Shown here: piece by piece, positions 1-64,000 of the stretch
Position numbering within the stretch: position 1 is the stretch's first letter
Layout of the letters: every line of letters begins with the position of its first letter
Source: Desulfobacterales bacterium
GTDB lineage: Bacteria; Desulfobacterota; Desulfovibrionia; Desulfovibrionales; Desulfothermaceae
DNA: 64,000 bases
Direction: 5' to 3'
Assembly: GCA_027064715.1 (NCBI GenBank)
Contig: JAMOPG010000245.1
Location: forward strand, 1 to 64,000
Notes under the pieces: model-generated
Seen by the model: the letters and a program-made list of their open reading frames with translations, nothing else
The model's database searches: none
Told to the model about the DNA's origin: nothing
Program-made: the position numbers and the translations under genes

Positions 1-63
1 TTTTTTTGCATCATATTTTTTTACTAGTTCTTTTAGCTGTCCCCAAAATTCTATTCGAATCAT
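1..63 (-). CDS. 5'-end of a partial CDS (MIRIEFWGQLKELVKKYDAKK...), MoaD/ThiS-like N-terminus, truncated by the window edge
   Basis: Reverse strand ATG at 63 reads open to the window edge for 21 codons. It starts 7 bp after the mazG stop. The N-terminal pattern MIRIEFWGQLKEL resembles MoaD-type beta-grasp proteins, but there is very little sequence. Confidence 0.5.
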   Translation of the reverse strand, partial: MIRIEFWGQLKELVKKYDAKK

Positions 64-69
64 AGTTAA

Positions 70-843
70 TTATTCTTTTATTTTCTTTGCTAGTTCCCAC
101 AACTTGTCCTTTTCTTCTTGAGGCAATGAATAAAAATCAATATTTTTTTCTTTTGCAATCTCAAGCATTTTATTAAATCTTGTAAGAAATTTGTTTATTG
201 ATCTTTGCAGGGCAGAATTTGCCTTTATGTTGTGTCTTCTTCCATATTCAACGAGTGAAAACAAGAGATCTCCAAATTCTTCTTCCATATCTTGGTTAGA
301 ATTTCTTTTTGCTTCTAAAAATTCTTGTAATTCTTTTTTTAATGCTTCTTCTTGTTCTAGATTGTTATTCCATGTAAATCCTAATTTTTCTGCTTTAGAA
401 TGGATCCTATATGCCCTTATAAGAGGGGGAAGGGATTTTGGTATAGAATCTAAAGGATTTTTATCTTTATGATTTTTTTCTGTTCTTTTAATCTTTTCCC
501 AATTATATAAGATTTCTTTTTCCTCTGATATTTTCACATCTCCAAAGACATGGGGATGTCTATTCTTCATTTTTATCACATTTTTTTTAAAAACATCGTT
601 TATTTTTATCTTGTTTTCCTTTTCTAATAGATAAGTAATAAAAAAGAGTAAAAAATATACATCTCCTAGTTCTTCTTCTATCTCATCGTTACTGCCATTT
701 CTTATTGCCTCTACCAATTCAAAGATCTCTTCAATTAAATATTCGCAAAGGGTATCAGGGGTCTGTTTTTTGTCCCATGGACAACCATTGGGACCAAGTA
801 AGATTGAGATAACTTGAAATACTTCCTTTGGATCAAATTTCAT
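70..843 (-). CDS. mazG: Nucleoside triphosphate pyrophosphohydrolase MazG
   Basis: NGCPWDKKQTPDTLCEYLIEEIFELVEAI...EELGDVYFLLFF motif plus a second MazG repeat (EEFGDLLFSLV). Confidence 0.95.
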   Translation of the reverse strand: MKFDPKEVFQVISILLGPNGCPWDKKQTPDTLCEYLIEEIFELVEAIRNGSNDEIEEELGDVYFLLFFITYLLEKENKIKINDVFKKNVIKMKNRHPHVFGDVKISEEKEILYNWEKIKRTEKNHKDKNPLDSIPKSLPPLIRAYRIHSKAEKLGFTWNNNLEQEEALKKELQEFLEAKRNSNQDMEEEFGDLLFSLVEYGRRHNIKANSALQRSINKFLTRFNKMLEIAKEKNIDFYSLPQEEKDKLWELAKKIKE

Positions 844-880
844 AAAAATACTCCTGGAATAAAATTTATTAAGTCACAGA

Positions 881-1441
881 CTATTTATTTAATTCTGGAT
901 GCCTTAGTTTATAAAGAACAGACTTTTCCCATTTATCTTTCAGTCTGTGGGATCTTTCTTTAAATTCTTTTTTTATATCTTCAGGGACCAAATAGATAAG
1001 TCTATCTGCGATCTTCATAACATAAGGAGAGAGCTTAGATTCTGTTAAAATAGGACTTTTAGGATCTAAAGAAAATGTTAAAACAAAAATGATCATGCTA
1101 GATAAGAGCACACCCTTAATAAATCCAAAGACACCGCCACCTAGATTATCTAGCCATCCAAGGGACATGGATTTAAGCATCTCCCTTATAAGGGCCCCAA
1201 TTAAAAACAGGACAACAACTGTTGATAAAAAGAGTATTGCAAATGCTATTATGCCTGAAATTTCTTTATCATGGACAATTTTGACAATATAGGGTGTTAG
1301 ATCTTGATGATATTTTGAAGAAAGGATAAAGGCCAAAACAATTCCCACAATGCCCATTACCTCTTTTACAATTCCCCTCATAAGACCCCTGATAAAGGTT
1401 AGGGATAAGATGATGATTATTATTATATCCAGTTTGTTCAT
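881..1441 (-). CDS. CvpA family membrane protein
   Basis: N-terminal hydrophobic segments, RGLMRGIVKEVMGIVGIVLAFILS and GGGVFGFIKGVLLSS typical of CvpA. Confidence 0.85.
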   Translation of the reverse strand: MNKLDIIIIIILSLTFIRGLMRGIVKEVMGIVGIVLAFILSSKYHQDLTPYIVKIVHDKEISGIIAFAILFLSTVVVLFLIGALIREMLKSMSLGWLDNLGGGVFGFIKGVLLSSMIIFVLTFSLDPKSPILTESKLSPYVMKIADRLIYLVPEDIKKEFKERSHRLKDKWEKSVLYKLRHPELNK

Positions 1442-1623
1442 AAATCACCTCTTCTTAATTGGAATTTTTTCTAAATGATTCACAAATTATCACCACTTTG
1501 TCAAAAGAAAAAAACTATTATTTTTCCCATTAAACTTGATCTTCCCTAACTTGACACCGTTACAATAGATGTTTAATTGTTTACAACTCTAGAGCTTAAA
1601 TAAAATTTTATAAGGAGATAGCC

Positions 1624-1986
1624 ATGAAATATGAGATAAGATTGGTAAAGATAGTAACAGGCGATTTGGTAGTGGGAAAATGGGATGAGAAAGAGGGAAA
1701 ATTAAAGGATCCTGCAGTGATACAGACCATCCCAACACAGCAAGGAATCCAGATGGCAATTATGCCCTTTGGTTTTCCATTTGATTCAGAGATAGAAGGA
1801 GAGATCTCAAAGGATCATATAGTATACTTTTTTAAGCAGATTCCAGAGGAATTGGAGAGCAAATATTTAGAAGCAAGCAGTAATATCTCTCTATCTTCAG
1901 CATCAGATCTGAAGAATTTGGAAAACTTAATGGGTAATAAACAGGGGAAGAAGATAACTAATATATCTGATTTGCTTAAGCCATAA
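1624..1986 (+). CDS. Conserved hypothetical protein, possible LSm-like small beta fold
   Basis: 120-aa ORF with SD (aaggag) upstream; pattern KIVTGDLVVGKWDEK...FPFDSEIEGEISKDHIVYF. Confidence 0.65.
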   Translation: MKYEIRLVKIVTGDLVVGKWDEKEGKLKDPAVIQTIPTQQGIQMAIMPFGFPFDSEIEGEISKDHIVYFFKQIPEELESKYLEASSNISLSSASDLKNLENLMGNKQGKKITNISDLLKP

Positions 1987-1993
1987 TCTTAAA

Positions 1994-2020
1994 TCCCAGG
2001 GTATTTAATTGGCCCTGGGA
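1994..2020 (+). other. Intercistronic hairpin TCCCAGGG-N11-CCCTGGGA
   Basis: Perfect 8-bp inverted repeat read directly, 11 nt before the ATG at 2032; the 3' arm overlaps the purine-rich region upstream of that start. Confidence 0.6.
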
Positions 2021-2031
2021 AAGTAAAAAAC

Positions 2032-4485
2032 ATGAAAGAGCTCCTCCCTCTATTTCAAAATCCATCCCATTATCTTGGATGTGAGCTAAATAGTATACAC
2101 AAGTCAAAGGACATTCCATTAAAATGGTGCCTTGCATTTCCTGATATGTATCCAGTGGGTGTTTCCTATTTTGGACACCAGATACTTTACTCTATCTTAA
2201 ATAAAAGAAAAGATATATGGGCGCAAAGGGTTTATGCCCCATCTAAACAAGTGGCAGAGGTATTAAAAAAACATAAAGTCCCACTTGCCACACTTGAGGG
2301 AGATGATCCTCTGTATGATATGGATATAATTGGTTTTAGTATATGCCATGAGCTTTGTTATACTACTATATTGTATATGCTTGAACTCAGCAATATCCCT
2401 TTTTTTTCTAAAGATAGGGATGAAAAATATCCACTTATCATAGCTGGTGGAGAGGGTGTATTCAACCCATGTCCTATTGAACCCTTTTTTGATATGTTTG
2501 TTATAGGTGATGGGGAAGAGGTTATTTTGGAAATCTCCGATGTGGTGCTTGATGCAAAAAATAAAAGATTGAACAAAGATGAAACGTTAAAAAGTCTTTC
2601 TAAAATTGAGGGTTGTTATGTCCCTTTGTTTGGTAAAAATAAGATAGTAAAAAGAGTCTATAACTCCTTTTCAGAAGGGGATGCACCAATTAAACAGATT
2701 GTGCCATTTGGAAAACCAGTTCATGACAGGTTTGTTGTTGAGATTACTAAAGGTTGCACAAGGGGATGTAGATTTTGTTTCGCAGGTATGGTGAATAGGC
2801 CTGTGAGGGAAAGGGCTATTGATTCTATTAAAAAGGCCTTTACCCAGGGCATAAAAGAAACAGGTTATGAAGATATAGGATTTTTGTCATTAAGTGTTGG
2901 TGATTTTTCTCTGTTGAATGAACTTATTTCTTTTAGTGTTCGTTTTTCATTGGAAAACCATCTCTCTTTATCTTTTCCCTCTCTTAGGGCTGGTAGTTTT
3001 CAGGAACAAATGGTAAATTATTTGGGTATGTTAAAAAAGACAGGACTTACCCTTGCACCAGAGGCAGGAACTCAACGGCTAAGAGATGTTATTAATAAAG
3101 GGATTACAGAAAAAGAGATATTAGATCATGCAAAATGGGCATTTGATAGGGGTTGGGAACACATTAAACTCTATTTTATGATTGGCCTTCCCACAGAGAC
3201 AGAAGAAGATTTAAAGGGAATATTTGGTCTATGTCAAAAGATTTTAGATCTTGCCCCCAAAAAAAAGAGAGTTTTTGTCTCAGCCTCAATCTCTCCCTTT
3301 GTCCCAAAACCCCATACCCCTTTTCAGTGGGAAAGACAAAATTCCTTGGATGAGATAAAGGGAAAAATAAGATATTTAAAAAGGTTATTTAAGAGAAATA
3401 AGAGGCTAAAGCTTTCTTGGCCAATCCTTGAGATGAGTGTAATTGAAGGGGTATTTTCAAGGGGAGATACAGAGCTTTCTGATGCAGTTTTCAATGCATA
3501 TCTCATAGGGGATGTGTTTACTGGATGGAAGGAGCATTTTGATTATTCTCGATGGACACAGGTATTTAAAAAACTTGAAATTGATATAGATAACTATTTA
3601 AAAGAAAGAGATATTTATATTCACCTTCCATGGGATTTTATAGATATAGGAGTTAAGAAAGAATTTTTGCAAAAAGAAAGGGAAAGATCTAGAAAGGCTA
3701 TCCTCACTCCAGATTGTAGGGGAGGAAAGTGCGCTGGATGTGGAGTTTGTGATTTTAAAGAGATTAAACCAATCTTAAATTCTCCTAAAAAAAGGATAGA
3801 ACTCAAAGAAGAAAAAATAGAAAAACCAAAAGAACCTATAGAGAAGTTTGGATATATTTTGTGGTTTGAGAAAAAGGATCAGGCGAGATATTTGTCGCAG
3901 ATAGAGTTGCAAAAGGTTTTAGAAAGGATCTTTAGAAGAGTAGGGCTGCCTTTAGTGTTTTCTCAGGGATATACTCCTCGACCGAAGATCTCCTTTGCAA
4001 GGGCGCTTCCTGTCTCAGTTGAAAGTAGATGTGAGCTGGTATTGATTCAGGTAACAAAAAAGTTAGATCCATCTGTGCTAAAGAGCTTAAATTCTCATTC
4101 AATACCTGGTATTAATTTTTTTAAACTTGAATTTCGAGACAAAGATTTTTCCATCCCCTATTCAAAACAGGAAAAATATCGGATTGAATTTTTCCAAAGT
4201 TTAGATAGAATAAAGTTAGAATCTATAATTAGGAAAATTAATAGTGGTGACATTGTCATATCAAAGAAAGACAAGGAAATAAATTTAAGAGAGATAATTA
4301 GCAATATTGAAATCAAAGAAAATTGCGTGGAGATCTTTTTTAATTGGGAAAAAAAATACTTGAATCCATTAATTGTAGTGAATAAACTCTTTCCACAATT
4401 AACTAATCGAGACTATGTAGTTATAAAACAAGGACAATTTTTTAAGGATGAGGGAACTTATGAGGGAACTAATAGAGAAAGTTAG
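2032..4485 (+). CDS. TIGR03960-type B12-binding-like radical SAM protein fused to a TIGR03936 (DUF2344) C-terminal domain
   Basis: KGCTRGCRFCFAG radical SAM CxxxCxxC; TPDCRGGKCAGCGVCD; C-terminal RYLSQIELQKVLERIFRRVGLPLVFSQGYTPRPKISF. Confidence 0.92.
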   Translation: MKELLPLFQNPSHYLGCELNSIHKSKDIPLKWCLAFPDMYPVGVSYFGHQILYSILNKRKDIWAQRVYAPSKQVAEVLKKHKVPLATLEGDDPLYDMDIIGFSICHELCYTTILYMLELSNIPFFSKDRDEKYPLIIAGGEGVFNPCPIEPFFDMFVIGDGEEVILEISDVVLDAKNKRLNKDETLKSLSKIEGCYVPLFGKNKIVKRVYNSFSEGDAPIKQIVPFGKPVHDRFVVEITKGCTRGCRFCFAGMVNRPVRERAIDSIKKAFTQGIKETGYEDIGFLSLSVGDFSLLNELISFSVRFSLENHLSLSFPSLRAGSFQEQMVNYLGMLKKTGLTLAPEAGTQRLRDVINKGITEKEILDHAKWAFDRGWEHIKLYFMIGLPTETEEDLKGIFGLCQKILDLAPKKKRVFVSASISPFVPKPHTPFQWERQNSLDEIKGKIRYLKRLFKRNKRLKLSWPILEMSVIEGVFSRGDTELSDAVFNAYLIGDVFTGWKEHFDYSRWTQVFKKLEIDIDNYLKERDIYIHLPWDFIDIGVKKEFLQKERERSRKAILTPDCRGGKCAGCGVCDFKEIKPILNSPKKRIELKEEKIEKPKEPIEKFGYILWFEKKDQARYLSQIELQKVLERIFRRVGLPLVFSQGYTPRPKISFARALPVSVESRCELVLIQVTKKLDPSVLKSLNSHSIPGINFFKLEFRDKDFSIPYSKQEKYRIEFFQSLDRIKLESIIRKINSGDIVISKKDKEINLREIISNIEIKENCVEIFFNWEKKYLNPLIVVNKLFPQLTNRDYVVIKQGQFFKDEGTYEGTNRES

Positions 4486-5188
4486 AGAACAAATCAGACA
4501 GGCAAAGCAGATTGCAGTTTTAACAGGTGCTGGGATCTCTGCAGAAAGTGGGGTGCCAACATTTAGGGGAGCTGATGGGTTGTGGAGAAATAAAGACCCG
4601 ATGAAACTTGCTAGTATTCAAGGTTTTTTAGAAAATCCTAAAGAAGTTTGGGAATTTTATAACTGGAGAAGAGAGGTGATAGCTAAGGTCACTTATAATA
4701 AAGGACACAAGGCACTGGTTGAGCTAGAGAAGAAAAAGGAGAATTTTTTATTAATTACACAAAATGTAGATGGTCTTCACTCTCTAGCAGGTAGCAAAAA
4801 GGTATTGGAAATACATGGAAATATCTGGTGGGTCAAGTGCACAAAATGTTATTATAAATATGAAGATAGGACTCCTAATTTGGGAGAGCTACCAACATGT
4901 CCTAAATGTGGAGGTCTGCTTAGGCCTGGGGTTGTTTTTTTTGGCGAACCATTGGACAGCGATATTTTAGATAAGTGCTGTAATTTCTTAAAACATACTG
5001 ATCTTATGTTGATTATAGGCACTTCATCAGTTGTAGAGCCTGCAGCATCTTTGGGTTTTATTGTAAAAAAGGCTGGTGGAGTGTTAGTGGAGATAAATCT
5101 GGAACCCACTCCAAATACGAAATTTATGGATTATGCAATTCACGGAAAGGCTGGGGAGATATTGCCTGGGCTGATTGAAGGACTGTAG
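4460..5188 (+). CDS. cobB: NAD-dependent protein deacylase, Sir2 family
   Basis: TGAGISAESGVPTFRGADGLW, ITQNVDGLHSLAG, HGN, CxxC...CxxC zinc site. The track start is 4448; ATG 4460 has a better-spaced SD (GAGGG). Confidence 0.95.
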   Translation: MRELIEKVREQIRQAKQIAVLTGAGISAESGVPTFRGADGLWRNKDPMKLASIQGFLENPKEVWEFYNWRREVIAKVTYNKGHKALVELEKKKENFLLITQNVDGLHSLAGSKKVLEIHGNIWWVKCTKCYYKYEDRTPNLGELPTCPKCGGLLRPGVVFFGEPLDSDILDKCCNFLKHTDLMLIIGTSSVVEPAASLGFIVKKAGGVLVEINLEPTPNTKFMDYAIHGKAGEILPGLIEGL

Positions 5189-5271
5189 ATGGGGCAATTG
5201 ATTAAGTTATAGACCAGTGGAGTATAATAGTTGGGTTAAATATAAAAAGATTTAAAAGAGGAGATATTGGG

Positions 5272-6441
5272 ATGATAGGAAAAAAAGGAAGATACATGTT
5301 TGCTTCAGAGTCTGTTACTGAAGGACATCCAGATAAAGTTGCTGATAGGATATCTGATGCAATATTGGATGAATTTTTGAAACAAGATCCTGATGCAAGG
5401 GTTGCTTGCGAGACATTGGTTACAACAGGACTTTGTTTTGTTGCAGGAGAGATAAGCAGCAAGGGGGTGGTAGATTATCCTGAAGTAGTAAGGGAGACTG
5501 TAAGGGAAATTGGTTATAGTAGTTCTGATATGGGTTTTGATTGGCGCACCTGTGCAGTTATCTCTTCAATAGACAAACAATCTCCAGATATTGCCATGGG
5601 TGTGAACAGAGAAAGACCAGAAGAACAAGGTGCAGGTGATCAGGGAATGATGTTTGGCTTTGCATGCAAAGAGACTAAGACACTTATGCCCTTACCTATC
5701 TTTCTTGCGCATAAACTCAGTAGAAGGCTAACTTATGTAAGGAAAAAAGGGATCTTAGATTTTTTGAGGCCTGATGGAAAAACTCAAGTTGCAATAGAGT
5801 ATGAGAATGGAAAGCCAATAAGAATAGATAATGTGGTGGTAGCAGCACAGCATGATGAAAATGTAAAATATGAAGATTTAAAGGAGGCTATAATCAAGGA
5901 AGTCATTATGCCATCTTTGCCTGAGGATCTAGTGGATGACAATTTGAGGATTTTCATAAATACCACAGGAAGATTTGTAATTGGCGGGCCAATGGGTGAT
6001 TGTGGAATGACGGGTAGAAAGATCATTCAGGACACATATGGAGGTATGGCATCACATGGTGGTGGTGCATTTTCTGGAAAAGATCCATCAAAAGTGGATA
6101 GGTCTGCAGCATATATGGCCAGATATATTGCAAAAAATATAGTGGCAGCAGACCTTGCTGAAATGTGTGAGGTTCAGATAGCCTATGTAATTGGAGTAGC
6201 AGAACCAGTATCAGTATTGGTGAATACCAATGGAACAGGAGTTGTTAGTGACGAAGCATTGACAAAGGCAATATTAGAGGTCTTTGATTTAAGGCCATAT
6301 TTTATTATTGAAAGACTAAAACTAAAAAGACCAATTTATAAAGAAACATCATGTTACGGCCATTTTGGTAGGGAACATCCTGATTTTACGTGGGAGATGA
6401 CTGATGCTGTAGAAGACTTAAAAACAGCATTAAAATTATAG
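5272..6441 (+). CDS. metK: S-adenosylmethionine synthase
   Basis: [53 protein letters not shown]. Confidence 0.98.
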
Positions 6442-6456
6442 CAAAAGGAAAAGAGT

Positions 6457-7524
6457 ATGAGTGATTTTTTTCCCAATGGGCTCCCTATATTAATAGGCAG
6501 CCTGCCTTTAACAGATCATGACAAGGCAGTTGATCTGGTACTTAAATATTCTCCTTATATCCCCAATTGGGTTCAACTTCCCAAAAATAAATTTGAAGGC
6601 ATGATATCTCAGTTTTTACCTGGCATGCCTGGATACAGAATAGAAGGGGATAAAGAATTTATAGATCAATCTTCTGAAGATTTTTTGAGTGATCTCACAA
6701 CATTTTATGAAAATTACTTAAGTATAACCAGTGGGCAAAAGTCTATTGAAGAAAGTTTCCCTATTGAGAAACAGAGGCTGCTAGGGCTTTATCATCTAAT
6801 TGATAGGCTTAGACAGCTTAAAAACTTAGATGAGATTGTTGCAATAAAGGGCCAGATAACTGGACCAATTACCTTTGCCACAAGTGTTAAAGATAAAGAC
6901 GGTAGGGCTATTTTTTATGATGAACAGCTGAAAGACATGGCAGTTAAGCACCTATTAATGAGTGCAATGTATCAGGCAAAGGTGCTATCAGAGTTTAATA
7001 AAAAGATAATAATATTTTTAGATGAGCCTGCATTAGCTGGATTTGGATCCACTGAATTTTTAAGCATAAGTAGGGATGATGTCCTTTCTGCGTTTTCAGA
7101 AATAATCAATGGGCTTCATGAGATGGATGTATTAGTTGGAGTCCATGTGTGTGCAAATACTGATTGGTCTTTGGTGATCGACTCAGGGGCTGATATCTTG
7201 AATTTTGATGCATATTCCTATTTTGATAAGTTAATGCTGTATAAAGAAAATCTAAGGGATTTTTTAGAAAATGGGAATTATATTGCATGGGGCATTGTGC
7301 CAACAGAGGCTGAGTTAATAGAAAAAGAGAGTTTTGAGTCCCTTTGTAAAATATTTGATGCCCAGATTAAAGAGGCAGCAGAGGCCTTTGGTTGCACAAA
7401 AGACAAACTCTTATCCCAAATATTTATTACACCTAGTTGTGGGTGTGGCTCTCTGAGTTTTGAGCTTGCTGAAAAGGTATTGGACTTTAACCTCAGAATG
7501 TATGAAAAATATAGGTTAAGCTAA
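6457..7524 (+). CDS. Short cobalamin-independent methionine synthase-like (MetE/UroD fold) protein
   Basis: 355 aa, GVHVCANTDW and TPSCGCGSLS (putative zinc His/Cys/Cys), FLDEPALAGFG; 15 bp downstream of metK. Confidence 0.8.
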   Translation: MSDFFPNGLPILIGSLPLTDHDKAVDLVLKYSPYIPNWVQLPKNKFEGMISQFLPGMPGYRIEGDKEFIDQSSEDFLSDLTTFYENYLSITSGQKSIEESFPIEKQRLLGLYHLIDRLRQLKNLDEIVAIKGQITGPITFATSVKDKDGRAIFYDEQLKDMAVKHLLMSAMYQAKVLSEFNKKIIIFLDEPALAGFGSTEFLSISRDDVLSAFSEIINGLHEMDVLVGVHVCANTDWSLVIDSGADILNFDAYSYFDKLMLYKENLRDFLENGNYIAWGIVPTEAELIEKESFESLCKIFDAQIKEAAEAFGCTKDKLLSQIFITPSCGCGSLSFELAEKVLDFNLRMYEKYRLS

Positions 7525-7531
7525 TAAGATA

Positions 7532-7565
7532 GGGGGGCGCTCAGGCTCAAGCAAGCGCCTCCCCC
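7532..7565. terminator. GC-rich hairpin between convergent genes
   Basis: ggggggcgct...agcgcctccccc, about 10-bp stem with one bulged nt, in an AT-rich intergenic region between convergent CDSs. Confidence 0.5.
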
Positions 7566-7577
7566 ATGCCTGTAACA

Positions 7578-8270
7578 TTATTCCCGTGGCCAAGGGGTGC
7601 ATTTTCTACAAGGGGCATATCCATTATAAAAAGCCTCAAATAATGAGTGGAAATAGACCTTGTTTTTCCAATAGATCTTTTTTACAGAATTACATGTGGG
7701 AACATGAAATCTCTTATCATGTAAATTTCCAATATACAATTGGTTAGCAATATCTAAAGTTAATATCTTTTTCCAAAAACCCCTTCTTTGGATCATGGCC
7801 TCTCTTTGTGCTAGTAATAAGATTGCAGCTATATAGGGTTCAATATCTTTATGGGGAAAATAAAAGGCATATCCTTTTTTAATTAGAAATTCATTCAAAA
7901 ATGTGCCATCAGGAAGATAAACATATGCCACTAATCTTTTGTATCTGTCGTAAGTAAGACCTTTTCTTTTTATAATTACATATTTTCTTCCTATTAATTT
8001 GATCAAATATCTTTTCGCCTTTTTGGCAAAGTATTGACTTTTGACATTTGGTTCATGTGAAATTTCAGGGGTATCGATCCCTTTTAATCTTATAACTTTT
8101 TTGTTTTTTAAAACAAAGGTGTCTCCATCTATGACCCAAACGACTTTGATGGGTCTTTCAATAAAGGACTCTTTTGAGCTACCTAGGCTAGATACAAAAA
8201 ATAAAATATAAAGGGACAGGGAGAGAAAAATGATTTTTTTTCCTGTCCCCAACAGTTTATTATAGATCAT
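7578..8270 (-). CDS. Secreted thermonuclease-like (SNase) protein with C-terminal Ada-like Zn module
   Basis: N-terminal hydrophobic signal; [45 protein letters not shown]-terminal [12 protein letters not shown]...[11 protein letters not shown]. Confidence 0.9.
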
Positions 8271-10014
8271 AAAATGCCTTTAAGATCTGACTTCTTGATG
8301 GATGTTTTAATTTTCTTAATGCCTTTGCCTCAATCTGTCTTATCCTTTCCCTGGTTACATTAAAGAGTTTTCCAACCTCTTCCAATGTGTGGTCAGATTT
8401 TTCTCCAATACCAAATCTCTTTCTGATTACCTGCTCTTCTCTTGGTGTCAATTCTGAAAGGATTTTATTTATTTGCTCTTCCAGTTTTGAATGAACAATC
8501 TTTTCTGCTGGTGCCACTGCCTTTTTATCTTCTATGAAATCACCAAGACTAGAATCTTCTTCATCACCAATAGGTGTTTCAAGGGATATTGGTTCTTTAG
8601 CAATCCTTAAAATCTTTTTCACTTTGTCAACAGGATAATCCATCCTTTCAGCAATCTCTTCAGGAAGCGGCTCTCTCCCTAGTTCTTGCACTAAATATCT
8701 TGAAGTCCTAATAAGTTTATTAATTGTTTCTATCATGTGCACAGGGATTCTAATGGTTCGGGCTTGATCAGCAATAGCCCTGGTTATTGCCTGTCTTATC
8801 CACCATGTGGCATATGTGGAAAATTTATAACCCCTTTGATATTCAAATTTATCCACAGCCTTCATAAGTCCAATATTTCCTTCCTGGATCAGATCTAAAA
8901 ATTGTAATCCCCGATTTATATATTTTTTTGCAATGCTGACAACAAGACGAAGATTTGCCCTGATAAGCTCCTGTTTTGCCTTGATGGCATATTCATTTCC
9001 ATGTTTCATTCTCCACAGGATGTCTTCTAACTCATTGACATCGTGGCAGCAATTTTCCTCTAACCGTTTTAAGATTTCTACTTTACTTGTGAGCATTTCT
9101 TTGAAGGAAAATAGCTCTTCTATTGTCATTCCCAATTCTTCAGCAGCCACAATAGGCTTGATTTCTCTATTGTCTAGTTTTCTAAATAACTCTTCTATTT
9201 CTGCTTGTGTCTTTCCCACTGAAATTATATAAGCAGAATAATCCCGTCTACAATTGTTCATTTGACGCACATAATCTTCAATATGTTCGATTACCTGATC
9301 TACTAGTTTTTTTTCTAATTTAATGGCACGTAGCCTTTCTACTATCTCTTGTTTAAATTCTAGAAATCTTTTGGCCAGCGCTGCAGTTCTTTTTTCTAAT
9401 GTACATAGCTGGTCTAATTTTTTATAAAGATGAGATTTCTTTTTATAAATCTGTTTTATTTCCTCTAAAAGGGTAATAACCCTTTGCCGCTGGTTCATCT
9501 CTTCTTCTGTAGGATCATCTTCTTCTATTGTCTTAACCACATCTTTTAGTTTTATTGCACCTTTTTTGAGTTCTTCCCCCACATTGATGAGATATTCAAT
9601 TGCAACAGGGACTTCGGCGAATGAATAAAGTACTTCAAGTTCTCCTTCTTCAATCTTTTTTGCAATTCTGACCTCACCTTCCCTATCCAAAAGAGGTACA
9701 AGGCCCATCTCATAGAGATACATCCTAACAGGGTCTGAGCTTTTAGCAGTTTCTTCAAGATCTTTATCCTCTATATCTTCTATTTCTTCAAAATCCAATT
9801 CAATGTTTTTGACCACTTCCATTTTTTTGTTTGTTTTATCATCAATTATGGTAATATCGAGTTGTTGAAACAGTGATATAATTTCTTCTATTTGAGCAGG
9901 GTCATTTACATCAGGTGGCAGGGCTTCATTTAATTCGCTAAATGTCAGATAGCCCCTTTCTTTGCCCTTTGCAATAATTGCTTTGATTTGTTGGATTTCT
10001 TTTATGCTTTTCAT
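8260..10014 (-). CDS. rpoD: RNA polymerase primary sigma factor
   Basis: [56 protein letters not shown] and region 4.2 [27 protein letters not shown]. Confidence 0.98.
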
Positions 10015-10052
10015 TTTCCCCCCTTTGATTTTAAATTAAGGGAATTTTGAAA

Positions 10053-11732
10053 TCAATTTTTTGCCAATCTATTGATTTCTTTCATAAAAAAATCTATTTT
10101 TTCTTGATTTTTTTCCATCTGTGCCTGAATAAGGCCTTCTTTAGCCTCTTTTATAAGTCTTTCTTTTTCTTTTTTTTCTAAAAATTCTTTTATATCTTTC
10201 CATAAATAATTGGGATTTATATCCTGGTCTCTAAAAAAAAGAGACTCAATGTAAAACCTTTTTTCCTCTTCATCCAAAACATATAATATCTCATCCTCAG
10301 GGTGGCTTACTAATTTTTCAAAGAGATTCTGGGCGAATCTATTCTTCATATGGTTCTGTGCATTTAATTTTCTCAGCTCATCAATATATTCTGGATAGCA
10401 TATGGCAAACTTTAAGATCTCCTTTTCTCCTATGCCAATCAGGGTTTTATTATCCTGTAATCTCTTTAGAGCTTTGGTCTCATTTTGAATCTTTCCCAGT
10501 TCAAATTCTGAGATTCCAAGCTCCTTACTAATCACTGGAAGATAAAAACCTTTTAGAGCAGGATCGTGTAAAGATGCCAAAAACTCTCTACACCATCGTA
10601 TAACTTCCCTTGGCGAATTATTTAATTTAATCATGTGGGAGCAAAAGACAAGACCCTGTTTTGCATTTTTTATCAGTTTGTCAAGTGCGTCTTTTCCATA
10701 ACTAATAAGATAGGAATCCACATCTTCACCCTCAGGCAGTTCTACAACAGATACTGTAATACCATATTGCAAAAAGATTTGAGCACTCCTAAATGCAGCC
10801 TTATATCCAGCCTCATCTCCATCAAATATTAGAACCACTTTTGGACAAAAGTTGGAGATCTTTTTTACATGATCGGACGTGAGCGCAGTTCCCAATACCC
10901 CACATGAATTTCTGTAACCATATTGATAAAGCCTAATAACATCTATATACCCTTCAGTTAGAATTGCAAATTTTTGAGATATAATTTCCCTTTTCGCAAC
11001 ATTGAGTCCATATAGGTTTTCCCCTTTTTTAAATACTTCATTTTCACTGGTATTTAAATATTTTGGATCTTCGTCACCAATAGCCCTTCCACCAAAACCT
11101 ATACATCTTCCCCTAATATCTAATATAGGGAATATTATCCTATTTCTAAATCTATCGTATACCTTCCCTGTGGACCCTTTTATCAAAACTCCAGAATCAA
11201 TAAGTGCATCTATTGAGTATCCCTTTTTTAGTAAATAAGACTTTAAATCATTCCATGAGTCCTTGGCATAGCCCAATTGAAACTCTGTAATTATATTTTC
11301 ATCAATGGCCCTTTTTTTTAGATACTCATAAGCCTGGGGACTATTTTTTAGGGTTGTTTTAAAAAAATTCAGGGCTTCATCATTGATCTCTAAAATGAGC
11401 TTTTTTTTAGAAGGCCTTTTTGAGCTAGGTATTTTAGTGTTATCTAATGATATGCCAACTTCTTGTGCAAGCTCTTTTAGCCCTTCATAAAAATCCAGAC
11501 CATTTATTTTGCAATAAAAATCAATAATATCTCCAGATGCATGGCATCCAAAACAGTGGTAGAGTCCAAGATCTGGATCTATATAAAAAGATGGTTTTGT
11601 CTCTTGATGAAATGGGCATGGGGCCCTAAATCTAGAACCCACCCTCTGGAGATTCAAATATCTACTAACAAGGGAGATTACATCTATCCTGTCTTTTATT
11701 TCCTGGATAATTTCTCTGCTTATAAAGCCCAT
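10053..11732 (-). CDS. dnaG: DNA primase
   Basis: CHC2 zinc finger CPFHQETKPSFYIDPDLGLYHCFGC; TOPRIM EGYIDVIRLYQYG...IFDGDEAGYKAA. Confidence 0.98.
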   Translation of the reverse strand: MGFISREIIQEIKDRIDVISLVSRYLNLQRVGSRFRAPCPFHQETKPSFYIDPDLGLYHCFGCHASGDIIDFYCKINGLDFYEGLKELAQEVGISLDNTKIPSSKRPSKKKLILEINDEALNFFKTTLKNSPQAYEYLKKRAIDENIITEFQLGYAKDSWNDLKSYLLKKGYSIDALIDSGVLIKGSTGKVYDRFRNRIIFPILDIRGRCIGFGGRAIGDEDPKYLNTSENEVFKKGENLYGLNVAKREIISQKFAILTEGYIDVIRLYQYGYRNSCGVLGTALTSDHVKKISNFCPKVVLIFDGDEAGYKAAFRSAQIFLQYGITVSVVELPEGEDVDSYLISYGKDALDKLIKNAKQGLVFCSHMIKLNNSPREVIRWCREFLASLHDPALKGFYLPVISKELGISEFELGKIQNETKALKRLQDNKTLIGIGEKEILKFAICYPEYIDELRKLNAQNHMKNRFAQNLFEKLVSHPEDEILYVLDEEEKRFYIESLFFRDQDINPNYLWKDIKEFLEKKEKERLIKEAKEGLIQAQMEKNQEKIDFFMKEINRLAKN

Positions 11733-11741
11733 ACATGGATC

Positions 11742-14036
11742 TTAATCAATCTCTACAATTGTTACCCCATCTCCGCCCCTATCTTTTGGGGCAAAAGAAA
11801 AGGATTTAACATAAGGGTATTTTTTTAAAAAATCTTGCACAAAATTCCTTAAAATACCTTCACCTCTGCCATGCACAATCTCAACACTTGATATCCCCCT
11901 ATATATAGCCTGATCCAAAAATTTGATTAATTCTGTCTCAGCCTCATCTACCCGATAGCCCCTTAAATCCAATCTCCCCAAAGGAATGTTTTGTGATGTT
12001 TGTTTTATGTGATAAACAAAAGAGGAATCCTTGTTTTCTTTTTGGCCAGAGCAGCTAATATCAAAAGGATCTACCCACAGGCTCACACCATTTATATTTA
12101 CTTTTAACTTTTTCTTTTTTGTATCTATAGCCTCAATAGAGCCAAATTTATTCCATGGGATATATAATATTTCGTCACCCACTTTCAATTGATTTATATC
12201 AACTTCTCTTTTTTCCCTCTTTTCATCTATTTCATTTTTAAGTTTTTCCCTTAGTTGTTTTAATTTTTGTTGAGCCAATTTCCTGTGGATCTTTCCTTCT
12301 TTGTATGAGATCACTATGTCTCTTAAGGCATTAGAGATATCTTCAATTAATTTTTGGATTTTTGTGTGGTATTTCTCCTTTAGCTTCTTTTTTTCTTCAT
12401 CTAGCTCTTTTATCTTGTTTTTTAATTTTTCTAATTCCTTTTCTCTTTTTACAGTGATTTCATTTAATTTTTCTATTATTTTTGTTGTCTGTTTATCATT
12501 TATAAGTAAATATTTTTCAGCCTTTGACAAGATTTCCTTGGGCATTCCAAATTTTCTGGCCACATCAAGGGCCTGAGAAGTTCCTACCTGGTCATATGCT
12601 ATCTTATAAAGAGGCCTTTTCGTTATTGGATCAAAAAGGACCATTGCAGCCCTAAGTTGTCTATGACTCAAAGCAAAGACTTTAAGAGATGGAAAGTGGG
12701 TAACAGCAAATACAAAACTACCTTTTTCTATGAGACTTTCTATAACAGCCTGTGCAAGTGCAGCTCCTTGAGATGGATCTGTTCCTGTCCCAAATTCATC
12801 AAGCAATACCAAAGTGGAGTCATCTATTTTTGGCCATATATTTTTAAGTTTGATAATTTGAGCTGTAAAGGTGCTGAGCCTCTGCTCTATAGACTGTTCA
12901 TCTCCTAAAAATACAAAGATGTTTTTAAAAAATGGTATGGTGCTATGCTCTTTACATGGAACAGGTAAACCTGCATAGGTCATAAGGGCACACAGCCCCA
13001 ATGTTTTTAAAGAAACTGTCTTTCCTCCCGAATTTCCTCCTGTAAGGATGAGTCCTTTTTGACCTTCTAATAAGATCAAATCAATTGGCTCAACTTTATC
13101 TTTTTTCTGAAGATATAAAAGGGGATGAACTACTCCTTTTATATGTAATTTATCTTCAATGGATAAAATAGATCCATTCAATTCAGAAGCAAAAAGCACC
13201 TTTGCCCTGATTAAATCCATTTCAATCATTAAAGAGTAGAGGATCTTTATTTTTTCTAGATCATAGGCAATAAGATTTGTTAAATATTTTAAAATGTTAT
13301 TTATCTCTTCCCTTTCTTCTTTTTTTAACTCTTGCAATCTATTGTTTAATTCTATTAAAAATATTGGTTCAAAATAACAGGTCTCTCCACTTTGGGAATA
13401 GTCATGCACAATTCCTTCTACTTTTCCTTTAAAATTTGACTTAAGGGCAATTACATATCTATCAGAAGATATTGTAAGGTATTCATCCTGAAGCATGCCT
13501 GTTAGATTATATTTATCTATATATTCAATTATTTTTTTTCTACATCTCTTTTGAATGGATCGAATGTGTTCCCTGATAGAGCTAAGGGTGGGAGATGCAT
13601 TGTCTTTTATGTCTCCATTTTTATCAAGACACCTTTGTAGGGCCTGATAGCTCTGTTGAGGCCAGGGAAAATGTTTAAATCTTTCTAAAAGATTTTTAGT
13701 CTTATCAAAAGCAATAGAGTCAATAAATTCCTTTAGGCTTTTTGTCTTTTCTAAAAAGACTTTTACTCCAAAAAGTCCATCCTCGTCTAAGATTTTTTTT
13801 CTTTTTAAATAATCAAAAACTCCATCTAGTGGAGGAAAATCCAATTCTAATTTGATAATTTCATTTTTATATAACAATGCTTCTGCTAATATATTTAGAT
13901 TTATTTGTATCTTTTCTTTGTCTGTTTCAGGTCTTAACTCAAGGGCACACTTTTTACCAGCTTCTGATATGCAGAAGCCCGCTATTACTGATAAAATTTT
14001 ATTAAATTCTAAAAGTTCTATTGTGTTTTTATCCAT
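11742..14036 (-). CDS. mutS2: Endonuclease MutS2
   Basis: Walker A TGGNSGGKTVSLKTLG, LLDEFGTGTDPSQGAAL, C-terminal Smr domain LDLRGYRVDEAE...VHGRGEGILR. Confidence 0.97.
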   Translation of the reverse strand: MDKNTIELLEFNKILSVIAGFCISEAGKKCALELRPETDKEKIQINLNILAEALLYKNEIIKLELDFPPLDGVFDYLKRKKILDEDGLFGVKVFLEKTKSLKEFIDSIAFDKTKNLLERFKHFPWPQQSYQALQRCLDKNGDIKDNASPTLSSIREHIRSIQKRCRKKIIEYIDKYNLTGMLQDEYLTISSDRYVIALKSNFKGKVEGIVHDYSQSGETCYFEPIFLIELNNRLQELKKEEREEINNILKYLTNLIAYDLEKIKILYSLMIEMDLIRAKVLFASELNGSILSIEDKLHIKGVVHPLLYLQKKDKVEPIDLILLEGQKGLILTGGNSGGKTVSLKTLGLCALMTYAGLPVPCKEHSTIPFFKNIFVFLGDEQSIEQRLSTFTAQIIKLKNIWPKIDDSTLVLLDEFGTGTDPSQGAALAQAVIESLIEKGSFVFAVTHFPSLKVFALSHRQLRAAMVLFDPITKRPLYKIAYDQVGTSQALDVARKFGMPKEILSKAEKYLLINDKQTTKIIEKLNEITVKREKELEKLKNKIKELDEEKKKLKEKYHTKIQKLIEDISNALRDIVISYKEGKIHRKLAQQKLKQLREKLKNEIDEKREKREVDINQLKVGDEILYIPWNKFGSIEAIDTKKKKLKVNINGVSLWVDPFDISCSGQKENKDSSFVYHIKQTSQNIPLGRLDLRGYRVDEAETELIKFLDQAIYRGISSVEIVHGRGEGILRNFVQDFLKKYPYVKSFSFAPKDRGGDGVTIVEID

Positions 14037-14146
14037 AGCCTACCTGTGATAATTGAATAGGAATTTGTCAATTGTGCATCTTATCTGTGTCTACCTAACA
14101 TTTTGGGGAGGATTGTTGTTTAGGAACTATTTGATATTTTTAATTA

Positions 14147-14184
14147 AAAAATCTGGAGACAAAAGGATTCATCTCCAGATTTTT
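14147..14184 (-). terminator. Terminator-like hairpin downstream of rpsU
   Basis: Perfect 13-bp stem AAAAATCTGGAGA / TCTCCAGATTTTT with 12-nt loop. Confidence 0.75.
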
Positions 14185-14202
14185 CTCATTTTTTAGCTAT
14201 TT

Positions 14203-14403
14203 TTAAATAAGACCTATTTTTCTCAATTTTTTTATAAGCCTTTTTTTAGCTGCAGCCTCTTTTTTCTTTCTCTTTATACTTGGTTTTTCGTAGTGCTGTC
14301 TTTTCTTTAGTTCAGATAGAATTCCCGCCTTTTCGCACTGCTTCTTGAACTTTTTTAAGGCAATCTCAAAACCTTCATTCTCCGACACAATAACATTTGC
14401 CAC
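14203..14403 (-). CDS. rpsU: 30S ribosomal protein S21
   Basis: Small basic protein; [37 protein letters not shown]; strong SD upstream (aaggaggtgag). Confidence 0.97.
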
Positions 14404-14470
14404 CCAAATCTCACCTCCTTATGCAAATAACTAAAGAAAAAATTATTTACATGAATTTATTTTAATTAGC

Positions 14471-14508
14471 AAGAGAAAAGAGGTGAATTTTCACACCTCT
14501 TTTCTCTT
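14471..14508 (-). terminator. Perfect 15-bp hairpin downstream of the 57-aa ORF
   Basis: AAGAGAAAAGAGGTG-N8-CACCTCTTTTCTCTT, 7 nt after the small ORF stop on the minus strand. Confidence 0.7.
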
Positions 14509-14515
14509 AATATAA

Positions 14516-14689
14516 TTAGGAGTATTTATCCTTTAAATACTCTAACAATGACTTAAAAAATACCAAAGAGACCCCTGTTCCTATGGTGAGGATGACAATG
14601 TATAACACACCAAAAAATATGGCATGATCAGGTAGCCACCAAGGTATGTCTTGAGGCAACATTGAATGTATGGTTTCTCCGTGGAGCAT
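14516..14689 (-). CDS. 57-aa predicted single-pass membrane protein (not in the supplied ORF track)
   Basis: MLHGETIHSMLPQDIPWWLPDHAIFFGVLYIVILTIGTGVSLVFFKSLLEYLKDKYS*. ATG at 14689, hydrophobic core, followed by a terminator-like hairpin, adjacent to the HU gene. Confidence 0.7.
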   Translation of the reverse strand: MLHGETIHSMLPQDIPWWLPDHAIFFGVLYIVILTIGTGVSLVFFKSLLEYLKDKYS

Positions 14690-14698
14690 AGTAAACTC

Positions 14699-14971
14699 CT
14701 ATTTTATAGCTTCTTTTAAAAGTTTTCCTGGTTTAAATTTTACTGCTTTTGAGGGTGGAATTATTATCTCTTCACCAGTTTGTGGATTTCTTCCTTTTCT
14801 TTGTTTTCTCTCAACTACTTCAAAGGTTCCAAAACCTGTGATTGTGAGTTTGCTATCTTCCTGAAGGATGCTTTTGATAGCATCTAAACATGCGGTTACT
14901 ACTTTTTCCGCCTCTGTTTTTTTTAATTCAGCTAGTTCAGCTACTTTTGCAATGAGATCTGCTTTAGTCAT
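14699..14971 (-). CDS. HU family DNA-binding protein
   Basis: MTKADLIAKVAELAELKKTEAEKVV...GFGTFEVVERKQRKGRNPQTGEEIIIPPSKAVKFKPGK. Confidence 0.97.
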   Translation of the reverse strand: MTKADLIAKVAELAELKKTEAEKVVTACLDAIKSILQEDSKLTITGFGTFEVVERKQRKGRNPQTGEEIIIPPSKAVKFKPGKLLKEAIK

Positions 14972-15043
14972 TATATATTCCTCCTTAATTAATTTAAAAC
15001 CATGTACATTATTTTTAGTTGTTGCCCTGAATATTAAAGGAAA

Positions 15044-15072
15044 ATTTAATATTAAAAAAAATCTTATGTCAA
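15044..15072 (-). promoter_or_regulatory. Candidate sigma70-type promoter for the HU gene
   Basis: Minus strand TTGACA (15072-15067), 17-nt spacer, TTAAAT (15049-15044). Confidence 0.45.
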
Positions 15073-15103
15073 GCTATATTCTCTTTTATTTTAAGGCCTC
15101 ATG

Positions 15104-15877
15104 CTATTTTTTATATATTGTTTCAGCAAGTTGTAGATATTGTTCAGGAGTTAACATATTGGGTCTTGCGTCTTCTCTTATTTTGTTTTTTTTAAAAAAA
15201 TCATCTAAATCTGAGTTCCATCTATTTTTTAAGATAGTTTTCAGTTGTTTTCTTGGATTATTAAAGCAGGTTTTTATTGTTTTTTTTAGCTTTTCTTGAG
15301 TATTTTTATTTAGCTCAATTTTTTTGGGGATTAATAAAATTACCTGAGAGAGCACCTTTGGCCTTGGGTAAAAACATGTTGGTTTAATGATAATATCAGC
15401 CTTCACATCACAAAAGGTCTGAATCCAGGCACTTAATACTCCAAATTTTTTATCTCCTGGTTTTGCGCAGATCTTTTCAGCCACTTCTTTTTGTACCATA
15501 AACACCATGAGTTTTCCTCTGCTAAAATGTGCCACAATATCAAATATAAGAGTAGTGGCAATATTGTATGGTAGATTGCCAACTATCTTAGTAAAATATC
15601 CATTTGCCCTATGCCATGGAAAAGTTAGGGCATCCATTAAGATAAATTGTGCATCTGGGATATCTTTGTTCAAATCATAAATAAGCCCTTTATCTTTTTC
15701 CACAGCAATCAACGATTTTGCCATTTGTGCTAGATACCTTGTCAAGGCGCCCTTTCCTGGACCAATTTCAAGGATAACATCCTCAACCTCAGGTTCTATT
15801 AAGTGAATAATCTTTGTTATAATATTTTTATCAATCAAAAAATTTTGACCAAGCTGTTTTTTGGGATATTGGTTCAT
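15104..15877 (-). CDS. ksgA: 16S rRNA (adenine1518/1519-N6)-dimethyltransferase
   Basis: KKQLGQNFLIDKNI, LEIGPGKGALT, VGNLPYNIATTL. The track ORF starts at 15922; MNQYPKKQLGQ (15877) is the likelier start. Confidence 0.95.
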   Translation of the reverse strand: MNQYPKKQLGQNFLIDKNIITKIIHLIEPEVEDVILEIGPGKGALTRYLAQMAKSLIAVEKDKGLIYDLNKDIPDAQFILMDALTFPWHRANGYFTKIVGNLPYNIATTLIFDIVAHFSRGKLMVFMVQKEVAEKICAKPGDKKFGVLSAWIQTFCDVKADIIIKPTCFYPRPKVLSQVILLIPKKIELNKNTQEKLKKTIKTCFNNPRKQLKTILKNRWNSDLDDFFKKNKIREDARPNMLTPEQYLQLAETIYKK

Positions 15878-15896
15878 TAAACTTAAAGAAATTTTA

Positions 15897-17948
15897 TCAA
15901 TCAAGTACATCAAATTTTTCAAATTTCATAATAAAATTAGCCCTGCCCTGTGTAACTGATCTTAAGTGTGTTGAAAATCCAAACAATTTTCTCAAAGGAG
16001 CCAAAGCCTGTATGGTCTTTGCTTGACCCCTTTCAAACATATTTTCGATTTTTCCACCTTTCATGCCTATTAGAGAAATCACATCTCCCACAAATTCTTC
16101 TGGAACATAAATCTCCACAAACATAATGGGCTCAAGTAGGATAGGATTTGCTTTGGTTAATGCTTCTTTTAATGCTATACTTGCTGCCATGTGGTAGCCA
16201 ATCTCGCTGGAATCTTGCCTTAATTCTCCTAAACTTAATATAGAAACCCTTACCCCTTGCACAGGACTTCCTTTTAAAACTCCACTTAACAGCCCATCTT
16301 TTATTGCTGTTTCTATTGCCAACACAAATTTTTCAGGAAAAGATTCTGTGTCAATCTCAAATATGATTTTATTGTCTTGGTGTCTATCAATTGGTTCCAC
16401 TTTTAGTTCCACAAATCCATAGTGCATTTTTTCAGCTAGTTCTTTATAAAATTCAGAAGATGCGGTTGCAGATTTTGAAATTGTTTCTCTGTATACAACT
16501 TGAGGATTTCCTGCCCTAAAATCAAGATTGTATTCCCTTTTTAATCTTTGTTGCACCACTTCCAGATGTAGCTCTCCCATCCCCGACAAGATAATCTGCC
16601 CTGTATCTTCATCAATTTCCATAAAAAGTGTTGGATCTTCTTTTAGAAATTTTTGTAATACCTCTATTAGTTTTTCTCCTTCCTGAGTATTTTTTGGTTC
16701 CAATGCTATGGAAATAACAGATTTATAATCACTAATCTTTTCTAAAATGATCTTGTTCTCTTTTTTACATAAAGTATCACCTGTTCTAACTAATTTCAGA
16801 CCAGCGGCCCCAACAATTTCCCCTGTCTTAGCCTCATTGATCCTTTCTTTCCTATCTGCATGGAGTCGAAAGAGCCTAGCTATTCGCTCCTCTTTGCCTT
16901 GTGTGGAAATATATATTGAGTCTCCAACCTGTATCTTTCCAGAATACACACGAAAAAGTGACAACTGCCTCCCTGTTTCCATAGAAATTTTGAATACCAA
17001 AGCAGAAAATGGAGCCTTAGATGATATTGGAAAGATCTTTTTTTTGTTAGAGTCAGGATCAATTCCCTCTATTTGTTTTACCTCTAAGGGCGAGGGGAGA
17101 TAGTCACATATTGCATCCAGAACTGGTTGCACACCAATATTTTTTAACGCGGATCCAGCAAATACAGGTACTATTTTTAGTCCAATTGTTCCTTCTCTTA
17201 TGGCTTTTTTAAGCTCTAATGTGTCTATTTCTTCTTCTGCCAGGTATTTTTCTAAGATGGTCTCATCTATCTCAGATATACTTTCTATAAGTCTTTCCCT
17301 CCATTTCTCTGCTTCTTGTTTTTGGCCTTCTATTAAATCCCTTTTTTCAAATCTCTCTCCTTCAGTTTCTGGATCAAACCATATAAATTTCATTTCAATT
17401 AGATCAATTACGCCTTTTAGTTGGTCCTCTTTTCCCCAAGGAATTACCACTGGAACAGGATTTGCCCCAAGCTTTTTTTTCATCTCTTCTAATACATTCT
17501 CAAAATTTGCTCCAATCCTGTCCATTTTATTCACAAAGGCAAGTTTTGGGACTCGATATTTTTCTGATTGTTTCCATACAGTTTCACTTTGGGGCTCTAC
17601 ACCTCCCACGGCACAAAACACACCAATGGCGCCATCTAATACCCTCAATGCACGTTCCACCTCGATTGTAAAATCTACATGCCCTGGGGTATCTATTATG
17701 TTTATCTGTTTGTTTTTCCAAAAACAGGTGGTACAGGCTGATGTTATGGTAATTCCCCTTTCTTGTTCTTCTGGCAGATAATCCATTGTGGCTGTGCCTT
17801 CATGTACTTCGCCCATTCTGTGAATCTTTTTTGTGTAATAGAGTATCCTCTCTGTGAGTGTGGTCTTTCCAGCATCAATATGAGCTATGATTCCTATATT
17901 TCTTATAGAAGTCAAATATTTGTCTTCACCTTTGGCAATATTTTCCAT
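15897..17948 (-). CDS. fusA: Elongation factor G (variant/paralog type)
   Basis: [56 protein letters not shown]; start MENIAKGED preceded by SD GAGGGGG. Confidence 0.95.
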
Positions 17949-18115
17949 AACACCCCCTCTGTTGAGCATATTTAGGTGCGCTAAAGACTCAGACTTAGAG
18001 ATAGAATATTTAAACTTAGTTTAATTGTTTTGCAAGATGTTTTATAATCTATTTAAATGTATAAATATCTGAAGTATCTAAAATAAAAACAAAATAACAT
18101 AAAATAAACTAATTT

Positions 18116-18185
18116 TCCCTGACCGAGATTTGCTGTATCTCTAAAAATAGGTTTGACTTTCAGAGAAAAATAGATTAATCAGGGA
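18116..18185 (+). other. Possible structured leader upstream of the liv-type operon
   Basis: Long-range arms TCCCTGA (18116-18122) and TCAGGGA (18179-18185) enclosing GAGAT (18125-18129) / ATCTC (18137-18141). Confidence 0.25.
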
Positions 18186-18254
18186 CCGCTTATTTATTTA
18201 TATCGTGTAAGTGGAGATTTGTAATTCCTTAACCATAAAAAAGGAGGAATTGTG

Positions 18255-19517
18255 ATGAAGAGGGGGGTTTTTGTTTGGTTTTTTTTATGTTGTTTTTTTC
18301 TGTCTTTTGGGTTTACCAAAAAGGTGTTAGCGAAAGATAAAATTATAGTTGGATTTACTGTATCCCAGACAGGGAAACTCAATGCAGAGTCCAAGGAACA
18401 ATACAATGGATTAAGCTTATGGAAAAGCTATGTCAACAAACAAGGGGGAATCTATGTAAAGGAACTCCAAAAAAAATTACCTGTGGAATTTAAGTATTAC
18501 GATGATGAAAGCAGTAAAGAAAGGGTTCAGCAACTATATGTGAGGCTTATAACTCAAGATGGAGCCGATTTTCTCATAAGTCCTTACAGCTCAGGCTTGA
18601 CTGCATCTTCTTCCATAATTGCAGAGCAGTATGAAAAAATTATGCTTGCCATAGGTTCCGCCTCTGATAGTATTTTTACCAAAGGATATACCCATATTTT
18701 TCAAATCTATACCCCTGCCAGTCGTTACTTAACAGGTTCATTGGATTTATTAAAGGCGTATGATCCAAAGGCAAAAAAAATAGCCATTGTTTTTGAACAG
18801 AGTAACTTTGCTAAGGACGTTTGCACTGCAGCAAAGGATTATGCAGTAAAACATGGATTTAACGTTGTGCTTTTTGAATCTTATGATCCAGGAACCACTG
18901 ATTTTACATCAATTTTAAATAAAGTTGCGAAAAAAAAGCCAGATGCAGTGATAGGTGGAGGACACTTTTCAGATGGAGAGACCTTTGCAAAACAGATATT
19001 TGAACAAAAGATTAGAGTAAAGCTGGTCTCTTTGTTGGTTGCTCCAGCAGTTCCAAAATTTGCAGAAATTGGGAAATCTGCTCTATATGTTACTGCCCCA
19101 TCTCAATGGGAACCAAAGGCCAAATTTAGTGAGGAGACTGCCAAAAAATTAGGTGTGCCCTGGTATGGCGTGTCTGGTGATTGGTTTGTGAAAAACTATT
19201 CTAAACTATATGGAGAGACTCCTGGTTATCATGCGGCTGCTGGTTTTGTTGCTGGCCTTGTTCTGCAAAAGGCAATTGAAGATGCTGGTTCTCTAAAATC
19301 CAGCAAAGTAAAAAAGGCATTAGAGGCCATGGATCTTATGACCTTTTATGGAAGAATCACATTTGATAAGGGTGATTACTATGGTCGCCAGTTAGGACAC
19401 GACATGGTATATCTACAGTGGCAAAATTGTGATGGTAAACTGGTAAAGGAAGTAGTCTGGCCAGAGGTGGCTAAATCAGCTAACTTCATATATCCTTATT
19501 ATAAAAAATTTAAATAA
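18255..19517 (+). CDS. ABC transporter substrate-binding protein, branched-chain amino acid/amide type
   Basis: Signal peptide; KIIVGFTVSQTGKLNAESKEQYNGLSLW...; followed by LivHMGF genes; ATG at 18255 has SD AAGGAGG. Confidence 0.93.
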   Translation: MKRGVFVWFFLCCFFLSFGFTKKVLAKDKIIVGFTVSQTGKLNAESKEQYNGLSLWKSYVNKQGGIYVKELQKKLPVEFKYYDDESSKERVQQLYVRLITQDGADFLISPYSSGLTASSSIIAEQYEKIMLAIGSASDSIFTKGYTHIFQIYTPASRYLTGSLDLLKAYDPKAKKIAIVFEQSNFAKDVCTAAKDYAVKHGFNVVLFESYDPGTTDFTSILNKVAKKKPDAVIGGGHFSDGETFAKQIFEQKIRVKLVSLLVAPAVPKFAEIGKSALYVTAPSQWEPKAKFSEETAKKLGVPWYGVSGDWFVKNYSKLYGETPGYHAAAGFVAGLVLQKAIEDAGSLKSSKVKKALEAMDLMTFYGRITFDKGDYYGRQLGHDMVYLQWQNCDGKLVKEVVWPEVAKSANFIYPYYKKFK

Positions 19518-19527
19518 GGGAAAATAA

Positions 19528-20382
19528 ATGTACGCCTGGATTGCTGCACTAATAAATGGAATCCTTGTAGGTCTGGTCTATGGCCTTGCGGCCATAGGCC
19601 TTAACCTGATCTGGGGTGTTATGAAGGTAATAAATTTGTCTCATGGCGCATTTATTGCGTTAGGGATGTTTTGTGCTTATTTTATCTTTCATTTTGCAGG
19701 AATAAATCCTTTTCTTGCCGTAATACTGATATTGATTGTTGGTCTAATTCTGGGAATGATCTCGTATTTTATTGTACTCCACAGAGTTTTGGATGCACCT
19801 GAACTGTCCACACTACTCTCTACTTATTCACTTAGTCTTATAATCATTGGTCTTGGGACCTTTATTTTTACCACAAATCCTCGAGCAATAGACATAGGAC
19901 TTGGTTCTATAGGTATTGGGAATATATACATACCCATTACAAAGATCCTTACTGGTCTTTTTTCAATTTTGTTTACTATAGTACTTTATGTATTTTTGTA
20001 TAAGACATGGACTGGTAAGGCCATTAGGGCAGTATCTCTAAACAGAGCCGCTGCAGAATTTATGGGTGTAAATTCAACATTTATATTATCTCTTTCTTTT
20101 GGAATAGGTGTTGGATTGGCCATGGTTGCGGGATGTCTTATTGCAGCTATATTCCCTTTTACCATCCTCTCTGGAGCAGTTTATGAGTTAAAAAGTTTTG
20201 TGATCTGTGTCCTTGGTGGTCTTGGAAGTCCAATAGGTGCCCTTGTTGGTGGCCTTATATTGGGACTTCTGGAAAACATATGTGCATTGAAGATCCCGGT
20301 AGGTTACATTCCGTTTATTGAATTTGTGATTTTAGTAATCATTCTTTTGGTTAAGCCAACTGGACTCATAACTAAGAGGTAA
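19528..20382 (+). CDS. livH: Branched-chain amino acid ABC transporter permease LivH
   Basis: GLVYGLAAIGLNLIWGVMKVINLSHGAFIALG and multiple TM segments. Confidence 0.94.
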   Translation: MYAWIAALINGILVGLVYGLAAIGLNLIWGVMKVINLSHGAFIALGMFCAYFIFHFAGINPFLAVILILIVGLILGMISYFIVLHRVLDAPELSTLLSTYSLSLIIIGLGTFIFTTNPRAIDIGLGSIGIGNIYIPITKILTGLFSILFTIVLYVFLYKTWTGKAIRAVSLNRAAAEFMGVNSTFILSLSFGIGVGLAMVAGCLIAAIFPFTILSGAVYELKSFVICVLGGLGSPIGALVGGLILGLLENICALKIPVGYIPFIEFVILVIILLVKPTGLITKR

Positions 20383-20385
20383 AAA

Positions 20386-21348
20386 ATGAAGAAAAGATAC
20401 ACACTTCTCTGGCTCATACCCCTCATATTAGCAATTTCCTTGATCCCAATTATCACTCATTCTGTAATTTATAGAGAGACAGTATTTCTCATACTCATGT
20501 ATATCACATTGGCTGTTAGCTTAAATATTATTTTGGGGTATACAGGGTATGTAAGTTTTGGTCACGTAGTGTTCTTTGGTATAGGAGGATATACTTCCTT
20601 TTATTTAATGCATAAATTTGGAATACATTTGATCTTTGCAATGATAATGGGAGGAGTGGTTTCTGCGATTATTGCGCTCATAGTCGGTGAGGCAGTACTG
20701 AAACTGAGAGGTGCTTTTTTTGCTATTGCTACTATTGGGATCAATGAGGCAATAAAATCCCTGGTCACCAATCTTTCATGGTTAGGTGGTGCCACAGGGA
20801 TGTTTTTTAATTTTAAGATATACAAAACCTATGGTGGTGCAGCTAAGGCCATTTGGTTTGCTTATTGTCTCATGGTGATAGTAACTATTGTGAGTTTGGT
20901 TACCTCTTATTTTATCAAAAATTCTAAATTTGGTTATGGATTATTTGCTATAAGAGAAGACGAAGATGCTGCAATAGTTTTAGGGGTAAATGCCAAGCGA
21001 TTTAAAAGCATAGCATATGCTATTTCCGCATTTTTCCCTGGTCTGGTAGGAGCAATTTTCTTTTTTAAGGCGGGGAATATAGAACCAGAGGATGCATTTC
21101 ATCTGGTCAAATCCATAGAAATGATATTTATGGTGATGTTAGGGGGATTTGGTACTATATCTGGCCCTCCCATTGGTGCAATATTGTATGAGAGATTAAA
21201 GGGCATATTACTTGTAAATCCCTTGTTTAAAAATTTACATATGGCTATTACAGGATTGATTTTACTCATAATAATTTTATTTGCTCCAGGAGGAATAGTT
21301 GGGACCCTTAGAAATAGGTTTAAGAAGATCAGGAGTTTATTGGAATGA
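20386..21348 (+). CDS. livM: Branched-chain amino acid ABC transporter permease LivM
   Basis: [23 protein letters not shown]...[17 protein letters not shown]. Confidence 0.94.
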
Positions 21349-22103
21349 TTTTAGAATTGCAATCTGTTACAAAAAAATTTGGCGGACTGGTTGCTGTGGA
21401 TAATGTATCTTTTAAGGTAAAAAAACAGGAAATTTTCGGAATAATAGGGCCCAATGGTGCTGGCAAAACCACATTATTTAATGTAATTAGCGGAGTATAT
21501 TACCCTGATGGAGGTAAAATTTTTTTTAATAACAAAGAAATTACGAACACGGAATGTTACAGAAGGACAAGGCTTGGTATTGCCAGCACTCATCAGATCG
21601 TAAAACCATTAAATGAACTTACTGTCCTGGAAAATATCATGGTAGGTGCCTGTTTTGGCAAAAAATCTGCCACGTTAAAACAGAGCGTATCCATTGCAGA
21701 GGAAATAGTGGATGTAGTTGGGCTTACAGAAAAAAAAGAAGTCCTTGCTGGAAAATTAAATGTACCAGAAAAAAAGAGATTAGAGCTTGCCAGGGCCCTT
21801 GCCTCTGAACCTGATATCATATTGTTGGATGAGGTACTAGCTGGTCTAAATCCTGCTGAAGCAGATGAGATGCTTAAGGTAATACAAAAGATTAGGGAAT
21901 CAGGAATAACTATTCTAATGATAGAACACCTGATGCATGCTATTATGAAGCTTTCTGACAGGATTATTGTCTTAGATTATGGAGCAAAGATTGCTGAAGG
22001 CACTCCTGAAGAAATAGCCAATGATCCAAAGGTAATAGAGGCATATCTGGGTGATCCTGATCTTGCGTTAAAGTTAATAAAATCAAAGGAAAATTCCCTA
22101 TGA
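21345..22103 (+). CDS. livG: Branched-chain amino acid ABC transporter ATPase LivG
   Basis: Walker [42 protein letters not shown]. Confidence 0.95.
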
Positions 22104-22816
22104 CAGACAACATATTAGAAATAGAATCCCTTGAATCAGGATATGGAGAAGTTCAAATATTGTGGGGAATAAACCTCCATGTTCAAAAATCCAAACTAAC
22201 AACAGTAATAGGGTCTAATGGATCTGGAAAGACAACTTTGATGAAGGCTATAATGGGGACTTTGCCAACTTGGAATGGCAAGATAATTTTTGAGGGCATT
22301 GATATCAGCAGACTGCCACCATATAAAAGGGCAGAACAAGGTCTCATTATGGTGCCTGAAGGGAGACTACTTTTTCATGATATGAGTGTATATGAAAATC
22401 TGGAGATGGGAGCCTTCACAAAGAGGGCAAGAGCTCATTTAAAGAAAAATCTGGAATTTGTGTTTTCCCTTTTTCCAAGATTAAAAGAAAGGCTAGACCA
22501 GAAAGCAGGCACCATGTCTGGAGGAGAACGACAGATGGTGGCCATTGGAAGAGGTCTTATGGGTTCGCCAAAATTACTTATTTTTGATGAACCAAGTCTG
22601 GGTCTTGCCCCAAAGTTGGTATTAGAGGTATTTGAAGCCATAGAGAAGTTGAAAAAAGAGGGCGTGACAATGCTACTTGTGGAACAAAATGTACATCTTT
22701 CCCTGGCAATATCTGACTATGGCTATGTAATGGCTGAAGGTAAGATAAAGATTGAAGGTGAGGCAAGGGACTTAAAAGAAAATGATGAAGTAAAAAAGAC
22801 GTATCTAGGAATTTAA
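22100..22816 (+). CDS. livF: Branched-chain amino acid ABC transporter ATPase LivF
   Basis: Walker A GSNGSGKTTLM; MSGGERQMVAIGRGLMGSPKLLIFDEPSLGLAP. Confidence 0.95.
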   Translation: MTDNILEIESLESGYGEVQILWGINLHVQKSKLTTVIGSNGSGKTTLMKAIMGTLPTWNGKIIFEGIDISRLPPYKRAEQGLIMVPEGRLLFHDMSVYENLEMGAFTKRARAHLKKNLEFVFSLFPRLKERLDQKAGTMSGGERQMVAIGRGLMGSPKLLIFDEPSLGLAPKLVLEVFEAIEKLKKEGVTMLLVEQNVHLSLAISDYGYVMAEGKIKIEGEARDLKENDEVKKTYLGI

Positions 22817-22863
22817 GAAAGTTGCATGTAAATATCTAGTGAGTTATTGAGTTAATTTTTTTA

Positions 22864-24207
22864 TTAAGAGTGTATTAATTGTCTAAAATATGACCTTTTT
22901 TCCCATGAAAAACCACCAGGATAACAAGGCCAAATGGCATTATTTTGACATATGGGGTCTTCGTCTATGGGATAGTTTGAAACCTCTTTTGCCTGTTCAT
23001 ACAGCTTAGATCCAGGAATAGGTGTATAATATGCAAGATGTGGCCTAAAGCCATAAGATTTTACAAACTCTATTGTATCCACAATCTCATCATCTGTCTG
23101 ATATGGAAGCCCAAAAAGGATATAAACACCTATATCTTGTTTATCAAACCCTGCGTCTAGTAGATTTTTAACCCCAATATCCCACTGCTCTTTTGTAAGC
23201 TTTCTATCTCTTCTAGATTGAAAATTTGCAGTCTCAAGGCCAAGACGAATGGTTTTAAAACCAGCCCTTTTCATTAACTTGCAGATCTCTTTATCCAAAT
23301 ACCTAATGTGCAACCCGTTTGGACAGTGGAATCTAACCTCTACATTATTTTTTATTACCCGCTCTAAAAAACCTACAAACCATTTTTCTACATTAAACAA
23401 TAGTGCATCGTCATAAAATGCAAAATCCCTGATACCTCTTTCATATTCAAGGTAAAATTCTTCCCATATAATATCTAAAGGCCGTTGATAAAAACCAGGA
23501 AACAATCTTCTACTAGCACAATATTCACAATTAAAAGGACATCCCCTAGATCCCATTATCACAGCATATGAAGTATAAGGATAAAAACAAAAGCTCAATC
23601 TAAAATCTGGCATTTTATAAGAAAGACCCATAAATTTCATCAACTTATCCCAATTATCTTTTTTTTCCAAAGGTCCCTTAATAATGAGATCTGCCTCTAA
23701 AAGGTTCTCTGCATGCTTTTCACATAAAGTGGGATAAATTCCACCTACAACTATTTTTGTCCTTTTAAAAATTTTCCTGAGCAGTTGTATCATGGTAACT
23801 AACCCAGGATACCAATAAGTCATAACTGTGGATAAGAATACATAATCAGGCTCCTCCATTCTTTCTAAAGCACCTTTGACCGCCTCAAACAAGAGCCCAT
23901 ACCTAGCAAAATTTCTAGGCACCTCCTTTAAGATATATGGCTTTGGGATCTCTGTTCTCGGATAGGCACTTAATCCATATCTTCTATCCTGTGTCCATGG
24001 AACATCTCTCCACATCCTGATCATACAATCAAGCAAGGCAACATCACAACCAATCTCTTTAAACTTCATAAGACAAGAAATAAGCCCCACAGGCCGTGCC
24101 CAAAAATTGTATGCAGCAAAATCATATACCCAGGGATTTATTCCAAGTATCTTAGGTAGGTCTTTCCTTTTAGAGGATATCCAGATAATCTCTGGCCACT
24201 TTGGCAA
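22864..24207 (-). CDS. B12-binding-type radical SAM protein
   Basis: MGSRGCPFNCEYCASRRLFPG CxxxCxxC motif. The start is uncertain (TTG 24279 in track, TTG 24207 alternative; both overlap the TPR gene). Confidence 0.85.
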   Translation of the reverse strand: MPKWPEIIWISSKRKDLPKILGINPWVYDFAAYNFWARPVGLISCLMKFKEIGCDVALLDCMIRMWRDVPWTQDRRYGLSAYPRTEIPKPYILKEVPRNFARYGLLFEAVKGALERMEEPDYVFLSTVMTYWYPGLVTMIQLLRKIFKRTKIVVGGIYPTLCEKHAENLLEADLIIKGPLEKKDNWDKLMKFMGLSYKMPDFRLSFCFYPYTSYAVIMGSRGCPFNCEYCASRRLFPGFYQRPLDIIWEEFYLEYERGIRDFAFYDDALLFNVEKWFVGFLERVIKNNVEVRFHCPNGLHIRYLDKEICKLMKRAGFKTIRLGLETANFQSRRDRKLTKEQWDIGVKNLLDAGFDKQDIGVYILFGLPYQTDDEIVDTIEFVKSYGFRPHLAYYTPIPGSKLYEQAKEVSNYPIDEDPICQNNAIWPCYPGGFSWEKRSYFRQLIHS

Positions 24208-24922
24208 ACTTTGTCTTACACTGTTTATCAAGTAGCAACACCTCTGTAAAAGCCTTTTTGGCTTCTTGTTTTTTCCCAAGCCTTAAATAATTTTCTCCTA
24301 ACAAAAAATATAGCTCCACATTATCTGGAAAGGCCTCTATCCCTTTTTTGGCCCACATAATAGCAGACTCTATATCCTCTTTTTTTTGAAAGAGTTTTAT
24401 TAAGGTGAGATATGAAGGTAGATATCGCCAATTTTGAGTTAGGGCCTTTTTTTCATAACATATTGCCCTGTCAATCTCCCCTCTTTGGATATACACTAAT
24501 GCAAGGTTATGTGCTGCTAACTCTGGTGTAGGATATGATTCAATGGATAGGGCCTTTTCAAAACACTTAATTGCCTTTTCTTCATTTTTATCTAAAAGAT
24601 AAGCAAGGCCCAAGTAATGCCACGCATCCCCATAAGCTGGATCAAGTTTTACTGCTCTGTTTAGCGCCAAAATACCTTTTTCTCTTTCTTTAAGCTGGAG
24701 ATAGACTAATCCTTTCAAAAAATGGTAATATGGAATATCCTTTGCCCTATCCTTAATTTTATCAAGTTCCACAAGGGCCAGGCGCGGTTGACCTTTTGCC
24801 ATGTACGCAGAGGCCAAATCCATGCGTGCCCTAATGTCTTTTGTTATTATGTTAGATGTAGTTGCGCATGCAAAAATAAAGAGGAAAAAATAAGAAAAAG
24901 TAGCCAGCCTCATCATCTTCAT
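24170..24922 (-). CDS. Tetratricopeptide-repeat lipoprotein
   Basis: Lipobox-like IFACATT near the N-terminus; multiple TPR units (DAWHYLGLAYLLDKNEEKAIKCFEKAL). Confidence 0.85.
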   Translation of the reverse strand: MKMMRLATFSYFFLFIFACATTSNIITKDIRARMDLASAYMAKGQPRLALVELDKIKDRAKDIPYYHFLKGLVYLQLKEREKGILALNRAVKLDPAYGDAWHYLGLAYLLDKNEEKAIKCFEKALSIESYPTPELAAHNLALVYIQRGEIDRAICYEKKALTQNWRYLPSYLTLIKLFQKKEDIESAIMWAKKGIEAFPDNVELYFLLGENYLRLGKKQEAKKAFTEVLLLDKQCKTKFAKVARDYLDIL

Positions 24923-24927
24923 ATATG

Positions 24928-25809
24928 TTAAATCACCTTATTCAAGGGATATTCAATAATTCCCTCAACTCCTAATCTCATCAAATTTGGAATTAAATCC
25001 CTTACCTGATCTTTATCCACCACAACCTCAACAGAGATCCATCCTTTTTGATTCAAATTGGCTATTGTGGGAGAGGTAATACTTGGCAGTATATCCAGAA
25101 CCTTATTAAGGTTCCCTTCTCTTACATTCATCTTAAGTCCCACCATTCTCTCTGCTTTTAAAGCTCCCTTTAAAAGGGTGGCCATCTCTAAAATCTTGGT
25201 TCTCTTCCACTCATCTTCCCATGCCTTTTTATTGGCAATGATCTGGGTGCATGTTTGCATAAGTTCTGCAATAATCCTGAGGCCATGTGCCTTTATAGTT
25301 GTCCCAGTCTCTGTGACCTCCACAATGGCATCTGCAAGTCCAGCAACAACCTTTGCTTCAGTTGCTCCCCATGAAAATTCCACCTCAACATCTATGCCTG
25401 CGTCTTTAAAATATTTTTTTGTAAAATTTACAAGCTCTGTTGCAATCTTTTTCCCCTGCAGATCTTCTGGCCTTTTGTAGGGAGAATCTCCTGCAACAGC
25501 CAAAACCCATCTGGCAGGTTTGTTACTCATCTTTGAATAAACCAGCTCATCAACAACAACTACATCTGCCTCATTTTCCAAAACCCAATCTTTACCAGTA
25601 AGCCCTACATCTAATGTCCCATCTTCTACATATATTGGCATCTCCTGGGCTCGACACAATGTGCAGGTAACTTCATTGTCATCAATGTCAGGGAAATAAT
25701 TTCGGTGATGAATATCTATCTTCCATCCAGATTTTCTAAACAAATTTAATGTTGCGTCTTGAAGAGATCCCTTTGGGATTCCAAGTTTTAAAATCTTCTC
25801 ATTTGCCAT
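24928..25809 (-). CDS. hisG: ATP phosphoribosyltransferase (long form)
   Basis: LGIPKGSLQDATLNLFRKSG, DVGLTGKDWVLE, ADAIVEVTETGTTIKAHGLRI. Confidence 0.96.
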   Translation of the reverse strand: MANEKILKLGIPKGSLQDATLNLFRKSGWKIDIHHRNYFPDIDDNEVTCTLCRAQEMPIYVEDGTLDVGLTGKDWVLENEADVVVVDELVYSKMSNKPARWVLAVAGDSPYKRPEDLQGKKIATELVNFTKKYFKDAGIDVEVEFSWGATEAKVVAGLADAIVEVTETGTTIKAHGLRIIAELMQTCTQIIANKKAWEDEWKRTKILEMATLLKGALKAERMVGLKMNVREGNLNKVLDILPSITSPTIANLNQKGWISVEVVVDKDQVRDLIPNLMRLGVEGIIEYPLNKVI

Positions 25810-26193
25810 TTATTTATATACCTCCTCAGGATTAAATATCTTTTCTCCACATATTTCCATAGACATATTCCCATGTTCATAGACTATACGTTTATAAAAA
25901 CAACTCTTATACCCCTTATGACACGCTGCACCTCCAACCTGGTCCACTAAAAGCAATACTGTATCATTATCACAATCAAGTCTTATATCTTTTACCAATT
26001 GCACATGCCCAGATTCTTCTCCTTTTTGCCATAATTTTTTTCTACTTCTGCTATAATAATGGGCCTTTTTAGTTTGTAGAGTCTTATCCCATGCCTCTTT
26101 ATTCATGTAAGCCAGCATGAGTACATCTTTGGTATGTACATCCTGGACAATTACAGGAACTAATCCATTTTGTTTTTTAAAATCTGGTTCCAT
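25810..26193 (-). CDS. hisI: Phosphoribosyl-AMP cyclohydrolase
   Basis: [57 protein letters not shown]. Confidence 0.96.
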
Positions 26194-26235
26194 TCTATTT
26201 TTCTCCTAAAAAACTCGTATGGTTAATAGCTAATT

Positions 26236-27270
26236 TTATAATATCTTTGCCCTGAGTTGACCACATGCCGCATTTATATCCTGGCCTTTACTTTTTCGCA
26301 AGGTTGTGATCTGCCCTTTATCTCGTAAGTATTTTTCAAATTCAGAAATAGACTTTTCATCTGGTGCTTCATATTCAATGTCTTCTCCTGGGTTAAAGGC
26401 AATCAAGTTTATTTTACATTTAATGTGAGATAGCACTCTATTTAATTGACGAGCATGGTCTAAAGAATCATTTATCCCTTTGATTAAGATATATTCAATT
26501 GTTATCCTTTGTCTATTTCTTAACGGTATGTTTTTTAAAAGTTCAATGAGATCATTTAAAGAGACTATACTTGCTGCCTTTGGCATTATCTTTTCTCTTA
26601 ACTCTTGCGTAGGCGCATGTAAAGATATGGCTATTGAGCCTAGATCCTTTTCTGCAAACTCCTGTAAAGGTTTTGGTATGCCCACTGTAGATATTGTGGT
26701 ATGTCTGTATGAAAAATCAAATGCCTGTTTATCTCTTAAAATATAAATGGCCTTTTTCACATTCTCCCAGTTAAGCAAAGGCTCTCCCATTCCCATAAAA
26801 ACCAGATTTCTTATCTTTAATTTGTCCTTGGTATCCTTTAAATATGACTTGGCAACCAGGATCTGTCCAATAATTTCTCCACAGCTTAGATTTCTCACAA
26901 AGCCCATTTTTCCTGTGGAACAAAATGTACAACCAAGAGGGCATCCCACCTGTGAAGACAAACATTGGGTATAGTGAGTGCCTTCTGGAATAAGAACTGT
27001 CTCAATTATGTTTTCATCATGCAAACTTAAAGCAAATTTCGTTGTCCCATCTTTGCTCTTTTGAACTGTATAGATCTTGGGCAGATCAATTACAAAATCT
27101 CTGGCCAGTCTTTCCCTTATTATCTTGGGGATATTGGACATTTCAAAAAAGTCCAATTTCCCCTTTTGATATAACCAGTTCCACACCTGGACTTGCCTGA
27201 ATCTTGGCTGTCCTATCTTTTGAAAATAGGATATCAATTCCTCTTTTGACAATTCTAATATATTTTTCAT
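26236..27270 (-). CDS. rlmN: Dual-specificity 23S rRNA/tRNA (adenine-C2) methyltransferase RlmN
   Basis: SQVGCPLGCTFCSTGKMGFVRNLSCGEI, GMGEPLLNWENV, SLHAPTQELREKIMP. Confidence 0.96.
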   Translation of the reverse strand: MKNILELSKEELISYFQKIGQPRFRQVQVWNWLYQKGKLDFFEMSNIPKIIRERLARDFVIDLPKIYTVQKSKDGTTKFALSLHDENIIETVLIPEGTHYTQCLSSQVGCPLGCTFCSTGKMGFVRNLSCGEIIGQILVAKSYLKDTKDKLKIRNLVFMGMGEPLLNWENVKKAIYILRDKQAFDFSYRHTTISTVGIPKPLQEFAEKDLGSIAISLHAPTQELREKIMPKAASIVSLNDLIELLKNIPLRNRQRITIEYILIKGINDSLDHARQLNRVLSHIKCKINLIAFNPGEDIEYEAPDEKSISEFEKYLRDKGQITTLRKSKGQDINAACGQLRAKIL

Positions 27271-27313
27271 ATTATGTTCTGCCCCCTCTTCCTAGGTGGC
27301 ATTTTTAAGATGC

Positions 27314-27514
27314 TCAAGCAAAGCCCCCTGTTGACGAACAACTACTATTACTTGTTATCCTACTTTGTTCAGACCCTGTAACCTTTACAGCTGAAATGAG
27401 TTTTTTTGTATTTTTTGAACCACAAAATGGACATCTCACATTACTATCACTTGAGCTAACCAACTCCTCAAACTCTTTTTTACAATCCTCACAATAAAAC
27501 TCAAACAAGATCAT
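27314..27514 (-). CDS. FmdB-family zinc ribbon protein
   Basis: MILFEFYCEDCKKEFEELV...CPFCGS; ATG 27514 preceded by aggaggggc SD (track ORF begins 27556). Confidence 0.88.
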   Translation of the reverse strand: MILFEFYCEDCKKEFEELVSSSDSNVRCPFCGSKNTKKLISAVKVTGSEQSRITSNSSCSSTGGFA

Positions 27515-27567
27515 AAGCCCCTCCTTTTTTTCTAAAAAATGGGCTCTTTTTTTCATAAGTCAAGGTT

Positions 27568-27945
27568 CTATTTTGACGCTATTGCCTCTATCTCCACCTT
27601 TGCATCTAGGGGTAATCTTGCTACTTGGACAGCAGCACGTGCTGGTGGATCTTCTGTAAAATAAGTGGCATAAACTTCATTCATCTTTGAAAAATCTGCC
27701 AGATCAGCAAGATATACAGTGGTCTTAACAACATGATTATAGGTCATCCCTGCTTCCTTTAAAATGGCACCTATGTTTTCTAAAACCTGTTTTGTCTGTT
27801 GCTCTATTGTTCCTCCTTTAAACTGGTTGGTAACAGGATCTATTGCTATTTGTCCAGATATAAAGAGGAGCTCGCCTATTTGTACTGCTTGAGAATAAGG
27901 GCCTATTGCCTTTGGAGCATTATTGGTTGTTATTATGTTTTTCAT
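27568..27945 (-). CDS. ridA: RidA family reactive intermediate deaminase
   Basis: [30 protein letters not shown]...[22 protein letters not shown]; start taken at MKNII (27945). Confidence 0.93.
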
Positions 27946-30900
27946 CTCCAAACTCCTTTTGTATGATTTTATTAAATTCATGGATTTCTTGTTCAATGCG
28001 ATTAATAAGCTGCCCAATTTCACTCCATGATTTAGTTTCAGCTGTGTGTTCTAAAAACTCTGCAAGATATCTTATCCTTACAGCACCTATGGTTCCAGCA
28101 GCACCTTTTATTGTGTGAGCATGACTTTTCAAATTATTTTTATCCCTTTGTTCATAACTCTTTTTTAGATTCTCTATCCATTTAAAAGAACTATTCTTAA
28201 ATGTTGAACAAATTTTTTTTATAATCATTAGGTTGTTGTCCATCCTCTTTAACAATCCATCTTTATCCAATGAAGGCATATTTTCTATATCATTTTCACT
28301 AAAAATGACTTTTTCTTCTTTAGGTTGATTATTGGGCTCTTTTTGCATCTTATCCCCCTTTAATAACCATTTTTTTAACACATTTTTTAACTTTTCTATA
28401 TCTATAGGTTTTACAATGTAATCATCCATGCCAGCTTCAAGACATTCCTTTTTATGTGATTCCATCGCATGTGCAGTTAAAGCTATAATTGGAACATTAT
28501 GATCAATAACATTTGAATGAGGATCTCTTATTATTTTTGTGGCTTCAAATCCATCCATTTCAGGCATCTGAACATCCATTAATACTAAATCATATTTCTT
28601 TTTGCATAAAATTATAATGGCCTCATTTCCATTATTAGCTATATCAACCTCTAAGCCAAATTTTTTCAATATGTTTTTAGCAACCTGTTGATTTATCTTA
28701 TTATCTTCAACTAAAAGTACTTTTTTCCCTTTAAAATATAAATCGTTTGATTCATCTTGGGCCATGTCTTTTTGTTTAGGTTCAAAAAATTTGCATAAAA
28801 GGGCTATCAAACTCGTATATGATACTGGCTTGGACAAAATTGCATGGATCCTTTTAGAGATTGGTTCAAATATCTTTTCATTTGCACTTTTTAGTAGGAT
28901 CCAAATAGTTTGAGCCTTGCTCACATTATATAATTTTTCAAAATCAGCTAGATCTTCAATACAATTTTTGCTTATCAATACAATCTCATATGGATCATTT
29001 TCTGCTTTGGCCTTTTGAAGTTCTTTCAAACCACTATCAATCTCTGTTACTCCCTCTACACGAAGATCAAGTGTTTTTAAAAAGTTCACCAAAAATTGTA
29101 AAGGAGTTAGTTTTTGTTCTATAACAAGTATTCGAAGACCTTTTAATTTGTCAGGAATGGTTAAATATTCTTTTTGATCACTAACATTTACTTTTACTGT
29201 AAACCAAAACTCAGAACCTTTTCCCTGTTCACTAAAGACTCCAATCTCACCCCCCATAAGTTCCACAAGGTGTTTACTCAATGCCAGGCCAAGGCCAGTT
29301 CCGCCAAACTTACGTGACACAGTTGCATGAAGCTGGGTGAATTTGTCAAATAACATAGGTATCTTTTCTTGAGGGATGCCAATCCCTGTATCTTTTACAA
29401 TGAACTTAAGATACAATTCATTGTTGGTGATTTCAATTAACTGGGTGGTTAAGTATACTTCCCCATTATCTGTAAATTTTATTGCATTTCCTAACAAATT
29501 ATTTAAAATCTGCTTCAATCTCAAAGGATCTCCCACTACCTTTAAGGGGATTTGCGTATCAATAAAATGGGATAACTCCAGCCCTTTTGATTGAGCAACT
29601 CCAGAAAAGCTACTTATTACCTCATCTAAAAGGTCATACAGATCAAACTCTATTTTTTCCAGTTTTAGCTTGCCTGCTTCAACCCGAGATAAATCCAATA
29701 TATCATTTAATAACCCTAATAAAGTATTTGCACTTTTTAGGGCGGTTTCACAAAAATTTCGTTGCTCCTCTGACAGATTTGTATCCTTTAAAAGTGTTAA
29801 CATACCTATTACACCATTTAATGGTGTCCTGATTTCATGACTTATATTTGTCAAAAATTCTGTTTTTGCTTTACTGGCTGACTCTGCCTGATCCAGAGCC
29901 TGCATTAGATGTATATTGGTCTCTTCTAGTTTTTTTTCAATTATTTTTCTCTGCCTTATTTCCTCTTCTAATTCTTTATTTTTTTGCTCAATTTCCTCCT
30001 CTCTTTTTTTACTTTCCTTCAATTTAATCTTTAATGTATAATTTTTCACCCCCGTATTAAACCCGATAATTAATCCAATTATGAGCAAAATTGCCAAAAT
30101 AGTAAGAACTAAAGGAATAAACCAGGGGCATTGGAGAAAATAAGATAACTGTGCGGCATTATATAAAATAAAAAGATGGAAGGGTGTCCCTTTAATTGGA
30201 ACTTTTAATCCAATATATTTTGTTGTAGTATCATTTTCTTCCCTTAATGTAGATAATTTATTAAATTTATCTAGTTTTATATTTTGCAATAAATTAAATT
30301 TGTTTTGAGAAAATCCTTTGTCTTCTAGGTAAATGAACTCATCTTGTTGAATAAAAAAAATCTTTTGCTGTCTAGGCTTAAGTAACGTATAAATACTTTC
30401 AGGATTTATTATAGAAAATATCTGCCCCATATATTTACCTTTAAAAATAAAAGGAACAGTTATTATCAAATCATATCCATCATTTATTTTGATAAAGAAC
30501 AGAGAAGCTTCACGCCTATCTTTTTCTAAAAAATCTTTCCACTTAACTATATAAGATTCAGGCAGATATTTGGGCTTTGTATCCATTAATATATCACCAT
30601 TTATGTCAACAAAAAATATCCTTTTATAGATGGATACGTCATGTATGGTTTTTGAAAATAAAACTTTATTAAAATCTCTTTCAACAAATATAAGTGATGC
30701 CCTGAGGCCATATTCCATGGACATACCCAAGGCCTTATTCTCAAAAAAGGCAGACAAGGATCTAAGTTTTGTTAGCTCACAAATATCATTTTTTCTCTCA
30801 TGAAAAAAATAGGATAAAAACGAGGCCTCGCTTGTTATGGAATTTTTAATCAACTTTGAAGAATAATTACTAAGACGAAGATTCGCCCAATAAATTACCC

Positions 30901-30985
30901 CAAGCACCCCCATTATATAAATAAAAAGACAGCAAAAGATTAAAAAAAATAGTAAATGTTCTTTAAAAAAGGCCCTAACCTTCAT
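27920..30985 (-). CDS. Hybrid sensor histidine kinase (sensor - HK - degenerate REC - REC - Hpt), BarA-like architecture
   Basis: [16 protein letters not shown]-box, [44 protein letters not shown]...[11 protein letters not shown], Hpt [14 protein letters not shown]. Confidence 0.95.
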
Positions 30986-30994
30986 CTATATTCT

Positions 30995-31873
30995 CTACTT
31001 AAAAAATTCAGGATAATAGTCCATAACATAGGGATAATATTTTTTAACTAGCTTTAAATAGGTTCCATCCTTTTTTATTTTTTGTAGAAATCTATTAAAT
31101 TCCTCTCTTAACTGAGGAGAGGTCTTTCTAAAGGCTGCTGCCATAACTTGTTGTTTTGAAATAGGCCCAATTATTTCTATATGTCCAGAAAATTTTTCTA
31201 GGGCTACTAAGGCATCAGGCACATCTAATAAAGTGGCTTCTGCCTTACCATTGATCACAGCAGGGGCTAGTTGATTTAAATTTTTATGAAAGTCTATTAC
31301 CTTTGCACCATATTTTTCAATGCCATACAGAGATGCATCTAAACATGTACCTCTGACATTTAAGACAGTTACTCCTTTTAACTGTTGTAAAACAGCTAAA
31401 ATGTCTTTGGAAATATCTCCTGTTGGTTTAATTGGCGTTAATCTAGACTTTACTCTGGATACCAGCCATATTTGAGTGGGAAATAGTGGATCTGAATAAG
31501 ATACCAATTTCTCTCGCCAACCAATTACTGTAAAGCCTGTTGCAATAATGTCTCCTTTTATTTGACACTTCCCTATAATTTTTACTTCATTTCCCTTTAC
31601 CTCAATCTTTTTCCCAATCAAATCAGAAATTACATGTTTCCAATCTGTTTTTACAAATTGGTAATGAAGACCTAAATATTTTGCAAACAACTTTACTAGA
31701 TCCACAGAAAATCCATCCCCAGCTCCTGTTACAAAATTAGCGTACGGAATTCCAAGATGTCTTATTACTCCTTTTTTCTTTATTTCAGGCAAATCAGATG
31801 CATAAATTGAGCATGCAATAAAAAAAATAACAAAAAATAATAATATTAATTTTGTGATTTTTCTCAAATACAT
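30995..31873 (-). CDS. Periplasmic solute-binding protein, SBP_bac_3-like
   Basis: MYLRKITKLILLFFVIFFIACSIYA signal sequence, GVIRHLGIPYANFVTG...DVPDALVAL; ATG 31873 preceded by ggaggcgag SD. Confidence 0.85.
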   Translation of the reverse strand: MYLRKITKLILLFFVIFFIACSIYASDLPEIKKKGVIRHLGIPYANFVTGAGDGFSVDLVKLFAKYLGLHYQFVKTDWKHVISDLIGKKIEVKGNEVKIIGKCQIKGDIIATGFTVIGWREKLVSYSDPLFPTQIWLVSRVKSRLTPIKPTGDISKDILAVLQQLKGVTVLNVRGTCLDASLYGIEKYGAKVIDFHKNLNQLAPAVINGKAEATLLDVPDALVALEKFSGHIEIIGPISKQQVMAAAFRKTSPQLREEFNRFLQKIKKDGTYLKLVKKYYPYVMDYYPEFFK

Positions 31874-31886
31874 AACTCTCGCCTCC

Positions 31887-33953
31887 TTATTTTTCCTCAT
31901 AACATACCTGATTTTTTCCCTTCCTTTTGGCCTTATATAATTGCTCATCAGCCCGATTTATCAGTGTATATAAGTTGTCTCCTGCTCTATATTCTGCAAC
32001 ACCAAAACTTGCAGTAATATTTTCTATCTTTGAGACCTTTAGTTTTTTTATTGAAGCCCTTATGTCTTCAGCTACAACTAATGCATCTTTGAGACGTGTT
32101 TCAGGTAATAAGATCACAAATTCTTCCCCACCCCACCTCACTGGGACATCAATCTTTCTTATTCTGTTAGTTATTTCTTTGGCAACAGATATTAGCACCT
32201 CATCTCCAACATTGTGACCATATGTATCATTTATTTTCTTAAAATCATCAATATCCAACATTATAATGCTAAAAGTCTTTGAAAAACGCTTGCTTCTCTC
32301 TTTTTCTTCTTCAAATCTTTTCTCAAAAAATCTGCGGTTATATAGGCCAGTCAAGGCGTCTTTTGTTGACAAATCCATCAATTTCTCTTGTAACCTTACA
32401 TATTTAGTGACATCTAATATATAATGCAAAAAGAGATCTTTATCTACTGGAATCCAAAACATATTATAGGCCTTACCTTCTATATCTACTTCCTTTTCTT
32501 TAAATTCCTGGATCATCAGGGCCTCATCTGCCCTACAAAACATACATTTAATTCCTGGAGGAGGTGTTCCTGTCCTCTCTATAGTCTCTCTTGCTTTAGA
32601 AGGAATATATTTACCACACCAAACAGATTTCCAACAATACTCTCCTACCTTTGATCCCCACATTTCTGCAGCCTTATTTTGGGCAATGATCTTTCTCTGT
32701 TTGGTGATTAACCATGCTGGATGTGGGAGACTTTCAATGAGGATCTTTGTTTTTTTCTGCTCTGACTCCTTTGCAAATTCCACCATCTTTTCAGACGTTA
32801 TATCTCTTAAAATCATTCTTACAGGACTATTTTCTTTCATCTCAATAAAGTCAACTATTGCCTCTATCCACATCGTTCTCTTATTATCTATATTTATAGG
32901 AAATTGCGTAATCTTTTGCTTGTTAAATTTACTACTTTCTTCTATTAAACTCCATAACTTATATCTTTCTAATACAGACTTTACAGATCTTTGTTCAAAA
33001 GGTCCTCCTGCCAGATATCCTAAAATCTCCCTGGCCTTTGGATTCATATACTCAATCTCACCTTTGGGACTAAATCTAACTATTCCAACTGGTGCTGTTT
33101 CTGATAATTCTAAAATTAATTTATTTTTCTTCTTAAGTTCCTTCTCAAGCATCTTCTTAGAAGTTATATCCCTTGCCACTACCAGAAGGAACTTTTCTTT
33201 GACCAAATCTACCATGGATAGAGTTACTGCACAATATATGAGGGAGCCATTATCAAGCCTTTTGAGTATCCATTCAAAATATTGGGGCTGGCCTGAAATA
33301 GCGGCCTTGATTTTATTCAATGCCATTTCTTTAGATAAAGTACCATTTGGCTGACGTTCAGGAGATAGATCATAAGGGGTCTTGCCTAATAACTGGAACT
33401 TGGAGTTGCATCCCACCATTTTTAATGCATATGGATTTGCATCTATAAGTACTCCATCTTCGTTTAACAAAAAAATCCCCTCATTAATGGATTCCATCAG
33501 CAATTGAAATCTTTTGTCTGATCGTAAAATCTCTAGCTCCAACTTCCGCTGTTTTGTCACATCTGACAAAATCCCTACTGCTATCCATTCACCTTTAAAT
33601 TTCATGGATTTTAAAACTAATTGTATTTTTTTCTCTATGTCTCCTACTTTTGCATTCAATTCAACAGGCTGGTGGAATTTAGGACCTGTGCCAGTTGAGG
33701 CAAATATCTTAAATTCTTCTTTAACCTTAGCCAGCAATTTATCGTCTTTTATAAAAAGAGAGTGGAGCTCTTTTCCAATGAGATCTTTTACTTTTAAGCC
33801 AAAACCATCCTCTATTACTTTGTTACAAAACAAGACCTTTCCCTGACTATTTAAGGCAATTATCCCTTCAGAAAAGGCATTAATTAAAAGTTCCAAAAAC
33901 TCTGCTTTACCCCAATCTTTACAATCAGCCCTTATTTCCCCCCCCATCACCAC
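31887..33953 (-). CDS. Multi-PAS diguanylate cyclase (GGDEF)
   Basis: DALTGLYNRRFFEKRFEEE...RKIDVPVRWGGEEFVILLPE; several PAS domains upstream. Confidence 0.95.
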   Translation of the reverse strand: MVMGGEIRADCKDWGKAEFLELLINAFSEGIIALNSQGKVLFCNKVIEDGFGLKVKDLIGKELHSLFIKDDKLLAKVKEEFKIFASTGTGPKFHQPVELNAKVGDIEKKIQLVLKSMKFKGEWIAVGILSDVTKQRKLELEILRSDKRFQLLMESINEGIFLLNEDGVLIDANPYALKMVGCNSKFQLLGKTPYDLSPERQPNGTLSKEMALNKIKAAISGQPQYFEWILKRLDNGSLIYCAVTLSMVDLVKEKFLLVVARDITSKKMLEKELKKKNKLILELSETAPVGIVRFSPKGEIEYMNPKAREILGYLAGGPFEQRSVKSVLERYKLWSLIEESSKFNKQKITQFPINIDNKRTMWIEAIVDFIEMKENSPVRMILRDITSEKMVEFAKESEQKKTKILIESLPHPAWLITKQRKIIAQNKAAEMWGSKVGEYCWKSVWCGKYIPSKARETIERTGTPPPGIKCMFCRADEALMIQEFKEKEVDIEGKAYNMFWIPVDKDLFLHYILDVTKYVRLQEKLMDLSTKDALTGLYNRRFFEKRFEEEKERSKRFSKTFSIIMLDIDDFKKINDTYGHNVGDEVLISVAKEITNRIRKIDVPVRWGGEEFVILLPETRLKDALVVAEDIRASIKKLKVSKIENITASFGVAEYRAGDNLYTLINRADEQLYKAKRKGKNQVCYEEK

Positions 33954-33973
33954 CTTTCCCCTAGTCAGTTAGT

Positions 33974-34414
33974 CTATTGGTCTATCCATAAATAAAGACC
34001 TGTTTCAGGATCCAATTTCCTTCTAAAAAAACCTTTGCCAAGAGAAATTATATAATATTCAAATGCAAAGACTGAACTTCCTTCAAAAAGATGTCCCCCA
34101 AAGACTTCGCCTTTTTTGTCACCTAATACTATATGGGCGTGGACCATAGGCTTATCAGCTTTTAATGATACATTACCTTTTAAACACAACACCTCCATTG
34201 GTTTATCTATCTTATTTATGATGTATTCTTTGTTTTTCTGATCATAATATCCAATTGTGACATATTCTAAGGCTCCAATTCCTTCAATAATTCCATTAAT
34301 AATATTATTTTCCTCACATATTTTTGTAAGCTCTAAGATCAAATCACTTCCTTTTTTGATCCTACCTACAATGACTTCATCTTTTATATCAAATCTCTTT
34401 AAAATCATTTTCAA
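33974..34414 (-). CDS. PPC/DUF296 domain protein
   Basis: NNIINGIIEGIGALEYVTIGYYD...HAHIVLGDKKGEVFGGHLFEGSSV. Confidence 0.85.
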   Translation of the reverse strand: MKMILKRFDIKDEVIVGRIKKGSDLILELTKICEENNIINGIIEGIGALEYVTIGYYDQKNKEYIINKIDKPMEVLCLKGNVSLKADKPMVHAHIVLGDKKGEVFGGHLFEGSSVFAFEYYIISLGKGFFRRKLDPETGLYLWIDQ

Positions 34415-35543
34415 TCTCCTTTTTTTCTTTTTTCTTTAATTTCTTTTCCAGATAACAATATAATCCCTCACCTTGCAAAGCAGGTTTAAAACACATATTA
34501 CACGACTCACACATAGAGTCCCTTAGATCCCCTTGTTTCCATCTAGCTATAAGATGGGGTTCTCTAATTAAGGGTCTTGACATACTCACCATATCACAAA
34601 TGTTATTTTTGACCAGCTCGTTACAAATTTCAAATTTTCTTATGCCTCCCACTAATATCAAGGGCACAGATAGCTCTTGTTTAAATCTCTTTGCGTGTTG
34701 GAGATAATATATCTCTCCAAGCTTACTTGCTATCTTTTTTGTTCTACATGGGGTTAGATCCTTAGAGATCAATGTGCCACCACTCATCTCAATCCCATCT
34801 ATTTGATTTTGTTCCAAACGCTTTGACACATATAACATCTCATCAAAGCTCATCTGTGGATCTAAAAAATCCTCACAATTTATCTTAACTATTACAGGAA
34901 AATCTTGCCCTACTTCCTCCCTTATCTTAAGATACACATCCATAAGGAGCTTTGATCTGCCATCTATATCTTTACCATACTCATCCTGTCTTTTATTAAA
35001 ATATGGAGACAAGAATTGGCTCAACAAATATCCATGTGCTGCATGTATCTCTACTCCATCGAATCCTGCAACCTTTGCCCTTTTTGCTGCCTGACCAAAT
35101 TTTTCAATTACTTCTTGTATATTATCCTTGGTCATTGCGATTGCCTTAGCAGATCTAAAATCGCTCTTTATCTCAAAATCAGATGGCCCCAGACCAGGTT
35201 CACCATTAGGACTAAAACGAAAGATCCCACTATGGGCTAGTTGCAAAAATATCTTTGAGCCATATTTGTGAACTGAATCAGCCATCTTTTTAAGACCATC
35301 CACAAATTCATCAGAATAAACTGCAAGTTGTCGTGGGCTTGCCTGACCTTTTTTATCCACATATGCATGGGATGAGATTATCAGCCCTACCTCTCCCTTT
35401 GCCAACTCTTCCATGAGCTTAATTAAGGCGGGTGTAACTTCCCCTTTTTCTGTTGCCATACCTTCCCACGTTGCTGAACGAACAAACCTATTTTTTATCT
35501 TTGTTTTACCTAACCAAGTCTCTGTAAACACAATGTTTTCCAT
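34389..35543 (-). CDS. NADH:flavin oxidoreductase (old yellow enzyme family)
   Basis: KIKNRFVRSATWEGMATEKG, FDGVEIHAAHGYLLSQFLSPYFNKRQDEYG, C-terminal CESCNMC. Confidence 0.94.
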   Translation of the reverse strand: MENIVFTETWLGKTKIKNRFVRSATWEGMATEKGEVTPALIKLMEELAKGEVGLIISSHAYVDKKGQASPRQLAVYSDEFVDGLKKMADSVHKYGSKIFLQLAHSGIFRFSPNGEPGLGPSDFEIKSDFRSAKAIAMTKDNIQEVIEKFGQAAKRAKVAGFDGVEIHAAHGYLLSQFLSPYFNKRQDEYGKDIDGRSKLLMDVYLKIREEVGQDFPVIVKINCEDFLDPQMSFDEMLYVSKRLEQNQIDGIEMSGGTLISKDLTPCRTKKIASKLGEIYYLQHAKRFKQELSVPLILVGGIRKFEICNELVKNNICDMVSMSRPLIREPHLIARWKQGDLRDSMCESCNMCFKPALQGEGLYCYLEKKLKKKEKKEIENDFKEI

Positions 35544-35658
35544 TTTGATTTGCCTTTTAGATTATTTAAAATTGCTTTTTTCTAAAACTCATAATAGAAA
35601 AGGTGTGTGCTATATATCAAAATAAACTTTTTTTTTAAAAAATCAAGGAGTAAACAAG

Positions 35659-36837
35659 ATGCTAACAGTTCCAAAAGGTTACCTATTTTCCACTGCTGAG
35701 GCAAACTTCAGATACACAAATAGAGATGATCTTGCCATTATTCTTTCAACTGAAGCGGCCAACATTGGTGCTGTGTTCACTACTAATAAATTTTCTGCAG
35801 CTCCAATAAAGGTGGCAAGAGATTTATTAAAAAAATCTAACTACAAGGCAAATGCCATACTAATCAATTCTGGTATAGCCAATGCTGGGACTGGTGCTTT
35901 AGGGATTGAAAATTGCATAAAAAGCTTAGACATAGTAGGATGTGAGTTAAATATTGCGCCTAAATCTATAATTCCTGCATCTACTGGAGTAATTGGCCAA
36001 CATTTTAATATGGATGCGTGGGAGAGGGGGGCTAAAATTTTAAAGGAAAATATGGGGAAAAAAGATATAACCCATGTGGCAAAGGCTATAATGACCACAG
36101 ATACCTTTCCCAAAATATCTCTGAAATCTGAAGGGGATATAAACATCCTTGGGATAGCCAAAGGCTCTGGAATGATATGTCCCAATATGGCCACAATGCT
36201 TAGTTTTCTCATTACTGATGTAGAGATAGAGCATAACATCTTACAAAAAATTTTAAAGGAGGTTGTAGAACTTACCTTTAATAGGATTTCTGTAGATGGG
36301 GATACATCAACCAATGATTGTGTTATTGTCATGGCTAATGGCCTAAGTGGAATTAGAATATCAGGTGAGGAATTTACAGAAAAATTTAAAAGATTAATGT
36401 ATGAGGTATGTTATGATCTGGCATATAAGATTGTGCAAGATGCAGAAGGAGGGACTAAGATTATCCATCTAACAGTAAAAAATGCAAAAACAGTAGATGA
36501 TGCCCGAAAGGCCGCAAGGGCCATAGCCCATTCTCTATTGGTAAAAACTGCCCTATATGGTGAAGATGCAAATTGGGGTAGGATAATTGCAGCACTGGGA
36601 AGAAGTGAAGCTGACTTTCAACTAGATAAGGTTACACTTAAAATTGGTGATGTTGTGATCTTTAGATATGGTCTTCCAGTGGATATGGACATTGATTCTC
36701 TTGCGGCTTGTCATCTAAAAAAACAAGACATAATCATAGAAGTTGACCTTGGAGAGCATAACATAAGTGAATACTCTATGATGTTTTCTGATCTGTCTGA
36801 AGAATATGTTAAGATCAATGGAAGTTATAGATCTTAA
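35659..36837 (+). CDS. argJ: Bifunctional glutamate N-acetyltransferase/ornithine acetyltransferase
   Basis: GSGMICPNMATMLSFLITD cleavage region, SVDGDTSTNDCV, GEDANWGRIIAALGRS. Confidence 0.97.
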   Translation: MLTVPKGYLFSTAEANFRYTNRDDLAIILSTEAANIGAVFTTNKFSAAPIKVARDLLKKSNYKANAILINSGIANAGTGALGIENCIKSLDIVGCELNIAPKSIIPASTGVIGQHFNMDAWERGAKILKENMGKKDITHVAKAIMTTDTFPKISLKSEGDINILGIAKGSGMICPNMATMLSFLITDVEIEHNILQKILKEVVELTFNRISVDGDTSTNDCVIVMANGLSGIRISGEEFTEKFKRLMYEVCYDLAYKIVQDAEGGTKIIHLTVKNAKTVDDARKAARAIAHSLLVKTALYGEDANWGRIIAALGRSEADFQLDKVTLKIGDVVIFRYGLPVDMDIDSLAACHLKKQDIIIEVDLGEHNISEYSMMFSDLSEEYVKINGSYRS

Positions 36838-36941
36838 AAATTGCCCCAAAGAACTTAAGTTTTTTGCTTGAAACGTGTTTACCTTTTTATTAATTTAAAA
36901 TCTAGTTGTTTTTTTATTGTGAATTATTTAGGAATCATGGG

Positions 36942-37559
36942 ATGAGAAAAAAATCTACATTTTTGGAGCTCAAAGAACAGGAAAGGGAAAAGAGGCGAGA
37001 ACTAATATTAGATGCTGCAACTCATTTATTTTCCAAGAAAAATTTTTCTAAAATTGGAATGAGGGATATTGCAGAAGAAGCAGGGATATCTCCTGCATCT
37101 ATTTATAGATATTTCCCAAACCGTGATGCAATCTTATTGGAAGTGTTGGGACAGGAGATAAATAAAGAACGTTTAAGACAACTCCAAAGATTAGAACAAG
37201 GGATAAACTCTATTGAAGAGTTTGCCTTTGGTATTGTAGATTTCTTTTTTGATAAAGAGGCAACTTTGCATATGCTTGCCCACTTTCTTTTAAATGAAAA
37301 AGTGGATGAAAATGTTTTTAAAAAGTATAGATTGAATCAAAAGTTTTTTTTAGAGCATTTTGCATGTCTTTTAAAAAAAATAGGAATTAATATAGATAAA
37401 TTAGAAGAATTTGCAGAAATATTCTTTGCTTCTGTACTTGGAATAACAATGCTTTCCATCAATACAATAGAAAAAGATAGAGAAAAAGTAAAAAATGAGA
37501 TATATAAAAGGGTAAAATTCGTGTGCAATATATATGAAAAGGCTTTAAATTCAAATTAG
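36942..37559 (+). CDS. TetR/AcrR family transcriptional regulator
   Basis: RRELILDAATHLFSKKNFSKIGMRDIAEEAGISPASIYRYFPNRDAIL; start set at ATG 36942. Confidence 0.92.
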   Translation: MRKKSTFLELKEQEREKRRELILDAATHLFSKKNFSKIGMRDIAEEAGISPASIYRYFPNRDAILLEVLGQEINKERLRQLQRLEQGINSIEEFAFGIVDFFFDKEATLHMLAHFLLNEKVDENVFKKYRLNQKFFLEHFACLLKKIGINIDKLEEFAEIFFASVLGITMLSINTIEKDREKVKNEIYKRVKFVCNIYEKALNSN

Positions 37560-37577
37560 TTGTAGGAGAATTAACAT

Positions 37578-38498
37578 ATGACAACAAATATACTTTTAGA
37601 AGCTGGAACCAATGAATTAGAAATAGTAGAATTCTACATAGAAAAAGAAGATAATGTAAAAGAATATTATGGATTAAATGTAATTAAGGTTCAAGAAATC
37701 ATAAAACTCCCTAAAATCACCAAGGTTCCTGTAAATTCCCATGATAGTTTTTTAGGCTTGATCAGGGTTAGAGAAGATGTCATCCCACTTATAGATTTAG
37801 GAATCTATCTTTTTAATCTTCCTTTAGAAGATGGAAAAGTGATCATCACAGAATTTAATCAAATGAAGGTGGGTTTTCTGGTCTCAGGACTAACAAGGAT
37901 CCACAGGCTTAGCTGGCAGGATATCTCTCCTCCTGTAGACATTTCTTATGGAGACAAAACTCCATGTATTACTGGTGTAGTAAAATTTGGTGATCGCATT
38001 GTATTTATGTTGGATGCAGAAAAGATTGTTGAGGATATGGCCCACCTATTTGAGAAATCTGAAGTGGAAGAATCAATTTCAGAAGAAAAACCATATTCTG
38101 TTTTGATTGCAGATGATTCGCCAACTATTAGAAATTTGATTGTAAGCAATTTAAAGGGTTTTAACATAAGTTTTGTGGCAAAAAATGGGGAAGAGGCCTA
38201 TAATTATTTATTAACTCTAAAAAGCTCTCCTGAAAACATTTTGGATAAATGTGCTCTAGTGATTACAGATATTGAGATGCCTCAAATGGACGGCTTTACC
38301 CTTACAAAAAAGATTAAAGAAGATCCAATCTTGAACAAGATACCAGTTATACTCTTTTCATCAATGATAACTGACAAAATTCTTCACAAAGGAAAATCTG
38401 TGGGGGCTGATGGACAGATCTCAAAACCAGATTTACCTAAGTTAGGCAAATTAGCCCTTGAGCTCATCAAAAAGGCCCAACAAAAGGAGAATACTTAA
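37578..38498 (+). CDS. cheV: Chemotaxis protein CheV (CheW-receiver fusion)
   Basis: CheW-like N-terminal domain, then VLIADDSPTIRNLIV...VITDIEMPQMDGFTL. Confidence 0.93.
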   Translation: MTTNILLEAGTNELEIVEFYIEKEDNVKEYYGLNVIKVQEIIKLPKITKVPVNSHDSFLGLIRVREDVIPLIDLGIYLFNLPLEDGKVIITEFNQMKVGFLVSGLTRIHRLSWQDISPPVDISYGDKTPCITGVVKFGDRIVFMLDAEKIVEDMAHLFEKSEVEESISEEKPYSVLIADDSPTIRNLIVSNLKGFNISFVAKNGEEAYNYLLTLKSSPENILDKCALVITDIEMPQMDGFTLTKKIKEDPILNKIPVILFSSMITDKILHKGKSVGADGQISKPDLPKLGKLALELIKKAQQKENT

Positions 38499-38515
38499 TA
38501 ACTCATCTATGCTCC

Positions 38516-39670
38516 TCAAGATGCAATTAAATCCTCAGCCTTTTCTCTCATTTTTTTACTTGCAAAACCGAGGATCTCTGCAATCTTTTTTATATCATCC
38601 AAGGTGTGGCCCTGATTTATCCTTCTATATACCCATTCACTAATATATATTATTTCTCCACTATCAAGTTTTAAGGAGGGCTTTTGTTTTATTATTGAAT
38701 TTATTATTGAAGTCCTTAACCTTTCTCTTTTTCTCAAATAGAATTGATATTCCTTGATAATTTTTTCTTTTTGTATTTCTAATCTCTTCATTTTTGACTC
38801 ATCTAAACCTTTTTCTTCATTGTTCTCCATTAACTTTAGTTTTTCTTTTCTATATTCATTTAATACTTGATTTAATACAAAATTTTTGTGCATAGTTATT
38901 TCTTCTGTTTTTAAAAACTTATTCAATTTGTTTAAATAATCATTATCGCTAGTTATAATCATTAATACATCTGAGAGATCATCCACATAATTAGAAAGGG
39001 CTATTAATAGATCATATATCTCTTGTTTTGTAAGCGTCCTTTTTTCTATTTTCCCATCTTTAATAAATTCTCTCTCTTCTTCCTTGGCTCTGTCAATAAG
39101 TTCATTTATGAATATGTCACTATATTTCTCATACTGCTTTTGCAGAAGATCTGGGTCTAATATCGTATTTAGAATTTTTTGTCTTGCCTTTTCAACAGAA
39201 TAACCTTCAATCCTAAATCCAATTAGTTCCAATCCATATCTTGCATTAAGCACTTTTAAAGAGACATTTAGTTTTGGTTTATCAGTTTGATTTTGTTTAG
39301 TGTTTGGCGGATAATATACATTTAAGATATAATTTACCAGATCTTCAATAAAGTATGGGGTAATAATATACTCATCAACCCATCTCTTAATCACCTCAAG
39401 TGATGACCCTTCTTTTTTACTACTGGTAATTTCTGGCTCTTGCTTAAGTGTTTTTTGAGGCGACTCAATTATTTTCTTCTCAAAAATAGGGCCTTTTTCT
39501 TCAACTTCTTTAGACGCAACTGTCTTGTTTTCACTAGAATGTTTTTCAACTCCTATCTCAGGTTTCTCAAGCTTTTTTAATTTTGCGCTCTGTTTAAAAA
39601 GATAACCACCTAAAAAACCAGCTGTTATAGCTGCTATCACAATTATTACAAATTGTATTTTCTTATTCAT
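38516..39670 (-). CDS. Hypothetical membrane-anchored protein, alpha-helical
   Basis: 384-aa intact ORF; N-terminal TM (FVIIVIAAITAGFLGGYLF), charged linker and predicted helical C-terminal domain; no family recognised. Confidence 0.75.
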   Translation of the reverse strand: MNKKIQFVIIVIAAITAGFLGGYLFKQSAKLKKLEKPEIGVEKHSSENKTVASKEVEEKGPIFEKKIIESPQKTLKQEPEITSSKKEGSSLEVIKRWVDEYIITPYFIEDLVNYILNVYYPPNTKQNQTDKPKLNVSLKVLNARYGLELIGFRIEGYSVEKARQKILNTILDPDLLQKQYEKYSDIFINELIDRAKEEEREFIKDGKIEKRTLTKQEIYDLLIALSNYVDDLSDVLMIITSDNDYLNKLNKFLKTEEITMHKNFVLNQVLNEYRKEKLKLMENNEEKGLDESKMKRLEIQKEKIIKEYQFYLRKRERLRTSIINSIIKQKPSLKLDSGEIIYISEWVYRRINQGHTLDDIKKIAEILGFASKKMREKAEDLIAS

Positions 39671-39837
39671 TTTTTCTCACCCTCTAAATAAAAAAGGGAC
39701 TATGGCAGCCATGGTGCCATTAATTATTTTAAATTTTATTTTCAAGTTAAGGATGTATAAAATTTTTTGTAAAATGTAAAGTTTTATGACTTTTGTTCTT
39801 GATATTAAGTCAAAATCCCTTTAAAAAACTAAATATG

Positions 39838-40443
39838 AATTATGTTAAAGGGCCTTTTAAAAACAAAAAAGAAATTGTATTGGCATCTCGTTCTCCAAGA
39901 AGGCAACAACTCTTATCTTCACTTGGAATCCATTTTCAAGTATTTGACAGCAAGATCAAAGAGACAAATTCTGCTAATACGCCAGAGGATTTGGTTATTA
40001 AAAACGCACATAAAAAGGCCTTATCTGCACAAAAACAGAGGGTTCAAGGAGTAATAATCTCTGCTGACACTATAGTTGTACTCAATAATGAAGTTATTGG
40101 AAAACCCAAACACAAAGAAGATGCAATTTTTACTTTACAAAAATTATCTGGCAAATGGCATGAAGTTTATACTGGTTGTTGCATCTTAGATTTAAGTGAA
40201 GGAAAAAGTCAATTAGAACAATTTGTAGTAAAATCTGAAGTATTTGTAGATAAGCTTGATCCTTATATAATAAAGGCCTATGTTGAAACAAACGAACCAT
40301 TGGACAAGGCAGGAAGCTACGCAATACAAGGTGTAGGTGCTTTTTTTGTTAAAAAAATAAAGGGATCTTATACAAATATAGTAGGATTACCTTTAAATGA
40401 AATAGTTAATATCCTTTTAAAAATAGATGCCATAGGAGTATAA
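39838..40443 (+). CDS. maf: Maf family nucleoside triphosphate pyrophosphatase
   Basis: IVLASRSPRRQQLLSSLGI, SADTIVVLNNEVIGKP, AGSYAIQGVGAFFVKKIKGSYTNIVGLP. Confidence 0.95.
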   Translation, partial: NYVKGPFKNKKEIVLASRSPRRQQLLSSLGIHFQVFDSKIKETNSANTPEDLVIKNAHKKALSAQKQRVQGVIISADTIVVLNNEVIGKPKHKEDAIFTLQKLSGKWHEVYTGCCILDLSEGKSQLEQFVVKSEVFVDKLDPYIIKAYVETNEPLDKAGSYAIQGVGAFFVKKIKGSYTNIVGLPLNEIVNILLKIDAIGV

Positions 40444-40445
40444 AA

Positions 40446-40907
40446 ATGGAAAAAAAGAGAGATCTGCTTTTAGATATATCCCAATTATTTGGAATTGGAA
40501 GAGTAAATACAGCTCCTGGAACTGTAGCATCATTAGTTACCTGTTTAATTTCTTATCCTTTTATTATCTTGTCCATTTGGTGGAAGATAATAATTCTCAT
40601 AATATTAACAGTAGTTGGATCCATTTCTGGGTTCCATGCAGAAGGTGTATTAGAGACAAAAGATCCTAGTTCAGTGGTAATTGACGAGGTAGTTGGACAG
40701 CTGGTGGTTTTTTGCTTTATATCAGAACCAAAACTTTTGAGCATAACTGTTGGATTTTTTCTCTTTAGAGTATTGGATATTTTAAAACCCCCTCCAATAA
40801 AAAGTTTTGAAAAGATCCCTTCAGGATGGGGGATTATGGCTGATGACATAATCGCTGGTTTTATTGGTGGGCTGATTCTTTTCTTATTTTTAAAAATTAT
40901 TGGTTAA
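40446..40907 (+). CDS. pgpA: Phosphatidylglycerophosphatase A
   Basis: GRVNTAPGTVASL, DPSSVVIDEVVGQLV, GWGIMADDIIAGFIGG. Confidence 0.95.
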   Translation: MEKKRDLLLDISQLFGIGRVNTAPGTVASLVTCLISYPFIILSIWWKIIILIILTVVGSISGFHAEGVLETKDPSSVVIDEVVGQLVVFCFISEPKLLSITVGFFLFRVLDILKPPPIKSFEKIPSGWGIMADDIIAGFIGGLILFLFLKIIG

Positions 40908-40911
40908 GTAA

Positions 40912-40940
40912 AACAGAAGGGCCTTATGGGGCCCCCTGTT
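40912..40940 (-). terminator. Terminator-like hairpin
   Basis: aacagaagggcc-ttat-ggggccccctgtt. On the minus strand the stem is followed by TTTTAC, and it lies 5 nt beyond the stop of the 43-aa ORF. Confidence 0.6.
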
Positions 40941-40945
40941 ATATG

Positions 40946-41077
40946 TTACTTCATATTTTTTTCAATATCTTCAAGCAGCCTTTTGATTTGAATCAGCTTT
41001 TTCTCCTTTTTTAATTTACCAGACTTTGTACAGGCGCTGGGATTCTTCCCCCTTTTTTTACAAACCCACCAGAACAT
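40946..41077 (-). CDS. Candidate overlapping 43-aa ORF (or -1 frameshift extension of the UPF0210 gene)
   Basis: MFWWVCKKRGKNPSACTKSGKLKKEKKLIQIKRLLEDIEKNMK*, translated by hand. It overlaps the 3' end of the upstream CDS by 67 nt and ends 5 nt before the terminator stem. Confidence 0.45.
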   Translation of the reverse strand: MFWWVCKKRGKNPSACTKSGKLKKEKKLIQIKRLLEDIEKNMK

Positions 41078-42384
41078 CCCATATGAGGCACCTCACAAAT
41101 GGTGGTCTCACCTAACAATCCTCCAAAATACACCTTTTCTCCTGCCTTTTTGCCTGGCACAGGGATAATTCGCACTGCAGTAGTCTTTTTGTTGATGACC
41201 CCTATGGCCATCTCATCAGCAATGATGGCGGAAATGGTCTCTGCAGGTACATCACCAGGGATAGCAATCATATCTAAGCCCACAGAACAAACACTGGTCA
41301 TGGCCTCTAATTTTTCTAATGTCAAAAAGTTGTTAGCCACTGCATTTGCAATGTTTAAATCCTCACTAACAGGGATAAAGGCACCAGATAGACCACCAAC
41401 ATGGGAGCTTGCAAAGGAACCACCTTTTTTCACTGCATCATTTAAAAGCGCCAATGCTGCAGTGGAACCAGGTACCCCAATGCTTTTCAATCCCAGACTC
41501 TGAAAGATCTCTCCAACACTATCCCCTACATTTGGGGTGGGAGCTAGGGATAAATCAACAATCCCAAAAGATACACCCAATTCATTGGCAACCTCCCTGG
41601 CTATTATTTCCCCAACCCTGGTTACCTTATACGCAGTTCTTTTTATTATTTCTGAGACTTCACCTAGGGTTAGGCGGGGATTGTTGCCAATAGCCCTGTC
41701 AATTGCCTTTTTAACTACACCAGGACCGCTTACACCAACATTTATCACTGCATCTGGTTCTCCAACACCAAGGTAGGCACCTGCCATAAAGGGGACATCT
41801 TGAGGTATATTTGCAAATACACACAACTTAGCACAACTAATTCCTCCATTGTCAGCCGATAACTGGGCAGCCTCTTTAATTTTTTCTCCTAAAAGGAGCA
41901 CTGCATCCATATTTATCCCAGCCTTGGAAGAAGCAACATTAATTGATGCACATACCCGATTGGTGTTTGCAAGTGCCAGTGGAATTGCATGAATTAATTC
42001 TAGATCCCCCTTTGTCATCCCTTTTTCAACCAAAGCACTAAAACCCCCAATAAAATCCACCCCCACCTCTTGAGCAATCAAGTCCAATGCACAGGCCACA
42101 TCAACAAGTTCATCCCTATTAAAACACCCTCCACATACTGCTATAGGACTAACAGCGATCCTTTTGTTAACCACCTCTATTCCATATTTCTCTCCCACCC
42201 TGTTACAGGTTTCAACAAAATTATCTGCTAATACTTTTATCTTGTTGGTAACTTTATTTATAAATTGCTCTACACTGTGAGATATGCAGTCAAAAAGATT
42301 TATCCCCAACGTCACAGTTCTCACATCAAGATGCTCATTTTTTACCATTTCCAAAAGCTGTAAGACTTCCCCTTTACTTAACAT
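41011..42384 (-). CDS. PFL family protein (UPF0210/DUF711)
   Basis: MVKNEHLDVRTVTLGINLFDCI, GIVDLSLAPTPNVGDSVGEI, C-terminal CSGGFVKKGGRIPAPVQSL. Confidence 0.93.
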   Translation of the reverse strand: MLSKGEVLQLLEMVKNEHLDVRTVTLGINLFDCISHSVEQFINKVTNKIKVLADNFVETCNRVGEKYGIEVVNKRIAVSPIAVCGGCFNRDELVDVACALDLIAQEVGVDFIGGFSALVEKGMTKGDLELIHAIPLALANTNRVCASINVASSKAGINMDAVLLLGEKIKEAAQLSADNGGISCAKLCVFANIPQDVPFMAGAYLGVGEPDAVINVGVSGPGVVKKAIDRAIGNNPRLTLGEVSEIIKRTAYKVTRVGEIIAREVANELGVSFGIVDLSLAPTPNVGDSVGEIFQSLGLKSIGVPGSTAALALLNDAVKKGGSFASSHVGGLSGAFIPVSEDLNIANAVANNFLTLEKLEAMTSVCSVGLDMIAIPGDVPAETISAIIADEMAIGVINKKTTAVRIIPVPGKKAGEKVYFGGLLGETTICEVPHMGCSGGFVKKGGRIPAPVQSLVN

Positions 42385-42406
42385 AAAAACTTCCCATTAA
42401 AAGTTT

Positions 42407-42958
42407 CTAGATTCTTGATAATTCTTCGAATATCCTTCTATGTTGTATGGTTATATCGAGTTCAAGCTCCAATGCCTTTTTTCTCAAAGCATCAGAGAAC
42501 TCAGATAGCTTTACATGTCTAGGAATCTCCACCTCATAAATGGTCATGGTCTTGTCAGGGAACGCGGGTGTTCTATTTATAAACTTGAGATTGGCAATAT
42601 TTACTCCGAACCTATACATAACACAGCTTATTTCAGCTATAAGACCTACCCTGTCACGTCCTATACTCACAATCACAAAATCCTCTTTGTCTACACTTTG
42701 TGCATTTTCCTTTTTCTCCAGCTTTTTTGTAAGAACCCTTAATTTTAAAGGGATTAACCTATCTTTTAGCAAAGACTCCAGCCTTGTTATATCAAGATCA
42801 GGTGGTAAAGAAACCACAAACATTCCACAAAATTCCCCTTGCAACACTGTCTGAGAAATATCCTCTATATTACAACCATTCTCAGCAAAAACAGAAGAAA
42901 TATTACAAACTATACCAGGTCTGTCATTTCCAAAAACAGCTACAACGACCTTTTCCAT
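42407..42958 (-). CDS. ACT-domain regulatory protein (GcvR-like, two ACT domains)
   Basis: VAVFGNDRPGIVCNISSVFAENGCNIEDI and VSIGRDRVGLIAEISCVMYRFGVNIANL. Confidence 0.92.
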   Translation of the reverse strand: MEKVVVAVFGNDRPGIVCNISSVFAENGCNIEDISQTVLQGEFCGMFVVSLPPDLDITRLESLLKDRLIPLKLRVLTKKLEKKENAQSVDKEDFVIVSIGRDRVGLIAEISCVMYRFGVNIANLKFINRTPAFPDKTMTIYEVEIPRHVKLSEFSDALRKKALELELDITIQHRRIFEELSRI

Positions 42959-43224
42959 TTAACTCCCTCATAATTTAATTTACACAATGCTACACAAAAA
43001 TCAATGCAGGTTATATATTTTACGCTTAAACAAAAATCAAGGAATTAAAGTTCCCAATGTAAAATTTCTGCAAAATTAACTTCCTTACATATTTTTTTAA
43101 AAACAATCCATTTTTATTATTAACAATCAATAATTATGCTTGACATTACAAAAAAATATTATTTAGATACACTTCATGTTACTAATATATAATTTTTAAT
43201 ACCAAGGCTATCAGGGAGGTAAAA

Positions 43225-44010
43225 ATGGTATCAAAAAATATAAAACTTTTAAAAATCTTTCTTGGTCTGACATTTATTTTACTGCCTTCTATCTGCATGG
43301 CACATTTTGGAACAATAATGCTAAAAAACACTATGCTTGATCAATACACACGAAAAACTCAGGCTATATTTGCGTTCATACATCCCTTTGAACAAAATGG
43401 GATGGATTTAGAGATACCTGACAAAGTGGAGATGATCAACCTGACTACTGGGGAAAAAATAGATCTAATTAACTTTCTTATACCCAAAAAGATCCTAAAT
43501 CATAAAGCATACAAATCAAACATTGCCATTAAAAAGCCAGGGGTATATTGCATTTATATGATTCCAAAACCATATTTTGAACCAGCAGAAGACAAATTTA
43601 TAAAGCACATAACAAAGACATATCTTGCTGCCTTTGGAGAAGAGGAAGGGTGGAGCAAACCCCTTGGATTAGAGGTAGAGATCGTGCCTTTGACAAGGCC
43701 CTTTGGTCTGTATGCTGGAAATGTATTTAGGGGTAAAGTATTGAGAAATGGACAGCCTATTGCAGGAGCAGAAGTAGAGGTAGAATACTTTAACAGGGGC
43801 TCAAAAATAAAAGCCAGAAATGAATATATGGTTACACAAGTTGTATTAACAGACGACAAAGGTGTATTTTCTTACTCACCACCAGCACCTGGATGGTGGG
43901 GATTTTCTGCCTTAACAGAAGCTGACTATAAGATACAACACAATGGACAGGATAAACCTGTTGAGGTTGGTGGAGTTATATGGGTAAAGTTTCTCCCATG
44001 GGGAAAATAA
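43225..44010 (+). CDS. NikK-like periplasmic component (DUF4198) of a Ni/Co ECF transporter
   Basis: Signal peptide ending CMA|H, DUF4198-like beta domains, position immediately upstream of CbiM. Confidence 0.85.
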   Translation: MVSKNIKLLKIFLGLTFILLPSICMAHFGTIMLKNTMLDQYTRKTQAIFAFIHPFEQNGMDLEIPDKVEMINLTTGEKIDLINFLIPKKILNHKAYKSNIAIKKPGVYCIYMIPKPYFEPAEDKFIKHITKTYLAAFGEEEGWSKPLGLEVEIVPLTRPFGLYAGNVFRGKVLRNGQPIAGAEVEVEYFNRGSKIKARNEYMVTQVVLTDDKGVFSYSPPAPGWWGFSALTEADYKIQHNGQDKPVEVGGVIWVKFLPWGK

Positions 44011-44042
44011 TCACTTAAATCCTCAATTGGGAGAACGCAATC

Positions 44043-44669
44043 ATGCATATATCAGAAGGAGTATTATCTCCCCCTTTACTCATAGCAGGAGCTGCAATCA
44101 CTGTTGTGGGGACCTGGATTGGGCTTAGAAAAACCAGGCCCAAAGAGGTCCCCCTCATGGCAGTTTTGACATCTGCATTTTTTGTGGCTTCCCTGATCCA
44201 TGTGCCAATAGGTCCTTCAAGTGTTCATCTTGTATTAAATGGACTTATTGGCCTCCTCTTAGGATTTGGGGCATTTCCTTCAATCCTTATAGCCCTTTTA
44301 TTGCAGGCACTTTTTTTTCAATTTGGAGGAATATTAGTTTTAGGTGTAAATTGTACCAATATGGCATTACCTGCGATTTTTGTATATATTTTATTTAAAA
44401 AATATTGTGAATCTGAGAAAAGGATACACAGATTAGTATCTGGATTTTTAAGTGGTTCTTTAAGCATCTTTTTGTCGACATTACTTGTGGCCATTTGTCT
44501 GTATTTGACTGGAGAGAACTTTACTGCTGCAGCAAAAACGATTGTTTATGCCCATTTACCAGTAATGATAATAGAAGGCCTTATTACTGCAGCATGTATT
44601 GACTTTATATACAGGGTAAAGCCTGAAATGCTTAAAATAGATGAAATAGGAGCAAAAAATGAGATATAG
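44043..44669 (+). CDS. cbiM: Ni/Co ECF transporter substrate-specific component CbiM/NikM
   Basis: MHISEGVLSPPLLIAGAA, SLIHVPIGPSSVHLVLNGLIGLLLG. Confidence 0.94.
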   Translation: MHISEGVLSPPLLIAGAAITVVGTWIGLRKTRPKEVPLMAVLTSAFFVASLIHVPIGPSSVHLVLNGLIGLLLGFGAFPSILIALLLQALFFQFGGILVLGVNCTNMALPAIFVYILFKKYCESEKRIHRLVSGFLSGSLSIFLSTLLVAICLYLTGENFTAAAKTIVYAHLPVMIIEGLITAACIDFIYRVKPEMLKIDEIGAKNEI

Positions 44670-45267
44670 TATCTTTATTTTGGTTAGCCTATTTTTATGT
44701 CTTCAAAATGTTTATGGCCACAGGATCGATGTGTTTTGCTACACAGAAGATAATGTGATAAAATGCTATTCAAAATTTTCTACAGGCACACCTGTGAGAT
44801 ATGGAAAATACCAGGTATATATTAGAAAGAAACTCATATATGAAGGTAAGTCAGATGATCAGGGAAACTTTGTTTATAAGATCCCAAAAGAGCTATTAAA
44901 TAATCCAAAAGACTTAAAAATAGTTTGTATTGCAGAAATGGGACATGAAAATTATTGGATTGTAAAAAAAGAAGAATATGCAACAAATATACAAAAAGAG
45001 CCAAGTTCAGATAATGATTTTTTTGATGAAGAAGAGGATCTATCTAAAGAAAACAAAACAACACAGACAACACATCAAGCCTCAATAGATATAATAAGGC
45101 TTGAAAAATCAATCAGAAAAATCATAGCATCAGAGTTATCACCTATCAAACTTGAACTTGTTAAGTTACAAGAACCCAAAATAGATTTACGGGACATTTT
45201 AGGTGGTATTGGTTATATATTTGGTATAATGGGAATAATTATGTATTTTAAATCACAGAAAAGCTAG
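44659..45267 (+). CDS. NikL-like membrane-anchored component of the Ni/Co transporter
   Basis: Signal peptide then HRIDVFCYTEDNVIKCYSKFSTG...; C-terminal TM; operon position between CbiM and CbiQ. Confidence 0.8.
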   Translation: MRYSIFILVSLFLCLQNVYGHRIDVFCYTEDNVIKCYSKFSTGTPVRYGKYQVYIRKKLIYEGKSDDQGNFVYKIPKELLNNPKDLKIVCIAEMGHENYWIVKKEEYATNIQKEPSSDNDFFDEEEDLSKENKTTQTTHQASIDIIRLEKSIRKIIASELSPIKLELVKLQEPKIDLRDILGGIGYIFGIMGIIMYFKSQKS

Positions 45268-45270
45268 ATC

Positions 45271-46032
45271 ATGTTACAGGAAACATTTTGTAGTGGAAAT
45301 TCTATATTCCACAGGGCAGATCCCAGAATAAAGATTATACTCTTAGTTTTGTATATTTTTGCAATAGTTTTAAACAACAGTATTATATCTGTCTTAATAT
45401 TATTTGTATTCTCACTTATCTTTGTATGTCTTTCAAAGGTATCCATATGGATGGTTTTTAAAAGACTGTTTGTAGTAAATACATTTGTTTTATTTTTATG
45501 GTTTTTTTTACCTTTTTCTACACCTGGAGAAACAGTATTTACTATATATAAATTAAAAGCATCAATGGAAGGAATCACAGAGGCGTTGCTTATTACCATC
45601 AAGGCAAATGGAGCTATTTTGGCTATTATTACATATGTATCTACTACTACAATACCTATGATTGGTCATGCCTTATATAAATTAGGAGTTTCTCAAAATC
45701 TGGTATTACTTTTCCTTTTGACTTATAGATATTTAGATGTAATATTTGATGAATTTAGCAGAATGTATAATGCAGCGATTATAAGAAACTTTATTCCCAA
45801 AACAAATATACACACCTATAAAACAATATCATACATGGTAGCTATGGTATTAATCAGGGCTTATGAAAGGGGTAAACGGATTTATGAGGCAATGCTTCTT
45901 CGAGGTTTTAATGGAAAATTTTCTTCCCTCCAGCAACTTAAACTTACCAAAAATGATTTGTTAATTAGCTATTTGACATTATTTTCTATTGTATTATCTT
46001 TTGTGCCTCAATATATTTGTTATCTACGCTGA
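45271..46032 (+). CDS. cbiQ: Ni/Co ECF transporter transmembrane component CbiQ
   Basis: FHRADPRIKIILLVLYIFAIV, YERGKRIYEAMLLRGFNG. Confidence 0.93.
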   Translation: MLQETFCSGNSIFHRADPRIKIILLVLYIFAIVLNNSIISVLILFVFSLIFVCLSKVSIWMVFKRLFVVNTFVLFLWFFLPFSTPGETVFTIYKLKASMEGITEALLITIKANGAILAIITYVSTTTIPMIGHALYKLGVSQNLVLLFLLTYRYLDVIFDEFSRMYNAAIIRNFIPKTNIHTYKTISYMVAMVLIRAYERGKRIYEAMLLRGFNGKFSSLQQLKLTKNDLLISYLTLFSIVLSFVPQYICYLR

Positions 46033-46067
46033 TATGATCTTTTCATATCTTTTGCAGGAAATTACAT

Positions 46068-46808
46068 ATGAACCAACCTTTATTAAGACTCAAGGATGTT
46101 TATTTTAGATATCCTGAATCAGAAAGGTTTGTGCTTCAGGGATTTAATTTTTCTCTATCTTTAGGAGAAAGAGTAGGTATAATTGGTCCAAATGGAGAAG
46201 GAAAGACCACTTTTTTGCACATTTGTGTTGGTTTACTAAAGCCAAATAAAGGAGATATCTTTTTTAAAGGTAGAAAAATAAAAAAAGAAAAAGACCTGTT
46301 AGAACTTCGGCGTACCATTGGTCTTGTGTTCCAAAATCCAGATGATCAACTCTTCTCGCCAACTATATTAGAAGACGTGGCCTTTGGACCATTAAACTTG
46401 GGACTGTCTAAAGAAGAAGCCAAAAAAAGGGCATTATGGGCACTTGAGCTTGTTGGTTTAAATGGCATGGAAAATAGGATCACAAACAAACTTTCTGCAG
46501 GAGAAAAAAGATTATTGTCCCTTGCCACTATTATTGCCATGAAGCCTCAGGTTATGCTCTTGGATGAACCAACAACAGGACTCGCTCCTGAGACTAGAGA
46601 AAGGATTATATGCCTGCTCAATGATCTACCAATGGATTTAGTGATCGTGTCCCATGATTGGGATTTTCTGGTAAGGACCACCAATAACCTATATCTTTTG
46701 AAGGATGGGCAGCTTATTAAAAAGGATATGTCCATATTACACAAGCATAAACACGTCCATCCCTATGGAGACATTCCCCATGAACACTGTGATGTATATG
46801 TTATTTAA
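46068..46808 (+). CDS. cbiO: Ni/Co ECF transporter ATPase CbiO with His-rich tail
   Basis: GPNGEGKTTFL, NPDDQLFSPTILEDVAFGPLNLGLS, LSAGEKRLLSLATI; tail LHKHKHVHPYGDIPHEHCDVYVI. Confidence 0.95.
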   Translation: MNQPLLRLKDVYFRYPESERFVLQGFNFSLSLGERVGIIGPNGEGKTTFLHICVGLLKPNKGDIFFKGRKIKKEKDLLELRRTIGLVFQNPDDQLFSPTILEDVAFGPLNLGLSKEEAKKRALWALELVGLNGMENRITNKLSAGEKRLLSLATIIAMKPQVMLLDEPTTGLAPETRERIICLLNDLPMDLVIVSHDWDFLVRTTNNLYLLKDGQLIKKDMSILHKHKHVHPYGDIPHEHCDVYVI

Positions 46809-46931
46809 AAAACTCTGCATGTGGCCAAAAGGCAATGATCTCTTTGTGTTAAATTAGGTTATAAACATTATCTTCTTGCTCCACTAAAAGTGGCCTAATC
46901 TATATAGCCAGTCTTTTGGTCTCATCGCATA

Positions 46932-47426
46932 TTACTGGAGGTTTTTGCTTGATTTTGCACCTAGTGAATGCAACTTGGTAATGACATTTTGTCCTTTTTC
47001 TGTCCTTTTCCATGCTTCAAAAAATTGCATCCAATCTCTAAAATCATAAACCTTTTCATCTAACTGATCCTCATGGGCAGAAACCCAAAGATGAAAAATA
47101 GATATTTCAACTTCAAATGCCTTACTATTTAAAACACTGGGAATTACGTCATGAGAAAATCTTTCCCCTTCATAATTTTTTAATATAAAATCTAAAACAG
47201 CACGTTGAGAAACATCTGGACTAAGTTTCTTTCCATTTAACTCACTTGCAAGCTTATACAATAACTCATATTCTTTTTGAATATGAGAGAGTACTTCGTC
47301 AGGGATTTTTAATACTATTGAGCCATCATTTCCTTCAGATGTAGCAAAATAAAATCTAAGCCACATCTCAAATTTTATTACATCACATATTTCCTTTAAT
47401 GCCTTTTTAAATTTTTCCTGCGCCAT
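46932..47426 (-). CDS. Hypothetical protein
   Basis: ORF (track 46932..47438) starting three nt after the S24 repressor gene; ATG 47426 has SD GGGAG. No family recognised. Confidence 0.7.
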   Translation of the reverse strand: MAQEKFKKALKEICDVIKFEMWLRFYFATSEGNDGSIVLKIPDEVLSHIQKEYELLYKLASELNGKKLSPDVSQRAVLDFILKNYEGERFSHDVIPSVLNSKAFEVEISIFHLWVSAHEDQLDEKVYDFRDWMQFFEAWKRTEKGQNVITKLHSLGAKSSKNLQ

Positions 47427-47440
47427 ATCTACTCCCATTT

Positions 47441-48058
47441 TTAGACTTTTCTGAAAAACCCAACCACTTTACCCAAATAACTAAATATCTCTGTATTGTA
47501 AGAAAGGTAGGGATACGTAACATTGTCAGAAATTAAAATCAATCCCTTTTGTCCAACACCTATCCTGCGTACCAAAACTATGTGATCATCTGCAAACTTT
47601 ATCTCAAAAATTCCAATATCTCCTATGGATAGATTGTGGTTTTTCTCAAAGAACAACACATCACCTTTTTTAAAAGTGGGAGACATTGAATCATCCTGCA
47701 TCTTTATATAAAAATAATCTTTTTGAGAAAAAGAAAAAATATCTCCTTTAATTTCCAGTATATTTGGATCTTTTTTATCTAACTCACTTTTTAAAAAGGG
47801 CTCTATTATGATCTTATGTTGCCCTTTATTTGGCTTTAAATAAGGTTCTCCTTCTCCACTCAAAAAATAAGTAGGATTTAAATTGTATTTTGAACAGATA
47901 TCCACAATCCATTTAACAGGGACTCTGCCTTTTTGTTTTGCCAAAGAAATAGCAGCCCTGCCTACCCCTAACTCTCTTGCCAATTCAGCCTGGTTTTTAA
48001 TTGGAGTTAGTTTTGTAATTTCAAAAAAAAATTCATTAAATGTTAGTTGTTTTGTCAT
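47441..48058 (-). CDS. CI-like HTH repressor with S24/LexA-type C-terminal domain
   Basis: HTH NQAELARELGVGRAAISLAKQKGRVPVKWIVDICSKYNLNPTYFLSGEGEP; MQDDSMSPTFKKGDVLFF...VLVRRIG. ATG 48058 overlaps the upstream stop as ATGA. Confidence 0.9.
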   Translation of the reverse strand: MTKQLTFNEFFFEITKLTPIKNQAELARELGVGRAAISLAKQKGRVPVKWIVDICSKYNLNPTYFLSGEGEPYLKPNKGQHKIIIEPFLKSELDKKDPNILEIKGDIFSFSQKDYFYIKMQDDSMSPTFKKGDVLFFEKNHNLSIGDIGIFEIKFADDHIVLVRRIGVGQKGLILISDNVTYPYLSYNTEIFSYLGKVVGFFRKV

Positions 48059-48765
48059 AGGGGAGAATTCCAATTTTCTTTTGGTGCCTCATAAAACCAA
48101 AATCCTATAACTCCCTTTTGTCTTTTTATGTTTGGATTCTTGAGCCATAAAAGGATCTTTTGATAAGAATCAAATACCCTGAGAAACGCCTTTTCATCCC
48201 CTCCCATATCAGGATGGGTTTTAAATAGTGCTTGTTTATAGGCCTTTTTTACAAGATTATATGGATTTTCAGAAGATATAAGCTCTTTTTGATTGATCTT
48301 AAGTAACCTCAATTCATTGGATATCCCAGACAACATCACCTTTTCTCTGGGATAAATGACACTTTTCCCAACAATCTTCTTCCTTCCCATATTTAAAATT
48401 TCCCTCTTGGCTTTATCTTTATTACCAAAATATTTTACATTATCCCACCAGATCTCGCCCAGCAAAAACACCATTTTTTCCATATCATAAACAGGTTTTT
48501 TGCCATGGCTTCTAGTAAAAAAATAGGAATATACATCCTCACTACCAAATGGGAGGATATTCAAAATAAGATAATGCACATTAAAAGAAAATGTGGCATA
48601 CTTCACCTCAATGGCCCTAAGTAAATTGTTAAACCATTTAAGTTTAAACACAAAATCTTCTTTACACCTTTTTGAACAATATTTTCTTCTATTTTTCTCA
48701 AGGGGCAGGCCACAGCAGACACATTTTCTTTCCCTTTTTATTACATCCAAATACATTTTTAACAC
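48055..48765 (-). CDS. Zn-finger plus C-terminal J-domain-like protein
   Basis: N-terminal CVCCGLPLEKNRRKYCSKRCKEDF; C-terminal VKKAYKQALFKTHPDMGGDEKAFLRVFDSYQ (HPD). Confidence 0.8.
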   Translation of the reverse strand: MLKMYLDVIKRERKCVCCGLPLEKNRRKYCSKRCKEDFVFKLKWFNNLLRAIEVKYATFSFNVHYLILNILPFGSEDVYSYFFTRSHGKKPVYDMEKMVFLLGEIWWDNVKYFGNKDKAKREILNMGRKKIVGKSVIYPREKVMLSGISNELRLLKINQKELISSENPYNLVKKAYKQALFKTHPDMGGDEKAFLRVFDSYQKILLWLKNPNIKRQKGVIGFWFYEAPKENWNSPL

Positions 48766-48778
48766 CTCTTAATCTTCG

Positions 48779-50497
48779 CTATTTTCCCTTTTTAAAAAAA
48801 TCAGCAATCTCTGTCAAAGGATAAGTATTTATCACATCCTCTTTTTCTAACCAACCTCTTCTTGCTTGATATATCCCATATTTTAGAACATTAAAACCAC
48901 CTTTTGAATGGGCATCTGAATTTATTGCCACTTTTACTCCAATCTCTTTTGCCATTTTTAGATATTGATCATTTAGATCAAGCCTGTCTGGTTGAGAATT
49001 TAATTCTAAAACACATCCTGTAGTGTAAGCATGCTTGATAATTTGTTCCATATCTACTTTATATGGCGGTCTTTTGCCAATAAGCCTGCCTGTTGGATGT
49101 CCAATAATAGTTACATGAGGATTGTCCATGGCCCTTTTGATCCTCTTTGTCTGATCTTTTTCTGATAAATTAAACTTACTGTGGACTGAGGCGATAACAT
49201 AATCTAGTTCTTTAAGTATAGAGTCAGATAAATCCAATGATCCATTGTCTAATATGTCTACTTCTATGCCTTTAAAAACCCTAATCTTCCCTTTATATCT
49301 TTCATTTATTTCATCTATTTCATCTAATTGTCTCATTAATCTTTTCTCGTCTAGACCATTTGCTATTTTTAATCTCTTTGAGTGGTCTGTAATACCTATG
49401 TATTCGAATCCAAGCACCATTGCTGCTAAAACCATCTCTTCAATGGTATTACTTCCATCTGTGTAGGTTGTATGAATATGAAGATCACCTTTTAGATCAC
49501 TTTGTTCTATGAGATGAGGAATTGCCCTTAATTTCGCTAATTCTAACTCTTCTTTCCCTTCTCTTATCTCTGGTGGGATATAATCAATATCAAGTTCATC
49601 AAATATCTCTTCTTCACATTTATTATAAAAGATTTCGTTTCCCCAGATATTAGATATACCAAGATCCTTTTTTACAAAATCACAAAACTTATTATTAAAT
49701 TCAACAGATCCTGTATATTTTATTAAATCAATTCCCCAACTCTTGTTACATGTATTAATCAAATTAAATCTTAGTCCAGATGAAAACTTTAATATATAAC
49801 TATCTTTTTCAGATAAAAATTTTATGTCTTTTAAATCTGCATATCTCTTGATTATCTGATCCTTCTCATAACTATCTTTAATCAATACATCTATATTTGA
49901 AACCACCTCCTTTTTACGCCTATAACTTCCAACTACCATAAAATTAGATCCATAAGATTCTTTCAAATATGATTCAAATTGAATAACTAGGGGCTCTACA
50001 TCACAAAATTTAAATACCTTTTCTCTCTTTATATAACTTTCCAATGCCTTTTTAAATTTTCTTTCACTTTTTTCACCAAAACCAGGTATATCTCTTAAAT
50101 TGCCATTATTTATTAAAATTAAAAAATCTTCAGGAGATGTAACATTAAATTTCTCATAAAGAATTCTAATTTTTTTGATTCCAATGCCAGGAATATTTAA
50201 AAGCTCAAAAATGCCCTGGGGATATTTTTCTCTATATCTTTGTATTAATTGTAAAGAACCAGTATTGATTATCTCTTTTATCTTTTTTTCTATATTTTTT
50301 CCTATGCCTGGGATAGATGTGATGTCTTTACCCTGGATAACAAGATCTGCAATAGAATCCCCATATCCTGATATAACCCTGGCTGCGTTTTTGTATGCCC
50401 TGATTTTAAAAGGATTTTCTCCTTCAAATTCAAGATATGTGGCCAGCTCTTTTAAAAGTGATGCTATTTCTTCATTGGTGGGATAAAAACTCTTCAT
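48779..50497 (-). CDS. polX: DNA polymerase X/PHP family protein, polymerase active site apparently degenerate
   Basis: HhH domains, GSYRRKKEVVSNIDVLI; PHP DLHIHTTYTDGSN, GITDHS, VHS, GHPTG, NSDAH. Confidence 0.93.
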   Translation of the reverse strand: MKSFYPTNEEIASLLKELATYLEFEGENPFKIRAYKNAARVISGYGDSIADLVIQGKDITSIPGIGKNIEKKIKEIINTGSLQLIQRYREKYPQGIFELLNIPGIGIKKIRILYEKFNVTSPEDFLILINNGNLRDIPGFGEKSERKFKKALESYIKREKVFKFCDVEPLVIQFESYLKESYGSNFMVVGSYRRKKEVVSNIDVLIKDSYEKDQIIKRYADLKDIKFLSEKDSYILKFSSGLRFNLINTCNKSWGIDLIKYTGSVEFNNKFCDFVKKDLGISNIWGNEIFYNKCEEEIFDELDIDYIPPEIREGKEELELAKLRAIPHLIEQSDLKGDLHIHTTYTDGSNTIEEMVLAAMVLGFEYIGITDHSKRLKIANGLDEKRLMRQLDEIDEINERYKGKIRVFKGIEVDILDNGSLDLSDSILKELDYVIASVHSKFNLSEKDQTKRIKRAMDNPHVTIIGHPTGRLIGKRPPYKVDMEQIIKHAYTTGCVLELNSQPDRLDLNDQYLKMAKEIGVKVAINSDAHSKGGFNVLKYGIYQARRGWLEKEDVINTYPLTEIADFFKKGK

Positions 50498-50501
50498 ACA
50501 A

Positions 50502-51011
50502 CTACCATAGATCCTTCAAGATACCTTCTAATCCAAGTAGCTTTAATTTTAAAGAAAAAAACTCTGAAATAGTTGGCATAACTGGCTTTCTAATGAGAGT
50601 AAGACCAGCTTCTGAGGGGAGTTTATTTCCCTTTTTTTGGTTACACTTTACGCAAGCAGTTACAACATTGGTCCAAGAAAAACTACCTCCCCTGCTTTTT
50701 GGGATTATGTGATCAATGGTAGGAGAGCTCTTTATTTTTTTACCACAATACTGACAAGTATATAAATCTCTAATAAAAATATTTTTTTTGGATAAAGGAA
50801 CACGTCTTTTGTAAATATTTCTAACAAATTTTATAAGCCTAACAATCAAAGGAACCTTAAGTGTCTTCTCAAATCCTTTTATAACTTTCTTACTATATTT
50901 TAACACCTCCACTTTTTTTTGCACAATTAATTTTACTGCCCTTTTCCAGCTAACAATATTTAAATAGGAATAATCTGCATTTAAAACAACCACTTGATTC
51001 ATCTCACCCAC
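50502..51011 (-). CDS. HNH endonuclease
   Basis: CQYCGKKIKSSPTIDHIIPKSRGGSFSWTNVVTACVKCNQKKGN. Confidence 0.93.
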   Translation of the reverse strand: MGEMNQVVVLNADYSYLNIVSWKRAVKLIVQKKVEVLKYSKKVIKGFEKTLKVPLIVRLIKFVRNIYKRRVPLSKKNIFIRDLYTCQYCGKKIKSSPTIDHIIPKSRGGSFSWTNVVTACVKCNQKKGNKLPSEAGLTLIRKPVMPTISEFFSLKLKLLGLEGILKDLW

Positions 51012-51101
51012 CTCCTGCTTATCAATGACCTGATAAATCCAGGACGTAGGTGTTTATTAACAAAAAAATGGTATGTTGAAAAGGGTTAATAGAATATTGG
51101 T

Positions 51102-52616
51102 TTACCAGAGGGTCTTAAGTGTGGTTCCAGGATAATAAAACTTTAAGATCTCTTTAAAATTATATCCCTTTTTCCCCATTATAGCACCACCCCATTGGGA
51201 ATAACCCACTCCGTGCCCCCATCCTTTACCTTTGAATATTAGGGTGTTTCCCTGTTTTTCAATCTTGAATAATATCTCTGGTAGACCCAATGCCCTTCTT
51301 AAAGTTGTCCTTGTCCTGTATTCCTTGGTTATAGAATTGGAAACAATCTTTATCTTTACTATTCTACCAGAAGGTCCCCTCTTTGTAGGCACAATCTCTT
51401 TCAACCCTTTGACAGGCAATCCAATGGCTCTAAGTCGTTTTTCCACATCACGGATAGTATAACTTCTTTTCCACTTGGCCATCTTTCCCTTTAAGCTCAA
51501 TGGATCTGGCTTTGCCACAAGGTATTCTTTATTCAACTTAAAGATATAGCTCGCATCTGCTGTGTATCCTCCATTATTCGCGGTGAACATTGCCAAAATG
51601 GGCCTATTTTTTTCAATTAATACCATTCCTCTGGTCTCATTTACTGCCTGAGTAGTTCTTTTGGTCTCTCTATCAACCCCTTTATATGCCTGATCTCCTG
51701 CATTATCCACTACATCATATGACCAATTCTTTCTATGCAATATTTGATAATATGCATAAGTTCTAGCAGCCACAGCTTGCGCCTTTAAGGTCTCTAATGG
51801 CCACGAAGGATAAGACTCTGATGGAACCACCCCCCAAAGATAGCTCTCTATATCAAGCACATTCAACACCATCAATTTATCACCTTTGTATGGTTTTATT
51901 ATTATTTTTCCTCTTACCCTTTTCTTATAATCACCAGAGATCACTTTTATAGGTATTGATGACTCAATAACTAATTGTTTTCCATCGTAGGAAGAACTAG
52001 TTATTAAAAGTTCATCTTTTGTTGTAGGTGTTCCATTTATTACAAGATCTTTTCCAATACATTTTACACTGTGTATTTTCCTTAAAAGTAGAACTCTAAT
52101 AATAGGAGGAGCCTTTTTTATTTCAGGTTTTACTTCTGGTGGCTTAACCATAGTTAAGGCTTGACCTAGAAGTGCCTCAGACTGATATTTATACCTACCT
52201 TCTGGAAATTCTTTTAAATATTCTTTAAACACAGCTGATGAATCTTTATATTTTCCCATATCAAAAAGTAGTAATCCCTTTCTATATAGAGCTATCTCTT
52301 TACCTTCTGGATATTTAATAATTATCTCATTGTATATGTCTAAAGCTTGATCCTCTGCATCTAAAAATGTTGCTAACAGATTGGCTTTATATAATAACAC
52401 CTTAAGTCTAGTTTGTTTATAAGGAGTGACCTCAAAAGCAGTATTATATGCATCAAGGGCATCAAGATACTTCCCAACATCTATTAAATAACTAGCATAG
52501 CTAATATTCCACTGGGCGAGCCTTTCTTGAGCCAAAGTATTTTCATCCACTTGGGCAACTGCTACTGAACTATAAATTATAAATAATAACATCACTATAA
52601 TTATTTTTTTCCTCAT
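51102..52616 (-). CDS. SpoIID/LytB domain protein with N-terminal TPR region
   Basis: VLDIESYLWGVVPSESYPSWPLETLKAQAVAARTYAYYQ, DQAYKGVDRE, GKGWGHGVGYSQWGGAIMGKKGYNFKEILKFYYPGT. Confidence 0.92.
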   Translation of the reverse strand: MRKKIIIVMLLFIIYSSVAVAQVDENTLAQERLAQWNISYASYLIDVGKYLDALDAYNTAFEVTPYKQTRLKVLLYKANLLATFLDAEDQALDIYNEIIIKYPEGKEIALYRKGLLLFDMGKYKDSSAVFKEYLKEFPEGRYKYQSEALLGQALTMVKPPEVKPEIKKAPPIIRVLLLRKIHSVKCIGKDLVINGTPTTKDELLITSSSYDGKQLVIESSIPIKVISGDYKKRVRGKIIIKPYKGDKLMVLNVLDIESYLWGVVPSESYPSWPLETLKAQAVAARTYAYYQILHRKNWSYDVVDNAGDQAYKGVDRETKRTTQAVNETRGMVLIEKNRPILAMFTANNGGYTADASYIFKLNKEYLVAKPDPLSLKGKMAKWKRSYTIRDVEKRLRAIGLPVKGLKEIVPTKRGPSGRIVKIKIVSNSITKEYRTRTTLRRALGLPEILFKIEKQGNTLIFKGKGWGHGVGYSQWGGAIMGKKGYNFKEILKFYYPGTTLKTLW

Positions 52617-52619
52617 AAA

Positions 52620-55136
52620 CTAATCCTTTTTCTTGGAAAAATCTTCTTTTAAATTAAAGCGTTTACTTATCCAACCCTTTTTTATTTCTCCAGAGACCTC
52701 TAATACCTTTTTATCAATCAGATAAGAGCCTTGAGCAACTATATTTAAAATCGGAGATGAAACTATTATTTGTTTAATATTTGCCTTTTTTATGTTTCCA
52801 GAAATTGAACCTGTTATTGAATTAAACTCTAGACTGTCAGAAAGCTTTGAAGGATTCAACTTAACAAAACTCAAAATCTCCAATATCATCTTTATTTTTT
52901 TTCCCAGATTAGAAAGTTTTAATACCTGCCCATTTGAAATAGATACAAACAAGTCATATGTTAAATTATCTTTTATCTCCTTTAAGGTCTTCCCTTGAGT
53001 GAGAATTGAACATGTCAAATTGGTATCTCCCTTAATATAAATAGGTGCTTGAGATATAAAACAACCAATAAGTCCATCTAATGGAACAGACACGCTATCA
53101 ATATTAACAAAACTATTAATCCCTGGATTTAAAAACTCACTCCCTGCTTCAAAGGACAAATTACAAAAATATCCAGAAAATCCTAAAAATGTTTTTTTAT
53201 CAAACAACAAATCACCTTTTACATTGTCTATATAATATTTGGAATCTAGTATTTCTAAAGCTATTTCATCCAATTCAAAATGATATTTTTTTGATATTTT
53301 CTTAATTATATCTGGAAATTTGACTGCTATTATTTTATTTTCATCAATCTCATCCTTCTTTTCATTAGATTTCGTCTGATTTAGTTTTATTATAGACACC
53401 TTTTTTGTTATAATATCTATGTAATCATTTTTTTTCTCTATACGAGTTTTTCCATCGATTGTGTATAGAGGTAATTTTATAAAATATGTTGTATTTATCT
53501 TTTGTTTTGTCCTTTTACTTATATTTATAAGTTTTATTTTAAAGTTTTGATATAATACATCTTTTATATCCAATTCTAAATATAAATTCTCAAAAAAGTA
53601 TCTGACCTTTTTACTAAAATCTTTAATAGGAACTATTGATGAAAAACTTAATCTTACTTCACCATTTTTATTAAAAATTCCATTAAATATTCCATTTTTT
53701 AAAGTCAAATATTCGTTATTAATAGATGTATTTGAAGAAAAATTAGCAATAGAAAAATTTATATCATTAGAATTAAGGTCTGTGTCTGTTATTTTGAAAT
53801 CAGTTTTAACTGTAAAATTATTTTTTATCGTGTCTAATTTCAGTTCCAAATTACTTAAGCTTAAATTAGACCTAACCAATTTAATCAATTGATTTCTGGA
53901 AATAAAATATCCAATATTATTCGCAACAACATATATTCCTTTATTTACCATATTTAAAAGATTGTTTTCAAATGCCAAATTTATAGGTTGTATGTTAAAA
54001 ATAAGACTAGATCCATTATTAGTGTAGATGGTAAAGGGCTCATTAAAAACTATGTTTGTCCTAACATTTATGGCTGTCTTATTACTATTTTTATTAAAAT
54101 CTAATTTTCCATTTACATTTAAAGTAAAATCAACTCTAGGTAGTGAAAGAGATTTTATATTTAACTCTTTAATTCTCTCATTTAAAATTATATGTTCTCC
54201 CACTATATGAAGTTTATCAAATGAGAACTCTAGATTTTGCTCTGCAATTACAATATTAGATGAATTTAGTCCTAATGATACACTAATTGGCTCTTTGTCT
54301 CTTTCTGTATAAATGTATGTTAAAATCTTTTCAGTTGAAATGGTACCATTCAAACTGGTCAATGTGGCATTCTTATCTATATCAACTAATTTTAAGTGGA
54401 CATTATTTACAAATAAATTTCCGTCCAAAGAAATATTATTTGCTCTTAAAAGGTTATAATTATTAATTGCTTCAATTATTTTTTCTTTTATATCAGGTTT
54501 TAAATTAAAAATTTTTTCTGAAACTGCCTTTATATCACAGCTAATACTTTTTGAATCAAAATATAAGAAATTTTTATCAATGTTCAATGAAAGATTTTTT
54601 ACATATGAATTACCAACTGATATTAATTGACCATTTATTGTAGTTTGTTTAGTTAAATTATTTAACTTAATCTTGAGTTTTTTAACTATCAATTTATTTT
54701 TGTTCCAGAAAAAAGGACCTTCTATAGAGTCTATGTCACAGAAATATGTATTATCTTTTAACAATACATTTATATTCTTTATTATAGATGGTCCATGGAT
54801 ATCGTTAAAATAAGGAAAGTTGATATTTAGTTTTTGAATTAAATTTATTAATTCTTTTGCTGAAAGCTTAATCTCTTTGGATGATAATCTAAAACTCAAA
54901 GGATCTTTACTGAATATTTCAAAATCAAAATCTCCTTCTAATTTTAGATTTAAAAAAGATATACAACCTCTTAATCTCAAATGATCTGGGTCCAAAAAAT
55001 TTATTACATCAATATTGCCTGAAAATTTAAAGCCCAATTTGCGTTCAGAAATGGATTTTTGATCTATACTTCCATACAAAGGTATGATGAAATATAGAAA
55101 TATTGTGCTAAGAAAAAAAATTATTTTGTATTTCAT
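52620..55136 (-). CDS. AsmA-like/large periplasmic beta-rich protein
   Basis: Signal peptide; repetitive beta-rich 838 aa; C-terminal SNGQVLKLSNLGKKIKMILEIL...FNSITGSISGNIKKANIKQIIVSSPILNIVAQGSYLIDKKVLEVSGEI resembling AsmA C-terminal regions. Confidence 0.65.
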   Translation of the reverse strand: MKYKIIFFLSTIFLYFIIPLYGSIDQKSISERKLGFKFSGNIDVINFLDPDHLRLRGCISFLNLKLEGDFDFEIFSKDPLSFRLSSKEIKLSAKELINLIQKLNINFPYFNDIHGPSIIKNINVLLKDNTYFCDIDSIEGPFFWNKNKLIVKKLKIKLNNLTKQTTINGQLISVGNSYVKNLSLNIDKNFLYFDSKSISCDIKAVSEKIFNLKPDIKEKIIEAINNYNLLRANNISLDGNLFVNNVHLKLVDIDKNATLTSLNGTISTEKILTYIYTERDKEPISVSLGLNSSNIVIAEQNLEFSFDKLHIVGEHIILNERIKELNIKSLSLPRVDFTLNVNGKLDFNKNSNKTAINVRTNIVFNEPFTIYTNNGSSLIFNIQPINLAFENNLLNMVNKGIYVVANNIGYFISRNQLIKLVRSNLSLSNLELKLDTIKNNFTVKTDFKITDTDLNSNDINFSIANFSSNTSINNEYLTLKNGIFNGIFNKNGEVRLSFSSIVPIKDFSKKVRYFFENLYLELDIKDVLYQNFKIKLINISKRTKQKINTTYFIKLPLYTIDGKTRIEKKNDYIDIITKKVSIIKLNQTKSNEKKDEIDENKIIAVKFPDIIKKISKKYHFELDEIALEILDSKYYIDNVKGDLLFDKKTFLGFSGYFCNLSFEAGSEFLNPGINSFVNIDSVSVPLDGLIGCFISQAPIYIKGDTNLTCSILTQGKTLKEIKDNLTYDLFVSISNGQVLKLSNLGKKIKMILEILSFVKLNPSKLSDSLEFNSITGSISGNIKKANIKQIIVSSPILNIVAQGSYLIDKKVLEVSGEIKKGWISKRFNLKEDFSKKKD

Positions 55137-55149
55137 ATTTTTAAATTAC

Positions 55150-55171
55150 AGAGGGGAGATACCTCCCCTCT
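55150..55171 (-). terminator. Hairpin at the end of the envelope operon
   Basis: Perfect 9-bp stem AGAGGGGAG-ATAC-CTCCCCTCT between 55185 (stop) and 55136 (next start). Confidence 0.65.
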
Positions 55172-55184
55172 AGTTAGCTAATAT

Positions 55185-56090
55185 TTATTTTAGCAAAAAT
55201 ACAACCCTTGCTTGATTCAAAAACTGAGTTGCCTCATTGTTTACAAATATTAAAGCAGCATCATCTTTACTTACTGCTACATCTGTATTCTTTATCACTT
55301 TTACAGCAACTACCTTTATTGGATTTTTTGCACCCCATGTCTTCAGAAGTGCTTTGGCCTTTGTTTCGTCATTAGTAAAACCACCACAACCACGTTCAAC
55401 CAAAACTGAACTCACAATTTTGGAAGGGTCAAAAATGATTTCACCATTCTCATTTAATATCCTATTAACAAGGGCAGGTCTAAATGAAAATGCCCTCACA
55501 TCCACAATAAGACCATCTATAGGATTTTCCATCTTTGAAGGAGCTTGTACTTTAGGTTTTTCCTCAACTTTGCCAGTTGGTGCCGTAGGAACTTTTGGCT
55601 TTTCAATAACTTGAGGAATTACCTTTGGAGTGTAGGCTGGCCTTGGTGGCGGAAGCAGCCCTTCATCTTTTAAAAGGGGAAGGATCACATCATATAATCC
55701 ACCATGTCCCCTTAAATAAAGCCTCAAACATACCTCAGCATAACCTCTATCAGCATAATATTTTTCTCCACATTTAACTGCACCTTTTAAAACTCCTTGA
55801 ACAGTGGTACTAATATTATCACTTTGCAACATCCCATCTCTCACAGTAGTGGTTCCAAACAAGGTAATGCCCTGAAGGACCTCTAAAAGATCCCTTTGAG
55901 CAACAACAGTTGCTGCCCTGATTGCCTTGTATTTGCTCTGACCTTCTTCTGAGGAACCTATTACTTGAATATATCCTTCAGAAAAGACCTTGACTGGGTC
56001 TGTAACAGGCTCCCACTGTTCCTGAGCCATGACATTTGCTCCAAATAAAAGTATAAAAATAGATATAATCAAAAATACATACCTTTTCAT
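55185..56090 (-). CDS. LPP20-like exported protein
   Basis: Signal peptide; GYIQVIGSSEEGQSKYKAIRAATVVAQRDLLEVLQGITLFGTTTVRDGM. Confidence 0.75.
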   Translation of the reverse strand: MKRYVFLIISIFILLFGANVMAQEQWEPVTDPVKVFSEGYIQVIGSSEEGQSKYKAIRAATVVAQRDLLEVLQGITLFGTTTVRDGMLQSDNISTTVQGVLKGAVKCGEKYYADRGYAEVCLRLYLRGHGGLYDVILPLLKDEGLLPPPRPAYTPKVIPQVIEKPKVPTAPTGKVEEKPKVQAPSKMENPIDGLIVDVRAFSFRPALVNRILNENGEIIFDPSKIVSSVLVERGCGGFTNDETKAKALLKTWGAKNPIKVVAVKVIKNTDVAVSKDDAALIFVNNEATQFLNQARVVFLLK

Positions 56091-56106
56091 GACCTTCCTC
56101 CTTATT

Positions 56107-57309
56107 TTAATTGATATTCATTATATTTCTAAGTTTCATAAGAGCCCCAATCAACTCAGCTCCTTCAACATTGTCATCAGGTCTAAACTCCCCTGAGAGA
56201 TCAGGCTCCATCAGACCTCTGCTGGTACAATTCATAACTGCATTAAACCAGGCTACATTTACAGGGACATCTGGAAATGGAGACTTTTCTGTCCCAAAGT
56301 ATGCAGTTGCAATGGAGTTATCCCCAGTAAGTTTAATAAGTAAATCTTCTATTATAAAGGCAAGTTGTTTCCTTGTAATTGGCTCCTCTGGCTTAAATAG
56401 ATATGCCTGGGTAGTTTTGTCATACTCAGGTTCTAATCCCCTAATATTCCATTTTATCACAGTCAGGATCTCATCTTTAAATGGATGATTTAAAACATCC
56501 GCAGGAGTAAAAGCCACTTTTGGCAAATTAGATTTAACTACAATTCTTCCAGCCATAAATTTATCTAGATGAAGTTCATCCACTAACAAAGCAGCAACAT
56601 CTCCTCTGGTTACTGCAGGTTTTACAGCAATCTTTTTACCAACACCTGTTAATGTGTATTGCCCCATTGCCCTGACAATCTTTTGTACCCTCTTAAACAT
56701 TCTATCTGCCTTATCATGCCATTTCCCAGGCTTAGAAGACAAAACCTTAGAAAATGCATCTTCTGCTTTTCTAAATTCATAGGCAAGGTAGTAACCATAA
56801 CCCATAAAATAGTGGGCAGCTGCTATAGTCTGATAATAAGGCAAATCAGCCTCATCTACCTTTTTCAAATTTAATGCATAGCTATAGTGATCTTCAGCCT
56901 CCTTGAGCCAGCCTTTTGGATGAGCTGTAAAATATGCCCTTATGGCAGTTACATGGTAAATGAATCTTTCACTATTGTTTTCTACCTTTTTCCTTGCCTT
57001 ATTCAAATACTTTTTAACTTTATCAAATTCCACTTCCCAATGTCCCTGATCCTTTTGATTTCTAGCATATATTGCGTGAACTAAAGCCTTTCCTGCAAGT
57101 GCAGGACTGTAATTTTTGTCAAGGTATAAGGCCCTGGTAAAATGATTGTCTGCCTCCTCTATTTTACTTTGTTCAATTAATTCCATTCCCATTAAATAAT
57201 GATGGGATGGATTGTCTTCTAAAGACACTCCTGTCCTTTGTTTAGGAGCGCAACCAAATATTATTGCCACCCCTAATATTAATAAAATAAACCATAGCCT
57301 CCTCATCAC
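56107..57309 (-). CDS. TPR lipoprotein with C-terminal S-layer-homology-like repeats
   Basis: Lipobox-like IIFGCAP; TPR; PFKDEILTVIKWNIRGLEP...FKPEEPITRKQLAFIIEDLL...FPDVPVNVAWFNAVMNCTSRGLMEPDLSGEFRPDDNVEGAE. Confidence 0.75.
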   Translation of the reverse strand: MMRRLWFILLILGVAIIFGCAPKQRTGVSLEDNPSHHYLMGMELIEQSKIEEADNHFTRALYLDKNYSPALAGKALVHAIYARNQKDQGHWEVEFDKVKKYLNKARKKVENNSERFIYHVTAIRAYFTAHPKGWLKEAEDHYSYALNLKKVDEADLPYYQTIAAAHYFMGYGYYLAYEFRKAEDAFSKVLSSKPGKWHDKADRMFKRVQKIVRAMGQYTLTGVGKKIAVKPAVTRGDVAALLVDELHLDKFMAGRIVVKSNLPKVAFTPADVLNHPFKDEILTVIKWNIRGLEPEYDKTTQAYLFKPEEPITRKQLAFIIEDLLIKLTGDNSIATAYFGTEKSPFPDVPVNVAWFNAVMNCTSRGLMEPDLSGEFRPDDNVEGAELIGALMKLRNIMNIN

Positions 57310-58694
57310 ATCCTCCTATTTTTTAACTTTTTTTCCATTTTCAACATTGCCTTTAAATATCCCTTATACTTGGACACCTGAGTTTCTTGAGCAATTAAAT
57401 ATCCAACAACCTCACTGGATGTAATTGGAAGAGTTAATATTTTACTCATAATGTTTTTAAACCTTTTTTCATAAAATCGTCTATCCTTTTTGGTAAATAC
57501 TCCTTTCTTTACAAGAAGGGGATATGTGACAAATGCCCTAGCAACATTCGTTTTTTTCATTACTACAATATCATTCAAAATCTTTACAACTAGATTTAAA
57601 ACAACTGAACTATTCTCCAAAAAACTCCTGTCCATATAATTAACTATTTCCATTAATTTTTTAGCCTTTTTTATATTTTCTTTTGTAACATGCAAATTAG
57701 ATAATGCCTCTCTATAAAGCTTATCTTGAAGCGTCTTTTTATTTTCTAGTTCCTTTTTCAAATTATCTCTTTTCTTTTTAATGGCCCTCTTTTCTGCTGC
57801 AGGCAGACTTGAAAAATATTTAGAATCTTTCATTTGTTGCTTTATTTCTTCTAGCTCAGATTCAACTAAAAAGACCTCGGTATCTATTCTTTTTATTCTA
57901 TCCCTTATATTTGGAGACAACAGAGAATAAAATACCTCCTTAAAAGTACCTAAATGTTCTCCTGCAACTGTTCTAAAACACCGAATAGGCACAGGAACAT
58001 CTGCCCAGTTTCTTACTCCACCCTTCTGAGACAAATACTTAACTAACATATCTTCAATAGGTCTATTAAAAAAATCACACCTTCTATAACACCGCATCTT
58101 TTTTATTTTTCTGCACATCCTTTTATTAATTTTTTTGTCAATAAATTCTTTAGAAAAATATTCACACTCACAACCAAATGGAACGTAAGACAATACACTC
58201 TTGGTATGTTCCAGTTCTATGCCCAAATTCTTTGTGCCCTCAATAAACATCCTGCTACCCATTGTGCCCATGACACTATAAAAAAAGTGGTCTTTAGATA
58301 CAATAGTTGCCGCATATGCATTCGGATTATAAAGCCTAAAAAAGGCAAAGTCCCTTTTCAATTTATTTTTTAGACATTTTACATATATTTTCTTTTTTTT
58401 CTTTTCCTCTTCTGTAAGCTTATTTCTATAAAAGTCATTGAGTAATTCTGGCCACTTATCTTCATAAGAAATAGGCATCCGTTCGAGGATTATTTGATTT
58501 AATTTAACAATAGTGGCAACTTCATCAAGCAGGGTTAAGTCTAGCTCTGCTTCAATGAGAGGATTTTTATTTTGAGCCCCTTTTTCTCCACTTGCAACAT
58601 TTGTCATGTTCCCCAGTGTCATCATTCCACTTGTAGCACAGCCCCCTAGAAAAAAGATGATTACTATTACCAACAATCTTTTTTCAACCCGCAT
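57306..58694 (-). CDS. Hypothetical lipoprotein with Cys-rich segment
   Basis: Lipobox FFLGGCAT; FGCECEYFSKEFIDKKINKRMCRKIKKMRCYRRCDFF; no family recognised. Confidence 0.75.
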   Translation of the reverse strand: MRVEKRLLVIVIIFFLGGCATSGMMTLGNMTNVASGEKGAQNKNPLIEAELDLTLLDEVATIVKLNQIILERMPISYEDKWPELLNDFYRNKLTEEEKKKKKIYVKCLKNKLKRDFAFFRLYNPNAYAATIVSKDHFFYSVMGTMGSRMFIEGTKNLGIELEHTKSVLSYVPFGCECEYFSKEFIDKKINKRMCRKIKKMRCYRRCDFFNRPIEDMLVKYLSQKGGVRNWADVPVPIRCFRTVAGEHLGTFKEVFYSLLSPNIRDRIKRIDTEVFLVESELEEIKQQMKDSKYFSSLPAAEKRAIKKKRDNLKKELENKKTLQDKLYREALSNLHVTKENIKKAKKLMEIVNYMDRSFLENSSVVLNLVVKILNDIVVMKKTNVARAFVTYPLLVKKGVFTKKDRRFYEKRFKNIMSKILTLPITSSEVVGYLIAQETQVSKYKGYLKAMLKMEKKLKNRRM

Positions 58695-58717
58695 TTATCT
58701 CTTCCTCCTTTTTCTCT

Positions 58718-59674
58718 TTAAAATCCAGTAGGTGTCTTAAATTCCTCAAGCAACTTTTTTGTCTTTTTTTGACGTTTTGTTGCAGAAAAGGCAGTATTTA
58801 ATTCGTAAGAAACATCTCCCATAGCCTTTTGTATGTCATAATCTTGAGGAGCTAACATGGCTGCTTTGCGGTAATATTTTAATGCCTTTTGTAGGTACAA
58901 TTGTTGAGTATTCATATCATTTGCATTATTCCACGCCATACATTCAAGGGCCACTCCTGCATTATAAAGCACATTGACATCCTTACATCCAGGACTATCA
59001 GCAATTGGTTTTAGGACTTCATAGGCACCTATACAATTTCCATTATTAATCATATCTGCAGCACTTTTTGCCATGCCTGAGGTGCCTTTTACAGGCCTTA
59101 AAATTGTGGACTTTACAGGCACAAATTGTCTTACTACCTTTCTAACAGCCTCTTTAACCAGCATCTCCTTAACCTTTAAGTCTGATGGTAATTTATCCCT
59201 TCGATATGCTGGCTGTATAAATTTCTTTTCAATTAAAATAGGCTCTCCTGTGGAACACTCTAAAATACCAGCTTGCCTTATAGAAAAATTGGCCTGAAAC
59301 ACACCATATTTTTCAATGGATCCCCCTTGTTTTTTGGTAACAACCTTATAATTGATCACTTTAATACTCAAATCAGGATATTCTCCCTCCATAGAAGACA
59401 TTGTAACAGGATTTATAAACCTAGTTTCTCCGAGCACTGCTCTAGCATACTGAGCTATTAATGCCTTATCACTTTCACTCACATTTCCAGAAATTGTGTC
59501 TCGTCCCACATATATAAAAGAGATGCCCTCATCTCCTCCAGCAGAACACACAATAGATTCTTTTACAGTATTAGGCTTGTAAATTTGTACAAGTGCACCC
59601 TTTGAGCCCACATGAGTAGTAACGCATCCCCAAGTAAATGACAAAAACAAAAGTACTATTGTAATCCTCTTCAT
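58718..59674 (-). CDS. Hypothetical lipoprotein with C-terminal TPR-like region
   Basis: Lipobox-like TWGCVTT; KALKYYRKAAMLAPQDYDIQKAMGDV. Confidence 0.75.
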   Translation of the reverse strand: MKRITIVLLFLSFTWGCVTTHVGSKGALVQIYKPNTVKESIVCSAGGDEGISFIYVGRDTISGNVSESDKALIAQYARAVLGETRFINPVTMSSMEGEYPDLSIKVINYKVVTKKQGGSIEKYGVFQANFSIRQAGILECSTGEPILIEKKFIQPAYRRDKLPSDLKVKEMLVKEAVRKVVRQFVPVKSTILRPVKGTSGMAKSAADMINNGNCIGAYEVLKPIADSPGCKDVNVLYNAGVALECMAWNNANDMNTQQLYLQKALKYYRKAAMLAPQDYDIQKAMGDVSYELNTAFSATKRQKKTKKLLEEFKTPTGF

Positions 59675-59676
59675 AA

Positions 59677-60840
59677 CTAATACCCTCCTCCAGCTCCTGA
59701 ATAACTTCCTTCAAATATTATCCTTGTACCAGAAATCTCGGCTGGCTCTAAAGGTAGTTGTTTACGTTTAAAAGTCTTTCTCAAAATCCTCCTAATAGAG
59801 GTAGGATCTGCTTCATTAAATACCTCAATTTCCATATAACTTCCTGTCTGTCTAGCAATCCTATACCGCCATCCAAGTTCTTCCAAAATATCTTCCACTT
59901 GATCTTGCTCATTAAGAGACACGTTTCTTATTATAACCATTGCAAATTTGGCCCTTGCGCCACTAAATCTTCTTACTATTTTCCCAACTAAACGATCAAC
60001 CACACGTGGTCCTATTTTTATAGCCACCCTTGCAACTCCATCTTGAAGACCATAGTCACCACCACTCGTGATTGTCTTGCCTCTGTCCTGAACAGCGGCA
60101 AAGAGTTCTCCTGTGGTACAATCATAGGCCTTTAATGTTAAAGTTGCATAGATTAGATAATAACCATCACTGGTAGGCTTCTTTCCTGCATCAAAAGATA
60201 CTAATACCACTGCATCCCCTGTTTCTTGTCGCGCAATGTTTATTGCACTCTCTTCATCCACCACCATCTCAGCTGCCCTTCCCCTGATCCTTTTTAGTTG
60301 ATCAGGCAAAAATACCCTGAATCCCTTAGAGGCCAATCTGTCTTGAATAAGATCCATAACTGACTGAACTGCCTTTGAATCGTATGGAATATCAAGGCCA
60401 GTTCTTGGTTTGTACAAAACAATAACTTTTCTTTCATCAAACTTTGTTTCCTGAAATGTACGCTGAAATTTAGGATCTTCCATGAATTGTGCTACTGCAT
60501 TTTTTAATTTAATGTCATCTAATTCAACACTAAGTTTTACTTTGTATACATCAGTAACAGGATCTTTCCCCTCTGCAAGCACCTGATACCTCTTGACATA
60601 GCCTGCGCTAGCTGAGGTTATCCTGTCAAAAACAAGCTTCCCCTGGGCCACATTTGAATGTGAGGTCACCAGGGCACCAAGTGCCTCTTCCACAGCTGCC
60701 CTGATCCCATTATTAATAGCCGCCTGCCTCGTTTGACCTTCTCCAATAGCAGTTACAGTCCTTGCATAACCACTTTGGACAAAAAATAGTAGCGCTAATA
60801 AAAATCCTGCTAAAAAAAACAAATTCCTCTTCATAACCAA
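59677..60840 (-). CDS. FlgT/LPP20-like exported protein
   Basis: Signal peptide YARTVTAIGEGQTRQAAINNGIRAAVEEALGALVTSHSNVAQGKLVFDRITSASAGYVKRYQVL, the FlgT N-terminal-like pattern. Confidence 0.75.
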   Translation of the reverse strand: MVMKRNLFFLAGFLLALLFFVQSGYARTVTAIGEGQTRQAAINNGIRAAVEEALGALVTSHSNVAQGKLVFDRITSASAGYVKRYQVLAEGKDPVTDVYKVKLSVELDDIKLKNAVAQFMEDPKFQRTFQETKFDERKVIVLYKPRTGLDIPYDSKAVQSVMDLIQDRLASKGFRVFLPDQLKRIRGRAAEMVVDEESAINIARQETGDAVVLVSFDAGKKPTSDGYYLIYATLTLKAYDCTTGELFAAVQDRGKTITSGGDYGLQDGVARVAIKIGPRVVDRLVGKIVRRFSGARAKFAMVIIRNVSLNEQDQVEDILEELGWRYRIARQTGSYMEIEVFNEADPTSIRRILRKTFKRKQLPLEPAEISGTRIIFEGSYSGAGGGY

Positions 60841-60854
60841 CCTCCTTTTTATAT

Positions 60855-63047
60855 TTAATTTTCAAAAAATACCTTCATTGACACAAGTGTTGGATTGTTG
60901 GGATTCAATTTAAGGCCCTTATCAAGTAATTTTTTTGCCTTTTTCTTTTCATTTACTTGCAAAAAATATCTAATACCCAGTTGATATATCCTAATCTCAT
61001 AGGGATAATTTTTTATAGCCTCCTCTATCACATCCTCTATAGACTCATCTGATATCATTGAGAGTGCATAGATATAGTAAATATATGTTGTAGCGCTATG
61101 ATATATAGGAATAATCTCCTTAAAAATCTCAACTGCCTTACCATAATTCCCTTTATTTAAGAAATGTATCGCTTCTTTTTCCTTGGCTTTTGCTTGTTTA
61201 ATCAAATCTTTCATAAAAATTTCTTTGCCTTTTGGATATGGATTATCTAAAAAGCTCTCTACTTTAATATCTCCTTTTAATTTAAATTCTGATGGCCTGG
61301 CTCCACCTAAATAATTCCCTTTTAATACTAAAGGTATATAAGATTCTATGGCTATTATATTATTCAAAAAATTACATTTTTCAAGATTTATTTCTCCCCT
61401 TTTAACCCAAATAGATAATCTATTATTTTCAAAATCAGTTTTTGATATATTTACCTTCCCATCATTTATTATAATTGCCTTTTCAAAATTTCTCATAGTT
61501 GATTCAGAGATATATATGTCCTCAAAGGTGTTCACTAACAAGCCATTCTTCCCATTTAAAAAGATGGTATGATTGGCATTTAGTTTCCCTTCTACATCTA
61601 CTTTAATCTTATTTATTTTTACATCCTTACTGGTTATGGACCCCGTGTGGAGTACTTTTATATCTTTTGTGCCATTAGAATCTTCACCTGATATAAAAGA
61701 ATCCTCTAGTTTTAAATTCCCTTCCACTAATAGTGTTGAATTATCTTTAAATAGGATATCCACATTTGGGCCAATTGTAACATCAGAGCCAAATGGAATC
61801 TTCACTGTCCCATTGATCTCATATTTTCCTGAAGAAACATTTGATATAATAACATCAGGAAGTACCCTTCTTGTTAATGTTGGAATAGAAACAGGGCCTA
61901 GCTGAGCTGCCTTTGATCTATTACCAACTGCATCCACACTAACTATTCTATAAAAATAGATACCACCAGGTGTAACAGATCTGTCTGTCCAGAAAAATTC
62001 CTTTACTTCTGCTACTTTTTGATAACCTGACAGGGGCTTGTTACTCCTATAGATTTCAAACTTTATAACATCACTGTCTTCTGTTTTCCATGAAAGGGTA
62101 ATTGAGTCTTTAGAAAGTCTGTAAGTAAAATCTGTCACCATCTGAGGAGGAATACCATCTATTGAGACCAAGGGAGAGGTCTCTATCCAGTCCCTTTGCT
62201 CACCTCTTTGATTTTTCAAGTGTAAGTATATTATTCCATTTTCCAACTTATCCCCTTCCTTAACTAAATACATGCCTTTGTATATCCCATTTTGCACCTC
62301 TGCCATTGGCACACCTTTTATAAGTGGCTCTATATCAAATGTTGCTTTTCCACCAGGGGTGCCTTCCATTCCCACCATAATCTTATCCCCTTTTTTAAAC
62401 GGAGTTTCAGTAACATTAGTCACTACTCGCAAAATCTTGGGTTTTTTTATTGCCTCAGAAAAAGAAGGGATCAAGCTAGAAACCTTGAATGCCCATTCAA
62501 ATATCACATTTTTTATATTAACATTACCTTCAGAAGAGACAGCTGTTGAAACAACTGTAGCTATTGCTCCAAGGGGATCTGTGGCAATGGAGAGCTTTTT
62601 TCTTGTTGCCTTTTCTCGCCAGGAACCTAGTTTTTTATCACGCTTATACAATATTATCTCTCCATCCATCTTATAATATTGTGCAAAAGCTATGTTAAAG
62701 CTCGAAAGCTCATACACCTTAATAAGAAAAACACCATCTATATCTGACTGTTTTTCAAAAACCTTTTTTATATCACTATCTTTTATCTTAGGAGAAATGG
62801 GCACATCTACCTTGAGGTTTCTAATTATATAACCCTTTCCAGATAAATAATTTTTGACCACATTTAAAACCATTCCAAGTGCAGCAAGTTCAATCTTTTT
62901 ATCTTGCATGGCAACAGGTCCAACAATTGCCACCTTTCTGGGTAGCTCTTTTTCAGCTATAAAATATACGTTGGAATTAGATCCCAAACAAAAGGAATAA
63001 CCACATAAAGTGAATATCAGGATACCCATGACAATTTTGTATCTCAT
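60855..63047 (-). CDS. Multidomain exported protein: N-terminal lipoprotein-like domain, FN3, beta-helix, TPR
   Basis: Signal peptide; FN3-like ITLSWKTEDSDVIKFEIYRSNKPLSGYQKVAEV...YFYRIVSVDAVGN; repetitive beta-helix segments; C-terminal TPR. Confidence 0.75.
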   Translation of the reverse strand: MRYKIVMGILIFTLCGYSFCLGSNSNVYFIAEKELPRKVAIVGPVAMQDKKIELAALGMVLNVVKNYLSGKGYIIRNLKVDVPISPKIKDSDIKKVFEKQSDIDGVFLIKVYELSSFNIAFAQYYKMDGEIILYKRDKKLGSWREKATRKKLSIATDPLGAIATVVSTAVSSEGNVNIKNVIFEWAFKVSSLIPSFSEAIKKPKILRVVTNVTETPFKKGDKIMVGMEGTPGGKATFDIEPLIKGVPMAEVQNGIYKGMYLVKEGDKLENGIIYLHLKNQRGEQRDWIETSPLVSIDGIPPQMVTDFTYRLSKDSITLSWKTEDSDVIKFEIYRSNKPLSGYQKVAEVKEFFWTDRSVTPGGIYFYRIVSVDAVGNRSKAAQLGPVSIPTLTRRVLPDVIISNVSSGKYEINGTVKIPFGSDVTIGPNVDILFKDNSTLLVEGNLKLEDSFISGEDSNGTKDIKVLHTGSITSKDVKINKIKVDVEGKLNANHTIFLNGKNGLLVNTFEDIYISESTMRNFEKAIIINDGKVNISKTDFENNRLSIWVKRGEINLEKCNFLNNIIAIESYIPLVLKGNYLGGARPSEFKLKGDIKVESFLDNPYPKGKEIFMKDLIKQAKAKEKEAIHFLNKGNYGKAVEIFKEIIPIYHSATTYIYYIYALSMISDESIEDVIEEAIKNYPYEIRIYQLGIRYFLQVNEKKKAKKLLDKGLKLNPNNPTLVSMKVFFEN

Positions 63048-63100
63048 ACTCTATTTCCTTTTTTAGTTGACACTAAAATACATTATGCTCTCAATATGAA

Positions 63101-63116
63101 AATGATCTCTATCACA
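63101..63116. promoter_or_regulatory. CRP/FNR-type palindrome in a divergent intergenic region
   Basis: AATGATctctATCACA containing TGAT-N4-ATCA. Confidence 0.25.
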
Positions 63117-63210
63117 TTTTTATTTTTTTATTGACAATAACCAAACTTATTTTTAGGCAAGCAAAAAGCACCTCTCTTTTTGAATTTAACTTATATAAGG
63201 AGATTTTTCA

Positions 63211-63975
63211 ATGAAAAAATTCATTTTTTTTGTTGCTTTGTTTCCAATTATTTTAACAGCTAATCTTGGTTTTTCAGAAGATTTTTGTCAAAACATCACC
63301 ATCCAAGAGCTGGAAAAACACCTACCTGGCCCCTTACCCCCAAATTCAAAAATTCTCCTTAATAAGGAGAAAGAAGGTATTTGTGAAAGTATTATAGATG
63401 TAAATGGAAGGGAAATTCCTTTTTATTCCACAAAAAACTTTGTCATAATTGGACAGATGTTTAAGGATAAAAAGAACTTATCCTATGAGGCAATATCAAC
63501 AATAAGAAAATCATATTTATCAAAGCTCAAAGACAAGATTGATAGTGCTGTGACATATTCCTTAATGCCAGATAAAATTAGACCTGAGCACACCATATAC
63601 TTTTTCACAGACCCACTTTGCCCCTATTGTCATAGGACTGTTCAGCGAATAAAAAATTTTTCCAATAAAACAAATACCAATGTAAAGATTATCCTTTATT
63701 CTGTGCATGGGGATAAAGGAAACAAAGAAATAGAAAAGGTCATTTGTTCCAATATGGATTTTGAGACTTATGCATCCACTAATTTTCCTCTCCAAAAGAA
63801 AAGTACCACATGTGAGAAAGGGCAAAAGGTAATAAAACTAGGACAGGAAATTGCCAGAAAATTAAAGATAAATGCAGTCCCTGCATTTGTCCTGGAAGAT
63901 GGAACACAGGTAATAGGGGCAGATTTAAGAAGACTAGAGCTTGCTCTGTCACAGACTTCTAATTCAACCAAATAA
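63211..63975 (+). CDS. DsbC/DsbG-like thiol:disulfide isomerase
   Basis: Signal peptide; YFFTDPLCPYCHRTVQRIKNF; INAVPAFVLEDGTQVIG. Confidence 0.88.
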   Translation: MKKFIFFVALFPIILTANLGFSEDFCQNITIQELEKHLPGPLPPNSKILLNKEKEGICESIIDVNGREIPFYSTKNFVIIGQMFKDKKNLSYEAISTIRKSYLSKLKDKIDSAVTYSLMPDKIRPEHTIYFFTDPLCPYCHRTVQRIKNFSNKTNTNVKIILYSVHGDKGNKEIEKVICSNMDFETYASTNFPLQKKSTTCEKGQKVIKLGQEIARKLKINAVPAFVLEDGTQVIGADLRRLELALSQTSNSTK

Positions 63976-64000
63976 AAAACATGCGAGGGTCCAACTAGTC

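Follow-up and report, generated by a model that had tools for sequence, protein, structure and literature searches.

FlgP/FlgT, PelC, CsgG and PqiC all form rings associated with the outer membrane, and two of them, CsgG and the dodecameric PelC, serve for export. PelC is structurally homologous to PqiC, an octameric outer-membrane toroid which receives the MCE protein PqiB (PMC10897342). Mla and the AsmA-like TamB move phospholipids in opposite directions, and systems consisting of MlaEFD only are thought to be ancestral (PMC10665443). Operons combining CsgG, GNA1162-like (DUF799, Pfam PF05643) and DUF4810 proteins are also among the known systems most similar to the locus described here, but no characterisation of them was found in the literature searched. 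The locus comes from a heat-loving sulfate reducer and was studied in a window, i.e. the whole analysed stretch of DNA, of 64,000 nucleotides.

Gene layout and encoded proteins

Six open reading frames, A to F, occupy the minus strand from position 63047 to 55185, exactly where an earlier note on this DNA had placed a six-gene operon. The gaps from A to F are 14, 2, 23, -4 and 16 bp, in agreement with the 2-24 bp or 4-bp overlap given there. Read by eye, all six N-termini are hydrophobic and signal-like, as had been claimed; C, D and E carry a lipobox-like cysteine, and A, B and F have cleavable-looking signals. The genes of an AsmA-like protein and a SpoIID protein come downstream of F after 48 bp and 3 bp, respectively. 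All eight gene products are exported, and ring-forming and cell-wall-binding families are among them.

A hairpin (55150 to 55171, minus strand; -18.2 kcal/mol) lies between F and the AsmA-like gene. Its 9 Watson-Crick pairs, to which one G-U pair can be added, were described correctly in the earlier note. It does not mark the end of the set as proposed, since synteny in other families extends to the AsmA-like and SpoIID genes. In the window this hairpin (55171-55150) has no T-run. The related genomes L002, L003 and L049 have a hairpin of unrelated sequence in this intergenic gap, and L050 has hairpins within its longer gap; the position is conserved, the sequence is not. The functional unit is therefore eight neighbouring genes, A to F plus AsmA-like and SpoIID. 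The last two had been left outside, and versions carrying Mla genes had been missed as well.

A (730 aa, 60855-63047, minus strand) has a signal peptide, an N-terminal GNA1162-like (DUF799) domain, FN3, a beta-helix and TPR. Its residues 1-215 matched a GNA1162 profile made from sequences of other families with an hhalign probability of 91.6% (E 8e-7), compared with at most 0.4% for unrelated controls, and the A orthologues of G413, G385 and G386 matched the GNA profile at 1e-18 to 1e-20. The reading of this largest protein as a combination of lipoprotein-like, FN3, beta-helix and TPR parts holds, weakly for the parts in the window and more clearly for the G161 orthologue, a lipoprotein whose TPR and beta-helix are above cut-off.

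B (387 aa, 59677-60840, minus strand) is periplasmic and consists of a probable N-terminal SHS2-type FlgT_N/FlgP domain, a middle domain of the GNA1162/PelC type and a C-terminal alpha/beta domain. The B profile matches chain C of PDB 9HMF (E 2.4e-4), a lipoprotein of the Campylobacter motor model which we take to be FlgP. Window B itself has no direct FlgT_N match in Pfam; its full-length homologue in G020 has one (38.3 bits, cut-off 28.8). Foldseek with the AF2 model of B, a low-confidence model (pLDDT 58.6), found GNA1162 (4HRV) and PelC (5T11). Beyond a pectate-lyase FN3 match, PDB searches with B and A as single sequences were unproductive. F (301 aa, 55185-56090, minus strand) has a signal peptide, an LPP20-type domain and a conserved C-terminal domain. 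No direct Pfam match was obtained, and the LPP20 assignment goes through the intermediate L024:8150-8944, which aligns with F at 97.1% (hhalign) and matches Pfam LPP20 (PF02169) at 2.8e-18. Searching the window genome with Pfam LPP20 yielded no match, but neither did the controls of that search. Via such relatives both B and F trace to the FlgT_N/LPP20/FlgP families, as their LPP20/FlgT-type openings had suggested.

E (400 aa, 56107-57309, minus strand) is a lipoprotein with TPR (TPR_2, 8e-6) and SLH repeats, and is predicted to bind peptidoglycan or the wall. The SLH-like repeats noticed earlier exceed the Pfam cut-off (residues 344-386; 38.8 bits, cut-off 20.8). C (318 aa, 58718-59674, minus strand) is a lipoprotein with an uncertain alpha/beta N-terminal half and a TPR C-terminal half. 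Its match to DUF6340-type relatives (hhalign, 86%) covers the C-terminal half only; the AF2 model is confident only at residues ~193-296 (TPR), with pLDDT below 50 in the N-terminal half, and Foldseek returned only TPR matches. Slot comparison with G193 and G176 places C at the CsgG position of relatives, where G193 and others have a true CsgG. The profile comparison did not support C as a CsgG homologue (hhalign, 0.3%).

D (462 aa, 57306-58694, minus strand) is a lipoprotein with no family match in the domain libraries searched. Its seven conserved cysteines (19, 107, 175, 177, 194, 206, 239) are kept in all four sequences. D occurs in 2 of the 297 genomes of the phylum (the window genome and G161) and in the genus, with no further relative outside these, and is nearly unique to the window lineage. 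Divergent from A, a DsbC/DsbG-like thioredoxin-fold protein is encoded on the plus strand (63211-63975; Pfam Thioredoxin_2 at 2.4e-9, above cut-off; DsbG at 5e-9, below cut-off). This gene is conserved beside A within the genus and may be linked to the cysteine-rich D.

The AsmA-like protein (838 aa, 52620-55136, minus strand) has no family match itself and is tentatively assigned by the matches of its distant orthologue in G161, GspN at 3e-13 (49.9 bits, cut-off 50) and AsmA at 1.1e-5, both below cut-off. Its gene is syntenic in G003, G193, G161, G413, G385 and G386. The SpoIID/LytB-domain protein (504 aa, 51102-52616, minus strand), which has an N-terminal TPR, is clearly assigned by NCBIfam TIGR02669 (221.5 bits, cut-off 83.3) and Pfam SpoIID (91.9 bits).

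Conservation of the module across Desulfobacterota

Rather than a chance grouping, the operon is one variant of a module that many Desulfobacterota families possess. A homologue of E at an E-value <1e-50 (strong E) is present in 44 of the 297 genomes of the phylum. In 31 of these 44, a B gene is no more than 8 kb away from E (expected ~0.7%). F was at most 10 kb from E in 35 of the 39 loci scored, which represent 18 families. The genes do co-occur, and refutation by neighbourhood analysis, as suggested in the earlier note, failed. No known characterised system matching the operon turned up in the domain libraries or literature searched, nor was the combination found described.

The loci differ in gene order and content (F-E-B, B-E-F, B-C only), and there are up to six B-family paralogues per genome. 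This would be expected if the genes formed a general cluster for envelope stress or scaffolding, its members acting separately with only location and expression in common. However, E-F pairs in 18 families and a B-E linkage far above chance indicate a physical or obligate functional partnership, which makes such a loose cluster improbable.

Within the genus, synteny runs on through the AsmA-like and SpoIID genes. The frameshifts in Desulfothermus okinawensis hit every long gene of the region, neighbours included, and are thus read as sequencing errors, not decay. G161, from a distant family, also has the full layout B-C-D-E-F-AsmA-A-SpoIID, and G413, G385 and G386, members of a different genus of the order, have B-E-F-AsmA-A-SpoIID. 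The genus may have acquired the operon by simple horizontal transfer, because other members of the family have neither B nor E; but the same layout does occur in that different genus of the order. Altogether, the AsmA-type layout B-(C-D or CsgG)-E-F-AsmA-(A)-SpoIID was seen in the own genus, G161, G193 and the three G413-type genomes.

The Mla-type layout is B-GNA1162-CsgG-E-F-(barrel)-MlaE-MlaF-MlaD. Mla genes are within 10 kb in seven loci (G076, G148, G176, G228, G273, G294, G314) from five families, and just beyond in G317; with 2% per locus, a value assumed by us, the probability of 7 or more of 42 is 1.9e-5. GNA1162, CsgG, MlaE, ABC and MlaD are above the Pfam cut-off in relatives' loci. 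In the window operon, which has no MCE protein or permease, the AsmA-like gene occupies the Mla position, and a different contig of the genome carries an ordinary MlaE-F-D operon, followed downstream by MlaC- and MlaA-like genes. SpoIID is a module member in six or more further families, seven counting the window's own; its position between F and MlaE in G076 links the two layouts. The Mla link is restricted to 5 of the ~18 families with an E-F pair, and both Mla and AsmA are absent from many loci.

Flagellar, export and peptidoglycan systems

With the FlgT/FlgO/FlgP outer-membrane disks of Vibrio and Campylobacter the module shares LPP20 in F and probably the SHS2-type FlgT_N/FlgP domain in B. 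TPR scaffolds occur alongside those disks (PMC12222027), likewise here, and the window genome has FlgI. The module could thus be thought to form a flagellar outer-membrane disk or H-ring. Yet FlgI is absent in 21 of the 44 strong-E genomes (Fisher p = 0.25), some of them near-complete and including G161 with the whole module, and the loci contain no flagellar genes. Moreover, neither B nor its homologues have a Pfam match to FlgT_M or FlgT_C. The module is independent of flagella; the FlgI-free genomes largely refute a flagellar role, which we regard as extremely improbable.

The earlier note's comparison of an uncharacterised outer-envelope assembly with CsgG/DUF4810/DUF799 operons proved sound: relatives carry GNA1162-like (PF05643) and CsgG (PF03783) genes between B and E, and A has a GNA1162-like domain. 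In contrast to those operons, B, E and F are additional here, the window operon has no CsgG member, and no protein scanned, the six window proteins included, matched DUF4810 in Pfam. The fold, which matches the export rings CsgG and PelC of the outer membrane, would agree with a channel of this kind through which a protein or polysaccharide is secreted, and the beta-helix and FN3 of A could lie exposed at the surface. But the loci examined contained neither curli or Pel genes nor genes for any other substrate, synthase or chaperone, and the window has C in place of CsgG, so that an export channel seems quite improbable.

Alternatively, the genes could encode a complex for peptidoglycan synthesis or remodelling, with LpoB/CsgG-type lipoproteins as regulators, SpoIID as hydrolase, SLH as anchor and the lipid-transport neighbours being incidental. 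SpoIID/LytB in the module of seven families and the SLH of E fit this, LpoB and CsgG models both match the proteins of the CsgG slot, and in G026 an LpoB-family gene adjoins FlgT_N/LPP20 genes. However, the loci examined showed no wall synthase such as a penicillin-binding protein, and the seven Mla-linked loci and the AsmA-like gene would remain unexplained. We consider this explanation unlikely, if less so than those above.

A possible dock for lipid conduits

Phospholipid movement is common to Mla and AsmA-like proteins, and Pqi docks an MCE tunnel on a PelC-type outer-membrane ring, which suggests a ring for lipid conduits. A slightly less than even chance is given to the interpretation that the operon encodes a cell-wall-anchored outer-membrane ring or collar to which a trans-envelope phospholipid conduit docks. 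As variants of the module recur across the phylum beside lipid-transport genes, it may dock lipid-transport tunnels to the outer membrane more generally. B, F, A and C (or CsgG) would form concentric or stacked periplasmic rings below the outer membrane, like FlgP/FlgT, PelC, CsgG and PqiC, and the TPR and SLH lipoprotein E would tether the ring to peptidoglycan, which the SpoIID-type enzyme might open or trim for passage of the conduit. The conduit, with lipid as its presumed cargo, would be the AsmA-like protein in the window lineage and an MlaEFD transporter with long MlaD elsewhere.

Both PqiABC and the module combine a PelC-like element, the outer-membrane lipoprotein ring PqiC and the middle domain of B, respectively, with an MCE partner, in the module at the Mla-linked loci. 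PqiA and PqiB are absent from the module, though, an AsmA-like gene takes the place of an MCE gene in the window, and SLH, LPP20, FlgT_N and SpoIID have no Pqi counterpart. The trans-envelope bridge of Veillonella, an MlaEFD with long MlaD (PMC10665443), resembles the module in that the MlaD proteins linked to the module have a length of 314-384 aa, likewise long, and that the cluster contains no MlaA or MlaC. It differs in that the barrel linked to the module has a gene of its own (TIGR04219-like at 3e-21, which is below cut-off) and that the SLH, LPP20 and FlgT_N partners are new. More tentatively, the module could be an undescribed envelope-spanning machine in which a peptidoglycan-anchored outer-membrane ring of FlgP/FlgT-, LPP20- and GNA1162/CsgG-type proteins is a common dock for interchangeable lipid conduits, AsmA-like or MlaEFD.

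The recurrent operon offers concrete candidates for how, beyond E. coli, phospholipids cross the periplasm and the wall and conduits are attached at the outer membrane. The findings suggest that the ring proteins of the flagellar motor belong to a wider, non-flagellar envelope toolkit. If the proposed docking function is true, flagellar disks and lipid-transport rings may share an ancestral ring-building kit.

Gene arrangement and protein families

Genes A to F, lettered as they are transcribed (63047-55185, minus strand), are separated by 14, 2, 23, -4 and 16 bp; the AsmA-like gene lies 48 bp beyond F, and the SpoIID/LytB gene 3 bp further on. The hairpin that the earlier note had described behind F was confirmed at 55171-55150, with nine Watson-Crick pairs and one G-U, and has no T-run. 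The F/AsmA interval also contains hairpins, of unrelated sequence, in loci L002, L003 and L049, and L050 has hairpins in its longer gap. Since the position is conserved, the sequence is not and the window lacks the T-run, the hairpin may be an attenuator or processing site that divides strongly from weakly expressed genes.

The B profile matches chain C of PDB 9HMF (E 2.4e-4), an entry whose depositing paper presents it as the Campylobacter motor's periplasmic scaffold. Homologues of B score above the FlgT_N cut-off, and a weak AF2 model of B, built on three sequences (pLDDT 58.6), had GNA1162 and PelC as top structural matches. Chain C is labelled solely 'Lipoprotein, putative'; we take it to be FlgP. 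Residues 1-215 of A match the GNA1162 profile at 91.6% (E 8e-7; control profiles at most 0.4%), and the same profile is hit at 1e-18 to 1e-20 by orthologues of A in three further Desulfovibrionales genomes. C is a lipoprotein, one half of which is TPR; the other half reached no family assignment. D has seven conserved cysteines and no relatives beyond the genus and genome G161. E carries TPRs and an SLH domain above cut-off, and F is linked to LPP20 via an intermediate (L024:8150-8944).

Among named organisms, the closest relatives of B come from Desulfohalobiaceae MAGs and Desulfothermus okinawensis. Synteny with G003 (L002) and D. okinawensis covers all six genes, AsmA, SpoIID and a divergent DsbC/DsbG-like gene; L001, from the third member of the genus, breaks off within D at its contig end. 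Most long genes of the D. okinawensis region (L003, G001:C17), neighbours included, are split by frameshifts, which look like sequencing error. The DsbC/DsbG-like gene (63211-63975), divergent from A across the genus, adjoins the operon of the seven-cysteine lipoprotein and may serve the disulfides of D. Elsewhere in the window, 43225-46808 reads from sequence alone as a probable operon for cobalt/nickel transport, with a periplasmic protein and CbiM-, CbiQ- and CbiO-like proteins. Within the genus, L025:9490-14629 (G002) and L026 (G001) represent a second, parallel locus encoding a FlgT_N-type protein, a 668-aa lipoprotein that joins CsgG and TPR parts, and a 674-aa protein with CsgG-like and FN3 parts; no such locus was detected in the window genome (93% complete).

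Co-occurrence in Desulfobacterota

Among 297 Desulfobacterota genomes, 123 have B-family proteins and 69 have E; in 44 of the 69 the E match is below 1e-50. Of these strong-E genomes, 31 have B no more than 8 kb from E, against about 0.7% expected. F was near E in 35 and B in 28 of 39 scored loci (18 families for F), a count that leaves out four loci lost to a crude ORF caller; two of the four, in G294 and G230, contained B, E and F when re-read. The gene set is a module.

A flagellar role was considered and rejected: FlgI is absent from 21 of the 44 strong-E genomes (association p = 0.25). B adjoins E in seventeen of these 21, and G161, at 97% completeness, carries every part of the module and lacks FlgI.

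Types of the module

Two main types exist. The AsmA type reads B-C-D-E-F-AsmA-A-SpoIID in G161, B-CsgG-E-F-AsmA-SpoIID in G193 and B-E-F-AsmA-A-SpoIID in G413, G385 and G386; the window differs from these in having A first. The Mla type reads B-GNA1162-CsgG-E-F-barrel-MlaE-MlaF-MlaD-TPR in G176, G228, G314 and G294, with variations in G148 and G273; SpoIID sits between F and MlaE in G076. In G176, GNA1162, CsgG, MlaE, ABC and MlaD are all above the Pfam cut-off, and in G131 a C-B pair directly follows MlaE-F-D. Mla genes lie within 10 kb in seven loci (P 1.9e-5 at an assumed 2% background), a link limited to 5 of about 18 families. The window genome also encodes MlaE-F-D in an operon of its own, followed by MlaC- and MlaA-like genes.

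A third version, found in one family only (L053, L068, L070, L074), has a transglutaminase-core protein after F. Another family has a related cluster (L024:3564-18911, G026): besides a FlgT_N protein and LPP20 proteins in tandem, it encodes two lipoproteins, one CsgG-like with TPR and one of the LpoB family, and an exported repeat protein of 2623 aa. In Helicobacter pylori, HP1456/Lpp20 (also HP1454) and HP1464-HP1466 (MlaD/F/E) are, by gene number, no more than about ten genes apart (PMC11756786), possibly the same association outside Desulfobacterota.

A possible docking ring

The component families are known; the assembly has no description, and the gene set no name, in the literature and family libraries searched. 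A plausible class already exists, namely outer-membrane rings docking trans-envelope conduits, and the module is therefore not counted as categorically new. PqiC, a structural homologue of PelC, forms an octameric toroid at the outer membrane, onto which the MCE protein PqiB docks (PMC10897342). The MlaEFD system of Veillonella, whose MlaD is long, makes a trans-envelope bridge, and the AsmA-like TamB works opposite to it in direction (PMC10665443). PelC is also among the top structural matches of B; ring formation by the module is inferred.

The module combines the PelC/GNA1162 fold and FlgP/LPP20-type domains with a predicted wall-binding protein and either an AsmA-like gene or MlaEFD. The weakest links of a ring model are the sub-threshold AsmA assignment, the half of C lacking an assignment and the narrow spread of the Mla link (5 of about 18 families). 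On the basis of the PqiC/PelC and Veillonella precedents and this mix of domains, we propose that the module builds an outer-membrane ring, which would be anchored in the wall through the predicted wall-binding protein and would dock conduits whose presumed cargo is lipid, while SpoIID may make space in the wall.
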